A DNA stretch of 64,000 bases from Halobaculum sp. MBLA0147 (lineage in GTDB: Archaea > Halobacteriota > Halobacteria > Halobacteriales > Haloferacaceae). The position numbers and the translations under genes are program-made. Under the pieces are notes generated by a model. The model was not told where the DNA came from. It did no database searches and worked only from the letters and a program-made list of their open reading frames with translations. Positions 1 through 64,000 of this stretch are shown here, piece after piece (within the stretch, counting starts at the first letter, position 1; every line of letters starts with the position of its first letter). The DNA is taken from positions 2,728,001 to 2,792,000 of the forward strand of contig NZ_JBGKAD010000001.1 of the NCBI RefSeq assembly GCF_041361345.1, read 5' to 3'.

Positions 1-944
1 TCGAGCTACGGACGGTCGACGTGCCCGAGCCCGGACCGGGACAGGCGCTCGTGGCGACGCAGTACCTCTCAGTCGACCCGTACATGCGCGACCGGATGCG
101 GGCCGGCGAGTCGTACTCCGAACCGTGGGAGGTCGGCGACCCGCTGCGTGGCGGCGTCGTCGGCGAGGTCGTGGCGGCGAACGGCGCCGGCGTCGAGCCG
201 GGTCAGACCGTCGTCGGCAACCTGGAGTGGGCCGACTACAGCGTCGCCGACGGCGACGACCTCACCCCGGTCGACACGGGTGCGCTGCCGACCTCGACGG
301 CGCTGAGTGTGCTGGGAATGCCCGGACGGACCGCGTACTTCGGCACCCGCGAGGTCGCCGAACCGAAGGCCGGCGACACGATGGTGATCTCCGGTGCCGC
401 CGGAGCAGTCGGCTCCGTCGCGGGCCAACTCGCGACGCTGCAGGGGGCGGACGTGATCGGCGTCGCCGGCAGCGACGAGAAGGTCGAGTGGCTCACCGAG
501 GAGTTGGGCTTCGCCGGTGGGATCAACTACGACACCGAAGACGTGGGGGCGCGTCTCGACGACCTCGCACCCGACGGCGTGGACGTGTACTTCGACAACG
601 TCGGCGGCCCGATCACGGACGCCGTCTTCGGTCGCCTGGCGGTCGACGCACGTGTCGCGGTCTGCGGGCAGATCGCGCTGTACAACGACGAGGAACTCCC
701 CACCGGCCCGCGCAAGCTCGCGAAGCTGATCGAGACTCGTGCGACCGTCGAGGGGTTCCTCGTCCGCGACTTCGCGCCGCGGTTCCACGAGGCGACCGAA
801 CACCTCGGAGAGTTGGTCGCCGCGGGCGAACTCCAGTACCGCGAGACGATCACGGAGGGATTGGAGAACGCACCGGACGCGTTCCTCGGACTGTTCGACG
901 GGGAGAACGTCGGCAAGCAGTTGGTCGCCGTCGACGAGGAGTGA
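1..944 (+). CDS. NADP-dependent MDR oxidoreductase, 5' end outside window
   Basis: The reading frame is open from base 3 and runs into the window edge; the residues ELRTVDVPEPGPG before the first GTG look like the usual N-terminal strand of zinc-independent medium-chain dehydrogenases, so the true start is upstream. Seen motifs are GAAGAVGSVAGQLA, the NADP-binding glycine-rich turn, and YFDNVGG, the conserved turn of the leukotriene B4 12-hydroxydehydrogenase / CurA-like branch. No structural or catalytic zinc cysteines are visible, which fits quinone or enone reductases of this branch. The enzyme should be a cytosolic NADPH-dependent double-bond reductase of unknown substrate. The family is usually about 335-345 residues, so only a few tens of residues are missing. 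It is followed 80 bases later by a TrmB-like regulator on the same strand, which may or may not control it. Confidence 0.9.
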   Translation, partial: ELRTVDVPEPGPGQALVATQYLSVDPYMRDRMRAGESYSEPWEVGDPLRGGVVGEVVAANGAGVEPGQTVVGNLEWADYSVADGDDLTPVDTGALPTSTALSVLGMPGRTAYFGTREVAEPKAGDTMVISGAAGAVGSVAGQLATLQGADVIGVAGSDEKVEWLTEELGFAGGINYDTEDVGARLDDLAPDGVDVYFDNVGGPITDAVFGRLAVDARVAVCGQIALYNDEELPTGPRKLAKLIETRATVEGFLVRDFAPRFHEATEHLGELVAAGELQYRETITEGLENAPDAFLGLFDGENVGKQLVAVDEE

Positions 945-1024
945 CCGGCGCCGCGAGGCGACGAGCCGGGTGCGAGGGCGGTCGACTCGCTTCTCTTTTG
1001 ACGCCGTGTCACGTGCGTGGGGGT

Positions 1025-1843
1025 ATGGCCGACCTGCGCGACGTTGGACTGTCGAAGTACGAGGCGCGCGCCTACCGGAGTCTGCTGGAGACGGGCCCGA
1101 CGACGGCGAAGGCGTTGTCGGAGGCCAGCGGCGTCCCGATGGGCCGGATCTACGACGTGCTCAACAGTCTCGAACAACACCGCCTCGCGCGCAGTCAGAC
1201 GGCGAGTCGGCCCAAGAAGTACGTCGCCGTCGAGCCCGAGACGGCACTCGACCGACTCTTGGAGGAGAAGCGTCGCGATCTCCGCCAGCGCGAACGGCAG
1301 TACGAGGAGACGGTCGAGGAACTCGTCGGCGAGTTGGAGGCGGGCGAACCGGCCGACGAGCAGTTCTGGACGGCCGCGGTCGGGCCGACCCAGACCGCGG
1401 AGCTGCTGTTGGAACGACTGGCGGCCGCCGACGATCGGATCGTGATGATCTCCTCGACGACCACCTCCGGGTTGGAACTGGGCGACATCGGCACGGCGAT
1501 CACCGAGGAGTTGGCCGACGCCGCCGACCGGGGGGTCACCGTCTCCGTGTTGCTCGCGGAGTCGGTGCCGGCGGAACTGTCCCCGCAGGTCGGCGAGCGG
1601 TACGCCGACGGGCTGGCCGACCACGAGCGCTTCGAGGTCCGTACCCACCCGGAGGTACAGGGGACGGTCACGCTGATCGACGAGGCCGAGACCTGTCTGG
1701 AGGTGCCGAACCCAGTCGAGACGGGGAGCACGTTCGCGATGATCGACCTCAAAGACGCCGGGTTCGCCGGCGACGTGCGCGAACGGTTCGAGACGCGGTG
1801 GACCGAGGCGGAGCGGTTCTCGTTCGGACTGTCGACGGAGTAG
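1025..1843 (+). CDS. TrmB-family transcriptional regulator
   Basis: A 272-residue protein. The ATG at 1025 is chosen because the conserved N-terminal HTH begins at once (DVGLSKYEARAYRSLLE) and a TATA-like cttttga lies about 27 bases upstream, suggesting a leaderless transcript. Residues about 1-75 form the TrmB winged helix (GPTTAKALSEASGVPMGRIY as the recognition helix region). A short coiled coil follows (about 75-105), then a C-terminal TrmB/PLD-like effector-binding domain (from about 120, including VMISSTTTSG and VTLIDEAETC). In haloarchaea such proteins regulate sugar and central metabolism genes or act as sugar-sensing repressors. The target and effector cannot be read from sequence. 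The neighbouring oxidoreductase upstream and the small membrane protein on the opposite strand are only candidate targets. Confidence 0.9.
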   Translation: MADLRDVGLSKYEARAYRSLLETGPTTAKALSEASGVPMGRIYDVLNSLEQHRLARSQTASRPKKYVAVEPETALDRLLEEKRRDLRQRERQYEETVEELVGELEAGEPADEQFWTAAVGPTQTAELLLERLAAADDRIVMISSTTTSGLELGDIGTAITEELADAADRGVTVSVLLAESVPAELSPQVGERYADGLADHERFEVRTHPEVQGTVTLIDEAETCLEVPNPVETGSTFAMIDLKDAGFAGDVRERFETRWTEAERFSFGLSTE

Positions 1844-1855
1844 TCCCGCGTCGCC

Positions 1856-2074
1856 TCACTCGCGCCGGTACCACTCGACGGCGGCGAGGAGCAGTGACAG
1901 GACGAGTGGGACGGTCAAGATAGCCAATCCTGCGCTCCCCTCGGTCTCCCCGACGAGGAGACCGACCCCGACCGCAGCGACCAAGAAGAAGGGGAGGTAG
2001 TCGAGTGTCCGCCCGATGATGACACTCATCTCCTGCCGTCTCATATGTTCGTCAGCTTCGAGTGGTGATCTCAT
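1856..2074 (-). CDS. Small two-helix membrane protein
   Basis: A 72-residue ORF convergent with the TrmB gene. Two hydrophobic segments are visible: LPFFLVAAVGVGLLV and AGLAILTVPLVLSLLLAAV, joined by a short acidic loop (GETEGS) and ending in a charged YRRE tail, so both termini are likely on the same side of the membrane. The first Met (2074) is uncertain; an internal Met at about 2029 (MSVIIGRTLDYLPFF) would give a 57-residue protein starting just before the first helix. No family was recognised. Codon use and GC are like the surrounding genes, which supports a real gene. Confidence 0.65.
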   Translation of the reverse strand: MRSPLEADEHMRRQEMSVIIGRTLDYLPFFLVAAVGVGLLVGETEGSAGLAILTVPLVLSLLLAAVEWYRRE

Positions 2075-2175
2075 CTGTTGGTTCCCGGGTAATCGAACGA
2101 TCGGTCACTCGCTCAAGTCGGTAATACATCGCACTGTTGTAAAAACCTGTGCATGCAGATTCTTCTATGAGACAG

Positions 2176-2185
2176 TAAAGATTAT
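2176..2185 (+). promoter_or_regulatory. Probable TATA box of the 2206 membrane-protein gene
   Basis: The AT-rich run taaagattat sits in the most AT-rich stretch of the first 5 kb. Its centre is about 25-30 bases before the GTG at 2206 and the ATG at 2212, the spacing expected for a leaderless haloarchaeal promoter. Confidence 0.5.
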
Positions 2186-2205
2186 GTGTAGAAAGAAACC
2201 AGCTA

Positions 2206-2997
2206 GTGTCGATGATACGCGGAGGGCTCCGACGCTTCGACCTGTACGACTTCTTCAGCGTCTTCCTACCTGGTGCGACGTTCATCATCGGACTGTTCCC
2301 GTTTCTCCCAGTCGACACAGAGTTCGGCGTCAGCCTGGTCGGTGCGACCGTGGTGCTCGGATTCGTCGTCGGACGTGCCGTCCACGGGATCGCAATCTCG
2401 TTCGACAACTACTGGGAGAACAAAGGCCACAGAGAGGAGTTTCTGGAGCAGTTGGCGGAGCCAGACGTACTCCCGGCGAACGTGATCGACCGGTTCTTCG
2501 ACGTCTGTTGTGAGGTGTACACCGATTTGGACCTGTGTGAGGACCGCACGACGTCGGTCGAGTCGGACGACGACGAACTAGAACCGTTGTACACGTTGGT
2601 GCGTTCGTACATCCACATGGACTCGCGTGGACGCTCCCGAACGTTCCAAGCAGTCTACGCGTTCTACCGGAGCATGTGGCTCGTGTCGCTACTGCTTGCG
2701 TTCGTCTACTACGTCTACTCGTTCGCTCGGCTACTCGGTGTGACGACTGGTGCAGTCGACTACTACACGTACGCCAGTTCTCTGGGAATCCCGACCGCGG
2801 CGATCATGGGCCTCTCGGTGTCCGTGGGACTGTTCGCGTACCGTGTGTTCAGAGATGCGAAGACCCGTCACCAACGGTACTACGTCCAGTACCTGATCAG
2901 CGACTTCATCACGCTGTACGAGGCGAGCAGTCGACTCGATAGCGGTGATCCAACGGCTCCAGCGCGTCCTCCCCGTCAGCGTGACGATCGAAACTGA
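2206..2997 (+). CDS. Polytopic membrane protein with cytosolic mid-domain, unrecognised
   Basis: A 263-residue protein with two hydrophobic hairpins. The first covers residues about 12-30 (FFSVFLPGATFIIGLFPFL) and about 40-58. The second covers about 156-175 (WLVSLLLAFVYYVYSF) and about 190-212. Between them lies a roughly 95-residue charged region with a Cys-rich patch (DVCCEVYTDLDLCED). The N-terminal pattern (hydrophilic start, then FDLYDFFSVFLPG) is shared by small membrane proteins seen in accessory regions of many prokaryotes, but no function is known to me. The upstream 140 bases are unusually AT-rich for this window and the gene uses slightly more AT-ending codons, so recent acquisition is plausible. 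The start could be GTG 2206 or ATG 2212. Confidence 0.75.
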   Translation: MSMIRGGLRRFDLYDFFSVFLPGATFIIGLFPFLPVDTEFGVSLVGATVVLGFVVGRAVHGIAISFDNYWENKGHREEFLEQLAEPDVLPANVIDRFFDVCCEVYTDLDLCEDRTTSVESDDDELEPLYTLVRSYIHMDSRGRSRTFQAVYAFYRSMWLVSLLLAFVYYVYSFARLLGVTTGAVDYYTYASSLGIPTAAIMGLSVSVGLFAYRVFRDAKTRHQRYYVQYLISDFITLYEASSRLDSGDPTAPARPPRQRDDRN

Positions 2998-3003
2998 CCC
3001 GTA

Positions 3004-3984
3004 TCAGTGCCCGTTCGCCAGCGGATCGGTGTCGGGGTTCGGGTTGACACCCTCGTGTTCCCCGTTCATCTCCTCGCGGAGGCGACCGAGTTTGACCTCG
3101 CGTTCGGCGTGGGCGTTGTGTTGGTGGATCGACTCGTCGTTGGACTGGCGCATGTGGACGACCACGTCGTCGTCGAGGTGGTCGAACTCGTCGACGGTCT
3201 GTTCGGCCAGCGAGCGGACGCAGTCCTCGACGAACTTCGCGTCGGCGTGGGCGTTGTACGTCATGTGGTCCTCGTCCGGCCGCTTGGCGTAGTTGTAGAT
3301 CCGCGCACTCATCGAGTCGCGGGCGATGTCGATGATGTCGAACAGGTCCACGTCCGGCGCGCCGGCGTCCTCGATCGTCAGCGTTGCGTGCCCACGCTGG
3401 GAGTGACCCGGCTGGGGCACCTCGTCGAGGAAGTCTTCGATCGTCTCTTCGTCGACGTCGAGGTCGCGCAGGTGCTCGCGAGCCCGAGCCTCCGACATCC
3501 CCTGCGAGCACGGACAGACGGTCATGCCGGTGACCTCGGCACCGATCTCCTCGCGGGTGCCGTCCTCGGTCGCGGTCGCCGAGGCGATGACCGTGGCGGT
3601 GCTCTGTGTCGGCCGTTCGCTGGCCGGCGTGTTCTCGTGGGTGACGAAGTCGGCGGTCATCTCCACCTCGGCGACGGAGGTGTAGTCGTGTTTGGCGATC
3701 AGCCGCTCGGCGGCGTCGCCACACACGTCCTCGATCCGGCCGGTCTCCCCCGAGACGGCCGCCTCGAGCACCTCGTCGATGACCTCCATGTTCCGACTCA
3801 TGTCGATCCCCTTGCGACCGCTCGGCAGGTCCACGAAGACGGAGAACTCCGCCATGAAGATCCACGGCCGCTCGTCCTCGCGGTCGATCTTCACGAGCTT
3901 CTCCACGTCGGTGACGCCCACCTGACTGAGACCCACGGCTACGTCCGGCTGTGAGGCCTGTACGTCGGGCAGCTGGTGACTCAC
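3004..3984 (-). CDS. mptA: GTP cyclohydrolase MptA (archaeal FolE2-like)
   Basis: A 326-residue protein. The open frame continues upstream to 4125, but the GTG at 3984 gives [20 protein letters not shown], the standard haloarchaeal MptA N-terminus, so that start is used. MptA is the Fe(II)-dependent cyclohydrolase that opens GTP to 7,8-dihydroneopterin 2',3'-cyclic phosphate, the first step to pterins. In Haloferax volcanii this family is known to be needed for both folate and archaeosine synthesis. Visible hallmarks are [11 protein letters not shown], the Cys-containing [25 protein letters not shown] and the C-terminal NAHAERE. An AT-rich cactaat lies 30-35 bases upstream of the start. The gene is monocistronic in appearance, with the SRPBCC gene 168 bases upstream on the same strand. 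Confidence 0.95.
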
Positions 3985-4152
3985 AATAGCTGTTACCACG
4001 GCGGGGAACGGATTAGTGCTTTCGAAACCCTCAGTCGGTACGCCGACCCACCGTGTCGCCGTCGCGACTCCTCGACGACCGCCCGTCGGTGCCGGACTCA
4101 CACCACCCATCGCGGTGCTCGTCACCCCACTTCGACGTTCGTCGGAGACCGA

Positions 4153-4695
4153 TCACAGCGCCTCGGAGTCGACCGACACGTCTAGGGTCACCTCACGCGA
4201 GTCTCCCTCCAAGTCCCGGACCGCACGACGGACGACGCGAGTCGCCTCCTCCTCGACGAGCCCGGTCAGCTTGTCGAGCACCCACCCGAACGAGACCGTC
4301 AGCGGGAGCGACACGGCGTCGGAGTCCGCCGAGTCGGGGTCGAACGCGACGAGCATCCGGACGCGACAGGCCGTCTCGGTGTCGGCCGGTGCGTCGGCGG
4401 GCGGATCGTCGTACGACTCGATCTCCCAACTCCCTCTGGCGTCGATGTCCCTCGTGATCGCCCAACTGATCCGTTCCGGTGGCGTCACGTCGGTCACCCG
4501 CGAGTGGGCGGTGTACGACAGCTTCCACCACGAGAACGACAGCGCGTACTCGGAGCCGGGGCCACCGTCGCCGCTCGTCCGGTCGACCGTGTCGAGGTAC
4601 TCCGTGTACCGCTGGTACCGCGGGAAGTCCAGCAGGAACTCGTAGACGGCCTCCGGCGACGCGTACACGTCCGTCTCCACGACGAGTCGGTCCAC
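4153..4695 (-). CDS. SRPBCC (START/Bet v1-like) family protein
   Basis: A 180-residue protein. The pattern ETDVYASPEAVYEFLLDFP at residues 7-25 is the opening strand-helix of the polyketide cyclase/ligand-binding SRPBCC fold. ERISWAITRDIDARGSWEIE in the middle gives the curved sheet and the C-terminal VSFGWVLDKLTGLVEEEATRVV the long amphipathic helix. Such proteins bind hydrophobic ligands in a helix-grip cavity; substrate and partner are unknown. The protein is strongly acidic with no signal peptide, so cytosolic. It lies in the same direction as mptA but 168 bases away, so co-transcription is possible without being shown. Confidence 0.85.
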   Translation of the reverse strand: MDRLVVETDVYASPEAVYEFLLDFPRYQRYTEYLDTVDRTSGDGGPGSEYALSFSWWKLSYTAHSRVTDVTPPERISWAITRDIDARGSWEIESYDDPPADAPADTETACRVRMLVAFDPDSADSDAVSLPLTVSFGWVLDKLTGLVEEEATRVVRRAVRDLEGDSREVTLDVSVDSEAL

Positions 4696-4796
4696 ACACT
4701 CGCGTGGACTGGGGTGTGCCTAAGCGTTGTGGACGGCTACGCACACCGAGACACCGCCGTGCGGTCTCGTGTCGAGTGGACCCCCTCTCCGCTCTC

Positions 4797-5528
4797 CTAC
4801 CACTCCAACACGGTCCCGTCGCGCCAGAACCGGCCGCCGACACTGTCGGGGCGCAGACGGGCGAGCCGCACCGGCATCTCGGCGCCGGTCGCCACGTCCC
4901 GTGGTGCCTCCTCGCCGCCGAGTTCAGTGTCCACCCAGCCGGGACACACGGAGTTGGCGAGCAGTCCCCGGTCGGCGTACTCCCCGTGGAGGTACGCCGT
5001 CAGGCCGTTCAGGCCCGTCTTCGAGATCCGGTAGCCCGGCGAGCCGCCGGACTGTGTCTCCTCGATCGCGCCCATCCCCGAGGAGACGTTGACGATCCGT
5101 GGTCCCTCGCGTTCCAGCAGCGGTGGGAGTGCGTACTTCGCGAGCAGCGTCGGCCCGCGGAGGTTCACGGAGAACGTCCGGTCGAGGATCGGCACCGCCT
5201 CGTCGTGGAGTTCGGCGCCGAACGTCCCCACGCCGGCGTTGTTGACCACCACGTCGAGACGGCCCGCCTCGTCGCCGATCCGCGTGATCGCCGCCTCCAC
5301 GTCGCCCTCCTGTGTCACGTCGAGCGTGACGGACTCGCAGGCGTCGGGCACTTCGTTCGTGACGCTCCGGGTCCCGGCGTAGACGGTCGCCCCCAACTCG
5401 GCGAGTCGGCGGGCGATCTCGGCGCCGATCCCGCGGTTCGCTCCCGTGACGAGTGCGACCTGGCCGTCCAGCGAGTCGTGGAGGTCGAGGTCCGGTTCCG
5501 TCCCGGGCTCCGGTCTGGTGACTGGCAC
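4797..5528 (-). CDS. Short-chain dehydrogenase/reductase (SDR)
   Basis: A 243-residue classical SDR. Nucleotide motif TGANRGIG is at residues 28-35, NNAG at 96-99, and the catalytic set is Ser150 (NVSSGMG) with Tyr166 and Lys170 in YRISK. The acidic residue that fixes NAD versus NADP preference is not clear-cut: the second strand ends AGTR, hinting at NADP. The Pro-Gly segment CPGWVDTELGG is the usual C-terminal substrate loop. Substrate is unknown; carbonyl reductase-like proteins are the nearest type I recognise. The 20-residue acidic N-terminal extension before the first strand is common in haloarchaeal SDRs, and the start could lie further in. Confidence 0.92.
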   Translation of the reverse strand: MPVTRPEPGTEPDLDLHDSLDGQVALVTGANRGIGAEIARRLAELGATVYAGTRSVTNEVPDACESVTLDVTQEGDVEAAITRIGDEAGRLDVVVNNAGVGTFGAELHDEAVPILDRTFSVNLRGPTLLAKYALPPLLEREGPRIVNVSSGMGAIEETQSGGSPGYRISKTGLNGLTAYLHGEYADRGLLANSVCPGWVDTELGGEEAPRDVATGAEMPVRLARLRPDSVGGRFWRDGTVLEW

Positions 5529-5610
5529 GGGTCTCCGTAGGTGCCGTGTCGGGAAGTTCGCTCGGGTCTCGTGTCGTGTGTGCTGTGAATGCGTCGGGGT
5601 GACGACGAGA

Positions 5611-5618
5611 CTTTATCA
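5611..5618 (+). promoter_or_regulatory. Probable promoter of the ATPase-TOPRIM operon
   Basis: The sequence ctttatca is centred about 33 bases before the ATG at 5648 and is the only TATA-like run in the 119-base gap separating this cassette from the divergently oriented SDR gene. Confidence 0.5.
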
Positions 5619-5647
5619 GTGAACCCGCACGAGTTGTAGGTGAGTCG

Positions 5648-6877
5648 ATGCCCCACCTCGAACACGTCTCCGTCGAGGGCTTCAAGAAGATCGACCGGCT
5701 GGCGTTCGAACCCGGCCAGTTCACCGTCGTCACCGGTCGGAACAACTCCGGGAAGACCTCGCTGTTGGAGGCCGTTCGGCTCGGGGCAGACCCACGGGTG
5801 GTGTTCGGCCTCGGACCGGACTTCTCGACGGTTCAACACAGAGGACGTGACGAGACGACCATCACCGTACGGACGGCAGAGAGCACACTCTCACAGTCTC
5901 TCGCGGTGGCGACAGAGCGGACGACGAGACGGGTACTCGCCGACATCGTCGCCCAAGTCTGGGCGAACTACCTGTCGGACTTCGTCGACGAGTCGGAGGC
6001 GGAGCTCCGCCGGGAACTCGATCCGAGTGCCCGGGCCTTCCTCGACGACGCTGCCGACCAGGAGCGGATCGAGGCTGCGAGCTCGTCTGTCGCCGTCCAA
6101 CTCGTCGACGGAGAGGAGTTCGTGTACACCGCCTCCGGAGAGTCGTTCGAGTCTCTCTCGGGTGAACTGTTCGAAGACTTCCGACACTGGTTACACGACA
6201 GCGTCGAGTCGAACGGGAGTGCGTTCTCCGACCCCGACGCACTACATCGCGCACTCACGGAAGACGACGGGTTCCCGATGCACTACTCGCACGGCTACCT
6301 CGCAGACTCTCCCGAGCCACTGGTGACGGTGGAGTTCGAGGATACGGCCCCGTTCGGAGGCCAAGTCTGGTTCGGTGAGGATGCGAACGAGACCACAGTG
6401 GACGACGTCGGGGACTTCCTGCGCGAACGGGGACTGGTCGACGATCTGAAGACGTTCACCCTCGACACGCTCGTCTTCGACCCCGACGACGGCGAGAAGT
6501 ACGCGGTGCCGTTCGAGCAGATGGGTGACGGGTTCGAGACGGTCGTCGCACTCCTCTTGGAACTCCTAGACGACGACCTCCCGGACGTGGTGTTCCTCGA
6601 GGAACCGACGACACACATGCACCCGGGGTACGTCCGAGAGGTGGTGTACTTCCTGATCGGACTGGCGATGGACGAGGAGATCCAGTTGTTCGTGACGACC
6701 CACAGCAACGACTTCCTCAACGACCTGTTCACGGAGAACCTCACCGACGAGGAAGAGGCGTTCCTCGAAGAGGAGTTCCAACTGGTCCAGATGCAGGACG
6801 GCGGTGCGAAACTGCTGGACTACCGGCAGGCCGAGGAGTCGCTCGAAGAACTGATGCTGGACCTGCGTGGACTCTGA
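5648..6877 (+). CDS. OLD/AAA_15-like ATPase, first gene of a two-gene cassette
   Basis: A 409-residue SMC/ABC-type ATPase. Walker A GRNNSGKTS is at residues 30-38. A degenerate ABC signature QMGDGF is at 291-296, and Walker B VVFLEEPTTHMHP begins near 314 with tandem Glu318-Glu319. A switch His lies in TTHSNDF at 350-356. The region between Walker A and the signature (about 40-290) is the variable lobe. The order Walker A, QMGDGF, EEP-x-HxHP, THS is that of overcoming-lysogenization-defect (OLD) and AAA_15/AAA_21 proteins. Unlike OLD, no TOPRIM follows in the same chain: it is encoded by the next gene, 1 base after the stop. Paired ATPase + TOPRIM genes occur in defence systems such as PARIS and in split OLD-like systems. 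A defence role is inferred from architecture only. Confidence 0.88.
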   Translation: MPHLEHVSVEGFKKIDRLAFEPGQFTVVTGRNNSGKTSLLEAVRLGADPRVVFGLGPDFSTVQHRGRDETTITVRTAESTLSQSLAVATERTTRRVLADIVAQVWANYLSDFVDESEAELRRELDPSARAFLDDAADQERIEAASSSVAVQLVDGEEFVYTASGESFESLSGELFEDFRHWLHDSVESNGSAFSDPDALHRALTEDDGFPMHYSHGYLADSPEPLVTVEFEDTAPFGGQVWFGEDANETTVDDVGDFLRERGLVDDLKTFTLDTLVFDPDDGEKYAVPFEQMGDGFETVVALLLELLDDDLPDVVFLEEPTTHMHPGYVREVVYFLIGLAMDEEIQLFVTTHSNDFLNDLFTENLTDEEEAFLEEEFQLVQMQDGGAKLLDYRQAEESLEELMLDLRGL

Positions 6878-6878
6878 G

Positions 6879-7508
6879 ATGAGCCGGGCCGTTCTCTGTG
6901 AGGGAAAGCGCGACGTACGCCTACTGGAACGGTTCTACGAACGACGAGACGGATCGGTCTCGTTCGACACCTTCCACGGTGAACGACACGAGTCGAGCGA
7001 ACTGAAGAGCGTCGAAGGGAACGAGTTGCGACGGTTCACGGGGCGTCGGAACGACGACGACGTGTTTCTGAAGTCCGAAGGTGGTGTCGAGGAGCTCAAA
7101 CCGCTGCTCGTCCGACTCGCACGGCCGTTCTTCTACGAGTGGCAGGTCGATGTCTGTCTCGTCGTTGACCTGGACGAGCGAGACCACGACCGCTGGGACG
7201 AGACGAGTGACACCGACCGGTACGACGACCTCGTCTCGGACCTCGACGAACGTGTCGGCGGTATCTACGGCCGTGAGTCGGAAGTCGAACACGAGCAGTT
7301 CTATCGGAAGGGGAGACACCTACTCGCCAGTTCGATGCTGTTCGACATCGAGCGTCACGAGCCCACCGCCTTCGACGTGCTCGCGTTCCGGACGAGTCTG
7401 GAGGACGCCGCCGGAATCGCCGACGGTGACGACGACACGACGGAGGACGAGAAACTGGACGAGTTCCTGTCGGGAGAGGGCGGCGAGACGATACGGAGAG
7501 TCCTCTAG
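6879..7508 (+). CDS. Stand-alone TOPRIM-like protein, putative nuclease partner
   Basis: A 209-residue protein. The ATG at 6879 sits right after the upstream stop (TGA at 6875-6877); a GTG at 6867 would overlap by 11 bases. Either way translation should be coupled. CEGKRDVRLLERF at the N-terminus carries the TOPRIM Glu8 (E-G..D pattern). VVDLDERDHD carries the DxD pair Asp97 and Asp99. Together these are the metal-binding acidic residues of the TOPRIM fold used by OLD-type nucleases and by PARIS AriB-type proteins. The C-terminal third (from about 165) is acidic and poorly structured. With the ATPase upstream this reads as the effector nuclease of a sensor-effector pair. The TOPRIM call rests on short motifs, so it is probable rather than certain. 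Confidence 0.8.
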   Translation: MSRAVLCEGKRDVRLLERFYERRDGSVSFDTFHGERHESSELKSVEGNELRRFTGRRNDDDVFLKSEGGVEELKPLLVRLARPFFYEWQVDVCLVVDLDERDHDRWDETSDTDRYDDLVSDLDERVGGIYGRESEVEHEQFYRKGRHLLASSMLFDIERHEPTAFDVLAFRTSLEDAAGIADGDDDTTEDEKLDEFLSGEGGETIRRVL

Positions 7509-7514
7509 AACGGT

Positions 7515-8135
7515 CTACCCGTCGCCCGGCGTCACACCCGTCTCGTCACCCTCGGCGAGGTCCCGGCGCATCGCCATCTCGAACCACGGGCACAGGCGCA
7601 ACTGGCGGTAGAAATCGGGGTTGTCGTGGAGGTGCTCGTAGTCGGCCCACAGCAGCCCGGCGATCTCCTCCTCGTCGGGGTCCAGGGTGGTGTCGGTGAG
7701 CGTCACCTTCAGGACGGCACACACCTCCCACTCCAGCCCGGCGTTCTCGTAGTAGCGTTTGTACTCGAAGCGATCCGTCACGCGCAGGTCGTCGTACTGG
7801 TCCGGCGTCACGCCCAACTCCTCCTCGAGTCGCTGGCGGGTCGCTTCCTCCTGACTCTGGCCCTCGACCGGGTGGGAGGCGACGGTGCCGTCCCAGCAGG
7901 TGTCCCACAGACGCTTGTCGTGGGCGCGCTGGGCCAACAGGATGCGCCCCTCCTCGTCGAACACGAGACAGGTGAACGCGCGGTGACGGATCCCGTCGCC
8001 CGTGTGGGCGTCGAGGCGGTTGACGGTTCCCTGTGGCTCGTCGTCGGAGTCGACGGCGATCACGTCCTGGAGGGCGTTCTCGTGGGCCGGTTCCGTGGCG
8101 TCCGTGCCACCGTCGGCGGCGTCGTCGGCGCTCAT
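7515..8135 (-). CDS. idi: Type 1 isopentenyl-diphosphate isomerase-like NUDIX protein
   Basis: A 206-residue protein. The fold is that of type 1 IPP isomerase: FTCLVFDEEGRILLAQRA, the NUDIX-like HPVEGQSQEEATRQRLEEELG (residues 88-108), LEWEVC with the metal-binding Glu pair 135/137, and the C-terminal CPWFEMAM. The known role is interconversion of IPP and DMAPP for isoprenoid lipids and carotenoids. One feature does not fit: the catalytic Cys of bacterial and human enzymes (V-C-G-H-P or C-C-S-H-P) aligns with Ala86 in VASHP. A Cys lies nearby at residue 80. So it may use altered chemistry or act on another pyrophosphate. It lies next to, but is not obviously linked with, the Lrp gene. Confidence 0.82.
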   Translation of the reverse strand: MSADDAADGGTDATEPAHENALQDVIAVDSDDEPQGTVNRLDAHTGDGIRHRAFTCLVFDEEGRILLAQRAHDKRLWDTCWDGTVASHPVEGQSQEEATRQRLEEELGVTPDQYDDLRVTDRFEYKRYYENAGLEWEVCAVLKVTLTDTTLDPDEEEIAGLLWADYEHLHDNPDFYRQLRLCPWFEMAMRRDLAEGDETGVTPGDG

Positions 8136-8241
8136 ACACGTATCGACGAGGAGACGTATGAAGGTTTCTTCGATCCGTGCGAGACGGCGAGCCCGTGGGT
8201 CACGGCAGCCGACGCCACGAGCGCCGGTCGCGGCGGGCCCG

Positions 8242-8655
8242 TCACCCCAGCCGCTCGTCGAGGATCAGCCGCGTCTTCGTCCCCTCTACGTCCTCGACCT
8301 CGCGGGCCCGCGAGATCAGCTCGTTGACAGCCGCGGTGTCGACGCAGTCGACGACCAGGACGATGTCCTCCTCGCCGGAGACCTGCCAGACGAAGTCCAC
8401 CTCCGGCCAGTCCGCCAACTCGTCGGACACCTCGCCGGTGTCGACGTTCATGTCCACGCTGATCTCCACCATCGCCTTCACGTTCCCCGTCCGCGTCGTG
8501 ACGGTGAACCGTTCGATCACACCCTCCTCCGTCATCCGGTCGACCCGGTTCCGGACGGTGCCTTCGCTCGTCCCAACGTCCTCGGCGATCTCCGTGTACG
8601 GCGTCCGTGCGTCCCGTCGCAGCCGGTTGAGGATCTCTCGGTCCAAGTCGTCCAT
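8242..8655 (-). CDS. Lrp/AsnC family regulator
   Basis: A 137-residue protein; the long open frame to 9885 is an antisense shadow of carA and the ATG at 8655 starts the conserved MDDLDREILNRLRRDART. Residues 1-60 are the winged helix (YTEIAEDVGTSEGTVRNRVD). Residues 65-135 are the RAM ligand-binding/oligomerisation domain (VMVEISVDMNVD, FVWQVSGEEDIVLVVDCVD, ISRAREVEDVEGTKTRLIL). Family members form octamers and sense amino acids. The gene is divergent from carA across a 96-base gap that contains a perfect 15-base palindrome. Autoregulation and control of carbamoyl-phosphate or glutamine metabolism are therefore likely inferences. Confidence 0.93.
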   Translation of the reverse strand: MDDLDREILNRLRRDARTPYTEIAEDVGTSEGTVRNRVDRMTEEGVIERFTVTTRTGNVKAMVEISVDMNVDTGEVSDELADWPEVDFVWQVSGEEDIVLVVDCVDTAAVNELISRAREVEDVEGTKTRLILDERLG

Positions 8656-8686
8656 ACACGTCCGTGATCCCCGACGGTGAAACCGA

Positions 8687-8701
8687 TTACGAAATTCGTA
8701 A
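8687..8701. promoter_or_regulatory. Palindromic operator candidate between lrp and carA
   Basis: The sequence ttacgaaattcgtaa has perfect 7-base arms around a central base. It lies 32 bases before the lrp start and 50 bases before the carA start. Length and symmetry fit an Lrp/AsnC dimer site. It overlaps the AT-rich part of the gap (gattacgaaattc), where the lrp TATA element would be, so binding could repress lrp. Confidence 0.6.
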
Positions 8702-8751
8702 CTCGTTTCGAACGACACAGTTATCACGGGTCGGTCCGTGCGTGTCTCGTA

Positions 8752-9825
8752 ATGACGGACGCGTTCCTGGCACTGGCGGACGGTCGCGTGTTCGAGGCAC
8801 GCTGTCGTGCGCCGGGTCGCGCCCGCGGCGAACTGGTGTTCACGACCGCGTACACTGGGTACGAGGAGTCGTTGACGGACCCCTCCTACGAGGAGCAGGT
8901 GCTCACGTTCTCGTACCCGTTGGTCGGCAACTACGGCGTCCGATCCGAGCGGTTCGAGTCCGACCGCGTCCACCCGAACGCCGCCGTCGCGCGGGAGTTC
9001 ACCGACGACGTGGCCGACTGGCTCGCGGACGCGGACGTGCCGGCGATCGACCACCTCGACACCCGCGCGATCGTCACCAGCGTCCGCGAGGAGGGGGCGA
9101 TGGCGTGTGGGATCGCCGCCGGTCCAGCGGCTACACCCGCCGACGCCCGTGCGGAACTCGACGCCGCCGAGCCGATGTCGGCGCACACGGAGATCGGCGC
9201 GCAGGTGTCGACCCCGGAGCCGTACACGGTGTCTGGCGAGGCGGGCGGTGCCGACGCCGACGTGGCGCTCGTCGACTGCGGTGCGAAGGGGTCGATCGCC
9301 GAGTCGCTCGCGGAGCGCGGTGCGGACGTCCACGTGCTCCCACACGACGCGACGGCGGCCGACGTGCGGGCTCGCGACGCCGACGTGTTGTTCGTCTCGA
9401 ACGGGCCGGGCGACCCGGCGACGTACGACGCCGCGGAGGCACTCGTCGACGAGTTCCTCGACGAGCTGCCGATCGCGGGGATCTGTCTCGGCCAACAGAT
9501 CGTCGCCCGCGCGGTCGGCGGCGAGACGGAGAAGATGTCGTTCGGACACCGCGGCGTCAACCAGCCGGTGCGGGACCTCGAGACGGACCGCGTCGTGATG
9601 ACGACTCAGAACCACGGCTACTCCGTCGCCGACCCCGGGCCGCTGGAGGTGACGCAGGTGAACGTCAACGATGGCACCGCCGAGGGACTCGACCACGACG
9701 AGTGGAACGTACTCACGCGGCAGTACCACCCGGAGGCCAACCCCGGCCCGCACGACTCGCTGGGGTTCTTCGACGACGTGCTCGCGACGGTCGCCGACTC
9801 GCGTCGAACGGTCGCGGCCGACTGA
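8752..9825 (+). CDS. carA: Carbamoyl-phosphate synthase small (glutaminase) subunit
   Basis: A 357-residue protein; ATG 8752 is preferred over the upstream frame because MTDAFLALADGRVFEA is the conserved beginning. The N-terminal CPSase_sm domain covers residues 1-130 (TAYTGYEESLTDPSY). The class I glutamine amidotransferase domain starts near 170, with VSNGPGDP, the nucleophile Cys245 in GICLGQQ, and His326/Glu328 in HPEA. It splits glutamine and passes ammonia to CarB for carbamoyl phosphate used in pyrimidine and arginine synthesis. carB is not in this window, so the subunits are encoded apart or just outside. The divergent Lrp gene and the shared palindrome suggest amino-acid-dependent control. 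Confidence 0.97.
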   Translation: MTDAFLALADGRVFEARCRAPGRARGELVFTTAYTGYEESLTDPSYEEQVLTFSYPLVGNYGVRSERFESDRVHPNAAVAREFTDDVADWLADADVPAIDHLDTRAIVTSVREEGAMACGIAAGPAATPADARAELDAAEPMSAHTEIGAQVSTPEPYTVSGEAGGADADVALVDCGAKGSIAESLAERGADVHVLPHDATAADVRARDADVLFVSNGPGDPATYDAAEALVDEFLDELPIAGICLGQQIVARAVGGETEKMSFGHRGVNQPVRDLETDRVVMTTQNHGYSVADPGPLEVTQVNVNDGTAEGLDHDEWNVLTRQYHPEANPGPHDSLGFFDDVLATVADSRRTVAAD

Positions 9826-9827
9826 GT

Positions 9828-10088
9828 TCACTCCGGTTCGCCGAACGTCGCCGCCCCGGCGTCGCGGAACGCGTCTCCAGTCCACTCTTCGTCCCTAGTG
9901 AGTGTCTGTAGATCGGGTGGTCTCGCGACGAGGTGAATCTCGCTGCCCGACCGGGACACGTCGAACGTCGTCCCCGCTTCGAGTGCGAGATCGTCACGGA
10001 GTGTCTCCGGGATCGTCAACCGGCCACGACCGTCGATCCTCACGGTCCCGTACGACTCACTGTCTCCGTCGTCTTCGGGTCGCTTCAT
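9828..10088 (-). CDS. AbrB/MazE-type DNA-binding protein, no toxin partner seen
   Basis: An 86-residue protein; ATG 10088 chosen because upstream codons lack conservation-like character. Residues about 12-55 form a SpoVT-AbrB swapped-hairpin domain (GTVRIDGRGRLTIPETLRDD, LEAGTTFDVSRSGSEIHLVA). Haloarchaea carry many such proteins, as VapB/MazE antitoxins or as free regulators. Here the gene ends 2 bases before the carA stop on the other strand and no PIN or MazF toxin follows, so it looks like an orphan. A TATA-like ttctaag is about 35 bases upstream. Target unknown. Confidence 0.85.
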   Translation of the reverse strand: MKRPEDDGDSESYGTVRIDGRGRLTIPETLRDDLALEAGTTFDVSRSGSEIHLVARPPDLQTLTRDEEWTGDAFRDAGAATFGEPE

Positions 10089-10263
10089 CGTCTCTCGGGA
10101 GTTACTGCTGTTCCACGATCCACTTAGAACTGTGTGCCGTCGTGTACTCGGTCTGGATTCAGTCGACATCGATACCCACGAGTCGGGTGTGGTGTGTGGG
10201 TGGACAGTCGAAGGCGGGACTACTCACGTCGAGAACGGAGAGAAGCCGCGACCGCCCGCTAGA

Positions 10264-10548
10264 TCACTCGATGTGGCCTTCGTCGCGCAGTTGGTCCGCG
10301 TCCTGCTCGTCGTAGCGCCACTCGATGTCGGCCTTCTCGTCTTGCCAGTCCCACGGGTCCGCCAGCACCACGTCGCCCTCTTCGATCCAGACGCGGTACT
10401 TCATGCGCCCGGGGATGCGCCCGAGCCGTTCCGTGCCGTCCTGGCACCGGAGCTGCACGTGATTCCCGCCGTCGTGGCGGGTGACGACGGCGAACTGCTC
10501 GTCGCCACTCGGCATGCGGAGGTTCTTCCGCTGTGTCTCTTCTGTCAC
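10264..10548 (-). CDS. eif1a: Translation initiation factor aIF1A
   Basis: A 94-residue protein starting with GTG at 10548; the frame extends upstream but the conserved protein begins [16 protein letters not shown]. It has the OB fold of eIF1[41 protein letters not shown] and [19 protein letters not shown]. It binds the A site of the small ribosomal subunit and guides initiator tRNA and mRNA placement. Family length is about 95-110 residues, so it is complete. A TATA-like acttatcc is about 28 bases upstream, consistent with a leaderless transcript. Confidence 0.96.
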
Positions 10549-10822
10549 TACCGTCCCGACGCGCTCACGCCGGATAAGTCCCGCGACACTCGTGGTACCG
10601 TGTGCCGTGACTCCGCCGACGGGCTCGGTCGCGACGAGGGTGACGGCGCACGACGACCGCGACGCGGGTGACCGTCGCGACCGGGTCACACGAACGGGAC
10701 CGACGATCCGTCTCGGTGACCCTCACTCGGGAGCAGCCGGAAACAACCCGACTCGAGCGAGCCGACGCGACGGGCCGCCGACACCAGAACCCATATGACG
10801 CTGCCCGGCGAAGGTTCGGGTC

Positions 10823-11824
10823 GTGACGAAACGCCACGTCGACCTCCCGGCAGACGCGGAGTCGGGAGTCTCGGAGTTCGTCGAACGGGTCGACGAGCGA
10901 CTCGCCTCCGACGAGGACACCTGTGCCGTCGTCCGCGAGACGCTCGTCGACCTCTTCGGAGACCGGGAGGCGTACGACCGCTGGCAGGCCGGCGGCGAGG
11001 TGACGCCGGCCGAGCGGGTGCGACTCCAGGGGTACGACCCGTGTAACGCCACCCTGGAGTCGGAGTACTACGCCGAGAAGGACGAGGATCGGTTCCAGGA
11101 GTCGAAGTACCTCCAGTGGCTCTGGCGACAGTTCGACGCGACGCCGATGGCGGACAACATCGCGTTCGCGCTCCGGTTCCGCCAGATGCTCGCGAACCAC
11201 CTGTTCGCGGAGTGTGGTGACGACTGCCGGTTCTTCAAGGGAATCACGTTCACCTACGGCCACAACATCACCGTCGGGGACAACGTCGTGATCCACGACG
11301 ACGTACACCTGGACGACCGCGGGGAGTTGACCATCGGCGACCGCGTGTCGATCGCCGACTCGACGCACGTCTACTCGCACGACCACGACGTGGTCGACCA
11401 GACGGAGGTGTACAACTACCACACCGTGCTGGAGGACGACGTGCGCCTCGGCTTCGACTCGATGGTCCGCGCCGGCTCGCGTGTCGGTCGCAACGCGATG
11501 CTGGGTGCGAAGGCGATCCTCCAGGGGGACGTGCCCGCCCACCACGTCGCCGTCGGGACGCCGGCACGCAGCGTCCGGGTCAAGCCCGGCTGGGAGTCCG
11601 TCGCCGAAGATGTCGGCGACCGGCTGCCGGACGAACGCGAGGAGCGTCGGCTGGCACACACGCTCCCGGAGACGTTCGACGAGTTCGACGAGTTCGGGCG
11701 CGACGTGGAGCCGCCGGACGCGGGGGGCGGCGAGTCGGACACCGGAGAGGGCGACGGCGAGGAGGCCGACACGGAGAGTGTCGAGGCGGACGGCGGGCGG
11801 GCGGTCGACGCCAGCGAGGAGTGA
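10823..11824 (+). CDS. Left-handed beta-helix acetyltransferase-like protein
   Basis: A 333-residue protein from GTG 10823, with a TATA-like catatga about 28 bases upstream. Residues about 1-95 are helical and charged; MADNIAFALRFRQMLANHLF resembles the lead-in of maltose/galactoside O-acetyltransferases. From about 130 to 255 there are hexapeptide repeats of the beta-helix (ITVGDNVVIHDDVHLDD, LTIGDRVSIADSTHVYSHDH, GRNAMLGAKAILQGDVPAHH). HVYSHDHD holds the likely catalytic His. The C-terminal 60 residues are an acidic, low-complexity tail (GESDTGEGDGEEAD). Acceptor unknown; sugar or cell-surface glycan O-acetylation is the usual role of the family. Confidence 0.85.
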   Translation: MTKRHVDLPADAESGVSEFVERVDERLASDEDTCAVVRETLVDLFGDREAYDRWQAGGEVTPAERVRLQGYDPCNATLESEYYAEKDEDRFQESKYLQWLWRQFDATPMADNIAFALRFRQMLANHLFAECGDDCRFFKGITFTYGHNITVGDNVVIHDDVHLDDRGELTIGDRVSIADSTHVYSHDHDVVDQTEVYNYHTVLEDDVRLGFDSMVRAGSRVGRNAMLGAKAILQGDVPAHHVAVGTPARSVRVKPGWESVAEDVGDRLPDEREERRLAHTLPETFDEFDEFGRDVEPPDAGGGESDTGEGDGEEADTESVEADGGRAVDASEE

Positions 11825-11866
11825 ACTCGCGGCGGCGGGCGGCTCGTAGTTCTGTCGCGGGTGTAC

Positions 11867-11936
11867 TCGGTCGTCTCGTTCGTCGAGTGTCACAGTCGGT
11901 CGTCTCGTTCGTCGAGTGTCACAGTCGGTCGTCTCG
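11867..11936. repeat. 29-bp tandem repeat, 2.4 copies
   Basis: Two identical 29-base units (11867-11895 and 11896-11924), each starting tcggtcgtctcg and ending gtgtcacag, are followed by a partial third unit that diverges into ctcaccgagcg. They occupy the 236-base gap between the acyltransferase and gnd. No ORF with coding character spans them. Confidence 0.9.
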
Positions 11937-12060
11937 CTCACCGAGCGAACGGAGTCACCGAGCGTCGTCTCACACCGGCGGGGCTGGACGACGCGTCCCG
12001 AGTGCCGCCCGTCGGAGACGGACCGCAACGGACAACTGGGGGCCGGGCGAGGGTCAGCGT

Positions 12061-12972
12061 GTGCATCTGGGAGTCGTCGGACTCGGGCGGATGGGACAGA
12101 TCGTCGTCGAGCGCGTGCTCGATGCGGGTCACGGCGTGGTGGCGTTCGACCTCGACGCGACCGCGACCGCGACGGCGGCGGAGGCGGGCGCGGAGCCGGC
12201 CGACTCGGTCGGAGACCTATGTGACCGGCTCGCCGCCGCCGGCGACGACGCGTCGCTCGCGGTCTGGCTGATGGTGCCGGCCGGCGACGCCGTCGACGCG
12301 ACGCTGGCGGAGTTGGAGCCACACCTCGACGCCGACGACGTGGTCGTCGACGGCGGGAACTCCCACTTCGAGGACTCCGTCCGGCGCGCCGAGACGACGG
12401 ACGCGGCGTACCTGGACTGTGGCACCTCCGGCGGCCCCGCGGGCGCCGAGTTGGGCTTCTCGCTGATGGTCGGTGGGCCGGCGACCGCCTACGAGCGCCT
12501 CGAACCGGTGTTCGACGCCGTCGCGATCGGCCCCGACGGACACGACCGGATGGGACCGAGTGGGTCGGGCCACTACGTGAAGATGGTCCACAACGGCGTC
12601 GAGTACGCGCTGATGCAGGCGTACGGCGAGGGGTTCGAACTGCTCCACCGAGGGCGGTACGACCTCGATCTCGAGACCGTCGCCCGGACGTGGAACAACG
12701 GCGCGGTGATCCGGTCGTGGCTGTTGGAGCTGTGTGAGGAGGCGTTCCACGAGGAGGGGTCGGACTTGGGCGACGTGGCCGACCACGTCGCGGGCGGCTC
12801 TACGGGCACGTGGACCGTCCAGGAGGCGTTGGAACAGGAGGTGCCGATGCCGTTGGTGTACCAGGCGTTGGCCGAGCGGTTCGACTCCCGAGAGGACCGG
12901 TTCGCACGGCGACTCGCGAACCGACTCCGGTACGGGTTCGGTCGCCACGAGGTCCGCCGACGCGAGGAGTGA
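12061..12972 (+). CDS. gndA: 6-phosphogluconate dehydrogenase (decarboxylating), GndA type
   Basis: A 303-residue protein; GTG 12061 places the Rossmann strand at the very N-terminus (HLGVVGLGRMGQIV, GxGxxG at 7-12). The 6PGDH hallmarks follow: DGGNSHFEDSVRR, the SGGPAGAELGFSLMVGG loop, KMVHNGVEYALMQAYGEG with the catalytic Lys, and the helical C-terminal part ending in LRYGFGRHEVRR. It is the short, about 300-residue GndA-type enzyme. In haloarchaea this enzyme works in the oxidative pentose phosphate pathway (6-phosphogluconate to ribulose 5-phosphate + CO2), as shown for Haloferax. No other pathway gene is adjacent. Confidence 0.95.
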   Translation: MHLGVVGLGRMGQIVVERVLDAGHGVVAFDLDATATATAAEAGAEPADSVGDLCDRLAAAGDDASLAVWLMVPAGDAVDATLAELEPHLDADDVVVDGGNSHFEDSVRRAETTDAAYLDCGTSGGPAGAELGFSLMVGGPATAYERLEPVFDAVAIGPDGHDRMGPSGSGHYVKMVHNGVEYALMQAYGEGFELLHRGRYDLDLETVARTWNNGAVIRSWLLELCEEAFHEEGSDLGDVADHVAGGSTGTWTVQEALEQEVPMPLVYQALAERFDSREDRFARRLANRLRYGFGRHEVRRREE

Positions 12973-13080
12973 CCGGCGGCGCGAACCGCCTGACTGCGGT
13001 CGGACGGTCGCGGTTCTCGTCGGGCGGGAGGCGGGCGGCTAATCACAACCCTATTCAATCCCCGTGTCCAACCCGCTCGC

Positions 13081-13665
13081 ATGGTAGACCCCGTGGCACT
13101 CGGGTCGGGCGCGGCTCTCGTCGTCGTGTTCGTCGTGCTCCACTACGCCCGCGGAACGGGCTGGGAGCCGACGGGTGACATCTCCGACGAGGTGCTGGAA
13201 CGCCGGGCCGCGACCGTCGAGGAGACCGACTTCCCCGAACCGGGCAACCGTGCCATCGGCGGCGGCGGTGTCGCCGCCGGCGCGGTGCCGGCCGGCGAGG
13301 ACGGCGAACTCGCCGAGGGCGAGGCGGCCGTCGAGGAGGAGGCCGGCCCCGGCGACATCCCCGAGGACGAGGTGGAGTACTTCGAGGTGGAGTTCGCCAA
13401 GGAGGGCGAGACGATCGAGGTCGCCAACGACGAACCCCTGCTCGATCAGGGAGAAGACGAGGGGATGGATCTCCCGTACGCTTGTCGGCAGGGACAGTGC
13501 GTCTCGTGTGCCGGCCAGATCACGACCGGTGGCAACGCCGAGGACTACGTCGAACACGACGACCAGCAGATGCTCGGCGACGCCGAGTTGGACGACGGCT
13601 ACACGCTGACCTGCGTCGCCTACCCCCGCGACGACTTCACCATCGAGACGGGCGAGGCACCCTAA
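13081..13665 (+). CDS. Membrane-anchored plant-type [2Fe-2S] ferredoxin
   Basis: A 194-residue protein in three parts. An N-terminal hydrophobic anchor (residues about 6-21, ALGSGAALVVVFVVL) comes first. A roughly 75-residue Gly/Ala/Glu-rich linker follows (about 25-98). A C-terminal plant-type ferredoxin domain holds cluster ligands Cys135, Cys140, Cys143 (ACRQGQCVSCAG) and Cys178 (TLTCVAYP). The domain should transfer single electrons at the inner face of the membrane. Soluble haloarchaeal ferredoxins are about 129 residues and lack the anchor, so this paralogue probably serves a membrane-bound partner, which is not identified here. Confidence 0.93.
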   Translation: MVDPVALGSGAALVVVFVVLHYARGTGWEPTGDISDEVLERRAATVEETDFPEPGNRAIGGGGVAAGAVPAGEDGELAEGEAAVEEEAGPGDIPEDEVEYFEVEFAKEGETIEVANDEPLLDQGEDEGMDLPYACRQGQCVSCAGQITTGGNAEDYVEHDDQQMLGDAELDDGYTLTCVAYPRDDFTIETGEAP

Positions 13666-13814
13666 GACGGACACCTCCGGACGCAGACGCACGTCTCGGA
13701 CTGCGACTCGAATCCACCGAAGCCGAGCCGTTCTCTTCGTCTTCCTCTCCAGTCTCGACAGGGCCACCGAGGACGGACCGTCCGTCCACGATCCGCTCGT
13801 GATCCGCCGCCACT

Positions 13815-13859
13815 CGTCTCGCGAGTGTGTCGTGTGTACCACCCGTCTCGCGAGTGTGT
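13815..13859. repeat. Short direct repeat before the MATE gene
   Basis: The 16-base string cgtctcgcgagtgtgt occurs at 13815-13830 and again at 13844-13859, a 29-base spacing. Each copy contains a ctcgcgag palindrome. It lies in the otherwise empty 264-base gap between the ferredoxin and MATE genes. Confidence 0.7.
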
Positions 13860-13929
13860 GTCACGGCGTCCCGGTGGATCGGAGTGTTGAAACCCGTCGT
13901 CGCCACACCCACTGACGGACGGATCTGTC

Positions 13930-15558
13930 GTGTCCGTGTCACGACCGTCGGACGACTCGCTCACCTCCGGGGACCTCGCGAGACCCATGTTCGCGCTGGC
14001 GTGGCCCATCGTCGCCACCCAGCTGTTGCAGGTGGCGTACAACCTCGCGGACACGGTGTGGCTCGGCCGGTTCTCGACGGACGCGGTGGCGGCGATCAGC
14101 CTCGCGTTCCCGCTGATCTTCCTGTTCATCTCCGTCGGCGGCGGGTTCAACGTCGCGGGCTCGACGCTGGTCGCACAGTACACCGGGGCCGACTCGGAGG
14201 GGTCGGCCGGGACGGTGGCGGGTCAGACGATCGGGTTCATCACCGCCATCGCAGTGACGGTCGGGATGTTGGGGTACGTACTCACCGTACCGCTGTTGAA
14301 CGTGCTTCCGTCTTCGCCGGCGACGGCGGGACAGGTGATCCCGTTGGCCGCGGAGTACATGCGGGTGTTCTTCGCCGGTCTCCCGTTCCTGTTCGGATTC
14401 TTCGTGTTCTCGTCGCTGATGCGCGGCTACGGCAACACGCGAGCGCCGATGATCGTGATGGCGATCTCCGTGCTCGTCAACGTCGTCATCGACCCGATCC
14501 TCATCTTCGGCGTCGGCCCGGTGCCGCGACTCGGCGTCACCGGCGCGGCGTTGGCGACGGTGATCTCTCGGGGCATCGCGACCGTGATCGGGCTGTACGT
14601 GCTGTTGTTCACCTCGGCGGGCCCGAGCGTGTCGCTGCCGGACTTCTTGCCGCGGTACGAGTACGTCCGCGAGATCGTCACCGTCGGGGTCCCCTCGGCG
14701 GCCGAACAGTCCGCGAGCGCGCTGGGGTTCATCACCCTGACCGCCATCGTCGTCACCTTCTCGCCGGAGGTGGTCGCCGCCTACGGGCTGGGGAACCGAC
14801 TGGTGTCGCTGGTGTTCCTCCCCGCGCTCGGACTCGGGCGGGCGACGAACACCATCGTCGGGCAGAACCTCGGCGCTGGAAAGCCGGAGCGGGCCGAGCG
14901 GGCGGTGTGGCTCGCCGTGAAGGCCGCGACCGCGGTGATGCTCGTCGTCGCGGTACTCGCGTGGCTGTTCGCGGAGCCGATCGTGAACCTGTTCATCGCG
15001 ACCGGGACGGAGGCGGGCGCGGAGACGATCCGCTTCGGCGGCGAGTACCTCCGGACGCGGGCGTTCGAGTTCGGCTTCATCGGGCTCCTCCAGGTGACAC
15101 TCGGCGCGTACCGTGGTGCGGGCAACACGAAGACCGCGTTGGGGTTCTCGCTGGTCGCGCTGTGGCTCGGACGCGTGCCCATCGTCTACGGGTTGGCGAT
15201 CCTGCAGGGGTTCGGCCCCGCCGGGATCTGGATCGGGATGGCGGCCGGACAGATCCTCGGTGCGATCGCCTCGGGGCTGTGGTTCACCCGCGGCACCTGG
15301 AAGTCCGCGGTGATCGACGACGACACTGTCGGGACGGAGGCAGACGAGTCGAGCGAGGGCGAGTCGGACGCGGAGCGTGTGCCCGAGACTGGTGAGGAGT
15401 CTCCGGGTGAGACGGGCGCCGCCGCACCCGTGGAGTCGGACACCACCGAGTCACAGGTCGACGGGTCGCAGACGGACGAGTCGTTCGTCTCGACGGAGTT
15501 CGTCGCCGAGGGAGGAGACGGGACGGGGGACGAGGCGTCGGGGAGTGACGAGACGTGA
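13930..15558 (+). CDS. MATE-family efflux transporter
   Basis: A 542-residue polytopic membrane protein with about 12 hydrophobic helices in two similar halves. The first is around residues 15-230 (PMFALAWPIVATQLLQVAYNLADTVW) and the second around 245-460 (VGVPSAAEQSASALGFITLTA). This is the MATE/MVF fold, a cation-coupled exporter of drugs or metabolites. GTG 13930 gives a 16-residue polar N-terminus before helix 1. The last 80 residues form a Glu/Ser/Asp-rich tail (from about 460), common in haloarchaeal membrane proteins and likely cytosolic. Substrate unknown. Confidence 0.93.
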   Translation: MSVSRPSDDSLTSGDLARPMFALAWPIVATQLLQVAYNLADTVWLGRFSTDAVAAISLAFPLIFLFISVGGGFNVAGSTLVAQYTGADSEGSAGTVAGQTIGFITAIAVTVGMLGYVLTVPLLNVLPSSPATAGQVIPLAAEYMRVFFAGLPFLFGFFVFSSLMRGYGNTRAPMIVMAISVLVNVVIDPILIFGVGPVPRLGVTGAALATVISRGIATVIGLYVLLFTSAGPSVSLPDFLPRYEYVREIVTVGVPSAAEQSASALGFITLTAIVVTFSPEVVAAYGLGNRLVSLVFLPALGLGRATNTIVGQNLGAGKPERAERAVWLAVKAATAVMLVVAVLAWLFAEPIVNLFIATGTEAGAETIRFGGEYLRTRAFEFGFIGLLQVTLGAYRGAGNTKTALGFSLVALWLGRVPIVYGLAILQGFGPAGIWIGMAAGQILGAIASGLWFTRGTWKSAVIDDDTVGTEADESSEGESDAERVPETGEESPGETGAAAPVESDTTESQVDGSQTDESFVSTEFVAEGGDGTGDEASGSDET

Positions 15559-15644
15559 GCCGGTGGCGACGGCGTCGGCGTGCGAGTGGCACGTCTCGTG
15601 GTGATCGAAGCCTTCAAACGGATCACTGGAGTAGGTGATCACGA

Positions 15645-15717
15645 GGGCGGCTAGTTCAGCGGACAGAACACTTGGTTCCGGACCAAGGGGTCGGGGGTTC
15701 GAATCCCTCGCCGCCCG
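15645..15717 (+). tRNA. tRNA-Arg (anticodon CCG)
   Basis: A complete cloverleaf can be folded by hand. The acceptor stem gggcggc pairs with gccgccc, followed by discriminator g. The anticodon stem cttgg/ccaag encloses the loop ttccgga, with anticodon ccg at its centre (reads CGG). The T arm is ggggg-ttcgaat-ccctc with one G-U pair. There is no intron and CCA is not encoded. The 3' half of this tRNA is repeated about 130 bases downstream. Confidence 0.95.
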
Positions 15718-15720
15718 TAC

Positions 15721-15906
15721 AGCGAGTTCTCGAACGGAGTGAGAGACCGAGCGCACCGGCACGAGGATTCGAACCCTGCCAGTCGCAGCGGCCGAGTGGA
15801 ACGAGGCCGACCGTCTGGCTCCGGTTCGAATCCCTCGCCGCCCGTTGCGAGGTTCGAGCGAAGCGAGAACCTCGGCTGGCGAGTGGAGAACAGAGTGACC
15901 CGCGAC
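15721..15906. repeat. tRNA-Arg-derived 3' repeat and inverted T-arm fragments
   Basis: The last 23 bases of the tRNA (15696-15718) recur exactly at 15823-15845. Just before, an opposite-strand T-arm-like string (aggattcgaaccc at 15772-15784) makes an inverted repeat with it. The string cagcgagttctcgaacg, which follows the tRNA at 15720, recurs near 15952 and, with one change, near 16840. This looks like the debris left at a tRNA attachment site. No integrase gene is visible in the window. Confidence 0.75.
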
Positions 15907-16035
15907 CCCGTGGAACGAGCCCGCGAGCGCCGCGGGCGGGCGAGTGACCTGCAGCGAGTTCTCGAACGCTTCGTGGTACGAGTGGTCCCTTCAGTTCGCG
16001 GCCGTCGGTCTCTGCTCGTGCCGAACCACTGGTGA

Positions 16036-16458
16036 TCAGCTGTACTCGTCTCCAACTATCGACCCACTGAACAGGCTTCCTAGGAGGAACAAGAACGAGG
16101 TCCGGACTGCGTACCGTGCGGGGAGCGTCTCCCAGACAGTCGTCACAGCGGTGTACATCACGAACAGGCCCGGAACGCCGATCGCCACCAGGAAGACGAC
16201 GGAGCCCAGTGCGACGACGGGGTTGGCGATTCCAATCACGATCAGAAAGATGAGGAGACGGAGCGCGATGAGCCCGACGGCGAAGAGTGTGACACCGAAC
16301 GCGATCTCGATAGTGTTCATCGACGGCTGAGGTACCCAGTCGACCCCCGTGCTCGCCACCCCCACTGCGAGAACGATGTTTGCGAGGAAGGCTACAATCA
16401 CAGAAAACCACTTGATCGAACTCCGTGCTGTATCGGCCTTTGTCGCCGAGTTTTGCAT
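16036..16458 (-). CDS. Four-helix membrane protein, duplicated copy A
   Basis: A 140-residue protein with four hydrophobic stretches: about 17-38 (FSVIVAFLANIVLAVGVAS), 49-64, 68-85 and 86-105. WETLPARYAVRTSFLFLLGS follows as a conserved amphipathic C-terminal part. It is roughly 65-70 percent identical by eye to the gene 883 bases downstream. The best conserved parts are PQPSMNT, TVWETLPA.YAVRTSFLFLLGSLFSG and VAFLAN. No family recognised. Upstream sequence is AT-rich (gcaaaaactcctttc), giving a plausible promoter. Confidence 0.75.
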   Translation of the reverse strand: MQNSATKADTARSSIKWFSVIVAFLANIVLAVGVASTGVDWVPQPSMNTIEIAFGVTLFAVGLIALRLLIFLIVIGIANPVVALGSVVFLVAIGVPGLFVMYTAVTTVWETLPARYAVRTSFLFLLGSLFSGSIVGDEYS

Positions 16459-16918
16459 GGTGATCGGAGCGTAGAATCAGAAGCAAAAACTCCTTTCGAA
16501 TTGTGAAATCTGTCACTGTCTCGCCAAGTAATGTAACACAGCCCAGAATCATCTCCAGGGACACGAACTAAGCGCTCGACTCTGGACAGTCGTCCAGACA
16601 GGCGTGGACGAATCGCCGCCGACCCCAGTGCGTGACGTGTAGAGACTACCCTCGGCCGCAGTACGCCGACTCACGCGCCAGGGTCGGACGGAAGGTGTGT
16701 CTCGTCGCCCGGTGCCGTGGCCCTCGGAGTGGGACACGAAACACGAGCGGAACGAGAACTACGGACGACGACAGCCAACGCGCAGGCTCGCGAGCCCGTG
16801 GAACGAGCCCGCGAGCGCCACAATCGGGTGGGTGAGCGGCAGCGAGTTCTCGGACGTGTGGGGTCCGAGTCGCTGATCACTGTCTTCTATCTCTCTATTC
16901 GTCCAGAACCGTTGGTGG

Positions 16919-17341
16919 TCAGGTGTTCCCGTCCCCTGCCAGTGTCCCACTGAACAGGCTTCCCAGCAGGAACAGGAACGACGTCCGGACGGCGTACTGT
17001 GCTGGGAGTGTCTCCCAGACGGTCGACGCGGCGGTGTACAACACGAACAGACTCGGAACTACGACGACCCCGAACACGGCTGTCAAGGCCAGTCCGGCCA
17101 CTGGATTGGCCGTTCCGACCACGAACAGGAGAACGAGGAGGCGGAGTACGAACAGTCCCAGGGCGAAGAGTAGGACGCCGAACGCGAGCTCGACCGTGTT
17201 CATCGACGGCTGCGGCACCAAGTCGACCACCGTGCTCGCCACCCCGACTGCGAGCACGAGGTTCGCGAGGAATGCCACGATGAGGGAGAGGCTCTTCAAC
17301 ATATCCCGTACGACATCGCCCTCCGTCGTCGACTTCGACAT
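16919..17341 (-). CDS. Four-helix membrane protein, duplicated copy B
   Basis: A 140-residue paralogue of the preceding gene, with the same length and the same four-helix plan. It starts MSKSTTEGDVVRDMLKSLS where copy A has MQNSATKADTARSSIKWFS, so the N-terminal 15 residues diverge while the helices and the C-terminal WETLPAQYAVRTSFLFLLGS are kept. Two intact copies without frameshifts suggest both are under selection or the duplication is not old. The upstream gap contains ttaaatttcttttgaaat about 30 bases before the start, a strong candidate promoter. Confidence 0.75.
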   Translation of the reverse strand: MSKSTTEGDVVRDMLKSLSLIVAFLANLVLAVGVASTVVDLVPQPSMNTVELAFGVLLFALGLFVLRLLVLLFVVGTANPVAGLALTAVFGVVVVPSLFVLYTAASTVWETLPAQYAVRTSFLFLLGSLFSGTLAGDGNT

Positions 17342-17600
17342 GGCGTCTGGTAACTTGATACAGTCATTAAATTTCTTTTGAAATACACAAAGCGGCCGTC
17401 TTGTCGTCTAGTAATTCGTCGACAGAGTGGAATCTTCTCTGGAAACCCGGTTCCAAGTCGACAGAGGACGGTCGTCCAGACGGCCGCACGGACGGATTGC
17501 CGTCGAGCGTTGTGCGAGACGTGCGGAGACTCTCCCCGATCACAGTAGGTCGATCTTCGCTCCACGACTCCGACGGGGGGTCTGTCTCGCGGCTCAGTAC

Positions 17601-17877
17601 GGCGACTCTTCGAGTGAGAGACGGAATTCGAGCGAGTCGAGACCCGTAGACGGCGACGGGAGGTAGTGTTCAGACAAGGCCGAATCGTCGGGTGTGACCA
17701 CCACTCGGGAAGCGGCGCCCGAACCCGCCCCGTACAGCATCTCACTCCCACCCTCGTCGCTTGCTCTGCTCACTCCTCTCTCGCGAGTCTCTCGCGCGGC
17801 ATCCACAGCTGTCGGTTCGTTCGAACCCAACCTGGCAAGAGGCCAACGGACTCACAAATCTGGAACCGATCCGTCGC
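17601..17877. other. Gene-free stretch before the lanthionine-synthetase remnant
   Basis: No frame here shows coding character. The sequence carries no long repeat and no recognisable RNA. It separates the duplicated unit from the pseudogene. Confidence 0.5.
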
Positions 17878-18240
17878 TCACTCGACCGCGAGCAGACGGG
17901 GTAACTCCGTCGGCCGTGCGATCCGACAGAGGGTGTAGGCGACGCCGGCGAGGCCGTCGTACAGCGTCGGGTTCGGGTACGCCTCGTCGCGTCCGAGTAG
18001 TCGGACGGCACTGTCTCCCGAGGGTGTGGGACTACGCGACCCCCGAGATCGGCCGCCGTAGCCCGACCAACGGCGCCGATTCCCACCTCTGTGTCGACGA
18101 GCAGCGTCTCGACTCCCCGAGCGTCCCACGACAGAGGTGGTCGGTGTGTGCCGTCCCGCTGGCGGCGACCGCCTCGCGCCGACTGTACTCGTCGGCGACC
18201 CACGTCCGGTTCTCGAAGACCACCGCGTCGCGAGCGTCGC
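17878..18240 (-). pseudogene. Frameshifted C-terminal remnant of a LanM/LanC-like lanthionine synthetase
   Basis: Three consecutive pieces of one LanC-type cyclase domain appear in three different minus-strand frames. First, DHLCRGTLG (about 18115-18142) matches the zinc-site CHG/CCG segment. Second, VETLLVDTEVGIGAVGRA lies just downstream in another frame. Third, LLGRDEAYPNPTLYDGLAG and VAYTLCRIARPTELP run to a natural stop at 17878 in a third frame. The last matches the family's C-terminal NP-x-LF-x-GLAGVGYTLLR pattern. At least two frameshifts are required, and the N-terminal dehydratase part is gone. The first zinc Cys-His segment was not found. The intact enzyme would make class II lanthipeptides. 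No precursor peptide gene or protease/transporter is nearby. Confidence 0.65.
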
Positions 18241-18477
18241 CACGCCGGCACGGCGCACCGTGTCGAACTGGCGGCCTCTTTCGGGGGCTGTCCGCCTCCG
18301 GCTCGGGACCGTACCCGGTCCCGCTCGGTCCGGTCGTGCCGGTGCCGAGCGACACCGACACAGTCGGCACGACAACACGTCTGTCTGCGAGAGATCCACG
18401 CTCGACTCGCTGGAACCGGACCGCGAGCCGATGTACCTCCACCTACGAGAGACTGGGTTCCAGTCGGCTCCGGCCGG

Positions 18478-18493
18478 GGTTAACACGTTAACC
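18478..18493. promoter_or_regulatory. Inverted repeat upstream of the Tat esterase gene
   Basis: ggttaac-ac-gttaacc is a perfect 7-base inverted repeat with a 2-base centre, 40 bases before the ATG at 18534. The following gaactatgttgtac is the TATA-like part. The position suggests an operator or upstream activator site. Confidence 0.45.
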
Positions 18494-18533
18494 GAGTGAA
18501 CTATGTTGTACAGCGAGTGTGGTGAGACACCGC

Positions 18534-19505
18534 ATGCGTAGACGAGACGTACTTCAGACGCTGGGGACGGCGGTGACGGCGACGACAGTCGGCACACTCC
18601 CGACGACGGCGGCGGAGGGTACCTACACAGACGAGTACTACGACGGACTCCACTACACGAAGTACGTCCCGTCCGGGGCCAGCGGCGGCGAACCGCTCCT
18701 CGTGATGCTCCACGGCTGTTCGCAGGAGCCGGACGAGTTCGCGGCGGCGACGGGGATGAACGACGTGGCCGAGCGGGAGAACGCGGTCGTGGTGTACCCG
18801 GACCAGTCGTCGTTCGCGAACGGCTTCGACTGCTGGAACTGGTACTACGACTACAACACGGCTCGCGGCAGCGGCGAGGGGGCGTCGATCACGAACGTCG
18901 CCCTGCGTGCGGTCGACCGGGAGTCGCTCGACCGCGACCGGATCTACCTCGCGGGCTTCTCGGCGGGTGCGGCGATGGTCCCGAACCTGCTGGCCTCCTA
19001 CGCCGACGTGTACGCCGCCGGTGGGGTCCACTCCGGGCTGGAGTACGACGCCGCCGAGACGGCGACCGGTGCGACGGGGGTGATGGCGTTCGGCGGGCCG
19101 AACCCGTACGACCAGGGCGAGCAGGCGTACCGGTCGATGGTCGACGACGAGATCGTCGATCGCGTGCCGACGGTCGTGGTCCACGGCACGGACGACGACA
19201 CCGTCGACGTGGTGAACGGCGACCAGGTGCGCACACAGGCGGTGGAGACGAACGACCTCGTCGACGGCGCCGACGACGAGAGCGTGAACACGGAGCCGGA
19301 CGACCGCGTGTACGACTCCGAGGGTGGGTACGACTACCGCCGAGACAGGTACACGGACAGTCGGGGGCGCGTGAACGTCGAGTACTGGCTGGTCGAGGGG
19401 ATGGGCCACGAGTGGGCCGGTGGCGACACCGGCGAGTACGTCGCTCCCGACGCGCCGTCGGCCAGCGACGCCCTGTGGTCGTTCTTCGAGCGCTGGTCGC
19501 TGTAG
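18534..19505 (+). CDS. Tat-exported PHB-depolymerase-family esterase
   Basis: A 323-residue protein. ATG 18534 gives MRRRDVLQTLGTAV, a twin-arginine signal, with processing likely after TTAAEG near residue 29; a GTG at 18519 would add five residues. The alpha/beta hydrolase is of the PHB depolymerase/LpqC type. It shows the early LLVMLHGCSQEPDEFA with its oxyanion region, nucleophile Ser143 in GFSAGAA, Asp in HGTDDDTVDV and His in GMGHEWAGGD. CWNWYY is also typical of the esterase_PHB family. It probably acts outside the cell on polyester or acylated polysaccharide; the exact substrate is unknown. Confidence 0.9.
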   Translation: MRRRDVLQTLGTAVTATTVGTLPTTAAEGTYTDEYYDGLHYTKYVPSGASGGEPLLVMLHGCSQEPDEFAAATGMNDVAERENAVVVYPDQSSFANGFDCWNWYYDYNTARGSGEGASITNVALRAVDRESLDRDRIYLAGFSAGAAMVPNLLASYADVYAAGGVHSGLEYDAAETATGATGVMAFGGPNPYDQGEQAYRSMVDDEIVDRVPTVVVHGTDDDTVDVVNGDQVRTQAVETNDLVDGADDESVNTEPDDRVYDSEGGYDYRRDRYTDSRGRVNVEYWLVEGMGHEWAGGDTGEYVAPDAPSASDALWSFFERWSL

Positions 19506-19670
19506 CCGGTGATGCCGGAGCGGCAGGCCGCCGGGACGGCGGGACGGCAGACCAGTGAGACGACGGGACGGCCGGACGGCGGAGCGATGGGCAGGCGAAC
19601 GCCGGAACGACAGGGCGGCGAGGCGGTGGCTCCGGCAGATACATCCGGGGGACGCACCTACCCGGAGCCG

Positions 19671-20378
19671 ATGACCGTCCTGAGCGACGTGATGGAGGAC
19701 TACATCAAGGCGATCTACGTCTTGGAGGAGGAGTCCGGGCCGCCCGTCGCGACCTCCGCCATCGCCGAGCGTGTCGACAAGACCGCGCCGACGGTCACCA
19801 GCATGCTCGACACGCTCGAAGACCGCGGTGTGGTCACCCGCGAGAAGTACGAGGGGACGGAGCTGACCGAAGAGGGACGGACACTCGCCATCGAGGTGTT
19901 GCGCCACCACCGGCTGTTGGAGGCGTACCTCGCGGAACACCTGGACTACTCGTGGGACGAGGTCCACGACGAGGCCGACACCCTCGAACACCACATCAGC
20001 GAGGAGTTCGAGCGGCGGGTCGCCGAGGTGTTGGGCGACCCCGCGGTCGACCCACACGGCGATCCGATCCCGAGTGCGGACCTCGAACCGCCGACGGAGG
20101 CCCCGACGGTGCCGTTGTCGTCGTGTGAGACGGGCGACCGGATCGTCGTCGCGCGGGTCGACGACCGCGACGACGACGACCTGGCGTACCTCGCGGACGC
20201 CGGGATCACGCCCGGCACGCAGGTGGTCGTCTCCGACGTGGCGCCGTTCGGGATGGTCACCGTCGCCGTCGACGACGCCGAGCAGAGTCTCCCCGAGTCC
20301 GTCGCCGACTCCATCGCCGTCGCCCCCGCGGACCAGGCCGACGAGATCGACGAACAGCCGTCCGGTGCCGACGCCTGA
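19671..20378 (+). CDS. DtxR/MntR-type metal-dependent regulator
   Basis: A 235-residue protein. The frame opens at 19509 but the conserved protein starts at ATG 19671 (MTVLSDVMEDYIKAIYVLEE). Residues 1-65 are the winged helix (TSAIAERVDKTAPTVTSMLD). Residues 66-140 are the dimerisation and metal-binding region (LRHHRLLEAYLAEHLDYSW, DEADTLEHHISEEFE), with the His/Glu ligands in HRLLE and EAD..EHHIS. Residues about 150-225 form an SH3-like FeoA domain (GDRIVVARVDDRD). It should repress iron- or manganese-uptake genes when metal is bound. The next gene is a LysE-like transporter across a 196-base repeat-filled gap, so co-regulation is unproven. Confidence 0.92.
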   Translation: MTVLSDVMEDYIKAIYVLEEESGPPVATSAIAERVDKTAPTVTSMLDTLEDRGVVTREKYEGTELTEEGRTLAIEVLRHHRLLEAYLAEHLDYSWDEVHDEADTLEHHISEEFERRVAEVLGDPAVDPHGDPIPSADLEPPTEAPTVPLSSCETGDRIVVARVDDRDDDDLAYLADAGITPGTQVVVSDVAPFGMVTVAVDDAEQSLPESVADSIAVAPADQADEIDEQPSGADA

Positions 20379-20395
20379 CGCGACGACCGTCTCCT

Positions 20396-20530
20396 CGTCT
20401 CGACGACACCCGTCCCGACAATCTTCGTCCCGACGACACTCGTTCCGACGACATCCGTCCCGACGACCCTCGTCCCGACAGTCTTCGCCCCGACGACACT
20501 CGTCCCGACGACCCCCGTACCGACGCCCGT
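20396..20530. repeat. 15-bp minisatellite, 9 copies
   Basis: Nine consecutive 15-base units follow the pattern cgtcccgacgacact with changes mostly in the last six bases. Units 2/6 (ending aatctt, agtctt) and 3/7 (gacact) match best, indicating a 60-base super-period. The repeat lies between the DtxR stop and the LysE-like promoter. Confidence 0.92.
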
Positions 20531-20574
20531 CCCAGCCTGGACACCTTTTTACCGCGGGCCGCGGACCGTCGTGC

Positions 20575-21393
20575 GTGGCGACGACACTCGCCGTGACGCT
20601 CGCCGCGGGCGTCGCCTTCGGATTGACGCTGGCGGCGCCGCCGGGCCCGATGAACGCGATCATCGCCGAGGAGAGCGTCCTCCACGGGTGGGGTGCGGGG
20701 TTCCGTGCCGGGCTCGGAGCGGCAGCCGCCGACGGCGTCTTCTTCGTCCTCGCGGCGTTGGGTGTCGTCGGCTTCGTCGACGAGTTCCCCGTCGTCCGCG
20801 GCACGATGGTCGGTGTCGGCGGCCTGCTCATGTTGTACTTCGCCTACGGCGCGGCGACCGACGCCGGGCTGTTCGCCGCACTCCGCGGGCGTGGCGAGGT
20901 CTCGGTCGGGTTCTTCGAGACGGACTCGGCGGACGAGACTGGCGGAGCGTCGGCGGAGATCGAGACCCCGTCGACGGAGACACCCGCGACGGCGTCGGAG
21001 ACGTCGACCGCCGACGCCGGGGGACTCGTCGCGGGAACGGGGTTCCAGAAGGCGTTCGTCCTGGCGCTGACCAACCCTTACCAGGTGTTGTTCTGGCTGA
21101 CGGTGGGGGTCGGCCTGCTCGACCCCGGTCGGATCGACGTGTTCGCCGCCGCGGAGGTGGAGGCACTCGCCGGGACACTCGTCGTCGAGACCGGGAGTCC
21201 GGCGCTGATCGTCGGCTTCTTCGGCGGCATCGGCGTCTGGATCACCGGCTTCCCCGGCGCACTCGTCACCGCACGCCGTCGAGTGAGCGCCCTCGCCCCG
21301 GTGGTCGCCGTCGGCTCTGCGCTCGTGTTGGCCGGGTTCGGCGTCGCCTTCCTCGCCGACGCCGCCGGGACGCTCGGCGGCGTGGTCGGGTGA
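20575..21393 (+). CDS. LysE/RhtB-family translocator with hydrophilic mid-loop
   Basis: A 272-residue membrane protein from GTG 20575; acctttttacc about 25 bases upstream is the probable TATA region. Helix 1 contains the family signature APPGPMNAIIAEE (residues about 21-33). Helices follow at about 40-60, 70-88, 145-165, 190-215 and 225-265. The family exports amino acids or similar small solutes. A Ser/Thr/Glu-rich loop of about 50 residues (around 97-147) is inserted between helix 3 and FQKAFVLALTNPYQVLFW, larger than in bacterial LysE. Substrate unknown; a metal link to the upstream DtxR gene is conjecture. Confidence 0.87.
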   Translation: MATTLAVTLAAGVAFGLTLAAPPGPMNAIIAEESVLHGWGAGFRAGLGAAAADGVFFVLAALGVVGFVDEFPVVRGTMVGVGGLLMLYFAYGAATDAGLFAALRGRGEVSVGFFETDSADETGGASAEIETPSTETPATASETSTADAGGLVAGTGFQKAFVLALTNPYQVLFWLTVGVGLLDPGRIDVFAAAEVEALAGTLVVETGSPALIVGFFGGIGVWITGFPGALVTARRRVSALAPVVAVGSALVLAGFGVAFLADAAGTLGGVVG

Positions 21394-21457
21394 CGCGGGA
21401 TCGTCACGCGAGTGTCCGGCCGCAGCGACCTGCTCGCCTGCCACCGCGGCGCTCGGC

Positions 21458-22450
21458 TCAGACCGTGTCGAGGACGCCCAGCACCGTCTCGATCTCCTCT
21501 CGGCCCGGGTCGTGCTCGCTGCCGTCGCGGTCGGACGCGCGGTGGTCGGCGACGCTGCGGGCCATCGCCTCCCGGAGGGGCGTCGACTCCCACCCGAGCG
21601 CGGCGAGTCGGTCCGTCGCCAGCACGTGCGGGTACTCTCGGTAGAGAATAAAGTCGTCCACGGAGAGGTCCGCGGCCGCCAACTCGCGTTCGCTGGCGTG
21701 GACGACCTCCACCTCGGTGTCGGCCACGTCGGCGATCAGTTCCACCATCTCCTCCATCGTCACGAGGCGGCGGTCGCCAACGTTGTACGCCGCGCCCGGC
21801 TCGCCGGACTCGGCGACGATCCGCAACGCCGAGGCGACATCCTCGACGTACGCGCGGTGCCAGACGTTGTCCCCGTCGCCGGGGACGACGACGCGATCCT
21901 CGGTCAACACGCGGTCGATCCAGTAGTCGAGTCGCTCCGTGTAGTCGTCCGGGCCGTAGACGATACACGGCCGGACGGCGTAGGCGTTCACCCCGTCCGC
22001 CGCCGCGTCGGCGACGATCCGGTCGCCCTCGGCCTTCCGGTTGCCGTACGTCTCGCCGCTCTCGTCGACCGCCTGTTCGTCCGTACACGACTCCAGCGCG
22101 GTCACACCCTCGCGTTTCGGGATCTCCTCGTCGGCGTAGGCGGCGCCCGAGGAGACGTACACGTAGCCGTCGACGTCGTCGAACACGTCCACCGCCACCG
22201 ACACGTCGCTCGGGTGGTACGCCACCATGTCGAAGACGTAGTCGGGCTCGACGGAGAGCTTCGCCGTCCGGAGTGCGGTGCGATCCGTGCGGTCCCCCTC
22301 GACGTGGGCGACCCTGTCCGTCTCGGCGAACGGGTTGTCGTGGTTGCCGCGGTTGAACAACGTCACGTCGTAGTCGTGTGCCAGCAGGTCCTCGACGAGG
22401 TGGCGGCCGATGAACCGCGTGCCGCCGATCACGAGTGCTGTGTCTGTCAC
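21458..22450 (-). CDS. NAD-dependent epimerase/dehydratase (extended SDR)
   Basis: A 330-residue protein. The N-terminal ALVIGGTRFIGRHLVEDLL gives the extended-SDR NAD(P) motif. DMVAYHPSDVSVAV, YVYVSSGAAY and ETYGNRKAEGD follow, with Tyr-x3-Lys in YGNRK as the catalytic pair. YVEDVASALRIVAE and AYNVGDRR are the usual C-terminal landmarks of NAD-dependent nucleotide-sugar epimerase-like proteins. Many archaeal proteins of this branch have no assigned substrate. The ATG at 22450 is close to the first strand, so the start is secure. It lies alone between convergent and same-strand genes. Confidence 0.92.
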   Translation of the reverse strand: MTDTALVIGGTRFIGRHLVEDLLAHDYDVTLFNRGNHDNPFAETDRVAHVEGDRTDRTALRTAKLSVEPDYVFDMVAYHPSDVSVAVDVFDDVDGYVYVSSGAAYADEEIPKREGVTALESCTDEQAVDESGETYGNRKAEGDRIVADAAADGVNAYAVRPCIVYGPDDYTERLDYWIDRVLTEDRVVVPGDGDNVWHRAYVEDVASALRIVAESGEPGAAYNVGDRRLVTMEEMVELIADVADTEVEVVHASERELAAADLSVDDFILYREYPHVLATDRLAALGWESTPLREAMARSVADHRASDRDGSEHDPGREEIETVLGVLDTV

Positions 22451-22592
22451 ACGCGGTGGTGGGCCGGTGCGGGTGTGAAGGCTACGGTGTCGGCGCGACC
22501 GTCGCGGCGCGGGTCGTGGTCACCGGTGTCGTCGGGTTCAGGTCGACTTCTGCCACCGGCGCGGTCGGCCCCTGCGGCTGGTCACCGTCGAC

Positions 22593-23402
<810 letters not shown>

Positions 23403-23505
23403 ACGCCGACTCCGGGGGCGAGCCTCTTGAACCTCAACGGTCTACTCGGAGCCGCAGACGTGACGAGTTGGCGGAGCCGCAGACGCGACTCCCCGTCGTT
23501 TCAGC

Positions 23506-24630
23506 CTACAACACGCCCATCTCTTCGAGCCGCTCGGGGAGGTACGTCTCCGTCACGAAGTCGAGCCCCTGGGAGGCGAGCGACTGCTGTTCGGCCTTCT
23601 TCTCGATGTCGAGTTGGAGTTCGATCTGCTCCTCCCAGAAGTCCGTCTGGAAGCGCGGGTCCTCCAACTCCGACTCCAAGGCGTTCACGTCGGAGTCCGA
23701 CAGCGGGTCCGTCGGCAGATCGTAGTCGACGATGTCCTGCGGGCGGATGCCGACGTACCGCGCCTCCGGCGTCGCGAGGTACTCCGAGAGGTGCGCCGAC
23801 TTGATCGAGCCGTACGCGACGGAGCCGTAGATCCGGTACGACCACGGGTCACCGTCCGTGAACACGAGGATCGGCACGTCGAGTTCGTCGTGGACTCGCT
23901 TGGTGATCCGACGGGTCGCGCGCGCCGGCTGGCCCTTCAGGTGGATCACGAGACAGTTGTACGCCTCGTCGAACCCGTTCTCGACGAGTCGGTCCCGCAT
24001 CCCGCCGGTCTCGACGGCCAGCGCGAAGTCGATGTCGTCGTCGAGGAACTCGATCATGTCCGGGTTGTTCGGGATCTGGTAGCCCCCTTCGCCCACGTCC
24101 TCCTGACAGTGGATCACGCGCTCGCCGCGGCGGGTCTGCTCGCGCAACTCCAGGGGCCCCATCAGCGTCGCCCCGGACTCCTCGGGACGCATGTGGAAGT
24201 CCTCGCGGGTCACCCCGGAGACGATCTCCAAGTCCTCGACCAACTGGTTCGACTCGTCTTGGCTGTCGAACTGCGCCTCCTCGGTGTCCCACGACTCCGA
24301 GAGGTAGTACAACTCCCGCAGCGTCGAGGAGCGGTCCTCGGCGAGTTGCTTGTCGAGGAACTCGACGGTGTAGATCGCCTTCAGGAGCTTGCGGGCCCCG
24401 CGGACGGAGTTGGCCGACCGCGTCGACGTGCGGTCGCCGTACACCCACACGTCGTCCTCCTCGCTGTACTCGATGTTGCTCTTCGTCCGCGTCGGCAGCG
24501 TCATCGAGGGAACGTCCCCCGACTCGAACTGTTCGTACAGCTCCGCCGCGAGGTCGATCAACTGCTCGCGGGCACGCTCTTCGTTCAGTGCGTCGTCCGT
24601 CTCCTCGGGTGTGGCGTCGTCGGTGCTCAT
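23506..24630 (-). CDS. top6A: DNA topoisomerase VI subunit A
   Basis: A 374-residue Spo11/Top6A protein. The 5Y-CAP winged-helix domain contains [12 protein letters not shown], with the DNA-cleaving Tyr at residue 108 or 109. The TOPRIM domain carries [10 protein letters not shown] (Glu) and [14 protein letters not shown] (Asp-x-Asp), the magnesium ligands. It forms the cleavage subunit of the type IIB topoisomerase A2B2, which relaxes supercoils and decatenates chromosomes. The stop of top6B is 21 bases upstream on the same strand, so the two subunits are an operon with B first. The N-terminal 20 residues are acidic and variable. Confidence 0.98.
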
Positions 24631-24651
24631 TGTGTCTGTGTGTCGTGGTCG

Positions 24652-27162
24652 TCAGTCCGTCCCGCCGACGGTCAGCTTCTCGTCGGCCACCCCGTCGACG
24701 CTGACCTGGTGGGTCGCGTCCGTCGCCGCGGTGTACTCGATACTCGCCGTCTCGCCGCCCGGTACCTCCGGTGCCCACTTCAGGAACCACTCCCCGTCCA
24801 TCTCCACGACGGTCACGGCCTCGGGCACGTCGCTCGGCTCCGCGTCGACGATCTCCGTCACGTCCGGCGCCTCCGTCGTGTCCGTGTGGTTACGGACCGA
24901 CAGCGTCACCGTCTCCCCGTCACGTTCGCGCTCGACGGCGACGTTGTTCATGATCCGCGCCAGGGCGCCGCCGATCTCCGGCTCCTCGCGGTCCGTCACC
25001 TCCGCGACCTTCTCGGCCATCTCCGGGAGGATGCGACCGAGCACGTCCTGTTTCTGCCGCCGCTTGCGCAGCGAGCGACGCTCGTTGAGGAACGACTTCA
25101 GCTCGCGGGCCGCCTCGCGGATCGCGAGTTCGATCTCGTCTTCGATCTCCGGGACGTTGGCGACGGCGTCCTTCGACTCGCTGGTGAACGGCACGTTCGT
25201 GGAGGCGACGTGGATCGAGATCACCGCCGGCCCCTGTGGCACGCCGCTCCCGCCGGGCTGGTCGAGCCCGTAGTTGCGCCAGCCGATCCGTTTGACCACG
25301 TCCGTCGTCGCACACGCCCCGCGCTGGTACACCAGCGGGACGCGGTTCGCGAACCGCAACACGTCCACCTGGCCGCCGTCTTCGAGGTCGCCGCCGTAGG
25401 CGATCCCCGCCTCGACGACGAACGGGTCCCCGCCCGACACCTCCGCGTCTCGCGTCGCGGCGGCGTAGAAGTCCGCGTCGAACTCCTTGCGGAGCCCCTC
25501 CTCGACCAACTCCTCGGTGATCGGCGCGAGACAGTCCGTCGGCGGCGAGATCACGTCCGCGGCCCGCATCGCCTCCAACAGGTCCGAGGCGGTGTCGCGA
25601 TCCGCCGCGACGGCGTCCACCTTCGGCGGGTCGTCCGGCACGGTCTCCATCCGCGCCCACAACGCCTCGGTGACGTTCTCGCGGGCCGTCTCCCCGAACG
25701 TCGCGTCGTCGTACTCCTCGGTGTCGACGGCCGCCCCCTCGACGAACGACGCGAGTCTGTCCCGGGTGAACCGGTGTGGGCCGCCGCCACCGGCCGGAGC
25801 GTCCTCCGCGCTCGCCCCGGCGATCCGACGGGCGAGCCGCTCGGCGACGCCCTGGACCACCGCGTCGTCCTTCTGTGTCGTCGTCGCGTCGTCGACGACC
25901 GTGTACAGGTCCGGCGTGAGCAGGTCCACCTCGTCGTCCGGGGCGAGGGCGGCGTCGCTCTCGCGGTGGCGACGGTCGGCCGCCGCCGGCACGTCGATCT
26001 CCTCGCCGTACGCCGTCAGCGCACCCCACGCCGCCGCGACGGCGTTGCCACGCACCGTGTCTCCGAAGGTGGTGTCGTACGCTTCCTCCACGTCGTCGGC
26101 GACCGTGTCGACGATCTCGACGACGCCGGAGTGGGTGGTCCGCTCGCGTTCCGCGAGCGTGTCGGCGACGCGCGCCGCGAAGTCGTCCGTCGCCGCCGCA
26201 CCCTTGTTGGCGACCGACTCGTGGATCGCGCGTTCGAGGTCGACCGGCTCGTGGGTGGCCGGCGCCGACCACCCGAGTTCGCGGCCGTAGTAGCGGTCGC
26301 GGAACCCGTCGATGATCGACGCCGCTCCCTTCTGGCCGACGCGGGTGAACTCACCCTGGAGGAACCCGGACAGCGAGTACGACTCCGTCGCCTCCAGCAT
26401 CTTGATCAGCGTCCCCAACTCGACCCCGTGCGGGTGTGGGAGGATCTCCTCCGTCTCGGCCGGGAGTTGCTCCGTCGCGCGCTCGAACTTCATCGGCTCC
26501 TCAAGCCCCGGCTCGACGAGTTCGATCCGTGCGTGTGGGTTGACGACGGCGGTCTCCTGGACGTAGTCGTGGAGTTGGGAGCGTGCCCGCATGTTCGCCT
26601 CCATCTCCAACTCGATCCGGGTGCCGTACCGGTCCCACGACCGCGTCTCCTCGCGTTTGATGTCCGGCTCGTTGGCGTCCGTGTCGATGATCAACTCGAA
26701 GTACTGCGCCTCCTCGCGACCGCGGGGCCGGGAGGTGATCTTCGCCGGCTTCCCGGAGGTGAGTTGCGAGTAGAGGACGGCCGCGGAGATGCCGATTCCC
26801 TGTTGCCCGCGGTTCTGCTCGCGAGCGTGGAACCGCGACCCGTACAGCAGCTTCCCGAACACCTTCGGCAGCTGTTCCTTGGTGATCCCGGGCCCGTTGT
26901 CCTCGATGACGAGCTTGTAGTAGTCCCCGAGATCCTCGATCTCGACGTAGATGTCGGGTTTGACGCCGGCCTCCTCGCAGGCGTCGAGTGCGTTGTCCAC
27001 GCCCTCCTTGACCGCCGTCACGAGGCCTCGGGCACCCGAGTCGAACCCGAGCATGTGCTTGTTCTTCTCAAAGAACTCGGCGATGGAGATCTGCCGCTGG
27101 CTCTCGGCCAGCTCGTCGGCGATCCCCTCCTCCTCGCCGAGTGTCGACTGGAACGAGGTCAT
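24652..27162 (-). CDS. top6B: DNA topoisomerase VI subunit B, with large internal insert
   Basis: An 836-residue protein, much longer than the roughly 530-660 residues of most archaeal Top6B. The GHKL ATPase is N-terminal: [10 protein letters not shown] (N box), VIEDNGPGI (G1 box) and NRGQQGIG (lid). The H2TH region and transducer follow, ending in the C-terminal Ig-like part ([16 protein letters not shown]). Between about 310 and 520 lies a haloarchaeal-type insert with two related segments, [17 protein letters not shown] and [17 protein letters not shown], suggesting an internal duplication. ATP binding closes the B dimer and drives strand passage. It is divergent from gyrB across 288 bases with no further gene. 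Confidence 0.97.
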
Positions 27163-29379
<2,217 letters not shown>

Positions 29380-29503
29380 CCGTGCGGAGACACGGGGGAC
29401 GCGGCCGGGCTCGCGGTGAGGCCCGGTCACCGGCCGGCGAGTCGGATCGGACGAACCGAGCGACGCGGACGCACGACGACAGACGGACACGGACGGGACA
29501 CCA

Positions 29504-32101
29504 ATGAGTTCGGACGACTACCAGCGACAGGCAGACGCAGAGGCCGCCCGGATCGAGACGGTCCGGATCGAAGACGAGATGGAGCAGTCGTACATCGACT
29601 ACGCGATGTCCGTCATCGCGGGGCGTGCGCTGCCGGACGTACGCGACGGGCTCAAACCCGTCCACCGGCGCATCCTCTACGCGATGCACGAGATGGGGGT
29701 CTCCTCCGGATCGGGCCACCGGAAGTCCTCCTCCGTCGTCGGGGAGACGATGGGGAACTACCACCCACACGGCGACCAGGCGATCTACGACACCCTGGTC
29801 AACATGGCCCAAGACTTCTCGATGCGGTACCCGCTGGTCGACGGGCAGGGGAACTTCGGGTCGATGGACGGCGACCCGGCGGCGGCGATGCGGTACACGG
29901 AGGCGCGGATGTCGCCGATCTCCGAGGAGTTGCTGGCGGACATCGAGCGGGACACGGTCGACTTCGTGCCGAACTACGACGATCGGTTGGAGGAGCCGGA
30001 GGTGTTGCCGGCGGCGTTCCCGAACCTGCTCGTCAACGGCTCGACCGGGATCGCGGTGGGGATGTCGACGAAGATCCCGCCGCACAACCTCGGCGAGGTG
30101 ATCGACGCGACGATCCACCTGATCGAGAACCCGGACTGTGACGTTCGGGAGTTGATCGACACGGAGAGTCTCCTCCCCGGCGAAGGGGGAACAGAGGGCC
30201 CGATCGAGGGACCGGACTTCCCGACGGGTGCGAACGTCGTCGGCTCCGACGGGATCATCGACGCGTACACGACCGGTCGCGGCCGCCTCCGGGTGCGAGC
30301 CACCTTCGAAGAGGAGGAGGAGGCCGCCAACGGCCGCGAGCGGATCGTCGTCACGGAGCTCCCCTACCAGGAGAACAAGGCACGGATCGTCGAGCGGATC
30401 GCCGAGGACGTCAACGAGGGGACCATCGAGGGGATCGCGGACCTCCGCGACGAGTCCGACCGGGACGGCGTGCGGATCGTGATCGACCTCAAGCGCGGGG
30501 CCTCCCGCGACGTGGTGAAGAACCAACTGTTGGAACACCACCTGGAGTCGACGTTCGGGGTCATCACGCTGGCGCTGGTGGACGGCCAGCCGAAGGTGTT
30601 GACGCTGAAGGAGGTGCTCGAAGAGTACGTCGCCCACCGCAAGGAGGTCGTCACCCGCCGGACGGAGGACGAACTCGCGGAGGCCGAAGAGCGCGCCCAC
30701 ATCCTCGAGGGGCGCCTCCGCGCGTTGGAGAACGTCGACGACGTCGTCGAGACGATCCGCGAGAGCGAGGACCGCGACGCGGCGCGGGCGGCCCTGGAGT
30801 CGGACTTCGCGTTCTCCGAGGAGCAGGCGGCCCACATCGTCCGGATGCAGTTGGGCTCGCTCACGTCGATGGAGGCGACGGAGATCCGCGAGGAGTACGA
30901 CGAGGTGACGAGTCGGATCGAGCGACTCGAGGAGATCCTCGCCGACGAGTCGGAGCTGCTCGACGTGATCGTCGACGAGTTGGAGGCGATCAAGGCGGAG
31001 TACGACGAGCCACGCCGGACGGGGTTCGTCCGCGACACCGGGACGGTCACCCGCGAGGACCTGATCCCCGAGGAGGACATGCTGGTGGTCGTCAGCGAGG
31101 ACGACTACGTCAAGCGCGTCCCGGCCGAGGAGTTCCGCCCGCAGCGACGCGGCGGCAAGGGGGTGATCGGCGCGGACCTGAAGGAGGGCGACCGCGTCGC
31201 GTCGGCGTTCGTCGCCAGCACGCACGACAACCTGCTGTGTTTCACCGACCACGGGCAGGTGTACCGGCTGAAGACCTACGAGGTACCCGAGTACGGCCGC
31301 ACGGCACGCGGCACCTCGATGGTGAACGTCTTGGACTTGGACGACGGCGAGCAGATCACCGCGGTCGTCAACTGTGGCGACTTCACGGAGGGGAGTTTCG
31401 TCACGATGGTCACCCGGCAGGGGTACATCAAGCGGACCGCCGGCGAGGAGTTCGAGAACATCCTCTCGACGGGCATCCGCGCGATCTCGCTGTCGGACGG
31501 CGACGAACTCGCCGACGTGGAGGTGACCGACGGCACCCAGGACGTGGTGATCGGCACCCGCGACGGGATGGCGATCAGGTTCGACGAGACGGACGCCCGT
31601 GCGATGGGGCGGACGGCACGTGGTGTCCGCGGCATCTCGCTGGAGGGTGACGACGAGGTCGCCGGCGTCGCGGCGGTCGACGACGACGTGTCGTGGACGC
31701 TGACGGTGACCGCGAACGGCTACGGGAAGCGGACGAACGTAGACGCCTACCGCCGCCAGAACCGCAACGGGAAGGGCCTGGTCGACATCGACACGGGCGA
31801 GCGCAACGGGCCCGTCCGTGCCATCGAGACGGTCGCCGCCGGCGACCACCTGTTCGTCACGAGCGAGCAGGGGCAGGTGACACGCACTCGCGTCGAGGAC
31901 GTGTCCACCGTCGGCCGCAACACGATGGGCGTGACGGTGATGGAGGTCGCCGACGGCGACACTGTCGGCTCCGTCGCCGTGATGCGCGACGGTGACGGCG
32001 ACGAGGAGGGGGCGACTGCCGACGAGACCGACGCGGCAGCCGCGGACGACGCAGAGAGTGCGGACGACGAGACGGAGCCGACCGCGACCGCGGACGACTG
32101 A
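29504..32101 (+). CDS. gyrA: DNA gyrase subunit A
   Basis: An 865-residue protein. The winged-helix/tower part has [17 protein letters not shown] and [13 protein letters not shown] (the quinolone-pocket region), with the catalytic Tyr131 in [11 protein letters not shown] coiled coil spans about 370-500. The C-terminal beta-pinwheel begins near 510 and contains the GyrA box QRRGGKG at 547-553, needed for DNA wrapping and hence negative supercoiling rather than simple relaxation. A roughly 30-residue acidic Asp/Glu/Ala tail ends the protein. Works with GyrB as A2B2. The start ATG at 29504 precedes [19 protein letters not shown], standard for haloarchaea. Confidence 0.99.
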
Positions 32102-32216
32102 CGCGCCGCCCGCGTCCGTCACTCGACTCGGACACCTCGGTGTTTCTCCACGCTGCCGACGGTCCACCGTCGACTGCCGACCGGTGACGAGTGGTTCGCC
32201 GACTCGCTCGGCGGCG

Positions 32217-33389
32217 TCAGAAGAAGTCGTTGAGTTTCTCGAAGAACCCCTCGCTCACGTCGACCTCCTCGCCGCCGGCCTCGGCGAACGCCTGCAGCGC
32301 CTCCTTCTGTTCGTCGTTGAGGTTCTCCGGCGTGACGACGCGCACTTGGACGAACAGGTCGCCGTCGCGGCGGCCGCGGAGCTTCGGCATCCCCTTGCCG
32401 CGCAGGCGGAACGTCTCCCCGCTCTGGGTGCCCGCGGGCACGTCGAGTTCGACGGTGCCGCCGAGTGTATCCACGCGGACGGTGTCGCCGAAGACGGCCT
32501 GCGGGAACGAGATCGGCTCGGTGACGTGGAGGTCCGCGCCGTCGCGCTCGTAGCGGTCGGAGTCGGCGATCTCCACGTCGATCAGCAGGTCCCCGTCCGG
32601 CGCGCCGCGCTCGCCGGGTGCGCCCTCCCCGTCCATCCGGAGCGTCTGGCCGTCCTCGATCCCCGCCGGCACGTCGACGGTGAGCGTCGCCTCCTCGCGG
32701 GTGATCCCGGAGCCGTCACACACCGCACACGACTCCTCGGGGATCTCCCCCTCGCCCTCGCAGTCCGGACAGGTGGTCGTCTGTTGGACCCGTCCGAGCG
32801 GGGTCTGTTGGACCTGTCGCACCTGTCCACGGCCGTTACACTGCGGACAGGTCCGCACGTCCGTCCCACGCGGGTAGCCACGCCCGCCACACTCACCACA
32901 CCGCTCGGGGCGCGCGGCGGTGAACTCCTTCGTCGTCCCCTCGTAGGCCTCCTGGAGCGTGATCTCCATCCGCGTCCGGAGGTCCTTCCCGGCGCGCGAC
33001 CCACGGCCGCCACCACCGCCGAAGAACTCCTCGAAGATGTCGCCGATGCCGCCCATGCCGCCGCCACCGCCGGCGCCGCCGAACGGACCCCCGGCGCCGC
33101 CTGCACCGCCGAACGGCCCGCCGGCACCGCCCCCGCGGCCGTCCTCGAACCCGCCGCGTTTCTCTGCCTGCTCGAACTGGTCGTGGCCCATCCGGTCGTA
33201 CGCCTGTCGCTTCTCCTCGTCGGTGAGCACCTCCTTGGCCTTCTTGATCTTCTTGAACTTCTCCTCGGCGTCCGGCTCGTCGCTCACGTCCGGGTGGTAC
33301 TCCGTCGCCTTCTGTCTGTACGCCTGTTCGATCTCCTCCTCGCTGGCGTCTCTGGAGACCCCCAAGATATCGTAGAAGTCCTCGCTCAT
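32217..33389 (-). CDS. dnaJ: Chaperone DnaJ (Hsp40)
   Basis: A 390-residue type I J-protein. J domain residues 1-70 with HPD at 32-34. A Gly-rich linker (about 80-125) follows. The zinc-binding domain has four CxxCxGxG repeats (CGECGGRG, CPQCNGRG, CPDCEGEG, CAVCDGSG), and the two peptide-binding beta domains end in LNDFF. It stimulates DnaK ATPase and delivers unfolded clients. dnaK and grpE are not in the window, so the usual hsp70 cluster is split here. It converges on gyrA with 115 bases between stops. Its upstream region holds a double-hairpin repeat element; a likely TATA (attcaaatacc) lies about 28 bases before the ATG. Confidence 0.98.
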   Translation of the reverse strand: MSEDFYDILGVSRDASEEEIEQAYRQKATEYHPDVSDEPDAEEKFKKIKKAKEVLTDEEKRQAYDRMGHDQFEQAEKRGGFEDGRGGGAGGPFGGAGGAGGPFGGAGGGGGMGGIGDIFEEFFGGGGGRGSRAGKDLRTRMEITLQEAYEGTTKEFTAARPERCGECGGRGYPRGTDVRTCPQCNGRGQVRQVQQTPLGRVQQTTTCPDCEGEGEIPEESCAVCDGSGITREEATLTVDVPAGIEDGQTLRMDGEGAPGERGAPDGDLLIDVEIADSDRYERDGADLHVTEPISFPQAVFGDTVRVDTLGGTVELDVPAGTQSGETFRLRGKGMPKLRGRRDGDLFVQVRVVTPENLNDEQKEALQAFAEAGGEEVDVSEGFFEKLNDFF

Positions 33390-33448
33390 CGGTTGTCGTG
33401 TGGTCCGGTTGTCGGTCGCGGTATTTGAATCGCCCGGCCTACAGCCCG

Positions 33449-33550
33449 ACCTTTTTCACTCCTCGGGGTGGCCGGCGCGGGGCGCCGGCCACCCGAGGAA
33501 AAAAGCTCGATCAAAAAGGGCCGCGAGCGCGCCGTGCGGCGCGCTCGCGG
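33449..33550 (-). repeat. Double-hairpin element, copy 1 (5' of dnaJ)
   Basis: In the dnaJ direction the order is: a 14-bp perfect stem (33521-33550) with a 2-base loop; a spacer ccctttttgatcgagctttttt; a 17-bp stem with one bulged G (33461-33498); then gtgaaaaaggtcgg. The same order occurs before trkA at 51278-51385. The inner parts of the second stem differ between copies (gtggccggcgc here, gtggcgcgc there) yet pair in both. The start codon of dnaJ is 72 bases beyond the last stem. Confidence 0.9.
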
Positions 33551-33555
33551 TGGCT

Positions 33556-33890
33556 TGCGGTGCCGCGACCGCACCGCTACCGCCCCGCTCCGCTGCCGCT
33601 CTCCACCGCACCGCACCACACCGCACCGCCCGGCGACCGCCACCGTCCCACATCGCCCCGCTCCGTTGCCGCTCTCCACCGCACCACGACTGCCACGCCC
33701 CGCGACCGCACCGCACCGCTGCCGCTCTCCACCGTACCACACTGCCCCGCACCGCCCCACACCGCCCCACTCCGCTGTCGCCCCGCGACCGTCACCGCTT
33801 TACACCACTGCCGCTCCGCTCCGCGACCGCGGCTACACGACGACCCCCCCGAACCGCCCTGCACCGCCCCGCACCGACGGACTCCGACGC
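33556..33890. repeat. C/G-skewed low-complexity tract joined to copy 1
   Basis: About 335 bases built from short units such as ccgcaccgct, ccccgctccgctgccgctct and ccaccgcaccgcacc; on the dnaJ strand it is strongly G-rich. Long open frames through it are artefacts of composition (runs of Pro, Arg, His, Ala). No gene is supported. A matching tract adjoins the trkA copy. Confidence 0.85.
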
Positions 33891-33900
33891 CGCCGACTCG

Positions 33901-34644
33901 CTACGTCGTCTGTTCCCGTGTCACGTCGTGGGCTAGCGTCCCGACACCCTCGACGGTGACCTCGACGTGGTCCCCGTCCGACAGCTCCCCGACGCCCGCC
34001 GGCGTCCCGGTCGACACCACGTCGCCCGGCTCCAGCGTGAGGTACTGCGTGATCTCCGCGAGCAACTCCGGCACCGAGAAGACGAACTGGTCGCGTGACC
34101 CGTGCTGGACACGCTCGCCGTTCAGGCGCAACTCCACGGCCGCGTCGTCGGGAACGTGCTCGGGCTCGGCGACACACGGTCCCACGGGTGCCGACCCGTC
34201 GAACGCCTTCCCACGCACCCAGTTCGTCTCCCGGTCTTGATCCGTCCGGTTCGACACGTCGTCGAGACAGGTGAACCCCCGCACGTACGACATCGCCTCG
34301 TCCGGCGCCACGTTCCGCGCCGGCTCGTCGATCACGACCGCCAACTCCGCCTCGTGTTCGACGTGGTTGTCCGCGGGCAACGGCGTCGTCGCGTTCGGCG
34401 GCGCGACGGTGTTGGGTGGTTTCAGGAACAGCAACGGGCGGTCGGGGACGTCCGCGTCGCGCTCGTCGGCGTGTGCGACGTAGTTGCGCCCGACACACAC
34501 CACCTTCGACGGCTCGCAGGGTGCCAAGAGTGTCACGTCCTCGCGTGCGAGGTCGTACTCGCGGCCGCCGAACGCCACCGTGTCGCCGTGGTACGTTCCC
34601 CGCCGGACCGCACCGGCCGGGTCCGTGAAGCGTGCGTGTCTCAC
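33901..34644 (-). CDS. Fumarylacetoacetate hydrolase (FAH)-family protein
   Basis: A 247-residue protein; GTG 34644 begins RHARFTDPAGAVRRGTYHGD, the usual N-terminal domain, although the frame is open further upstream. CVGRNYVAHADE, HVEHEAELAVVI (metal-binding Glu pair), RTDQDRETNWVRGKAFDG and STGTPAGVG are all FAH/HpcE hallmarks. Family members hydrolyse or decarboxylate beta-dicarbonyl acids, such as acylpyruvates and oxaloacetate, or act as 2-hydroxyhepta-diene-dioate isomerases. The specific substrate cannot be assigned. Mostly cytosolic metabolic clean-up or aromatic degradation roles are known. It diverges from the RNase P subunit gene by 63 bases. Confidence 0.92.
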   Translation of the reverse strand: MRHARFTDPAGAVRRGTYHGDTVAFGGREYDLAREDVTLLAPCEPSKVVCVGRNYVAHADERDADVPDRPLLFLKPPNTVAPPNATTPLPADNHVEHEAELAVVIDEPARNVAPDEAMSYVRGFTCLDDVSNRTDQDRETNWVRGKAFDGSAPVGPCVAEPEHVPDDAAVELRLNGERVQHGSRDQFVFSVPELLAEITQYLTLEPGDVVSTGTPAGVGELSDGDHVEVTVEGVGTLAHDVTREQTT

Positions 34645-34707
34645 GACTCCTCCGTCGAGAGCGGGACCGAAACCGCTTTCGGGCGACGGCGCCGGGCACA
34701 CGAGTGG

Positions 34708-34989
34708 ATGGCCACCATCGCCGAGGAACGCATCCAGCGCCTGGCCGCCCTCGCCCGCGCAGCGACACGCGACGGCGAACCCGACAGGGGCCGCGAGTAC
34801 GTCCGCCTGGCCCGTCGGATCGCCGAACGCAACCGCTGTGGCGTCCCCAGACGGTTCGACCGCTACACCTGTGACGCCTGCGACGCCGCCTTGGTCCCCG
34901 GCGTGAACGCCCGCGTCCGCCTCCAGGAGGGGAGTCACGTCGTGATCCGGTGTGACTGTGGCGCGACCGACCGCTACCCGTACGAGTGA
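34708..34989 (+). CDS. rnp4: Ribonuclease P protein component 4 (Rpp21/Rpr2)
   Basis: A 93-residue protein from ATG 34708. IAEERIQRLAALARAATRDG and the basic helix YVRLARRIAERNR are the N-terminal helices that pack with Rnp1. The zinc ribbon is formed by Cys residues in CDACD and CDCG. It is a subunit of archaeal RNase P, which trims tRNA 5' leaders. The order rnp4 then a YhbY/CRM protein is typical of haloarchaea, and the two genes lie 77 bases apart on one strand. Confidence 0.95.
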   Translation: MATIAEERIQRLAALARAATRDGEPDRGREYVRLARRIAERNRCGVPRRFDRYTCDACDAALVPGVNARVRLQEGSHVVIRCDCGATDRYPYE

Positions 34990-35065
34990 CGGCGACCGGA
35001 CCACGCTAGGCACGCTACGACTCGGGAAACACAGCGTTCAACACGCCGAGACGGGAACGACGACC

Positions 35066-35314
35066 GTGACCGACGACGACATCCGGCGACGCGCCCACGA
35101 ACTGGACGCCACCCTCCGGGTCGGCAAGAACGGTGTCGAGGCCGTGACCGACGAACTGGCACGCCAACTGGAGTCGACCGACCTCGTGAAGGCGAAGTTC
35201 CTCCGTGCCGCCCACACCGGCCGCGATATCGACGAACTGGCCGCCGAGTTGGCCGACGCCGCCGACGCCGACGTGGTCGAGACGCGCGGCAACACCGCCG
35301 TCTTCGGGAAGTGA
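35066..35314 (+). CDS. YhbY/CRM-domain RNA-binding protein
   Basis: An 82-residue protein. GTG 35066 gives TDDDIRRRAHELDATLRVGK, the normal start of the single CRM domain; an ATG at 34952 would overlap rnp4 and is less likely. LRVGKNGVEAVTDELARQLE and LVKAKFLRAAHTGRD form the alpha-beta fold with the GxxG-like RNA-contact loop. Bacterial YhbY associates with pre-50S ribosomes. In archaea it is found beside RNase P and ribosome genes, so a role in ribosome or RNA processing is inferred. Confidence 0.93.
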   Translation: MTDDDIRRRAHELDATLRVGKNGVEAVTDELARQLESTDLVKAKFLRAAHTGRDIDELAAELADAADADVVETRGNTAVFGK

Positions 35315-35411
35315 GCCGTCCGCAGCGATCGCTGCGAGAGTGTCGATCGCAGGCGCGTGTCGTGCGCCGAGAGAAGTGAGTGCCGCGTGACGCCCCGACC
35401 GCGAGACTACC

Positions 35412-36707
35412 TCACCCGTCGAGTGCCGCCTCGACGTCGAGGAAGCCGGCGCCGAAGTACGCCTTGTCCTCGCCGTCCGGGACGGAGGCCGTCCGCTTGA
35501 GGGCCGCCTCCACCTGGTTCGCGTCGTAGTCCGGGTTCTCCGACTTCACCAGTGCCGCGGCACCGGCCACCTGCGGGGCCGCCATCGAGGTGCCAGCGAG
35601 GTAGACGTACGGCCGGTCGAAGCCGAAGAAGTCCGCCGCGGCCTGCGGGAAGGCGTTGTACACCAGGTCTGGCGTCCCACCACCGGCCGGCGTGTCGCCG
35701 CCCGGCGCCGCCAGCGTGACGGCGTTCGTGCCGTAGTTGGTGTAGCTCGTCGGCGCCGTGCCGGGGTTGTCGGCCTCACCCGTGACCGGGTCGAAGCCGA
35801 CGGAGCTCGTCGCCGACACCGCCAGCCCCTGTGCCCCCTCGGCGGGCAGCGAGATCACGTTCCCGTCGTGCTGGAGGTCCGCGCCGTCGTTCCCCGCCGC
35901 GATCACCAACAGCGTCCCCTCGCTGTTGGCGTGGGTCATGACCTCGTTGATCGCACCGCCGTAGAACTTCCCGTTGCCCTTCTTCGGGAACGGGTACGCA
36001 CCCAGCGACAGGTTCGCCACGTCGGCGTCGATCCGTGCCGCGTACGTGATCGCCGCCAGGATGTCGCCGAAGGAGGCGCCGCCGTTGAGCGCCTCGAAGA
36101 CGCGACAGTCGACCAGGTCCGTCCCCGGCGCGGAGCCGACGACGCCCGTCGCGTTGTCGTCGGCCGCGACGATCCCCCCGACGTGCGTCCCGTGGTACTG
36201 GACACCACGCGGGTTGTGGTCGCCGCCGTCACCCGTGAAGTTCCGCGACAGTTCCACGTTCAGCGACTCCTGGAAGTCCGGGTGCGTCTCCGCGATTCCG
36301 GTGTCGAGGACGGCGACGCGTGTCCCCTCGCCGCGCGTCCGTTCGTGGACGCTGTCGATGTTCTGGACGTCCTTGTCCCACTGGAGCACCGACAGCGGAT
36401 CCTCTGGCGCGCCGTCGTCCAGCTCGCTCACGTCCGTCGGCTCGACCGGTTCGTCGAGTTCAATGTCGACGTCCGGCGCGTACTTCTTGACCGCCTTCGA
36501 GCGCTTGACTTCCTTCTCCGAGCCGCGGACGACCGTCACGTCTACCTCCGGCATCTCGTGGACGATCTCCAGGTCGGCGGGTACGTCCTTTCCGGTGACG
36601 ACGAAGCGATCCGTCCGCTCGGCTGCGACGACTGTACTTCCCGCGAACATCCCCCCGAGGACGCCCCCACTCAGCTTGAGGAACGTCCGTCTGTTACTGT
36701 CGGACAC
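35412..36707 (-). CDS. Tat-exported subtilisin-like serine protease (halolysin type)
   Basis: A 431-residue S8 protease starting with GTG 36707. The signal peptide NRRTFLKLSGGVLGGMFAGS carries the twin-arginine motif, as known for halolysins. An inhibitor-like propeptide (about 30-105) precedes the catalytic domain: Asp135 in VAVLDTGI, His172 in YHGTHVGGI, oxyanion Asn273 in AAGNDG and Ser374 in AGTSMAAP. The C-terminus stops soon after the catalytic domain, so the extension found in some halolysins is absent. It acts outside the cell on proteins. An inverted repeat overlapping the TATA region suggests regulated expression. Confidence 0.95.
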   Translation of the reverse strand: MSDSNRRTFLKLSGGVLGGMFAGSTVVAAERTDRFVVTGKDVPADLEIVHEMPEVDVTVVRGSEKEVKRSKAVKKYAPDVDIELDEPVEPTDVSELDDGAPEDPLSVLQWDKDVQNIDSVHERTRGEGTRVAVLDTGIAETHPDFQESLNVELSRNFTGDGGDHNPRGVQYHGTHVGGIVAADDNATGVVGSAPGTDLVDCRVFEALNGGASFGDILAAITYAARIDADVANLSLGAYPFPKKGNGKFYGGAINEVMTHANSEGTLLVIAAGNDGADLQHDGNVISLPAEGAQGLAVSATSSVGFDPVTGEADNPGTAPTSYTNYGTNAVTLAAPGGDTPAGGGTPDLVYNAFPQAAADFFGFDRPYVYLAGTSMAAPQVAGAAALVKSENPDYDANQVEAALKRTASVPDGEDKAYFGAGFLDVEAALDG

Positions 36708-36736
36708 GGACAGTGGTATTGAGTGGTACTACCTAA

Positions 36737-36753
36737 GTCTAACGTATTTAGAC
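36737..36753. promoter_or_regulatory. Inverted repeat over the protease promoter
   Basis: gtctaa-cgtat-ttagac has 6-base arms and a 5-base centre, and on the minus strand it includes ctaaatacg, the likely TATA box, 30-45 bases before the protease start. A repressor bound here would block TBP. The remaining 227 bases up to 36980 hold no gene. Confidence 0.55.
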
Positions 36754-36980
36754 AAAGCCCATCGGCAACGGCAGTAGTAGAATCGACGCCGCCTCCTCCA
36801 CGACTCACACACTCACGCGACGTACGTGAACAGTCACCAGGGGTTGATAGTTGTGACGATACGGGACCGAGTGGATCTTACGCGGTTGGGAGAGAAACTC
36901 GAGTGAACTGGCGGGGTGTTTTCGATCGTGTTCGATCGGACGGAGGGTCGCCGTGGTGGGTACCGGTCGAACTGCTTCGG

Positions 36981-37958
36981 CTACTCGTGGCCGCTGACAG
37001 GCACCGGTTCGTACGGCTCCTCCAGGTACGCCAGGTCGCTCTCGGAGACGGACAGCTCCAGTGCGGCCACGGCCTCTTCGAGGTGGTCCACGCTGGTCGT
37101 GCCGACGATGGGGGCGTCGACGGTGTCCCGCTCGAACAGCCACGCGAGGGCGATCTGTGCCATCGAGACGCCGTACTCGTCGGCGAGTTCCGCGACGCGC
37201 TCGTTCACCTCGCGGCCGCCGTTCGCGAGGTACGGGTGGCGGTCCGCCTCCGCCTCGGCCGCCCCACGAGCGGTCGCCTCCAACTCCTCGTGAGGTCGCG
37301 CGAGGAACCCGCGTGCCAGCGGCGACCACGGGATCACGCCCACGTCCTCGCGGTCACACAGCGGGAGCATCTCGCGTTCCTCCTCGCGGTACAGCAGGTT
37401 GTAGTGGTTCTGCATCGTCGCGAAGCGTTCCAGTCCGAGCCGGTCGCTCGTGTGCAGCGCCTCCGCGAACTGGTGGGCCCACATCGAGGAGGTGCCGACG
37501 TACCGCGTCTTCCCGCGTCGCACGGCGTCGTCCAACGCCCGCAACGTCTGTTCGATCGGCGTGTCGTCGTCCCAGCGGTGCGTCTGGTAGAGGTCGACGG
37601 TGTCCATCCCGAGGCGGTCCAGCGAGGCGTCCAACTCCTGTTCGATCGCCTTCCGGGAGAGGCCCCCGGAGTTGGGGTCGTCCTCGCGCATCTGGAAGTA
37701 CCCCTTCGTCGCGACGACGAACTCGTCGCGGTCGTACTCCGCGAGCACGTCGCCGAGCACCCGCTCGGAGGCGCCCCGCGAGTACATGTTCGCGGTGTCG
37801 AAGAAGTTCACCCCGAGTTCGATCGCTCGTTCGACGAGTTCGCGGCCCGCCTCCTCGTCGAGGACCCAGTCGCGCCACGACGGGTCGCCGAAGCTCATGC
37901 AGCCGAGACACACCTTCGAGACCGTCATCCCCGTGTCGCCGAGTGTCGTGTACTCCAC
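36981..37958 (-). CDS. Aldo/keto reductase
   Basis: A 325-residue AKR with a TIM-barrel pattern. The catalytic tetrad can be read as Asp in FFDTANMYSRG, Tyr in the same segment, Lys in FVVATKGYF and His in YQTHRWD. GTSSMWAHQFAE and VIPWSPLARGFLARP are typical of the NADP-dependent AKR subgroup close to the YajO/Tas proteins. ALAWLFERDTVDAPIVGTTS binds cofactor phosphate. Substrate unknown. A TATA-like gctttacg lies about 28 bases before the ATG. It is not in an operon with the protease (273-base gap). Confidence 0.93.
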   Translation of the reverse strand: MEYTTLGDTGMTVSKVCLGCMSFGDPSWRDWVLDEEAGRELVERAIELGVNFFDTANMYSRGASERVLGDVLAEYDRDEFVVATKGYFQMREDDPNSGGLSRKAIEQELDASLDRLGMDTVDLYQTHRWDDDTPIEQTLRALDDAVRRGKTRYVGTSSMWAHQFAEALHTSDRLGLERFATMQNHYNLLYREEEREMLPLCDREDVGVIPWSPLARGFLARPHEELEATARGAAEAEADRHPYLANGGREVNERVAELADEYGVSMAQIALAWLFERDTVDAPIVGTTSVDHLEEAVAALELSVSESDLAYLEEPYEPVPVSGHE

Positions 37959-38088
37959 GCACGGCGGTGGCTCGCGAGCGACGTAAAGCCACGTCTCCCG
38001 GCCGTCGGTGCGCTACGCTCCAGATGACGGGTAGCGTGCCACGCGCGGCCACCGAGTTCAGTCGTCGACGGTGACGGTACCGCCGACC

Positions 38089-39423
38089 TCAGTCGTCGAC
38101 CGCGACGGCACCGTCCGACTCTCCGGCGTCGTCCGCTCCCGCGGGTCCGACCGACTCGTCGGTGGCCGCGTCCGTCTCGGCGTCCGAGTCGACGCGCGCG
38201 ACGAGCGTGTCGGCCGCCCGGTCGCCGAGACGCTGTCGGCCCGGCCAGACGCCGAGGAAGACGAGCGCGTACAGCGTCGTCGCGTCGACGACGCGGAGGA
38301 TGGTCCGGAAGCCGGCGGCGTACGTCTGGATCGGTCGTCCCTCCGTGTCGACGACGACGAGTCCGAACAGCGACTTGCCCGGGGTCTGGCCCCACCGCGC
38401 CTCCGTGACCGTGTAGTAGCCGAAGGCGACGACCCCGGCGACCAGCGTCGTCACGTTCGCCAGCAGTGTCGCGTCACCCGCTCGGACGAACACGAGGAGT
38501 CCGGCAGCTGCACTCGTGGAGGCAGCCAGTGCGACGACGAGGACGGCGTCGACGACGCCCGCAGCCACTCGACGCCCCAGCACGTCCTCGGCGGTCGCCG
38601 GGTCGGCGACGCTGGCGGCGGCCTCGTCGGTCGGCGGCTCCCTGAGTCGGCCGCGACGCAACAGCTTCGGGACGTACTCGCGGACGACCGTCACGCCTCG
38701 GTCGCGTGCGGCCGTCCTGAGTCCAGGGAGGTGGGCGCGCCCGGTCGTGAGGATGACCGTCTCGTACTCGCCGGCGTCGCTGTGGCGGGCGATGCGGTCG
38801 ACCATCACCTCGTTGCGATCCTCGAGCGTGACGACGACTGTGATCAACAGCGCGAACACGCTCCCGACGACCAGCGGCTCCGAGAGCGTCTCGGTGACGA
38901 CCGCGAGCCACCCGACGCCGAGTGTCAACGCGGGCGTCGCGACACTCCAGAGGCGGCGGTCGAGCCGACCGACTGCCGTCCCGAGCAGCCAGACGCCCGG
39001 AATCGCTGCGAGTGCCAGCAGTCCGCCACGCGGTGCGACGGCGACCAGTCCGACCAGTGCGAGCCAGTTCGCGACGGCGACGGGTCGGTCGGCGTCCGCC
39101 AGCGCGGTGATCGGGTGGTCGTCGACGGCGTGAACCGGCAGGTCGTGCTCGTCGGCGAACGCGCGAGCGGCGACGACCTCTGCCGGCGCGGGCCCACGGA
39201 CGAGCAGCGCGTACAGCGGCCACTGGACGATGGAGGCGAGCAACATCCCCAGCGTCGCCAGCGGCGCACGCGCTAGGGCGCGCCCGGCCTCGCGGACGCT
39301 GAAGCCGTCGACGGGGTACTCGAGGAACACCGCGTCGACCCCCTCGGCGGCACGGGCGAACTCCGAGCGGACCTTTCCGCGGCGGTCCGTGTGGATCGCC
39401 CCGAACAGCCGGAGGTCGACCAT
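38089..39423 (-). CDS. TraB/PrgY-like domain fused to an RDD membrane domain
   Basis: A 444-residue membrane protein from ATG 39423. Residues 1-65 read VDLRLFGAIHTDRRGKVRSE and GVDAVFLEYPVDGFS, like the start of TraB/Tiki-type proteins, whose conserved Glu and His residues are suspected metal ligands. Hydrophobic helices occur around 70-95, 135-185 and 185-210. After a second TraB-like piece (YETVILTTGRAHLPGLRTA), the C-terminal 150 residues form an RDD domain (GRRVAAGVVDAVLVVALAAS, RWGQTPGKSLFGLVVVDTEG, QRLGDRAADTLVA). The tail is acidic. TraB relatives degrade peptide signals; RDD proteins may transport sodium. The combined function is unknown. Confidence 0.8.
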   Translation of the reverse strand: MVDLRLFGAIHTDRRGKVRSEFARAAEGVDAVFLEYPVDGFSVREAGRALARAPLATLGMLLASIVQWPLYALLVRGPAPAEVVAARAFADEHDLPVHAVDDHPITALADADRPVAVANWLALVGLVAVAPRGGLLALAAIPGVWLLGTAVGRLDRRLWSVATPALTLGVGWLAVVTETLSEPLVVGSVFALLITVVVTLEDRNEVMVDRIARHSDAGEYETVILTTGRAHLPGLRTAARDRGVTVVREYVPKLLRRGRLREPPTDEAAASVADPATAEDVLGRRVAAGVVDAVLVVALAASTSAAAGLLVFVRAGDATLLANVTTLVAGVVAFGYYTVTEARWGQTPGKSLFGLVVVDTEGRPIQTYAAGFRTILRVVDATTLYALVFLGVWPGRQRLGDRAADTLVARVDSDAETDAATDESVGPAGADDAGESDGAVAVDD

Positions 39424-39575
39424 ACCGGCACCAACGGGTCCGGACACTTCGCTCCGTCGGTCGGGGCGACTCGTGGACGGTCGGGTCGGGTCGACTGGGC
39501 TCGTCCCGCTTCGACCCCGTCACTCTCCGAGAACAGCCACGAGACACTTACCGTGACACCCAGACCGATTCGACG

Positions 39576-39791
39576 ATGTCACAGCCCTCCACGGACGACG
39601 GTTGCGAGAAGTGTGGACACACGGAGGCCGAGGTCGGGCAGATCTCGACGACCGGCGGCGGTCTCTCGAAGATGTTCGACGTCCAGACGAACAGCTTCCA
39701 GGTGGTGTCGTGTACGAACTGCGGCTACTCGGAGCTGTACCGGGACACCGGGTCGGGAGCGAGCGACCTCGTCGACGTGTTCCTCGGCTGA
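39576..39791 (+). CDS. Small zinc-ribbon protein
   Basis: A 71-residue protein with two CxxC knuckles, CEKCGH (residues 10-15) and CTNCGY (46-51), separated by ISTTGGGLSKMFDVQTNSF. This matches the nucleic-acid-binding zinc-ribbon family common in archaea. No partner is known. A TATA-like cacttaccg is about 28 bases upstream. Its stop overlaps the next start (ATGA), so the two are translationally coupled. Confidence 0.85.
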   Translation: MSQPSTDDGCEKCGHTEAEVGQISTTGGGLSKMFDVQTNSFQVVSCTNCGYSELYRDTGSGASDLVDVFLG

Positions 39792-39949
39792 TGGCGGCGG
39801 TCGGGGTCACCGCGGTGGTGGTACTCGCACTCGGCGTGCTCGCACCACTCGTGTTGTACTGGCTCGTCCGCGCCGAGCGAGCCCGCGACGCGGAGCGCGT
39901 CACCGACTTCGAGGCGGCAGAGCGCACCGCCCGCCGCGACGAGAAGTAG
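39791..39949 (+). CDS. Single-pass small membrane protein
   Basis: A 52-residue protein with one N-terminal helix (VTAVVVLALGVLAPLVLYWLV) and a charged cytosolic tail (RAERARDAERVTDFEAAER). It overlaps the zinc-ribbon stop by one base. No family recognised. The regular codon use and coupling support a real gene. Confidence 0.6.
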   Translation: MAAVGVTAVVVLALGVLAPLVLYWLVRAERARDAERVTDFEAAERTARRDEK

Positions 39950-39961
39950 TCACCGTCACCG

Positions 39962-40050
39962 CCTCGGAGGCACCACCACCACCTCGGAGGCACCACCACC
40001 ACCTCGGAGGCACCACCACCACCTCGGAGGCACCACCACCGCTTCGGAGT
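39962..40050. repeat. 20-bp minisatellite, about 4.4 copies
   Basis: Four near-perfect 20-base units (cctcggaggcaccaccacca) begin at 39962, 39982, 40002 and 40022, followed by a decayed partial unit. The repeat fills the gap after the small membrane protein and before the DUF655 promoter. Confidence 0.93.
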
Positions 40051-40120
40051 CGCCTCCACTCCGTCACGACCACCACTTCCTCGTCGTGATCGTCGCTCAC
40101 TCGTCACAGTCGGGGGGCCG

Positions 40121-40128
40121 TTTATACG
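40121..40128 (+). promoter_or_regulatory. TATA box of the DUF655 gene
   Basis: tttatacg is centred 27 bases before the ATG at 40151, a textbook leaderless haloarchaeal promoter arrangement. Confidence 0.75.
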
Positions 40129-40150
40129 TCCGGCAGGCCAAGCGGCGGGT

Positions 40151-40780
40151 ATGAGTGACGGAGCGACAGCCGACGGGGGCGGCACCACCGACGAGACGAA
40201 CGAGACGGACGACGCGGCCGAGCCGGACGTCTCGTACGCGGTCGTGCTCGACTACCTCGCACACGGCCACCCGGACGACGACAGACCCCAGTACGAGAAG
40301 TCGCCGCTGGCACACGCGCTGGGGGAGTCGGAGTTCCGGCTGTACGAACTCACACTCGACGACTCGGACCGCGTCGGGATCGGCGACCGACTCGTCGTCG
40401 AGCCCACCGGGGAGCGCTCGACGGTGGACCGGTCGCGGTCGATCGCGTTCGGCGACCTGACGCGTGGCGCGCGCCAGGAGTTGGAGTACGCCGTCGAGGA
40501 GATCGTCGAGCGCGACGAGCGCCGGTTCGTCGACTTCTACAACGACGCCCAGCCGATCACGCTCAGACTCCACCAACTCAACCTCCTGCCGGGGATCGGG
40601 AAGAAACTCCGCAACAACGTGTTGGACGAGCGGAAACGGCAGCCGTTCGAGACGTTCGCGGACCTCGAAGACCGCGTCTCCGGGCTCCACGACGCGAAGG
40701 GTGTCCTGGTCGACCGGATCGTCGAGGAGATCCGCGAGGACGACCTGAAGTACCGCACCTTCGTCGACCGTGACGAGTGA
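40151..40780 (+). CDS. DUF655 RNA-binding-type protein (OB + helix-hairpin-helix)
   Basis: A 209-residue protein. After a 40-residue acidic leader, YAVVLDYLAHGHPDDDRPQY and FRLYELTLDDSDRVGIGDRL form the OB-like DUF655 core. LNLLPGIGKKLRNNVLDERK is a helix-hairpin-helix (PGIGKK), and FADLEDRVSGLHDAKGVLVD closes it. DUF655 is archaeal and probably binds nucleic acid; it often neighbours rRNA dimethyltransferase KsgA, which is not in this window. Start ATG 40151 is supported by the TATA box. Confidence 0.9.
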   Translation: MSDGATADGGGTTDETNETDDAAEPDVSYAVVLDYLAHGHPDDDRPQYEKSPLAHALGESEFRLYELTLDDSDRVGIGDRLVVEPTGERSTVDRSRSIAFGDLTRGARQELEYAVEEIVERDERRFVDFYNDAQPITLRLHQLNLLPGIGKKLRNNVLDERKRQPFETFADLEDRVSGLHDAKGVLVDRIVEEIREDDLKYRTFVDRDE

Positions 40781-40872
40781 GCGTGGGTGCGGAGCCGTAC
40801 AGGTGCGGAAGTGAGTGACACCACCGCCGCCGTGGCGACGGGCACTTGTCGGTCCGTGGCGAACGCCCGTCG

Positions 40873-41160
40873 ATGACCACGGCGGGTGACACGTTCGGCG
40901 TCGGGATCCACGTCACGGAGTCGGAGTTCCAGTTCGTCGTCCACGTGCCGTCGGAGATCGACTCCGGGTGGACCGACCCGGACGCCTTCCAGCGACGGAT
41001 CGAACGCGAGACGTGGGCACGACTCGACAAGGAGGAGACACTGGCCGCCGTCGCGTCGGTCGCGACGGTCGACGAGACCGTCGGGCTCGGTACGGTGACG
41101 ATGCACCCCGAGGAGGGGGTCGTGGCGACCTCGTTGTCGCCTCCCGACCCCGAGTCGTAG
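40873..41160 (+). CDS. Conserved-looking small protein, unrecognised
   Basis: A 95-residue acidic protein; ATG 40873 is preferred to an upstream GTG at 40846. The composition and the alternating hydrophobic pattern (FGVGIHVTESEFQFVVHVP, TLAAVASVATVDETVGLGTV) suggest a small alpha/beta protein. No signal peptide, metal motif or helix-turn-helix is visible. It is followed by a gene on the other strand. Confidence 0.7.
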   Translation: MTTAGDTFGVGIHVTESEFQFVVHVPSEIDSGWTDPDAFQRRIERETWARLDKEETLAAVASVATVDETVGLGTVTMHPEEGVVATSLSPPDPES

Positions 41161-41231
41161 GCGCCTCGAAGGTCACGAATTCTCACGTCGGGTATGAACG
41201 ACGGTAGTCGGCGATCGACTCCGACCGCGGC

Positions 41232-42074
41232 TCAGTCCGCGTGAATCTCCTCGACGGCGCGACCGACGGCCGCGACCATCTCGGGGTCGTACCCGCGCAT
41301 GTCGTACCGGTTCGCGGCGACGGTGTCGCCCCAGACGCCGAGTGCGCCCATCTCGACGAACGCCTGTAGCGCCGCCCCCAGTGTCCGCGGCGTCGTCTCC
41401 GGGTCGGGAATCGCCTCGTGAATCTGTTTCGACTGTGGGTACGCCATCTCGACGGCCTCCAACCCGCGCCGTGCCTCCCGCCAGTGGCTCCGCAGGTAGC
41501 CGAAGTTCGTCGGATCTTCGTCGCGCAGTTGTGTCACACCCGTCTCCGCGATCCACCGCCGACAACGCTCGTCGGCTGGGTCGAACCGCCGTGCGAGCGT
41601 CGTCACCGCCCGCGGTTCGTCGGGCAACCGCACGTGAACCTCCTCGGCGACCTCCTCGGCGTGATCCAGGAACTCTTCGAGCCGCTCGCCCGACCCGTCG
41701 CCGTCCAAGAGAAACGAGAGGTCGTCGACCGCGACCACCCCTCCGTCGGCTCCGTCGAGTGCCACGTCCAGCGCACGGGTGACGGCGTCCGGCGTCGGCT
41801 CGTCGACCACGGTTACGTCGAGGTTCGGTCCCATCGGCCGCGTCTGAACAGCACCCCGGCTCTCGGTGCCACTCCGGAGCGACCCCCCGAGTCTGACGAC
41901 GTGTCTGTCTCGAGTCGCGCCACACTGGTCGTCCAACGTCCGTTGCCACGTCTGGACGGCGTGATCGGACAGCACCCCCACGTGACGGTCACCTCCCGGC
42001 CCCGATCCACGGGCCAACGAGGCGGCGTCGGCGTGGAGAACGGTGTCCCCCCGTCCGTTCCCCTCCTGTGCCAT
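41232..42074 (-). CDS. Degenerate RecA/KaiC-like regulator-type protein
   Basis: A 280-residue protein. GVVAVDDLSFLLDGDGSGERLEE looks like a Walker-B-type strand and loop, and EVHVRLPDEPRAVTTLARRFD follows as in halobacterial KaiC/DUF7504-like signalling proteins. No Walker A lysine loop is present, so it should not hydrolyse ATP in the usual way. The C-terminal 110 residues (ETGVTQLRDEDPTNFGYLRS, TLGAALQAFVEMGALGVWGD) are helical and may be a winged helix. Assignment to that family is tentative. The promoter has a clear TATA box and a 12-base palindrome directly at the start codon, so it is probably tightly regulated. Confidence 0.75.
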   Translation of the reverse strand: MAQEGNGRGDTVLHADAASLARGSGPGGDRHVGVLSDHAVQTWQRTLDDQCGATRDRHVVRLGGSLRSGTESRGAVQTRPMGPNLDVTVVDEPTPDAVTRALDVALDGADGGVVAVDDLSFLLDGDGSGERLEEFLDHAEEVAEEVHVRLPDEPRAVTTLARRFDPADERCRRWIAETGVTQLRDEDPTNFGYLRSHWREARRGLEAVEMAYPQSKQIHEAIPDPETTPRTLGAALQAFVEMGALGVWGDTVAANRYDMRGYDPEMVAAVGRAVEEIHAD

Positions 42075-42108
42075 GTGTAATTACACGAGAGCCTATCATT
42101 ATAAACCT
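42075..42108 (-). promoter_or_regulatory. Promoter with TATA box and start-codon palindrome
   Basis: On the minus strand ggtttataat (42099-42108) is a strong TATA box about 27 bases before the ATG. Immediately before the ATG lies gtgtaattacac (42075-42086), a perfect 12-base palindrome that would overlap the transcription start of a leaderless gene. Confidence 0.75.
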
Positions 42109-42192
42109 ACCGGAGTGACTGCACACCGGGGTAGAGAGTGTCTCAGAACCGTCTCCGGCGGTTTTTGTGCCTCCAGGGGCGACTGGTGAACG

Positions 42193-43002
42193 GTGACGAA
42201 CTCGGAGTCGACGAGTGAGAGAGTGACGGAGACCGAGGTGACGGGTGAGAGAGTGACGGAGACCGAGGTGACGGGTGAGAGAGTGGCGAGTGAGGAGACG
42301 AGTCGTGAGGAGACGACACGGGGGTCGCCGGACCCCGACGAGCGAGTGGCGACGCTCGCTCGACTCCGGCGCGTCCAGGCCGCCGCGGTCGACCACGCGC
42401 TGACGGCGGACGCGGCACGAGCGGCGTTCCGGTTCGTCGGCGCCGTCGAGCGGTTGCGTGCCGCTCGTGCGGAGTGGACACACACCGGTGTCGGCGGAGA
42501 GACACCGGTACCCGACGAGATTTCGTCGTCGACAGCGCAGGAGACGACCCCTGAGTCGTGGCAGCGTGACCTGTTGGCCGTCGGGCTCGCCGCGGTCGGC
42601 GGCGCGAGGTCGTCGAGCGTCGCGGACACGTCCGCGGAGGGAGTCGGCCTCGACGAGACGTCGGTGTCGAGCGAGAGGGGCTCGACTCCGGGCGAGGAGA
42701 GTCACGGCAGCACCGACGATCACCCCGGGGCGTCGTCGGGTGAGACAGCCCCGTCGCTCGCGGACTGGCACTCGCGTCCGGACGCGGCGTCGCTCGGCGC
42801 GGCCGTGGCACACGTACGGTTCGACGCGTCGCTGACGCGTGTCGCGGCGGCCGTCGATCGCCGCCCCGAGACCGTCGCCCGACTCGCCGCCCGCATCGCG
42901 CGGCGGGACTCGCTGCCGACGGCGACGGCGTCTTCGACGGAGAGCGAAGACCGGGGGGAGACGACGGACGAGCGCGACCGAGATGTCTCGTGTGTGGAGT
43001 GA
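42193..43002 (+). CDS. Acidic protein with repeated N-terminus, unrecognised
   Basis: A 269-residue protein from GTG 42193. The first 36 residues contain 2.5 copies of a ten-residue unit (RVTETEVTGE), encoded by a 30-base DNA repeat at 42213-42290. Helical parts follow: DERVATLARLRRVQAAAVDH with AARAAFRFVGAVERLRAARA, then WQRDLLAVGLAAVGGARSSS. The C-terminal ASLGAAVAHVRFDASLTRVA and RRPETVARLAARIARRD could be a helix-turn-helix. Low-complexity Ser/Thr/Glu linkers separate them. Function unknown. It is transcribed away from the KaiC-like gene. Confidence 0.7.
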   Translation: MTNSESTSERVTETEVTGERVTETEVTGERVASEETSREETTRGSPDPDERVATLARLRRVQAAAVDHALTADAARAAFRFVGAVERLRAARAEWTHTGVGGETPVPDEISSSTAQETTPESWQRDLLAVGLAAVGGARSSSVADTSAEGVGLDETSVSSERGSTPGEESHGSTDDHPGASSGETAPSLADWHSRPDAASLGAAVAHVRFDASLTRVAAAVDRRPETVARLAARIARRDSLPTATASSTESEDRGETTDERDRDVSCVE

Positions 43003-43187
43003 TCGCCCGCCGCGAGGCGGCCGCGCCGTCCGTCACGAGGCCGGACGACCGTCCCGGACACGCCGGGACGGCTGGTCGACGAAAACCGGAGAGTCGGGTA
43101 TAAACCCAGTCAAGTACCCGCGACGACGGCGAAAGTCGTCCGATCACCCGCGAGACTCCCGCGGCGGCACGGTCCGAAGCCCCCGTC

Positions 43188-43211
43188 TTTATAAACCGTC
43201 GGTTTATAAAC
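43188..43211 (+). promoter_or_regulatory. Tandem TATA boxes of tbp
   Basis: tttataaac occurs twice in direct orientation, 43188-43196 and 43203-43211, 15 bases apart. The second is placed so that transcription would start at or next to the ATG (43232); the first would give a leader of about 14 bases. Confidence 0.85.
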
Positions 43212-43231
43212 AGGCGTGAGGACAGACGAGC

Positions 43232-43792
43232 ATGACGGACCCGGCAGACTCAATCGAGATTCAGAACGTAGTCGCATCGACAGGGATCGGGCAGGAGCTC
43301 GATCTCGAGGCGCTGGCGGAGGACCTCCCGGGCGCCGACTTCAACCCCGACAACTTCCCCGGGCTGGTGTACCGGACACAGGACCCGAAGGCGGCGGCGC
43401 TGATCTTCCGGTCGGGGAAGATCGTCTGCACCGGCGCGAAGAGTATCGACGACGTCCACGACGCGCTCGGGATCATCTTCGAGAAGCTCCGTGGCCTCTC
43501 GATCCCGGTCGACGACGATCCGGACATCACCGTCCAGAACATCGTCTCGTCGGCAGATCTGGGTCACCAGCTCAACCTGAACGCGCTGGCGATCGGTCTC
43601 GGACTGGAGGACGTGGAGTACGAGCCCGAGCAGTTCCCCGGACTCGTCTACCGGATGGACGAGCCGGACGTGGTGATCCTCCTGTTCGGCTCCGGGAAGA
43701 TCGTCATCACGGGCGGCAAGCGGACCGACGACGCCGAGGAGGCGGTCGAGGCGATCGTCGAGGAGATCGAGTCGCTCGGCCTGCTGAACTGA
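43232..43792 (+). CDS. tbp: TATA-box-binding protein
   Basis: A 186-residue TBP with the two-fold saddle. Repeat 1 covers residues about 7-92 (IEIQNVVASTGIGQELDLEA, NFPGLVYRTQDPKAAALIFR, SGKIVCTGAKSIDDV). Repeat 2 covers about 98-183 (ITVQNIVSSADLGHQLNLNA, FPGLVYRMDEPDVVILLFGS, GKIVITGGKRTDD). It binds promoters with TFB to recruit RNA polymerase. Haloarchaea often encode several TBPs; this one has all expected elements of the chromosomal type. The duplicated TATA box is compatible with autoregulation. Confidence 0.99.
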   Translation: MTDPADSIEIQNVVASTGIGQELDLEALAEDLPGADFNPDNFPGLVYRTQDPKAAALIFRSGKIVCTGAKSIDDVHDALGIIFEKLRGLSIPVDDDPDITVQNIVSSADLGHQLNLNALAIGLGLEDVEYEPEQFPGLVYRMDEPDVVILLFGSGKIVITGGKRTDDAEEAVEAIVEEIESLGLLN

Positions 43793-43882
43793 CGCGCCGA
43801 CGGTCTCTCCCTCTCTGCGGTTCTCCGACACCGAGAGCGGCGCCGCCGTGCGCGACGCACCGACACGGTCGTGACGCACCAG

Positions 43883-44017
43883 GTCGCCGCGGTGAGGACC
43901 ACACACCACGTCGCCGCGGTGAGGACCACACACCACGTCGCCGTGGTGAAGACCACACACTAGGTCGCCGCAGTGAAGCCCACACACTGGGTCGTCGCGG
44001 CGAGGCCCACGCACCGC
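43883..44017. repeat. 27-bp minisatellite, 5 copies
   Basis: Five units of 27 bases begin at 43883, 43910, 43937, 43964 and 43991. Units 1 and 2 are identical (start gtcgccgcggtgaggacc, end acacaccac), and later ones drift progressively. It fills the gap between tbp and the next gene, and no frame is supported through it. Confidence 0.93.
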
Positions 44018-44065
44018 GTCACACCGGCACAAACCACTTGTACCAGTCGCCACTACGTGGCGGTA

Positions 44066-44695
44066 GTGGCATCCCGACAGGGCGGCCCCGACACCGAGGG
44101 CGTGTCGGCCACCGACTCACACGGCGTGTCGCTCACGAACGCTCCCGCCGGCCCCACGGCCCGGGACCGACCGACAGGTCACGACGGAGCTCACCTCCCG
44201 CCACGGGATCCGTCGGCGTACGCGCAGACGGACCACTTCGGACGCCGCCTGCGCCAGACCGGTCGGTACGTCTCGCTCCCACTCGTCGCACACGTGATCC
44301 GAGAGGGACAACTCCGGTTCAACTCCGCCGACGGCTGGCGGTTCGCGGCCGTCGTCGACGGGGTCCGCGTCGTCACGGTCGTCAGCGACGCGGACACAGA
44401 CTCGCCGGTGTTGGTCACCGGCTGGACGGAGGTGGCCGACCGCGAGTCCGCTGCGGCCTCTGACCGGTGGTCGCCGCTCGACGTGGAGACCATCGAACTC
44501 CGCTCGTCGCTGGCCGACGCGGGCGACCGGCAGTGTCCCGGCCGGATCAGACCCCGCTCTGTGACGCGCCCGTTCGAACTCGCCGGCCACCGTGTCGAGA
44601 CGGAGTCCGGCGAGGCGTACGTCGAGTGTAGCGACTGTGGTGGCCGGTTCCGCTCGAAGCGCGCGCTCTCGGAGAAGGGCTGCCGACGCCGCTGA
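44066..44695 (+). CDS. Protein with C-terminal zinc finger, unrecognised
   Basis: A 209-residue protein; GTG 44066 chosen because aaaccacttg, the only AT-rich run, lies 30 bases upstream (GTG 44057 is an alternative). The middle part LRQTGRYVSLPLVAHVIREG and LRFNSADGWRFAAVVDGVRV is a plausible alpha/beta core. The C-terminus YVECSDCGGRFRSKRALSEKGC has a C-x2-C ... C pattern of a small zinc finger. The N-terminal 55 residues are low-complexity. Function unknown. Confidence 0.65.
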   Translation: MASRQGGPDTEGVSATDSHGVSLTNAPAGPTARDRPTGHDGAHLPPRDPSAYAQTDHFGRRLRQTGRYVSLPLVAHVIREGQLRFNSADGWRFAAVVDGVRVVTVVSDADTDSPVLVTGWTEVADRESAAASDRWSPLDVETIELRSSLADAGDRQCPGRIRPRSVTRPFELAGHRVETESGEAYVECSDCGGRFRSKRALSEKGCRRR

Positions 44696-44781
44696 CGCGA
44701 CCGTCGCCGCCGCCAGACGACGGGCGTTCCGAGCGGACGCTCTCTCGCGCGACTGTCTCTATCCGCGTGACGACGCCCGAC

Positions 44782-45609
44782 TCACTCGACGGCGACGACT
44801 TCCCACCACTCCGTCGGGTCGCCGGCGAGCATGTGCTCGGGGACCAGCGGTGCGGGGACCGGCCGGAATCCACCGTCGCGCATCGCCGCCACGCCGCCGA
44901 ACGTCTCGACGGGTCGCCCCGCGTAGTCGCGCACTCTGATCCGCTTGTCCGCGTCCCGCTCGTAACAGTACGGGAACCGCTCCCGGGGTGGGCAGTCGAG
45001 TGCGTCGACACCTGCCAACACCGCCAGCGGCTCGCCGTCGGCGTTGAGTTCGAGCCGGGTCGTCGACTCGGCGGAGGAAGCCGTCTCGGGACTCTCGCTG
45101 TCGTCGTCGGTGCCACGCTCGCCGTCGCCGGGCTCGCCGTCTGCGTCACCGGACTTTCCCGGTTCTGCCTCTCCGAACGACTCGGGGAGCGGTTCGTTCG
45201 TCTCGCGCCAGACGAGGTCGGTGCCGGTCGGCACCGCGGCGTACCCACCCTCGGCGAGCGGGACGCGGTCGGGGCCGGCGTGGAACACGCGCCCGTCGGC
45301 GTCGCCGTCCGCGGCGCCGACCGGTTCCGCGAGCAGCGACTCCACCGCGGCGGCGACGCGCTCGTCTGGGACGAGGAAGACCGTCCCGCGGTCGTGTTCC
45401 TGGTTGGTCCACAGCCGGGAGAGCACGGTCGTCGGGTCCGCCTCCGCGAGCGGTTCCAGCGCCAGCGCCCGCGGCGGGCCGAACGGCGGGTCGACCGCCG
45501 CGGCCGGCTCCGCGACGCCCGGCGGTTCCCCGCCGTCCTCCGGGTGGTGGACCTCGTACCCGCGTCGGCGACACCGTTCGACACCGGCCGAGAGCAACGC
45601 GTCGGTCAT
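44782..45609 (-). CDS. Conserved-looking haloarchaeal protein, unrecognised
   Basis: A 275-residue protein from ATG 45609 (TDALLSAGVERCRRRGYEVH); the frame continues upstream without similar character. The first 130 residues form an alpha/beta pattern (ALALEPLAEADPTTVLSRLW, GTVFLVPDERVAAAVESLLA). A Glu/Asp/Ser-rich linker spans about 155-185. The C-terminal part (RLELNADGEPLAVLAGVDAL, FPYCYERDADKRIRVRDYAG) ends in WWEVVAVE. No catalytic motif was recognised. It is divergent from the XPB-like helicase by 93 bases, a weak hint of a shared role. Confidence 0.75.
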   Translation of the reverse strand: MTDALLSAGVERCRRRGYEVHHPEDGGEPPGVAEPAAAVDPPFGPPRALALEPLAEADPTTVLSRLWTNQEHDRGTVFLVPDERVAAAVESLLAEPVGAADGDADGRVFHAGPDRVPLAEGGYAAVPTGTDLVWRETNEPLPESFGEAEPGKSGDADGEPGDGERGTDDDSESPETASSAESTTRLELNADGEPLAVLAGVDALDCPPRERFPYCYERDADKRIRVRDYAGRPVETFGGVAAMRDGGFRPVPAPLVPEHMLAGDPTEWWEVVAVE

Positions 45610-45702
45610 CGGCAGCCGTAGGGACTCGTCGGGCAAGTCGGTTCCGGCGACACGTCGATGTCGAGCGGACGGCATTTACCCACCGCCGGCGTACCACGGG
45701 TG

Positions 45703-47709
45703 ATGACAGACGAAGGTGGCGACGACGCCACGACGCCCCCGGACGCAGACGACGCTGGGGCGGCGTCCACCGAGGAGACGCCCCCGGACACAGACGACGC
45801 TGGGGCGGCGTCCACCGAGGAGACGCCCCCGGACACAGACGACGCTGGGGCGGCGTCCACCGGTGGGGAGGGGACACCCCCGGACGTAGACGACGCGGAG
45901 ACGGAGCCGCGACTCGACACGGACGCACTCTACGACGTGGTCGAGACTGCCGGGCGACCGATCGTCACGGCGAGCGTCGTGGCCCGCCACACCGACCTGA
46001 CGCAGGCGGACGCGGCCGCGGCGCTGGACGAACTCGCCGACGCGGGCGACGCCGAGCGGGTCGACACCAGCGACGACCCGGTCGTCTACTACCCGCAGTC
46101 GTGGGGCGAACTCGCCGAGCGCGAGCGCCTCGTGGTGTTCCCCGACCGCCGGGAGATCGTCGCCGACCGCCCGACACAGTACACCCGCGCCGGGCTCGCA
46201 CAGTTCGCCCACCTCGTCGACTCCACGCGGACCGACCCCGGAACGCGTGGCTACCTCTACGAGGTCCGACCGGAGGACGTGTGGGCCGCACCGTACGACT
46301 CGCTGGAGGAACTGCTCGCACGCGTCCGCTCCGTCCTCCCGCGACGCGTGGGGAGCCTCGAGGAGTGGATCGGCGAGCAGTGGAAGCGCGCCAACCAGTT
46401 CGTCCTCCGCACCCACGAGGACGGCTACGTCGTTCTGGAGGCGGCGCGCGAGGAACTGATGGGCAACGTCGCCCGACAGAAGCTCTCGGAGGAGCACCTC
46501 CGGGCACCGATCTCGGACACGGAGTCGTGGGTGAACGCCGACGCGGTCGGGGCTATCAAGCGCACGCTGTACGAGGCGGGCTACCCCGTCCGCGACGAGC
46601 GCGAACTGGACAGCGGCGACCCGCTGGACGTGACCCTGGAGACCGAGCTACGCGAGTACCAACGCGAGTGGGTCGACCGGTTCCTCGACAGACAGTCTGG
46701 GGTGTTGGTCGCGCCACCCGGCAGCGGGAAGACGGTCGCCGCGCTGGGCGTGCTCGCGGAGATCGGCGGCGAGACGCTGATCCTCGTCCCATCGCGGGAA
46801 CTGGCGGGCCAGTGGCGCGCGGAACTGCTCGCGCACACGGACTTAGACGAGGACCAAGTCGGGGAGTACCACGGCGGCACCAAGCAGATCCGCCCGGTGA
46901 CGATCGCCACCTACCAGATCGCGGGGATGGACCGCCACCGCTCGCTGTTCGACTCCCGCGAGTGGGGGCTGATCGTGTTCGACGAGGTCCACCACGTCCC
47001 GGCGGACGTGGCCCGCCGCACGACGGAGCTCCAGAGCCGGCACCGGCTCGGGACGACGGCCTCCGCGGTGCGGGAGGACGACCGCGAGGAGGAGATCTTC
47101 ACGCTCGTCGGCCCACCGCTGGGGACCGACTGGGGAGCGTTGTTCGACGCCGGCCACGTCGTCGAGCCGGAGGTGGAGATCCGGTACGTGCCGTGGCGCG
47201 ACGACGAGGCCGAGAACGAGTGGGCCGCCGCCGAGCGTCGCGCGAAGCGGCAACTCGCGGCGACGAACCCCGCGAAGGTGGACGCCGTCCGCCGCCTCCG
47301 CGAGGAGCACCCGGACGCACGGACGCTGGTGTTCGTCGACTACCTCGATCAGGGCGAGTCGTTGTCGGCGTCGCTGGGCGTGCCGTTCGTCTCCGGAGAG
47401 ACGCGTCACCACGAGCGCGAGCGCCTGTTCGAGGCGTTCCGTCAGGGCGAGCGGGACACCCTGATCGTCTCGCGGATCGCCGACGAGGGGTTGGACCTCC
47501 CGAACGCCGAGTTGGCGATCGTCGCCTCCGGGCTCGGCGGGAGTCGGCGGCAGGGCACTCAGCGCGCCGGGCGGACGATGCGCCCCTCCGGCAGCGCCGT
47601 GGTGTACGTGCTGGCGACGCGTGGCACCAGCGAGGAGGAGTTCGCCCGCCGCCGGATGCAACACCTCTCCGGGAAGGGTGTCCGCGTCCGCGAGCGGACG
47701 GTGGAGTGA
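45703..47709 (+). CDS. XPB/Rad25-like superfamily 2 helicase
   Basis: A 668-residue protein from ATG 45703. Residues 1-55 are three 15-residue repeats (TPPDTDDAGAASTEE type) encoded by a 45-base DNA repeat. Then come a winged-helix-like part (about 65-110) and a damage-recognition-like region. The helicase core has Walker A APPGSGKT, the DEAH-box variant DEVHH (motif II), TTAS (motif III) and QRAGRTMRP (motif VI). The shape resembles archaeal XPB, which works in nucleotide excision repair, often with the nuclease Bax1. The neighbouring 275-residue gene does not look like Bax1. Repair use is inferred. Confidence 0.9.
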   Translation: MTDEGGDDATTPPDADDAGAASTEETPPDTDDAGAASTEETPPDTDDAGAASTGGEGTPPDVDDAETEPRLDTDALYDVVETAGRPIVTASVVARHTDLTQADAAAALDELADAGDAERVDTSDDPVVYYPQSWGELAERERLVVFPDRREIVADRPTQYTRAGLAQFAHLVDSTRTDPGTRGYLYEVRPEDVWAAPYDSLEELLARVRSVLPRRVGSLEEWIGEQWKRANQFVLRTHEDGYVVLEAAREELMGNVARQKLSEEHLRAPISDTESWVNADAVGAIKRTLYEAGYPVRDERELDSGDPLDVTLETELREYQREWVDRFLDRQSGVLVAPPGSGKTVAALGVLAEIGGETLILVPSRELAGQWRAELLAHTDLDEDQVGEYHGGTKQIRPVTIATYQIAGMDRHRSLFDSREWGLIVFDEVHHVPADVARRTTELQSRHRLGTTASAVREDDREEEIFTLVGPPLGTDWGALFDAGHVVEPEVEIRYVPWRDDEAENEWAAAERRAKRQLAATNPAKVDAVRRLREEHPDARTLVFVDYLDQGESLSASLGVPFVSGETRHHERERLFEAFRQGERDTLIVSRIADEGLDLPNAELAIVASGLGGSRRQGTQRAGRTMRPSGSAVVYVLATRGTSEEEFARRRMQHLSGKGVRVRERTVE

Positions 47710-47793
47710 TCACCGCCACGGCGGAACGCTACGTCGTGTCTACTCACCGGTGCGGATCTCGTCGATCTCTCCGGCAGCGCGGACCTCGTCCGT

Positions 47794-48267
47794 CTACTCG
47801 CCGGCCCGGATCTCGTCGACGTCGTCGAGGACCTCGCGCGGGTGGCCGTCCGGGGAGACGCCCTCGTAGGCGCGTTCGATCTCGCCGTCGGGGCCGATCA
47901 GGTACGTGTTCCGGAAGGCGATCTCGACGGTCTCGTCGCCGATGGTCCGCTCGCCGTACGACTCGTAGGCGGTCGCGACCTCGCCGTCGGCGTCCGACAA
48001 CAGTGTGAACCCGAGGTCGTGGTCCGTGTCGAACTCCGCCAACGCCTCCACCGGGTCGTCGCTGACGCCGACGACCGCCACGTCCCGCTCCGCGAAGGCG
48101 TCGAGGTGGTCGCTGAACCCGTTCGCCTCGCGCGTACACCCCGGCGTGTTCGCTCGGGGGTAGAAGTACAACACGACACGCTGCCCGTCGAACTCCGCCA
48201 GTGACACGTCGTCGCCGTCCTGGTTCGGGAGCGAGAACGTCGGTGCCGCCGTCCCTGGTTCCAACAT
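47794..48267 (-). CDS. bcp: Peroxiredoxin of the BCP/PrxQ type
   Basis: A 157-residue thioredoxin-fold protein; ATG 48267 begins LEPGTAAPTFSLPNQDG. The peroxidatic Cys is in YPRANTPGCTREANGF. In typical PrxQ proteins a resolving Cys follows five residues later (CTxEAC); here that position is Asn, so the enzyme is probably 1-Cys. FRNTYLIGPDGEIERAYEGV is the C-terminal strand pair. It reduces hydrogen and organic peroxides in the cytosol. It stands alone, convergent with the helicase gene. Confidence 0.94.
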   Translation of the reverse strand: MLEPGTAAPTFSLPNQDGDDVSLAEFDGQRVVLYFYPRANTPGCTREANGFSDHLDAFAERDVAVVGVSDDPVEALAEFDTDHDLGFTLLSDADGEVATAYESYGERTIGDETVEIAFRNTYLIGPDGEIERAYEGVSPDGHPREVLDDVDEIRAGE

Positions 48268-48347
48268 GGACGGTCGTAGCGCTGCCGAGCGCTTGTGCCT
48301 TCGGAAAGCGGACGCGGCCACTGGCGACCGTCGAGGGCCGTCTCGGA

Positions 48348-49721
48348 CTACCCCAGCCGTTCGGCCGCGCCACGGTCGACGAGCGGGTCGACGTTCGTCG
48401 TCGGGAGCGTGACCACGTCGCCGGCACGGAGCTCGTACGAGCGGTCGTCGACGCCGAAGATCTCACCCACGTCGCTCGTCACGCGCACCGTCGTCCGGTC
48501 GACCCCGACCGTCGCCGTCTCGTCCACTCCGCCCGCCTGCGTGTCGTCCGTCCCAGTGGCCGACTGCTGCGTGTCGTTCGTCCCGGCGACCGACTGCTGC
48601 GTGTCGTCCGTCTCGGTCGACCGTGGCACGTCGTCTCCCCCCGTCGGCTCGGGACCGGCGGCCGCGGCCGCCTCGGCGACTGGACGGTCCGACTCCTCAC
48701 CCGAGACGGCCGCCGCCTCCGCCGTCGGCCGCGGTGTCCCGTCGTCGGCTGCCGTCTCGACGCCCGTCGCCGACACACCGGTCGCGTCGGCACTCGCGTC
48801 CGTGCCGCCCTCGGTCGCCGTGCTCGCACTCGCCGACGCGGTCCCGGTGTCCGCCGTGGCGGAGGCGGTGTCCGTCGCGCCAGCGCCGGCCGCTCCGGCA
48901 CCGGGTGTGTCGTCACCGCCCATCGCGTCCGCCAGCACGTCGTCACTGTCGCCCACGCCAGCACCGGTGTCGGCCTCGGCACCGGCCAGCTCCGCCGGCT
49001 CCTCGTCGCCCGCACCCTGCTCGTCGGGTGCCGGCGGCGCGACGGACCCGTCACCCGGTCCCGGCGACACGGCACCGGCGGCCGCCTCGCCCGCGCCCGG
49101 CGTCGGCACCGGCTCGTCGGCCGCCGCCTCGGCGGTCGACTGTGGCCCGTCGTCGACACCCTCGGGGTCGCCGATGACGTGGGTCGGCTCCTCGGCCGTC
49201 GACACACTCTCGGCCGACGCGGCGTCTGTCCTCCCCGCGTCACCGACCGACTCGGTGTCCGTCGCCACCGCGTCGCCGACCGCCCCAGCGTCGGCGGTGG
49301 CCGCACCACCGGTCGTACCCGCACCCGTGTCGGCGTCGCCGTCGTCCAGTGCGCCCAAGACGGCGGCCTCGTTGGCCTCGATCCGGGCGACCACGTCGTC
49401 GAACATCGCCCGTTCCTGGTCGGTCATCCCGTCCGTCTCGGCGGGCATCCCGGCGGCCGCGAAGGAGGCGAGCTTGACCACCTTGCCGCGGCGGCGCTCG
49501 TACAGCGACTCGATCACCTCCTCGGCGGTGTCGATCTCGTCGGTGAGCCGCATCGCGTCGGCAGCGTAGGGGTCGCCGGCCGCCTCCGCGCGGCGCGTCC
49601 GCTCTCGTTTCAGCTCTCTGACGTAGTCGGCGGCGTCGTCGTAGAAGGAGTCCCGCAGGTGCTGGAGGCTGTCGGTCCGCCGTTCCTGTTCGCGTACACT
49701 CCGTAGCTCCTCCAAGTCCAT
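48348..49721 (-). CDS. GINS complex protein (Gins51-like) with long linker
   Basis: A 457-residue protein. The N-terminal A domain is MDLEELRSVREQERRTDSLQ, FYDDAADYVRELKRERTRR and ESLYERRRGKVVKLASFAAA, as in archaeal Gins51. The C-terminal B domain is TVRVTSDVGEIFGVDDRSYE and LRAGDVVTLPTTNVDPLVDR. Between them (about 125-400) lie some 275 Ala/Gly/Asp/Thr-rich low-complexity residues, far more than in most relatives. GINS bridges MCM helicase and the replisome. It lies 39 bases downstream of priS on the same strand, the conserved haloarchaeal pairing of primase and GINS. Confidence 0.92.
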   Translation of the reverse strand: MDLEELRSVREQERRTDSLQHLRDSFYDDAADYVRELKRERTRRAEAAGDPYAADAMRLTDEIDTAEEVIESLYERRRGKVVKLASFAAAGMPAETDGMTDQERAMFDDVVARIEANEAAVLGALDDGDADTGAGTTGGAATADAGAVGDAVATDTESVGDAGRTDAASAESVSTAEEPTHVIGDPEGVDDGPQSTAEAAADEPVPTPGAGEAAAGAVSPGPGDGSVAPPAPDEQGAGDEEPAELAGAEADTGAGVGDSDDVLADAMGGDDTPGAGAAGAGATDTASATADTGTASASASTATEGGTDASADATGVSATGVETAADDGTPRPTAEAAAVSGEESDRPVAEAAAAAGPEPTGGDDVPRSTETDDTQQSVAGTNDTQQSATGTDDTQAGGVDETATVGVDRTTVRVTSDVGEIFGVDDRSYELRAGDVVTLPTTNVDPLVDRGAAERLG

Positions 49722-49760
49722 GTCGTCTCTCCTCCGTGTCGTCTCCGTGTTCTGTCGCGA

Positions 49761-50951
49761 TCACTCCGCCGCCTTCTCGGCGCGGCCTCGCGCCAGGAGG
49801 AACACGCCGACGAACTCGCGGACTGAACGTGTTCCCCCCTCGATTGTAAAGCTGTCGTCGGACGGACCGTTCCCGACCGGCACCGGGCCGGGCTCGGTCA
49901 CCTCCACCATGATCCGCTGGTCGCGGAACTGCTCCGCGACGGCGTCTCGCGTCGGTTCGAAGTCGTCGACCACCTCGCGGTCGAGCCGCCGGACGACGAA
50001 CCCGGTGCCGCCGTGGAGACTCCCCGGGAGTCGGATGAGACGGCGTACGTCCGTCGTCACCGGTTCGTCGATGGGTGCGGTCTCCTCGGCGAGCACGCGG
50101 TCGGCCAGCGCGCGGATCAGCGTGCTCGCGCCCGGCCCCAACTCCACGTTGCCGGAGCGGACACCCTCCGGGTTGTTCTGGAGGACGCCGTAGATGGTCG
50201 TCGCGGTCTTCTCGCCGACGCCGTCGAGTTCCTGGAGGCGGGCGAGTGCCGTCTCCTCGTCGGCGTTGAGCAACGCGTCGGTGTACGCGAGCAGTCGTTC
50301 GTGGACGCGTCGGCCCCACCCACCCTCGGCGCGGAGCGTCTTCTGGAGGGTGCCGCGGTCGTTGGGTCGTTTCTCGATCAGGCCGTCGCGGTCGAGGTCG
50401 ATCCCGCGGACGTAGTCGACCACCTCGCGGCGCGCCTCGGAGTCGAGTCCGCGGACGGACGGATCGCGGACGTGGACGTGGTAGCCGCGACCGCCGGAGA
50501 ATACGATCTCCAGCTCGTCGTCCCCGAAGCCGAAGTCCGTGGTCAACACGTCGAGGAGGTCGAGGAGTGCGTCCTTGCACTCGCGGAGCATCTCCGTGTA
50601 GGAGTCCGTCTCGGGGTCGACGCCGGGGAGGTGGTCGGCGTCGAGGTCGAAGACGAGGTCGGCGGAGCGCCAGCCTTTCTGGGCCATCGTGCGGTTCGAG
50701 GGGTCGTCGTAGCGCGCCGCCGAGAAGTAGACGTGTCGGGGGGACTCGCGGGCGAGGAACTCGCCCAGTTGCTCGGGGCCGCCGGCCACGTCGAGTAGCG
50801 ACTGGTGGCGGACCATCGTGGTGCCCTCGCCCTCGGTGAAGGGGATGTGCCCCCACTCGCGGTCGGCGGCGGCGGGCGGGACGGGCGTGTCGCTCCGGCG
50901 GTAGTAGTCACCGAAGCGTCCCGACAGGTACTCTCTCGTGCGGCGCTCCAT
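49761..50951 (-). CDS. priS: DNA primase small (catalytic) subunit
   Basis: A 396-residue archaeo-eukaryotic primase. ATG 50951 begins ERRTREYLSGRFGDYYRRSD; the longer open frame upstream runs into repeat DNA. Catalytic acids Asp102 and Asp104 lie in VFDLDADHL, and FSGGRGYHVHVRD near 151-163 is the third conserved block. LIRLPGSLHGGTGFVVRRLD is the C-terminal signature. It makes RNA/DNA primers with PriL. It is first in a priS-GINS operon. The gap to the divergent trkA contains the second double-hairpin element. Confidence 0.97.
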   Translation of the reverse strand: MERRTREYLSGRFGDYYRRSDTPVPPAAADREWGHIPFTEGEGTTMVRHQSLLDVAGGPEQLGEFLARESPRHVYFSAARYDDPSNRTMAQKGWRSADLVFDLDADHLPGVDPETDSYTEMLRECKDALLDLLDVLTTDFGFGDDELEIVFSGGRGYHVHVRDPSVRGLDSEARREVVDYVRGIDLDRDGLIEKRPNDRGTLQKTLRAEGGWGRRVHERLLAYTDALLNADEETALARLQELDGVGEKTATTIYGVLQNNPEGVRSGNVELGPGASTLIRALADRVLAEETAPIDEPVTTDVRRLIRLPGSLHGGTGFVVRRLDREVVDDFEPTRDAVAEQFRDQRIMVEVTEPGPVPVGNGPSDDSFTIEGGTRSVREFVGVFLLARGRAEKAAE

Positions 50952-51044
50952 CGCTCTCGGTCGAACGAGTGCCGTCGGGAAAGTCGTTCCGTTCCCACGC
51001 GGTGCGGGTGCGGAGACCCGTGTGTGTGAGTGGGACGGTCGCGG

Positions 51045-51277
51045 AGCGATCCTGGGGCGGCCGCGGTGGCGGAGCGGCTGCGGAGCAGTGCGCGACGGGT
51101 GCGATGCGGGGCGGTGGCGGAGCAGTTGTGGAGGCGAAGCGTAGCGGTGCGGGGTGGTCGCGGCGGCGGCGGAGCGGTGCGGTCGCGGCGGCGGAGCGGC
51201 GCGGTGGCGGAGCGGAGCGGTGCGGTGCGGTGGCGGAGCGGTGCGGGGCGGTGGCGGTCGCGGCACCAGCACACCGA
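51045..51277. repeat. G-rich low-complexity tract joined to copy 2
   Basis: About 230 bases of units like gcggagcggtgcgg and gtggcggagcgg. On the trkA strand it is G-rich with many GG runs. It ends in gtcgcggcacc, which also borders the dnaJ copy. Open frames here are compositional artefacts. Confidence 0.85.
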
Positions 51278-51385
51278 CCGCGAGCGCGCCGCACGGCGCG
51301 CTCGCGGCCCTTTTTGGTCGAGCTTTTTTCCTCGGGTGGCGCGCGCAGCGCGCCACCCCGAGGAGCGAAAAAGGTCGGTCGTAAG
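51278..51385 (+). repeat. Double-hairpin element, copy 2 (5' of trkA)
   Basis: Order: 14-bp perfect stem (51278-51307) with loop ca; spacer ccctttttggtcgagctttttt; 15-bp stem (51330-51363) with loop gca and one bulge; then gcgaaaaaggtcgg. It has the same orientation relative to trkA as copy 1 has to dnaJ, with the start codon 54 bases beyond the last stem. Stem 1 loop tg/ca and the inner stem-2 bases differ from copy 1 while pairing is kept. Confidence 0.9.
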
Positions 51386-51416
51386 AGGTATTGCCAGCCT
51401 CCGAGTCCCGAGACAC

Positions 51417-52760
51417 ATGCACGTCATCGTGGTGGGCGCGGGACAGGTGGGGTCGAGTATCGCCGCCAGTCTCGCAGACACACACGACGTGGTGGTGATC
51501 GACCGCGACGGCGAGCGGGTGGACGCGTTGACGTACGACATCGACGTGTTGGCCATCGAGGGCGACGGGGCCGACCTCGAGACGCTGCGAGAGGCGAACG
51601 TCGGTGAGGCGGACCTGTTGATCGCCAGCACGGACGACGACGAGACGAACGTGGTGGTGTGTGGGACGGCGAAGGTGGAGTCGGAGGCGTTCACCATCGC
51701 CCGCGTCAAGCGGCCGCAGTACCTCGCGACGTGGGAACACGCCGTCGACGCCGGCAACGAGGCGTTCGGGGTCGACTTCATGGTGTGTTCGGACCTGCTG
51801 GCGGCACAGACGATCGTCGAAGTGATGGGGGTACCGACGGCGGAGGACGTGAAGTCGTTCGGCGACGGGCTGTGTCGGATGGCGGAGTTCAAGGTGCCCG
51901 CCGGCAGCGCCGTCGCCGAGCAGACGGTGAGCGAGGCGGACCGCTTCCCCGGACTGACCTTCGCGGCGATCATCCGTGGCGAGGAGGTGATCGTCCCGCG
52001 CGGGGAGACGCTGATCCAGCCCGAGGACGACCTCGTGGTGATCGGGCGGCCGGAGGAGGTGGAGGCGTTCGGGGCGGACCTGGCACCCGACCAGACGAAC
52101 CCCGAGGAGATCGTGATCTTCGGCGGGAGCGAGATCGGCTACCAGACGGCGCGGCTGTTCTGCGAGCAGGGGTTGTGTCCACGACTCGTCGAGCAGGACG
52201 AGACACGGGCGCGGTGGCTCGCCGAGCAACTGCCGGAGGCGACGGTGATGCACCACGACGCGACCGACCAGGAGTTCCTCGAACGCGAGAATATCGGTAG
52301 CGCGGACGTGGTCGTCGCGGCCTTAGACACGGACCAGGGGAACCTGCTGGCGACGTTGCTCGCCAAGCGACTCGGTGCAGACCGAGCCGCGGCAGTCGTC
52401 GACAACGGACAGTTCACGGACCTGTTCGAGACGGTCGGCGTCGACGTGGCGATCAGCCCGCGGCGGGTGACGGCCGAGGAGATCACGCGGTTCACGCGGA
52501 CGAACTACGCGGAGACGGTGTCGATCATCGAGGACGACCGCGCGGAGATCCTGGAGTTGGAGGTGAGCGCCGACAGTGCCGTCGTCGGCGAGCGCGTCCG
52601 CGACCTCGCGGTCGAACTCCCGCAGAGTGTCGTCATCGGGTCGATCACGCGCGACGGGGAGTTGTTGATCCCGCGTGGTGACACCGAGATCCGCGCCGGC
52701 GACCACCTCGTCGTGTTCGTCGAGGCCGACGACGTGGACGCCGTGACCGAGGCGTTGTGA
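51417..52760 (+). CDS. trkA: Trk potassium uptake protein TrkA
   Basis: A 447-residue protein with two RCK units. The first starts HVIVVGAGQVGSSIAASLAD (NAD-binding GxGxxG) and ends in an RCK-C lobe (FPGLTFAAIIRGEEVIVPRG). The second starts IVIFGGSEIGYQTARLFCEQ and ends GSITRDGELLIPRGDTEIRA. It is the cytosolic nucleotide-sensing ring that gates TrkH. Potassium import is central to the salt-in strategy of haloarchaea. trkH follows after a 269-base gap filled with imperfect repeats. The upstream double-hairpin element may affect expression. Confidence 0.97.
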   Translation: MHVIVVGAGQVGSSIAASLADTHDVVVIDRDGERVDALTYDIDVLAIEGDGADLETLREANVGEADLLIASTDDDETNVVVCGTAKVESEAFTIARVKRPQYLATWEHAVDAGNEAFGVDFMVCSDLLAAQTIVEVMGVPTAEDVKSFGDGLCRMAEFKVPAGSAVAEQTVSEADRFPGLTFAAIIRGEEVIVPRGETLIQPEDDLVVIGRPEEVEAFGADLAPDQTNPEEIVIFGGSEIGYQTARLFCEQGLCPRLVEQDETRARWLAEQLPEATVMHHDATDQEFLERENIGSADVVVAALDTDQGNLLATLLAKRLGADRAAAVVDNGQFTDLFETVGVDVAISPRRVTAEEITRFTRTNYAETVSIIEDDRAEILELEVSADSAVVGERVRDLAVELPQSVVIGSITRDGELLIPRGDTEIRAGDHLVVFVEADDVDAVTEAL

Positions 52761-52945
52761 GCGACTCCGGCGCGCCACCGCGTCGCGCGCGGTGACCGGG
52801 CCGGGAGGGAGGACCGAACCGCGGTTCGACCGGACTGGGCACCGCGGTGCGTCGGGCGTGAAACGACGGATTTAGGGGAGTCTCCACAGTCCGGCCGGAC
52901 GTGCAATCGAGCGGGAGCGGTCGACCGCAACTGGGGGCGGTCGTC

Positions 52946-53057
52946 GACGGGAGTGATCTGTCGTGACTCGGATCGCCGCGGACGGGAGTGAGTCTCCGTG
53001 ACCCGCAGCGTCGACGGGAGTGGTGTCTCGTGAGACGGGTCGTCGCGGACGGGAGCG
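52946..53057. repeat. Imperfect 32-35-bp repeats running into the trkH start
   Basis: The core gacgggagtg recurs at 52946, 52981 and 53013 and, as gacgggagcg, at 53048, each followed by a tcgtga/ccgtga-like string. The proposed GTG start of trkH (53030) is part of the third unit. Confidence 0.75.
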
Positions 53058-54628
53058 GTTCGAACGGTGGGATCCGTGTCGACTGGCGCGCGTCGCTGGC
53101 GGTCGTCGGAACCGTGGTCCAGTACCTGTCGGTGACGCTGTTGCTCCCGCTGGTCGTGGCGGTCCTCTACGGCGAAGACGTAGTCACGTTCCTGCTCACC
53201 GGGGTCGTGACGGTGGTCGTCGGCACGGCGTTGACGCGACTCGACCCCGACCCGGAGTTGGGGAACCGCGAGGGGTTCCTCGTCGTCGCGGCGACGTGGC
53301 TCGGCGTCTCGCTGGTCGGGACCGTCCCGTACCTGCTGGCGGCCCACGGCGTCCCCGGCGTCGTCGCACCGACCTCGCCCGGATCGGCGTTGGCGGACCC
53401 CGTCGACGCGCTGTTCGAGTCGATGAGCGGGTTCACGACCACCGGGGCGACCGTGATGGCGGACATCTCCTTCGACACCCACTCGCGGGCGATCATGATC
53501 TGGCGGCAGCTCACCCAGTGGCTCGGCGGGATGGGGATCGTCGTGTTGGCACTGGCGATCCTCCCGGAGTTGTCCGTCGGTGGCGCGCAGTTGATGGACG
53601 CGGAGGCGCCCGGCGTCGGCATCGAGAAACTCACCCCGCGGATCGCCGAGACCGCACGGGCGCTGTGGATCGTCTACCTCGGGTTCACGGTCGCCGAGAT
53701 CCTCCTGTTGTACGGACTCGGTGTCGTCGAGATGGCACCGAACATGACCGCGTACAACGCCGTCGCACACGGGTTGACGACGCTGCCGACCGGTGGGTTC
53801 TCGCCTGAGGCGGACAGCATCGCTGCGTTCTCGGCGGCGGTGCAGTGGGTCGTGATCCCGTTCATGGTCGTCGCGGGGACGAACTTCGCGCTGTTCTGGC
53901 ACCTGTTGTCGGGCGACGTGCGGCGACTCCTCCGCGACGCGGAGTTCCGCGGCTACCTCGGGATCATGGGCGCGTTGACCGCACTGCTCGCCGGCCTGTT
54001 GTTCACCGGTGCGGCACCGGTGCTCGATCTGGGCGGCGCGACACGGGGTGTGCCCGCGAACGCCGTCCGGCAGGCGACGTTCCAGGTCGTCTCCATCGTC
54101 ACGACGACCGGCTACGCGACGAGCGACTTCGCGCAGTGGAACGCCGCCGGGCAGTTCCTGTTGCTGTTCGCGATGTTCGTCGGCGGCTCCGGCGGCTCGA
54201 CGGGTGGCGCGGTGAAGATCGTTCGCTGGCTGGTGATTCTCAAACTCGTCAAGCGAGAGCTGTTCACGACGGTCCACCCGGACGCGATCCAGCCCGTCCG
54301 GTTGGGTGGGACGGTGATCGACGAGCGAGCACTCCAGGGAATCGCGGGGTTCACGCTCGCGTACCTCGTGATCTTCTTCGTCGCGACGGTGGTGGTGATC
54401 GTCGACGCCGGCCGCGTCGACGCCGTGGTGACGATTCCGGAAGCCGCGGGTGGCGTCGCGGCGACGCTCGGCAACGTCGGCCCGGCGTTCGGCGACCTCG
54501 GGCCGTTCGGGAGCTACGGCGGCCTCCCGGCGACGACGAAGCTGCTGATGGTGTTCCTCATGTGGATCGGACGACTGGAGATCATCCCCGTGCTCGTGTT
54601 GTTGACGGACGCCTACTGGCGCTCGTGA
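53030..54628 (+). CDS. trkH: Trk potassium transporter TrkH
   Basis: A 532-residue membrane protein with the four M1-P-M2 repeats of the Trk/Ktr superfamily. Selectivity-filter loops are visible as MSGFTTTGAT, LTTLPTGGFS and IVTTTGYATS; GNVGPAFGDLG is the last. FVGGSGGSTGGAVKIVRW is the conserved gating region, and the C-terminal MVFLMWIGRLEIIPVLVLL is typical of TrkH. It imports potassium, gated by TrkA encoded upstream. Start is uncertain: GTG 53030 lies within repeat DNA, while a later start near VDWRASLAVVG would still keep helix 1. Confidence 0.95.
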   Translation: MRRVVADGSGSNGGIRVDWRASLAVVGTVVQYLSVTLLLPLVVAVLYGEDVVTFLLTGVVTVVVGTALTRLDPDPELGNREGFLVVAATWLGVSLVGTVPYLLAAHGVPGVVAPTSPGSALADPVDALFESMSGFTTTGATVMADISFDTHSRAIMIWRQLTQWLGGMGIVVLALAILPELSVGGAQLMDAEAPGVGIEKLTPRIAETARALWIVYLGFTVAEILLLYGLGVVEMAPNMTAYNAVAHGLTTLPTGGFSPEADSIAAFSAAVQWVVIPFMVVAGTNFALFWHLLSGDVRRLLRDAEFRGYLGIMGALTALLAGLLFTGAAPVLDLGGATRGVPANAVRQATFQVVSIVTTTGYATSDFAQWNAAGQFLLLFAMFVGGSGGSTGGAVKIVRWLVILKLVKRELFTTVHPDAIQPVRLGGTVIDERALQGIAGFTLAYLVIFFVATVVVIVDAGRVDAVVTIPEAAGGVAATLGNVGPAFGDLGPFGSYGGLPATTKLLMVFLMWIGRLEIIPVLVLLTDAYWRS

Positions 54629-54680
54629 GTCGGAGGGCGTCCCCAGTCTACGTCGAGACCACGTCTCGCCGATTCGCCCG

Positions 54681-56222
54681 TTACTCGTGGGCCTTCAGGT
54701 TGTGGACGGGGTCGAGCCACTCGACGACCTCGGCGGTCGGTTCGAGCGCGTCGGCGACGGCCTCGGCGGGTTTGTACGCCATCGGTGCCTCGTCGAGCGT
54801 GTCGTCGAGGACGGACTCGGAGTAGACCCCGTCCATCGCCGCCTCGAACTCCTCGAGCGACAGCGACTCGTGGGCGTCGCGGCGTCCCATCCGGCGCCCG
54901 GCGCCGTGGGGTGCCGTCTCGTTCCACTCCGCGTTGCCCCGTCCGCGAGCGATCACGGACCCCTGCGCCATGTCGAAGGGGATCACGAGTCGCTGCCCCT
55001 CACGGGCCGGCGTCGCACCCTTCCGGATGGTGAGGTCGCCGAAGTCGACGAGGTTGTGGGGACTCTGGAAGCGGTCGACCGGCTCGACCCCCAACGCCTC
55101 GCAGATAGCCTCGCTCATCAGTTCGCGGTTCCAGCGGGCGTACTGCTGGGCGAACAGCATGTCGACGTAGTAGCCGTGTGCCTCGCGGCCGTACAGCGCG
55201 GCGAGGTCCTCGTCGAAGGCGTCGTCGTCACTCGACTCGGGGTCGGCGCCGTCGGTACTCTCGGCGTCGGCGTCCGTTGTGTCGCCGCTCCCGGCGGCGT
55301 CGCCGGTCGTGTCGTCCGCGTCCGGGTGGAGACGCCCGAGCACGTCGAAGGCGCGTTCGATCTCGGGGCCGTCGAGCGTCTCGCGGACGCGTTCCTTCTG
55401 GACGTGTGACTCGCCTTTCCCGCCGGTGACCCACTCGAAGAGGTCCCCGTCGGAGACGCGCTCGGGGTCGAACTTGAGGAACTGCTCGTACTCCGCGGGG
55501 ATGGCCTCGCGGATGGCGTCGGCGCGACGGTAGCGGGTGGCACGCTCCTGCCAGTACTCCGCGACGGCGAGTCCGAGGTACCGCGAGCCGCTGTGGATCA
55601 CGAGCCAGTAGTCGCCCGACTCACGCCCCTGCGCGAACTCGACGAAGTGGTTCCCACCGCCGAGCGTCCCGGCCGAGCGGATGACGTGCCCCATCCCGCT
55701 GGAACGACCGCGGAGCACCCGCTCACAGAGGTCCTTGAAGTACGCCTCGTCGTAGCCGTCGAAGTCGAACCCGATGGGGTCGATCTCGGCGTCGAACCGC
55801 TCGGCGTAGGCGTCGGCGAAGGCGTCGAACACGTCGGTGGCGCGCTCGAACGGGAACTCGTCGACGAGGTGCGGGGAGTCCTCGTAGTCGTGTGTCGACC
55901 GCCCCATCGGGACGGCCTCGCGGACGCGGCGCTCCCGCTCGGCGTCCGACAGCGGCAACTCGTCGCCGAGGTTCGTCGCCGCCATCCCGCAGCCGATGTC
56001 GACGCCGACGACGTTGGGGACGACGGCGTCCGGCAACGGCATCGTGAAGCCGATGGGTGCGCCGGCACCCCAGTGGGTGTCGGGCATCACGCGGATCGGC
56101 TCCGTGAACGCCGGGTGGTCGGCCAGCGTCCGCACCTGCTCGACGGCGTTGTCCTCGACCAGCGACTCGTCGTCGACCATCACCCGTGCCGTCGTCGCGT
56201 CCCCGTCGATCTCGATGGGCAT
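54681..56222 (-). CDS. rtcB: RtcB-type RNA ligase, bacterial-like subgroup
   Basis: A 513-residue protein from ATG 56222. VGVDIGCGMAATNL holds the metal-binding Cys78, as in E. coli-type RtcB; the archaeal tRNA-splicing enzyme normally reads DINCGVR. GGGNHFVEF, VIHSGSRYLG and APHGAGRRMGR (GMP-linked His) are present, so the active site looks intact. An acidic 40-residue insert (about 300-340, DADDTTGDAAGSGD) interrupts the hammerhead-like part. It joins 2',3'-cyclic phosphate and 5'-OH RNA ends with GTP. It is probably a second, repair-type RtcB rather than the splicing ligase. Confidence 0.92.
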   Translation of the reverse strand: MPIEIDGDATTARVMVDDESLVEDNAVEQVRTLADHPAFTEPIRVMPDTHWGAGAPIGFTMPLPDAVVPNVVGVDIGCGMAATNLGDELPLSDAERERRVREAVPMGRSTHDYEDSPHLVDEFPFERATDVFDAFADAYAERFDAEIDPIGFDFDGYDEAYFKDLCERVLRGRSSGMGHVIRSAGTLGGGNHFVEFAQGRESGDYWLVIHSGSRYLGLAVAEYWQERATRYRRADAIREAIPAEYEQFLKFDPERVSDGDLFEWVTGGKGESHVQKERVRETLDGPEIERAFDVLGRLHPDADDTTGDAAGSGDTTDADAESTDGADPESSDDDAFDEDLAALYGREAHGYYVDMLFAQQYARWNRELMSEAICEALGVEPVDRFQSPHNLVDFGDLTIRKGATPAREGQRLVIPFDMAQGSVIARGRGNAEWNETAPHGAGRRMGRRDAHESLSLEEFEAAMDGVYSESVLDDTLDEAPMAYKPAEAVADALEPTAEVVEWLDPVHNLKAHE

Positions 56223-56658
56223 CGCTACCCTCGACTCCGCGAGCGACGGGTATGAATCTGCGGCTCGGGTGCCAACGAGGGACACGGCCCCGCACGAGCC
56301 ACGCCCTCCCCGACCGACGCCCACGGACGGAGCGGCCTCTGGCCGCAGCCGTTCCTCGCTCGCAGCCGGGGCGCTCTCTGGTCGCGGCGCGTACCGCTCG
56401 ATCCCGGTGAGTCTATCGACGCGGCTGTTCTCCACGAGGGAACTAGTCGACGAATCCGGGTTCGAACCCCTGCCGATCTCGGGTCACGTGCCCGCTGGGC
56501 TGATTCCGTCTCTGTCCGGAATCTCACCCCTCACGACAGCGTCATACTGCTCTGCTCCGACCGGTCGTTCCAACTCCACCGACTCGACCGTGAGCGCGAC
56601 TGGTTGTTGCTATCTATTTTCGTTCTATTTATGTTTGCGTGTCGAACACATCGAACCG
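56223..56658. other. Gene-free stretch with tRNA T-arm-like fragment and promoter
   Basis: This 436-base gap holds no supported gene. At 56453-56475 the string aatccgggttcgaacccctg looks like a tRNA T arm, but no anticodon or acceptor stem can be folded around it. From about 56600 the DNA turns AT-rich (tctattttcgttctatttatg). ctatttatg at 56627-56635, about 28 bases before the next ATG, is its likely TATA box. Confidence 0.55.
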
Positions 56659-57414
56659 ATGCACAACCGGTACCTCTCTCCGCGCCAGAAGTTCTTTGCA
56701 GAGATTGTCACGTTCTCGCTCCCTACGACACTCGCCGTCTATCGTTTCGACCTCAGCGTCCAGCAGTCGATCATCGCTATCCTCCTCATCGTCGTTGCTG
56801 CGGGAGTCGTGAAGTACATAGTCGTCTACTCACCACGAGTAAAGTTCGAAGAAGTGAGGCGAACATCGTTTCTCGACCACCACCTTGAGTTGGTGATCGC
56901 GGACTACGAACGGCGATTCGATCCCGACTACGATATCCGAGTCAACGTGATGCGTACACAGAAGAGACGCCAACTGTCGCACGACGATGGAGGACTCTCG
57001 GTCGACAGCGAGCAGTTCCTGAAGATTGCGTACTGTGCCGGTGGCGGGGAACACTGTGATATCTCGGCGTACGACGGTGGTGGTACCGACGAGACGGCCA
57101 CCGAGTGGTGTGTCGATCCGTCTCCGGCCAACGGTAGCTGTGGCCGTGCTTACGTGGCGAACGAGCCACGTGTCGCTGGACGGGACCCGTCACAGACCGA
57201 GTGGAGACACGAGACGACCGACAGGCAAGACCGAGCAACGAAAGTCGTGAACAGCGTCTTGAGCGTCCCTGTCAGAAAACCCAGCAGCGAGAAACCCGTC
57301 GCGGTGCTGAACCTCGACGCTGCGGTTCCACTTGAAGAGACGAACTTCGACGAAGACACTGTACAGACGACAGTCCAGGAAGAGTACGCAGATCAGATCG
57401 GGACACTGTTGTAG
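56659..57414 (+). CDS. Two-helix membrane protein with cytosolic GAF-like domain
   Basis: A 251-residue protein. Helices are at about 10-28 (FFAEIVTFSLPTTLAVYRF) and 34-56 (QSIIAILLIVVAAGVVKYIV). After a linker, a GAF-type sensor fold is suggested by a Cys-containing segment WCVDPSPANGSCGRAYVANE and the closing VVNSVLSVPVRKPSSEKPVA followed by VLNLDAAVP. Such domains bind small ligands or nucleotides. GC is clearly lower than in flanking genes and codons are less biased, suggesting transfer. A 62-residue gene follows after 81 bases. Sensor-effector or stress roles are possible; none is demonstrated. Confidence 0.75.
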   Translation: MHNRYLSPRQKFFAEIVTFSLPTTLAVYRFDLSVQQSIIAILLIVVAAGVVKYIVVYSPRVKFEEVRRTSFLDHHLELVIADYERRFDPDYDIRVNVMRTQKRRQLSHDDGGLSVDSEQFLKIAYCAGGGEHCDISAYDGGGTDETATEWCVDPSPANGSCGRAYVANEPRVAGRDPSQTEWRHETTDRQDRATKVVNSVLSVPVRKPSSEKPVAVLNLDAAVPLEETNFDEDTVQTTVQEEYADQIGTLL

Positions 57415-57463
57415 CCACTCGAGCAGATTCGTTCGTCTGGTACTCTGTGGTATCGATGCGGTG

Positions 57464-57470
57464 TATTTAT
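57464..57470 (+). promoter_or_regulatory. TATA box of the 62-residue gene
   Basis: tatttat is centred about 29 bases before the ATG at 57496, so this small gene has its own leaderless promoter. Confidence 0.6.
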
Positions 57471-57495
57471 CAACAAAGCGGACCCAGTGTGAGGT

Positions 57496-57684
57496 ATGCC
57501 AGTACAGCGAGACAGCCAGTCCACACAGAGTGACGACGGGTGGGAGTACGGCGAAGGGACGACGATCGTCGACGAGTCTCGTGTCGAGCTACGTGAGCCG
57601 CGTGTCGTCGTCTCGAAGTACGTGCCGACGATCGAGTACGATCCCGAGAGCAACACACTCTCGCTCACGACCGGCGGCGAGTAG
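57496..57684 (+). CDS. Small 62-residue protein, unrecognised
   Basis: A 62-residue acidic protein with a polar N-terminus (QRDSQSTQSDDGWEYGEG) and a beta-rich C-terminal half (VELREPRVVVSKYVPTIEYD, ESNTLSLTTGGE). The presence of its own promoter and its position after the GAF-like gene support a real gene. Function unknown. Confidence 0.55.
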   Translation: MPVQRDSQSTQSDDGWEYGEGTTIVDESRVELREPRVVVSKYVPTIEYDPESNTLSLTTGGE

Positions 57685-57782
57685 GACCGCTCGGTACCGT
57701 TCTGATTCAGTTCGACGGCCGCCCGTCGTCTCCGTGGTCCGCCCGTAGCTATATGAGCCTGGGGTACGTTGACGTGAATCGC

Positions 57783-58004
57783 ATGAGCGAGGCAGAATCC
57801 CCGACGGAGCGAGTCGACGAGACGACCACCTGGCCGGACCTGGCGATCAGTCTGTACGACCGCCTGACCGGTCGGAACGCAGAGATCACGTACGACTTCG
57901 AGGACATGGAGGTGGCGGTGCCCAGCGGGACGGGCGAGGACGCGGAACACGCCCACTGGGAACTCGACGGGACGATCCGAGTCACGACACGGGAGCGTGA
58001 CTGA
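57783..58004 (+). CDS. Small acidic protein, unrecognised
   Basis: A 73-residue protein from ATG 57783, with agctatatgag about 32 bases upstream as TATA candidate. WPDLAISLYDRLTGRNAEI is likely a helix; YDFEDMEVAVPSGTGEDAEH and WELDGTIRVTTRE form strands. Its end overlaps the next GTG start by 8 bases, so the two are likely translated together. Confidence 0.68.
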   Translation: MSEAESPTERVDETTTWPDLAISLYDRLTGRNAEITYDFEDMEVAVPSGTGEDAEHAHWELDGTIRVTTRERD

Positions 58005-58380
58005 CGGCGACGCAGTCGCCCCGCTGTCGGTCGCGACGGACCTCGAGTTGACCGTCGACGGCGTCCCCGTCGGGGTCCGCTCGACGGGCGACCGCCTGTT
58101 CCTCGAGGTGCCGACGCTGCGGACGGCCGTCCGGATGGCACGCGACGGCGAGGGCCTCGAAGAGCGACTCGCGCCGGTGTTGCGCGTGACCGACCTCACG
58201 GTCGAGGTTCGCGTCCGGGAGGCGACCGTCGCCGTCCTGGGTGCCGACGCGCGCCCTGGGTGGCTCTCGCGGGAACTCGACGTCGACCCGGTCGAGGTCC
58301 GCGTCGGCGGCGCGCTCGCGGCGGTCGGCCGCACCGTGCTCGCCGGCACGCGACGGGTGGCTCGGTTGCTCCCGGTGTAG
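57997..58380 (+). CDS. Partner of the preceding small protein, unrecognised
   Basis: A 127-residue protein starting with GTG inside the end of the previous gene. The N-terminal 85 residues look beta-rich (LSVATDLELTVDGVPVGVRS, DRLFLEVPTLRTAVRMARDG, VLRVTDLTVEVRVREATVAV). The last 40 are helical with Arg (VGRTVLAGTRRVARLLPV), possibly membrane-associated. No family recognised; the overlap indicates a functional pair. Confidence 0.65.
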   Translation: MTDGDAVAPLSVATDLELTVDGVPVGVRSTGDRLFLEVPTLRTAVRMARDGEGLEERLAPVLRVTDLTVEVRVREATVAVLGADARPGWLSRELDVDPVEVRVGGALAAVGRTVLAGTRRVARLLPV

Positions 58381-58566
58381 CCTCGGTCCCGCCGGTCCGA
58401 CTCCGGTGTGGTCCGCGGACCGTCGCGGCTCGACGCCCGTGGTTCACACCCCTCACCCACACCCGCAACTCACACTCGCGACCGATGGGTGCGAGTACGG
58501 TCCACAGAGGTGTTCCTCGGCAGGATTTCTAAAGACCTAAGTAGTGAAGCACGGAATCGGCGGGTG

Positions 58567-58734
58567 ATGTCTGACCTGATCGTCAAGTCGGCAGTGAAGG
58601 AGTACCTGGAAGACGAGAACGTCGCGGCGGACTTCTACGAAGCCCTCGACGAGGAAGTCGCGGAACTGCTGGACGACGCCAGCCGCCGCGCCGAGGCGAA
58701 CGACCGGAAGACGGTCCAGCCGCGCGACCTGTAA
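58567..58734 (+). CDS. DUF1931-like histone-fold protein
   Basis: A 55-residue protein, MSDLIVKSAVKEYLEDENVA, then DFYEALDEEVAELLDDASRR and NDRKTVQPRDL. The pattern short helix, long central helix with repeated acidic/hydrophobic residues, then RKTVQPRDL is that of a histone fold (compare the R-K-T-V/I-x-x-x-D motif of archaeal histones). DUF1931 proteins are about 55-65 residues and common in haloarchaea. DNA binding is plausible but the surface is very acidic. tttctaaagacc about 35 bases upstream may be the promoter. Confidence 0.9.
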   Translation: MSDLIVKSAVKEYLEDENVAADFYEALDEEVAELLDDASRRAEANDRKTVQPRDL

Positions 58735-58915
58735 GGCTGCGAACCACCACTATCCTGCGGTTCGGTACGACGCCCGCCAGTCACGGGACCGTCGTCGATG
58801 AGCGGTGTCAGTGTCGACCGCGAGCGGCGTCGGGACGGTGACAGGCGGCACCAGTGTCGACCGGGAGCGGTGCCAGTGGCGACGACGGACAGCGCCGCGG
58901 ATCACACCTGCCGGC

Positions 58916-60181
58916 CTACCGGCGCTGGAGTCGGTCGGGGACGTCGACGAGGTCGAGGCGGACGGCCGCGCCGACTCCCGTCGCGAGCACGCCGACGAGG
59001 AGGAGCGCGAGCGACTGGACCGCCAGCGCCCCGAAGAAGCCGCCGACGAACGCGATCACCGTCTCCCCGAGCGTCGCACCCGTCTCCGGCAGTGCCTCCG
59101 TCACCGCGTCGCGGACGGCGCCGTCGGCGACCCGACCGACGAGGAACCCGGGGACGGCCGCCAGCAGCGCCGCGACGCCGGTCCACAGGACGGGCGTCTC
59201 CGGCTGCTCGGAGACGACCCAGACCTGCCCCGCGAGCGCCAGCGCCAGTAGCGGCAGCAGCCACCCGAGCACGTCGAGGAACACGAACGCGGCCCGCGCT
59301 CGCACCAGCGACCGTCGCCCCTCGGCGGGGAGATAGTCCGTGACGACGAGCTGGCGCGGCAACGCCTCGTCGACACGGTCGGCGGCGGCCGCGCCGACGG
59401 CGTCCGCGAGTGCACCCTTCCGCGTCTCGAGTCGCTGGGCGAACTGGTCGTACTCCGCCGACGGCGTGAGCAGCCCGTCGACGTAGACGACGACGTACTC
59501 ACCCGCGGCGGTGTCGACCGACTCGCCGAGTCCGGTGTCGACGGTGCCGTAGCGGTCGCGGAGTTCCCCGCGCAGCGCCAGCAGTGTCTCGTTGACCTCG
59601 CCCTCGGACGGCTCCGAGCCGGCCTCGGCGAGCCGTTCGCGGACGCGCTCGCGGACCGTCCCGCGTGTCGACCGGAACGTCTCGCGACTCTCGCCGACGC
59701 GCAACAGGGTGTCCGTCTCCAGCTCCACTCCGCCGACGGCGGTCGACTCCACCCCGGCGAACGCGGCGAGGCGACTCGCGGAGGTGTTGCGCACGGCGTC
59801 GGCGACCGCCCGCTCGGTGCCGTTCACGAGCGGGGCGGTGTCGGCGACGAGCCGGAGTCTGTCGTCGTTCCCGTGGAGGTACGCGTAGAGGTTCTCGACG
59901 TTCCGTTCCGTCTGTGTCTGGAGGTACTCGGGGGTGAGAATCTCGCCCGCGAGGCCGCTCGCGAACGGCGGGAGCGTCCCGTCGTCGCCGACCGGAAGGG
60001 TTCCCTCGCCGGTGAGTTCGGCGTGCAGCGCCGCGTAGCCGTCCGTCTCGTCGACCGTGTCCGTCACGTACCCGGGGTCGAGTACGGTCTGGTGTGCGGC
60101 GACGATCACGTTGCCACCGAGCAGCGTGAGGGTCAGGAGGACCACCACGCCGGCGACTCCCACCCGCCGGAGCGTCGACAT
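58916..60181 (-). CDS. Membrane protein with large external domain, unrecognised
   Basis: A 421-residue protein from ATG 60181. An N-terminal hydrophobic segment (GVAGVVVLLTLTLLGGNVIV) looks like a signal anchor. Residues about 30-290 are hydrophilic and likely extracellular (N-glycosylation-type sequons such as NGT and NTS are present). Four helices follow near 300-325, 332-350, 370-390 and 392-412. This resembles integral-membrane proteins of unknown function in haloarchaea. The flanking gap to the histone-fold gene (58735-58915) holds no further gene. Confidence 0.8.
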   Translation of the reverse strand: MSTLRRVGVAGVVVLLTLTLLGGNVIVAAHQTVLDPGYVTDTVDETDGYAALHAELTGEGTLPVGDDGTLPPFASGLAGEILTPEYLQTQTERNVENLYAYLHGNDDRLRLVADTAPLVNGTERAVADAVRNTSASRLAAFAGVESTAVGGVELETDTLLRVGESRETFRSTRGTVRERVRERLAEAGSEPSEGEVNETLLALRGELRDRYGTVDTGLGESVDTAAGEYVVVYVDGLLTPSAEYDQFAQRLETRKGALADAVGAAAADRVDEALPRQLVVTDYLPAEGRRSLVRARAAFVFLDVLGWLLPLLALALAGQVWVVSEQPETPVLWTGVAALLAAVPGFLVGRVADGAVRDAVTEALPETGATLGETVIAFVGGFFGALAVQSLALLLVGVLATGVGAAVRLDLVDVPDRLQRR

Positions 60182-60251
60182 ACGCCACACGTCGGCACCG
60201 GGCTACAAATACTGTCGGGACGATGCCACCCGTCGCGTTCGTCTCGTCGCT

Positions 60252-60380
60252 CCTCGGTCGCGTCGTCCGCAGTCGCGTCGCCCCTCGGTCGCGTCGTCCG
60301 CAGTCGCGTCGCCCCTCGGTCGCGTCGTCCGCGGTCGCGTCGTCCGCAGTCGCGTCGCCCCTCGGTCGCGCCACCGCCAC
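60252..60380. repeat. 31-bp minisatellite, about 4 copies
   Basis: Units starting cctcggtcgcgtcgtccgc and ending agtcgcgtcgcc begin at 60252, 60283 and 60314, with a shortened and partly duplicated fourth unit. The repeat is the only content of the 217-base gap between the membrane-protein and PHP genes. Confidence 0.9.
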
Positions 60381-60398
60381 GGAGCCGCCGTCAGCTCG

Positions 60399-61196
60399 TC
60401 AGTCCGAGCCGGTCGTGACGGCTGTCTCGCCGTGGACGGCTGTGGGGGCGATCCCGTGCTCCTCGGCGGTCTCGACGAGTACGTCGCGCCGTGGAGCGAT
60501 CACGTCCGGCTCGTGACTGTCCGTCCCGAGCGTCACCGACACGTCGTGTGCCAACAGCGTGTCGAGGAACGTCTCAGTCGGGTGGAGCGCGCCGTACTCG
60601 TCGAGCACGCGCCCGGCGTTGATCTCCACCGCCGTCCGAGAGTCGGCGAACGCCGCCGCCGCTCGCTCGTAGTGATCCGTCGTCGCGAACCCGCGCAGGT
60701 GGGGGTTCCGCTCGATCAGGTCCGGGTGCGCGGCGATCTCGAACAGCTCCGACTCCGCGAGCGCGACCAGCTTGTCGAAGTAGCGATCGACCAACGCCGC
60801 GCGGCGGGACTCCGAGAGGTCGCCGAAGTAGTCGCGGACGTGGACGTTCACTCCGTCGAGGTCGTGGACGCTCCCGATGGCGTAGTCGAACCCCGCCTCC
60901 GCGAGGAACGACCGGATCGGCTCCTCGTGATCGGGTTCGTAGTCCACCTCGACGGCGTCGAACACGGCCAGGGAGTACGCCTCGTCCAACTGTTCGATCG
61001 CCTCGCGGCGTCGCTCGTAGGTGAGATCCAGGTTGAAGCCCATCTCCCGACGGAAGGTGCGGGCCGACTCCGTCGGCGTGACGTTGCAGTGGTCCGCGAA
61101 CCCGACGCCGTCGAGTCCGGCGTCGGCCGCCGCCTCGACCATCCACTCGAGGAACGTCCCGTCCGAGTAGGTAGAGTGAACGTGGTAGTCGTACAC
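60399..61196 (-). CDS. PHP-domain phosphatase, histidinol-phosphatase-like
   Basis: A 265-residue PHP protein. The metal ligands are visible as DYHVHSTYSDG (residues 3-13), GFADHCN, VEVDYEPDHE, IGSVHDLDG, EIAAHPDLIE, EINAGR and LGTDSHEPD. This set, with the about 265-residue length, fits HisJ-type histidinol-phosphate phosphatase (histidine synthesis step 8). Other PHP phosphoesterases share the motifs, so the substrate is probable, not certain. It is transcribed alone, 84 bases from the NfeD stop. Confidence 0.88.
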   Translation of the reverse strand: MYDYHVHSTYSDGTFLEWMVEAAADAGLDGVGFADHCNVTPTESARTFRREMGFNLDLTYERRREAIEQLDEAYSLAVFDAVEVDYEPDHEEPIRSFLAEAGFDYAIGSVHDLDGVNVHVRDYFGDLSESRRAALVDRYFDKLVALAESELFEIAAHPDLIERNPHLRGFATTDHYERAAAAFADSRTAVEINAGRVLDEYGALHPTETFLDTLLAHDVSVTLGTDSHEPDVIAPRRDVLVETAEEHGIAPTAVHGETAVTTGSD

Positions 61197-61280
61197 GTCT
61201 CACTCGTCGCTCCGAGACGACTCGTAGGTTGCGGTCGACCGAGGAGGACCGTCGGACGTGCTCGACTACACCGAGACGGA

Positions 61281-62045
61281 TCAGTTCCGCTCTCGTTCGC
61301 GTTCCCGCTCGGACTCGTCCGTCTCCGTGGCTCTCGTCGCGTCCGACTCGCTCGCGGCGTCGGCTCCGTCGCCGGCAGCCGCCTCGTCGTCGCTCGCTCC
61401 GTCGCCGTCCCGGCGCCGCTCGCGTTCGCGGGCGAGTTCGCGGTCGATCTCGTCCGTCTCCGTGTCCATCGCCTCGACTGTGACGACGTTGCCGCCGCCG
61501 GGGTCGACGACCATCACGCGCGTCCCCTCGGCGATCTCGCCGTCCAGCGACCGCGCGGAGTAGTAGGGGTTGAACCCACCGCCGTCGAGTTTCACCTGGC
61601 CTTCCTGTGGGGTGACGCGCTCCGTCACCCGTCCCATCGACCCCTTCAGGTCGCCGGAGTCGGTGGTCTGCGTCTCCCCGTCGTTGTCGTAGATCCCCAG
61701 GTCCCGGTAGACGTACAGTGCCGCCGCGCCGATGGCGACGACGAGCAACCCGAGGAGGAACGGACTCGCCAACACCGGGAACAGGAGGCCGAGCAGCCCG
61801 GCGCCCAACAGGGCGACGCCGACGACGACGAAGTTCGCTCCGGGGGCGGTCGCCTCCATGATCGAGAGGACCAACCCCGCCAGCGTCAACAGCAGCGGGA
61901 GCGTCTCTGGGCTCAACAGCTCGAACTGCAACGGGACGACCGCGAGGAGCGTCGGGTCGAACGCCCCGACGGCGCTCGCGCTGGCGACCGTCGCGTCCAC
62001 GAGGGGTGCGAGTGTGAGAGACACGGGTACGGAGACGAGGGTCAC
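61281..62045 (-). CDS. NfeD-family membrane protein
   Basis: A 254-residue protein from GTG 62045. Hydrophobic helices at about 50-70 (TLPLLLTLAGLVLSIMEATA), 72-95 and 97-115 are followed by a five-stranded OB-like NfeDC domain (GSMGRVTERVTPQEGQVKLD, NPYYSARSLDGEIAEGTRVM, VVDPGGGNVVTVEAM). A charged Glu/Arg/Asp tail of about 65 residues ends it. NfeD proteins partner with stomatin/SPFH proteins in membrane-domain upkeep; no stomatin gene is in the window. Its start overlaps the stop of the small gene upstream by 3 bases. Confidence 0.9.
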   Translation of the reverse strand: MTLVSVPVSLTLAPLVDATVASASAVGAFDPTLLAVVPLQFELLSPETLPLLLTLAGLVLSIMEATAPGANFVVVGVALLGAGLLGLLFPVLASPFLLGLLVVAIGAAALYVYRDLGIYDNDGETQTTDSGDLKGSMGRVTERVTPQEGQVKLDGGGFNPYYSARSLDGEIAEGTRVMVVDPGGGNVVTVEAMDTETDEIDRELARERERRRDGDGASDDEAAAGDGADAASESDATRATETDESERERERERN

Positions 62046-62218
62046 AGCGTAGCCAACACGAAGACGAGGACGGTCCCGAGCACGCCCGCGACGACGAACA
62101 GCGCGTTCTCGAGGTCGACGGACTCCGGTTCGATCGGCTCGCGACGAGGTTCGTCCGGGTCCGCGTCCTCGCCGACCTCGTCGACCTCGAACTGCCACTC
62201 GCTGGTGTCCTCGGCCAT
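62042..62218 (-). CDS. Small single-pass protein coupled to NfeD
   Basis: A 58-residue protein, MAEDTSEWQFEVDEVGEDAD at the N-terminus and a C-terminal helix LFVVAGVLGTVLVFVLATL. It ends in GTGA overlapping the NfeD start, a sign of translational coupling. Similar acidic-plus-helix proteins precede nfeD genes in haloarchaea as far as I recall; function unknown. Confidence 0.8.
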   Translation of the reverse strand: MAEDTSEWQFEVDEVGEDADPDEPRREPIEPESVDLENALFVVAGVLGTVLVFVLATL

Positions 62219-62346
62219 ACGCCACGCTTGGGTGTCCCCGGGTAAATCGGTGACGGGTGCGCGACTCGTGACCGCTCCCCGACCGCCGGTCGGGCGTCGC
62301 GGTCGCCCGGCGACCGAGAGACGTCTCGCCACTCCCCGGTCGCCGG

Positions 62347-62880
62347 TCACCCGTCGAGTTCGCCCAACTCGTCGCGGCGGCCCTTCGGGATGCGTGAGCG
62401 AAGTTCCCCGTAGAGGTACAGGCCGACGCCGATGGGCTCCACCTCGCCGGCGACGCGGTGGGCGGCGATCAGGTACCCCCAGTCGCCCTCCCACCGCGGG
62501 AGGTCCTGGTCGTGGCCGGCGGCGAACGCCGTCGCCTCGCCGCCGGACAACTCGACCACGTTCCGGTCCGCCGCGCGCCCGAACCGCTGGGCGGCGTCCG
62601 TCGTCGGCTTCCAGTGTTCCTGGCGCGCGTGGAGGAACGTGATCCCGACCGCCTCCACGTCGACCGGGTCCGGCACGTCGCCCGCGAACGCCCAGATCTT
62701 CCCGTTGCCCTTCTCCCAGAAGCTGTGGCCGTCGAACGTCTCCGCGGGCACCCCGAACCGCTCGGTCCACCACTCGATCACCTCCCTTCGGGTCGGCCGA
62801 CCCGGGACGCGCCGCTCGTCGGCCGTCGCCGGCAGCCTGTCGAACACCTGGCCGTCGTTCTCAGGCGGGCTCTCGGTCAC
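62347..62880 (-). CDS. PUA-like RNA-binding protein following the m5C methyltransferase
   Basis: A 177-residue protein from GTG 62880, overlapping the methyltransferase stop by 4 bases. Residues about 55-85 (GKIWAFAGDVPDPVDVEAVG) and RNVVELSGGEATAFAAGHDQ, GDWGYLIAAHRVAGEVEPIG and the ending SRIPKGRRDEL match by eye the C-terminal domain of RsmF-type methyltransferases. That domain carries an ELs..eA..y..G motif and a PKG-x-R end. So a domain that is usually fused to the methylase is a separate chain here. This is inferred from motif order. Confidence 0.75.
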   Translation of the reverse strand: MTESPPENDGQVFDRLPATADERRVPGRPTRREVIEWWTERFGVPAETFDGHSFWEKGNGKIWAFAGDVPDPVDVEAVGITFLHARQEHWKPTTDAAQRFGRAADRNVVELSGGEATAFAAGHDQDLPRWEGDWGYLIAAHRVAGEVEPIGVGLYLYGELRSRIPKGRRDELGELDG

Positions 62881-63785
62881 GCGCCCACCTCCAGTCGCGC
62901 GACGTAGAAGCCGCCGGTGTCGTTCAGGTGCGGGTAGACGCGGTGGGTCCGCTCGACGGCGGAGTCGAACGACTCGCCCTCCCACTCGGTGACGCCCGGA
63001 CGCGTCTCCAGCGGTGCGTCCCAGTCGACGACGCGGCAGTCCTCCGTCGCCAGCGCGTGGTCGACGACCGCCTCGTTCTCCTCGGGTGCGAACGTGCAGG
63101 TGGCGTAGACGACGGTGCCGCCCGGTTCCGTCGCCTGGATCGCGCGTCGCAAGATCCCCTTCTGGACCTCGGCGATCTCGCGGACGTGACCGAGCGTCCA
63201 CTCCTCGTGAGCGTCGGGGTTCTTGCGGATCGTCCCCTCGCAGGAACACGGCGCGTCGACGAGGGCGGCGTCGAACGCGTCGAACGCGAACGGCTTCAGC
63301 GAGTAGTTGCGGGCGTCCGTGTTCGTCACGACGGTGTTGGTGATCCCGAGCCGTTCGGCGTTGTGCCGCAACGCCGACAGCCGTCCGAGGTTGGAGTCGT
63401 TCGCCACGAGTGTGCCGCGATCGTCCATCAGCTGTGCGAGGTGGCTCGTCTTGCTCCCCGGCGCGGCGCAGGCGTCCCAGACGACCTGGCCCGGCTCCGG
63501 GTCGAGCGCGAGCGCCGGCAGCGCCGAGACCTCCTCTTGGCCGTGAGTCCAGCCGTGGAAGTACGGCCAGTTCGTCCCCGGCGAGCCGTCGGGTAAGACG
63601 AGCAGATCCTCGTGCCAGTCGACGCGCTCGTAGGCGACACCCTCCGTCTCGAACGCCTCGATCACGCGGTCCGGCGTCGCCGCCAACCGATTCACGCGGA
63701 CGACCTGCGGGAGCGGGCGGTCACACGCCGCCCGGAACGCCACCTCGTCGTCCACGAGGTCGGCGTACCGATCCAGTGGAGTCAC
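62877..63785 (-). CDS. RsmB/NOP2-family RNA cytosine-C5 methyltransferase
   Basis: A 302-residue protein. SAM site VVWDACAAPGSKTSHLAQL, VANDSNLGRLSALRHNAERL, the catalytic Cys in LVDAPCSCEGT and the second Cys in VVYATCTFAPEENEAVVD are all present. Residues 1-90 are the short N-terminal domain (YADLVDDEVAFRAACDRP). It methylates C5 of cytosine in tRNA or rRNA; which RNA cannot be told. It lacks the C-terminal PUA-like domain, encoded by the next gene with a 4-base overlap. Confidence 0.95.
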   Translation of the reverse strand: MTPLDRYADLVDDEVAFRAACDRPLPQVVRVNRLAATPDRVIEAFETEGVAYERVDWHEDLLVLPDGSPGTNWPYFHGWTHGQEEVSALPALALDPEPGQVVWDACAAPGSKTSHLAQLMDDRGTLVANDSNLGRLSALRHNAERLGITNTVVTNTDARNYSLKPFAFDAFDAALVDAPCSCEGTIRKNPDAHEEWTLGHVREIAEVQKGILRRAIQATEPGGTVVYATCTFAPEENEAVVDHALATEDCRVVDWDAPLETRPGVTEWEGESFDSAVERTHRVYPHLNDTGGFYVARLEVGA

Positions 63786-63853
63786 GGCGGCGCTTCGCGG
63801 CCGGCTCGTTTGGGGGTTTCGGAGCGGGCCTCGTCAGTGACGAATTAGTTAAG

Positions 63854-63859
63854 TTTATT
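63854..63859 (+). promoter_or_regulatory. TATA-like box of the last gene
   Basis: tttatt within ttaagtttattgaatg is centred about 28 bases before the GTG at 63885, in the most AT-rich spot of the last 10 kb. Confidence 0.55.
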
Positions 63860-63884
63860 GAATGCGATCTGCGCCACCACTAGT

Positions 63885-64000
63885 GTGCCGGACGACGCAC
63901 CAGATCTACTGGTTCGCGCCTTGGGGTCACTGGGATACGAGACTGGAGACACGACGACAACGGTGGAAGTCGAGATCGTTGATCGGACTGTTCCGAAGGA
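63885..64000 (+). CDS. Start of an unidentified gene cut by the window edge
   Basis: From GTG 63885 the frame stays open to the last base and reads VPDDAPDLLVRALGSLGY, then ETGDTTTTVEVEIVDRTVPK. The LeuValArgAlaLeuGlySerLeuGlyTyr pattern suggests a first helix of a domain. Too little remains to assign a family. The leaderless-type promoter just upstream supports the start. Confidence 0.55.
   Translation, partial: MPDDAPDLLVRALGSLGYETGDTTTTVEVEIVDRTVPK

Follow-up and report, generated by a model that had tools for sequence, protein, structure and literature searches.

Probable 3' remnant of a dead class II lanthipeptide synthetase gene between a tRNA-Arg and an esterase gene in Halobaculum sp. 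MBLA0147

The stretch between the tRNA-Arg and esterase genes

The window, by which we mean the whole stretch of 64,000 nt analysed here, covers positions 2728001-2792000 of contig C1 in the genome of Halobaculum sp. MBLA0147 (G000; 4.29 Mb in 6 contigs, 97.43% complete). It contains a variable seam between a tRNA-Arg(CCG) gene and the gene of an esterase that served as syntenic anchor. Lying in this seam are two genes for 140-aa membrane proteins, a dispersed repeat and, next to the esterase, a minus-strand piece that resembles the end of a lanthipeptide synthetase gene (LanM; Table 1). The membrane-protein genes are part of a tandem duplication of ~883 bp at 15901-17486, marked by direct repeats D1-D3 at a spacing of 883-888. 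For the 140-aa protein four helices were predicted, with a pLDDT of 62.6 and a pTM of 0.41 from an input of two sequences only.

The locus was compared with those of three congeneric genomes, G001, G002 and G003. The order of genes is tRNA-Arg, methyltransferase, esterase in G001 and tRNA-Lys, methyltransferase, esterase in G002, the methyltransferase being read from the sequence by eye; its nearest relative in G000 lies on contig C2 and is 68% identical. In G003 other genes stand upstream of the esterase, including an ORF judged by eye to be cupin-like, and neither LanM nor methyltransferase was found at the corresponding place, as far as could be told. An earlier reading, made from the letters of the window alone (the sequence-only reading), had proposed to look for an intact lanthipeptide cluster at the syntenic site of relatives; in G001 and G002 that site holds the methyltransferase instead. 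Against the LanM profile introduced below, the corresponding stretches of these two genomes scored 42.0 or less, which is the null range. For the DNA upstream of the esterase in G003 the score was 55.2, with an alignment that overlapped the cupin-like ORF out of frame, and this score was read as chance. The interval 15720-18500 is not common in its present form to the three congeners compared, and the locus has been rearranged.

In three of the four genomes of the genus, a second copy of the tRNA-Arg(CCG) 3' end follows shortly past the gene (window 15696-15718 and 15823-15845; L036:8040-8061; L038:7093-7115) and is like a left-over attachment site. Because G002 and G003 likewise carry it behind this tRNA, the copy is either older than the arrival of the LanM-like piece or not tied to it. 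The dispersed repeat is a mosaic of two conserved blocks whose spacing and orientation vary (window 17650-17835; L170-L177); matching pieces number 53 in G000, 13 in G001, 3 in G002 and 0 in G003.

Table 1. Features of the seam in the window and two-gene synthetase loci in other haloarchaeal genomes
Feature	Position	Strand	Remarks
tRNA-Arg (CCG), left edge of seam	15645..15717	+	ARAGORN
Exact 23-nt second copy of tRNA 3' end, attachment-site-like	15823..15845	+	direct repeat D9
140-aa orphan membrane protein, copy 1	16036..16458	-	in ~883-bp tandem duplication
140-aa orphan membrane protein, copy 2	16919..17341	-	64% identical to copy 1; hydrophobic helices
Dispersed mosaic non-coding repeat, directly downstream of LanM remnant	17650..17835	.	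underlies much of 78-aa ORF 17594-17830
Probable LanM (class II lanthipeptide synthetase) C-terminal remnant, detectable extent	17878..18166	-	spans two to three reading frames; frameshift-aware alignment with the profile runs from 18166 to 17881
NPTLYDGLAGVAYTLCRIARPTELPRLLAVE, last 31 residues of LanM, frame intact to stop	17881..17973	-	PF05147 match; 17/31 identical to four intact LanMs
VETLLVDTEVG, probable continuation past frame change, weak alone	18081..18113	-	placed by profile alignment
DHLCRGTLG, remnant of D-x-x-C-C-G zinc motif, second Cys replaced by Arg	18116..18142	-	
PHB-depolymerase-type esterase, right edge of seam	18519..19505	+	PF10503 E 1.7e-39; orthologues in L034, L035, L037
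Split synthetase, G002	L041:6507-9758	-	
Split synthetase, G002	L043:4514-7713	+	
Split synthetase, G003	L045:10860-14251	-	
Split synthetase, G003	L046:1900-5087	-	
Split synthetase, G003	L047:4526-7683	+	
Split synthetase, G243	L178:2956-6125	-	LANC_like search of class genomes plus tblastn

Alignment of the minus strand with LanM C-termini

In a frameshift-aware alignment the minus strand from ~18166 to 17878 matched the ~94 C-terminal residues of haloarchaeal LanM synthetases of the fused type. Three LanC-domain pieces, collinear on the minus strand and in three frames, had been reported by the sequence-only reading, and an all-frame reading of 17800-18620 recovered every one of them in its place and in LanM order: HLCRGTLG at 18139-18116, VETLLVDTEVG at 18113-18081, and the stretch from NPTLYDG at 17973 to LLAVE at 17881, directly followed by a stop codon at 17878-17880. 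Two of these are firm anchors, namely DHLCRGTLG (18142-18116) and the 31-residue C-terminus with its stop codon (17973-17878). The latter carries the C-terminal signature NPxFxGxxGxxY ... LPxxLLxE, with Y replacing the usual second F. On its own this last piece matched Pfam LANC_like (PF05147) at profile positions 318-349 of 350 with E = 0.00096 and 18.3 bits, below the gathering score of 23.2 bits; in a search of the whole genome the E-value was 0.033.

Significance was assessed with a protein-to-DNA alignment that allows frameshifts and was written for this analysis, the null being equal-length pieces of the window. Such an alignment had been proposed as the check on the sequence-only reading. 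When the profile was built from the C-termini of 24 fused haloarchaeal LanMs, leaving out L044 and L160 (long branches) and L180 (N-terminally truncated), the piece scored 153.9, compared with a mean of 33.9, a standard deviation of 4.2 and a maximum of 50.1 for 406 other window pieces from both strands. An earlier profile of 14 LanMs gave 128.0 against a mean of 34.6 and a maximum of 52.3 for 298 equal-length window pieces. The spacing of the anchors agrees as well. From the D of DHLC to the P of NPTLYDG there are 172 nt (57.3 codons), as against 55-63 residues in 11 of 14 homologs, the other three giving no value since both motifs were not caught by the pattern; from that P to the end there are 30 codons, as against 29-37 in homologs. 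A distance that is not a whole number of codons is what a frame change between the anchors leaves behind.

The middle piece VETLLVDTEVG stands in the right place, and its support from the sequence is weak. Taken alone it was equalled by 133 of 414 nulls, and within the full alignment 38, 19, 39 and 0 of 400 shuffles reached the observed score for the four references used. Upstream of ~18166 the profile alignment found no significant LanM homology (457 of 620 nulls as high). An alignment with the LanM at locus L069 could be drawn as far as 18252, but its upstream part was at background (29 of 410 nulls, and 457 of 620), and homology beyond ~18166 was rejected. As an observation on the sequence, the presence of broken lanthionine synthetase pieces is confirmed.

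What remains is a piece of ~290 nt, compared with about 1020-1240 residues in intact LanM relatives. The anchors lie in different frames, so that no uninterrupted LanM reading frame runs through them, and the frame shifts at least once in net terms, twice in the best alignment. The LanC domain is incomplete, as the Pfam match covers only its very end and the profile alignment reaches only ~18166. A second dehydratase domain (DUF4135/PF13575) was not found in the genome, the sole match (C1:2001334-2002641) being part of an intact LanM. In LanC enzymes the cysteines of the WC and CC motifs bind zinc. All 24 fused haloarchaeal LanMs compared have the D, C, C and G of the zinc motif, whereas the piece reads D-x-x-C-R-G; the region of the WC motif, which like the CC motif was present in 24 of 24, had no significant match in it. 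The broken frame, the lack of a dehydratase domain, the truncated LanC domain and the replaced zinc cysteine together led us to judge the gene dead, and by its sequence it is an inactive pseudogene. We put at roughly nine in ten the probability that 17878-18166 is what remains, without function, of the 3' end of a fused haloarchaeal LanM gene cut at the tRNA-flanked seam. The suggestion that this was a decayed LanM/LanC gene is borne out in that its closest alignments are with intact haloarchaeal LanMs.

Origin of the remnant and its neighbours

The same genome encodes an intact LanM of 1215 residues with both domains at about C1:2.00 Mb. The remnant scored 138 against L069, from Halobacteriales archaeon QS_1_68_20, and 114 against this resident LanM, and it is therefore not a recent copy of the latter. 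No close intact donor was found: L069 was the best single match, and among 30 intact sequences at most 17 of the last 31 residues were identical. An acquired or ancestral LanM may have been cut during rearrangement of the tRNA-flanked seam; a deletion reaching to the esterase promoter would then have removed most of the gene, and the remaining stub would have drifted since without function.

The ancestor could instead have been a free-standing cyclase, like those of the split class II synthetases in G002 and G003, or a member of another LanC family. Split cyclases occur in the same genus and only cyclase sequence remains here; furthermore, NCBIfam LanM and LanKC were both weak on the last piece (E 0.032 and 0.068). 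A profile of split cyclases, however, scored 87.4 with only the C-terminus aligned, against 153.9 for the fused profile, and DHLC-R is closer to the fused DHLCCG than to the split D-x-(L/V)CHG. This origin is unlikely.

Slightly less probable still is that the remnant belonged to a lanthipeptide cluster whose immunity or export functions were supplied by the duplicated membrane proteins, as the sequence-only reading had considered possible for an ancestral cluster. The remnant and the membrane genes are adjacent on the same strand, and the latter look constrained, with a point estimate of 0.39 for dN/dS between the copies. Against this stands the absence of any relative of the 140-aa proteins from 147 other genomes of the family (148 with the window's own), from GTDB representative contigs, IMG/VR viral contigs and PHROGs, and, by tblastn, from the LanM-bearing loci fetched, where L002, L014, L054 and L055 were set aside as carrying the window's own copies. 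NCBIfam gave no meaningful family, with only E 0.12 and 0.18, and Pfam likewise none. Precursor-like ORFs were at background level, one in 15720-18510 compared with a mean of 0.9 and a maximum of 3 in 63 control pieces under a crude Cys/Ser/Thr/Gly-Gly filter, and the dispersed repeat stands between the membrane genes and the remnant. The supposed cluster thus found no support, and the 140-aa proteins cannot at present be called immunity genes; they would be unrelated neighbours, kept as a tandem duplication. It is just as doubtful that the remnant is a trace of a large pool of exchangeable lanthipeptide synthetases turning over in the genus and that the constrained orphan duplicates are self-protection genes which outlived their synthetase.

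Frame changes are typical long-read errors, and a base-calling error could account for the one seen here in a LanM that is intact, or was until recently. Such an error would leave the missing gene body unexplained: at most ~353 nt separate 18166 from the esterase ORF at 18519, too little for ~1000 residues, nothing LanM-like was detectable between these positions, and the zinc cysteine is substituted. We regard a sequencing or assembly artefact as highly improbable. That chance produced LanC-like strings from GC-rich DNA read in wrong frames can be dismissed with near certainty, being ruled out by the null distributions of both profiles: long spurious ORFs are common in haloarchaeal DNA, short pieces alone are within reach (DHLC without the C-terminal piece was matched by 13 of 408 nulls) and the control upstream of the G003 esterase exceeded all 298 equal-length nulls (maximum 50.1), but the 153.9 of the full piece lies far above the maximum of its 406 nulls and comes with the correct order, spacing and stop position.

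LanM stubs and two-gene synthetases in other haloarchaea

PMC10105419 and PMC12144867 establish class II lanthipeptides and their LanMs in Haloarchaea, in agreement with the earlier statement that these organisms encode such synthetases. The LanMs described there (PF13575 plus PF05147; for example in Haloferax and Halorussus) share with the remnant the C-terminal ~94 residues, the order of motifs, their spacing and the position of the stop; the remnant differs in having no dehydratase domain, no full LanC domain, a broken frame and a replaced zinc cysteine. A few truncated LanMs are mentioned in PMC10105419, and by this description they resemble the remnant as incomplete haloarchaeal LanMs; the remnant is ~290 nt long and frame-broken.

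LANC_like genes over the cut-off were found in 4 of 4 genomes of the genus, in 9 of 148 sampled from the family and in 29 of 391 sampled from the class. Within the genus the number of LANC_like loci above the family cut-off was one to four per genome, besides fragments. In a group so rich in genes of this kind, the remnant is nothing unusual. N-terminally truncated LanMs were also observed in two other haloarchaeal genomes, G329 (L179:3232-3753, minus strand) and G182 (L180:3857-5329, plus strand), with a C-terminal remainder of about 174 and about 490 residues, respectively. As in the remnant, only the C-terminal part is left; unlike it, these stubs are longer and keep one frame over ~174 and ~490 codons. 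Since both are truncated at the N-terminus as well, loss of the front part of LanM has left stubs more than once.

In six loci the class II synthetase is encoded by two genes, a DUF4135 dehydratase followed by a LANC_like cyclase (Table 1); the loci come from three haloarchaeal genomes that belong to two families. A protein of ~650-670 residues is followed by a cyclase of ~400 residues. In five loci the first ATG of the cyclase gene and the stop of the preceding gene overlap by 1 or 4 nt, and in L041 this ATG comes 7 nt past the stop. Pfam DUF4135 was present in the first protein of all five loci scanned (L041, L043, L045, L046 and L047) and Pfam LANC_like in the second protein of both scanned (L041 and L043), while the LANC_like assignment of L045-L047 comes from the genome search. 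In a tree of 35 rows the six split cyclases grouped together with support of 91/87, and 94% of the 200 bootstrap trees recovered the group. Shuffling the labels 500 times gave an equally low value in 45 cases, so the clustering is only modestly tested. Eight of the 21 class loci failed the motif filter for this tree (L146, L153, L155-L159 and L161), with L178, which covers more of that locus, taking the place of L153. L049-L052 and L070, which are duplicates or close relatives of other rows, were omitted. The proteins of L049-L053 are cut by the ends of their loci. In the literature searched, of which coverage was partial, no description of such a split synthetase was found.

Taken alone, the remnant matters little: it illustrates cleanly how a synthetase can be lost, in organisms already known for class II lanthipeptides. 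The clade of two-gene class II synthetases is the more useful by-product. Frameshift-aware searching detects LanM remnants that profile searches leave under threshold, and could assist in tracing where these pathways were gained and lost.

Follow-up and report, generated by a model that had tools for sequence, protein, structure and literature searches.

Archaeal transcription termination is still being worked out. A run of five T with C after it (T5C) brought about termination of 95% of transcripts in a Haloferax volcanii reporter (PMC7237163), and aCPSF1, a termination factor of archaea, shows its strongest binding to RNAs carrying two or more U4 tracts (PMC8716108). Among haloarchaeal repeats, the PATEs of Haloquadratum walsbyi show strain-specific insertions and are related to IS605-type transposons, and the SMRs insert mostly into other mobile elements (PMC3119063). 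Here, we describe an element family that represents a defined, conserved, and repeated cis-element at gene ends. Two copies occur in the window, the whole 64-kb stretch of Halobaculum DNA that was analyzed, one between an FAA hydrolase gene and dnaJ (copy 1) and the other between the divergent priS and trkA genes (copy 2). No Rfam family matched the element at gathering or loose thresholds, plasmid and phage collections held no match, and no description of it was found in the literature outside subscription papers. The genes and the promoter-like sequence around the two copies are as follows.

32217 to 33389, minus strand: dnaJ (Pfam DnaJ, DnaJ_C)
33422 to 33431, minus strand: dnaJ TATA-like box (gattcaaata), in the gap separating copy 1 from the gene; conserved in G001 and G002
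33901 to 34644, minus strand: FAA hydrolase gene (Pfam PF01557, gene call), on the tract side of copy 1 and reading toward the element
49761 to 50951, minus strand: priS, DNA primase small subunit (Pfam PF01896), on the tract side of copy 2 and divergent from trkA
51417 to 52760, plus strand: trkA (Pfam TrkA_N, TrkA_C)

Anatomy of the Two Window Copies

The conserved block shared by the two loci is 103 to 107 bp long (33445-33551 on the plus strand and 51277-51379 on the minus strand), each copy being flanked by a G/C-skewed tract, and its inverted arms (33474-33551 and 51277-51354) are 94% complementary across 78 nt. In the orientation that usually follows a gene, the order is ACCGACCTTTTTCACTCCTCGGGG-P2 hairpin-CCCGAGGAAAAAAGCTCGATCAAAAAGGGCC-P3 hairpin-GGT, then a degenerate C-rich tract. 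Read from gene end to tract, copy 1 lies on the plus strand and points away from dnaJ.

33445 to 33551, plus strand: copy 1, 107-bp core (covariance model R1, 112 bits; R2, 93.8 bits)
33447 to 33509, plus strand: copy 1, outer stem P1 (CGACCTTTTT / AAAAAGCTCG) and long hairpin P2 (fold; P1 cross-genome covariation)
33452 to 33457, plus strand: copy 1, TTTTTC, candidate U5C terminator (sequence, T-run list)
33499 to 33517, minus strand: copy 1, two T-runs, candidate double U-tract for transcription from the tract side, read on the plus strand as A6 (33499-33504) and A5 (33513-33517), 8 nt apart (T-run list)
33520 to 33551, plus strand: copy 1, 14-bp hairpin P3 with a 4-nt loop (fold)
33552 to 33870, plus strand: degenerate C-rich (CCGCNC) tract adjoining copy 1 (CCGC density peak)
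51045 to 51268, minus strand: degenerate CCGC tract (GCGG on the plus strand) adjoining copy 2 (GCGG density peak)
51277 to 51379, minus strand: copy 2, 103-bp core, between trkA and priS (covariance model R1, 121.6 bits)
51277 to 51308, minus strand: copy 2, 14-bp hairpin P3 (sequence, fold)
51311 to 51329, plus strand: copy 2, two T-runs, T5 (51311-51315) and T6 (51324-51329), 8 nt apart
51319 to 51377, minus strand: copy 2, P1/P2 hairpin (sequence, fold)
51368 to 51372, minus strand: copy 2, T5 followed by C (A5 on the plus strand) (T-run list)

The initial annotation had recognized the twofold occurrence of a block with a G-rich border, a 14-bp hairpin, a T-run spacer, a longer hairpin, and gaaaaaggtcgg, all of which are present, and the fold comparison bore out its observation that the longer stem has other inner bases in each copy with pairing kept. 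Of the interval it quoted, the conserved part is the core, the remainder being CCGC/GCGG tract of degenerate sequence. From element to start codon the distance, given there as 54-72 bases, measures 55 nt at dnaJ and 37 nt at trkA, and the orientation it adopted is opposite to the one that places most copies behind a gene.

The two window tracts (33552-33870 and 51045-51268) are degenerate, and each copy's is different. The C-rich tract lies on the same side in 26 of the 28 copies found in the window's own genome and is strong in that Halobaculum genome, one same-genus species, and Halobium (G009), and weaker elsewhere. Long-period tandem duplications were seen within the flanking tract of some copies (L012, L013, L016, and L026). 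The window also contains diverged direct repeats about 883 bp apart (16009-16460 and 16892-17343, 75-80% identical) and tandem 45-bp repeats (45732-45917) within the open frame at 45703-47709.

Copy Number and Distribution

In the genome from which the window comes (6 contigs, 4.29 Mb), the element is present in 28 copies, in both orientations. BLAST of one copy against this genome returned 27 near-complete places (E 1e-48 to 1e-30), and a pattern search based on P1/P2 gave 27 matches, its reversed control none; hence, the match between the two window blocks is far beyond chance. All 28 copies are located on the main contig C1 (3.00 Mb; P about 5e-5 for chance by length), with none on the remaining 1.29 Mb, and all lie outside genes except for one ambiguous gene call (L022).

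A covariance model built from these copies found matches in 24 of 60 relatives. A second model, built from diverse copies, gave 5 to 50 matches per genome in 12 chosen genomes, both strands being counted, and in a phylum-wide sample of 120 genomes it matched 12 of the 19 haloarchaea and none of about 100 non-haloarchaeal genomes. Named carriers are Halogeometricum, Halobium, Halegenticoccus, Halobellus, and Halolamina, in which, together with a MAG, a looser DNA pattern identified 15 places; a strict DNA pattern found nothing across the named genomes. Judged from these searches, the element appears to be Halobacteriales-specific, dispersed, and ~85-130 bp long. Searching the genome and its relatives with a covariance model was the check that the initial annotation had put forward; with 28 copies in the genome itself, the element is not specific to dnaJ or trkA.

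Fold and Covariation

The outer stem P1 (CGACCTTTTT/AAAAANNTCG) covaries between genomes. Its two sides (nCGACCTTTTT with AAAAANNTCGn) are 86% paired in 40 sequences from many genera, a value biased toward pairing by the inclusion of P1 in the model with which the sequences were gathered; specific exchanges of GA/TC to CA/TG and AA/TT are clear despite this bias. RNAalifold returned no structure for the gappy cross-genome alignment, and P1 and P3 were therefore tested by hand. Jointly, they showed 34 two-sided-change cells; shuffles gave 8.4 +/- 2.4 and slid controls no more than 18. Among the 26 distinct copies of the window's genome, hardly any change affects the outer stem, the 14 pairs of P3, or the P2 foot; three inner P2 pairs change jointly (11 copies have GC/CG swaps), and the loop of P3 is highly variable. 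Because such paired swaps within a genome could also stem from correction between the palindrome arms, they are alone no proof of selection on the fold. Conservation of the fold, noted earlier from paired changes between the two window copies, is supported by the cross-genome covariation and by the paired swaps among the copies of the window's genome.

The strand read from the tract side is predicted to be more stable in 108 of 117 foreign copies; by eye, its mismatches form tandem CGAG/CGAG steps, those of the other strand UC/CU. Terminal inverted repeats across the element are absent, P1 joining the left end to the middle and not to the right end.

Position at Gene and RNA Ends

Gene context was scrutinized in loci of 2.7-3.5 kb using a home-made codon-usage gene caller. 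In the window's genome, the T-run end falls 0-3 nt past a stop codon in 15 of the 28 copies and 15-18 nt past it in two more, where the first 13 nt are partly repeated in the space between. One copy directly follows tRNA-Leu, one (L022) is ambiguous, and nine, including those at dnaJ and trkA, stand 30-55 nt upstream of a start codon. Of 80 elements in seven other genomes, 55 had the left end at -4 to +3 nt relative to a stop codon, about 13 were at tRNA 3' ends, where a duplicated tRNA end preceded several of them, one was 6 nt past the 3' end of the SRP RNA, and eight were 38-60 nt upstream of start codons, most of them adjoining BRE/TATA-like sequence. Elements ahead of start codons thereby stay clear of the promoter. 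The tract side showed no preference for stop codons or RNA ends. What the ends of coding sequences, tRNAs, and the SRP RNA have in common is the need to end a transcript, which favors a terminator reading.

Additional sequences were observed next to some elements. At the korB and polD copies (L014 and L023), a further degenerate CGACCTTCTTCGG stands immediately ahead of the element, suggestive of a duplication of its first 13 nt. At seven loci (L143, L144, L147, L152, L104, L138, and L166), a block of 80-130 nt separates a tRNA gene from the element and consists, in order, of the tRNA 3' end in inverted form (GATTCGAATCAGGGAACG-like), a loop, and the tRNA 3' end repeated in direct orientation; this block may be a second insertion targeting tRNA ends. 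Hairpin-rich sequence directly after korB at L221 (G007) and L228 (G027) resembles a longer or decayed form of the element.

Relationships Among Copies

Copies evolve in concert within genomes. The nearest relative lies in the same genome for 28 of 28 copies from the window's genome and for most copies in six of the seven other genomes, and where different genera carry an element at one shared gene (korB, polD large subunit, enoyl-CoA hydratase family, phoU-like, and cdc48-like), each element is closer to its genome-mates than to its counterparts. Shared host-gene pairs numbered about 18, compared with 1-2 expected by chance on our estimate. Between the same-genus genomes G000 and G001, only about two sites are held in common, and at korB the element is present in G000 and G002 and absent in G001; since presence at a given gene is patchy even inside one genus, the element is dispensable. 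Along the chromosome the copies form clumps (p 0.011, with 5 gaps of less than 6 kb), and neighboring copies share right-flank sequence (identity versus genomic distance, p 0.009), with no such effect of distance on core identity (p 0.51). The resemblance to genome-mates, the few sites shared within the genus, the clumping, and the shared right flanks together suggest that copies spread or are homogenized within genomes, with preferred host genes. Loci around the two Y1_Tnp genes of the genome contained no element and no R2 match, and the flanks of copies that were inspected held no common direct repeats or target duplication.

Candidate Function and Alternative Explanations

We consider that the element is probably a bidirectional transcription terminator and insulator at transcription-unit boundaries. 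T-runs are scarce in the window, where TTTT occurs within 150 nt of the stop in only 1 of 56 called genes and 6 of the 10 T5/A5 runs belong to the two elements. A T-run of 4 or more was found in 142 of 145 elements, C follows it in 98 of the 143 having a T-run, and two T-runs are spaced by 8 nt in 129 of 139 two-run elements, a spacing favored by the search model. This scarcity and the T-runs carried on both strands, together with T5C termination in Haloferax and the preference of aCPSF1 for two or more U4 tracts, are why the bidirectional terminator was chosen, and the recurrence of host genes across genera (korB, polD large subunit, ECH-like, phoU-like, and cdc48-like), the covariation of P1, and the share of sites between convergent genes (46 of about 106 fully classified) also speak for it. 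A polymerase leaving the adjacent gene would run into TTTTTC no more than about 10 nt past the stop codon or RNA 3' end, and one entering from the tract side would encounter the strong hairpin P3, two U-tracts 8 nt apart, and a second hairpin. We infer that aCPSF1/FttA may take part. Beside a promoter, as at dnaJ and trkA, the element would block transcription from the neighboring gene or antisense transcription, and copies would be duplicated or homogenized inside each genome. Against this function, divergent genes flank about 12% of copies, with no obvious need for termination at such sites, and the T-run comes ahead of the hairpins on the gene-proximal strand, which would make the fold unneeded for U5C termination there. 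The patchy presence within a genus and a sequence homogeneity within a genome that is tighter than a terminator requires also count against it. An attenuator-like terminator pair had been among the candidates of the initial annotation; the T-runs and hairpins on both strands and the gene-end sites agree with a terminator-like pair, with termination itself presumed from these features. Natural present/absent pairs, such as korB in one genus, make the contributions of U-tract, hairpin, and aCPSF1/FttA directly testable.

The main rival is a mobile repeat with incidental terminator content. It would be primarily a non-autonomous element (REP/MITE/PATE-like) moved by a transposase in trans, and the T-runs and gene-end position would be by-products of where it prefers to insert and of selection against landing inside genes. 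Such an origin would suit the 28 near-identical copies with nearest relatives in their own genome, as in most other genomes, the positions mostly unshared between same-genus genomes, the clumping and shared right flanks, and the patchy korB site, and a structured mobile repeat, also listed at the outset, gains from the dispersal and within-genome homogeneity but not from any Y1 link or target duplication. However, insertion alone leaves the 0-3 nt spacing at stops, tRNA, and SRP RNA ends unexplained, no common target sequence was seen, copies are missing from plasmid and phage collections and from the sequence outside C1, and the same host genes recur in different families, making a primarily mobile element unlikely. 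A mobile terminator would satisfy both readings. We tentatively raise the possibility of an order-wide, self-propagating terminator that copies itself precisely to transcription-unit boundaries, is kept for insulation, and undergoes concerted evolution; if so, the strong terminators of a genome would evolve in concert as a mobile repeat. Either way, the question posed is how a ~100-bp element reaches within 0-3 nt of stops, tRNA ends, and promoters, staying uniform per genome.

Roles in RNA or DNA structure were also weighed. A structured 3' UTR element, protecting mRNA ends or regulating the stability or translation of the upstream gene's mRNA, would account for covarying stems placed immediately past the stop codon, and E. 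coli REPs within 15 nt of a stop are reported to affect translation (PMC12306157). It is nevertheless improbable, given that the element also occurs at tRNA and SRP RNA ends and upstream of promoters, that the hairpins may be untranscribed from the upstream gene with T5C coming first, and that it is the tract-side strand that is predicted to fold more stably. The confinement to contig C1, the perfect palindromes in this genome, and the G-rich flanking tract might instead reflect a DNA-level site, cruciform or protein-binding, for chromosome organization, replication, or transformation; with irregular, clumped spacing, both orientations in use, positions dictated by gene ends, and a chromosome bias that housekeeping host genes may alone explain, this is very unlikely. 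A 5' regulatory element for stress and ion genes, one of the candidates of the initial annotation, would fit the place of the two window copies upstream of dnaJ and trkA. The neighbors of most other copies are unrelated, and most copies sit 0-3 nt past stops. The TATA-like box between element and dnaJ is kept in same-genus G001 and G002, both without the element there; the element lies upstream of this box and so should be outside the dnaJ transcript. It is likewise absent upstream of trkA in same-genus G001 and G003 (the G002 trkA locus is too short to judge), and in three other genera the element stands at the dnaJ 3' end instead. A 5' regulatory role is thus strongly disfavored and scarcely credible.

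Comparison with Known Systems

Several described systems share features with the element. PATEs and SMRs of H. walsbyi are likewise haloarchaeal and non-coding with near-terminal palindromes, SMRs being about 80-110 bp; unlike them, the element sits at the ends of housekeeping genes. REP/BIME sequences associated with RAYT are short, dispersed, paired palindromes, intergenic, near stops, and homogeneous per genome, whereas the present family has ~28 copies of a longer unit with a fixed double-hairpin order, T/A runs, and the 0-3 nt boundary. No RAYT link was found, as neither of the two Y1 transposase genes of the genome has the element in the loci around it, and a MITE was rejected for lack of element-spanning terminal inverted repeats and of common direct repeats in the flanks inspected.

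Among terminators, the element resembles the archaeal U-tract type in its T-run of at least four beside stop codons on the coding strand, and the H. volcanii T5C terminators in having five T and then C just past genes. The T5C of H. volcanii is an isolated signal (PMC7237163), while that of the element lies within a conserved ~100-bp folded unit with T-runs on the opposite strand. Bidirectional intrinsic terminators between convergent genes also combine a hairpin with T-runs on both strands, and 46 of ~106 fully classified element sites are between convergent genes; in contrast to these terminators, the element forms one repeated family across the order, found also beside promoters and between divergent genes.
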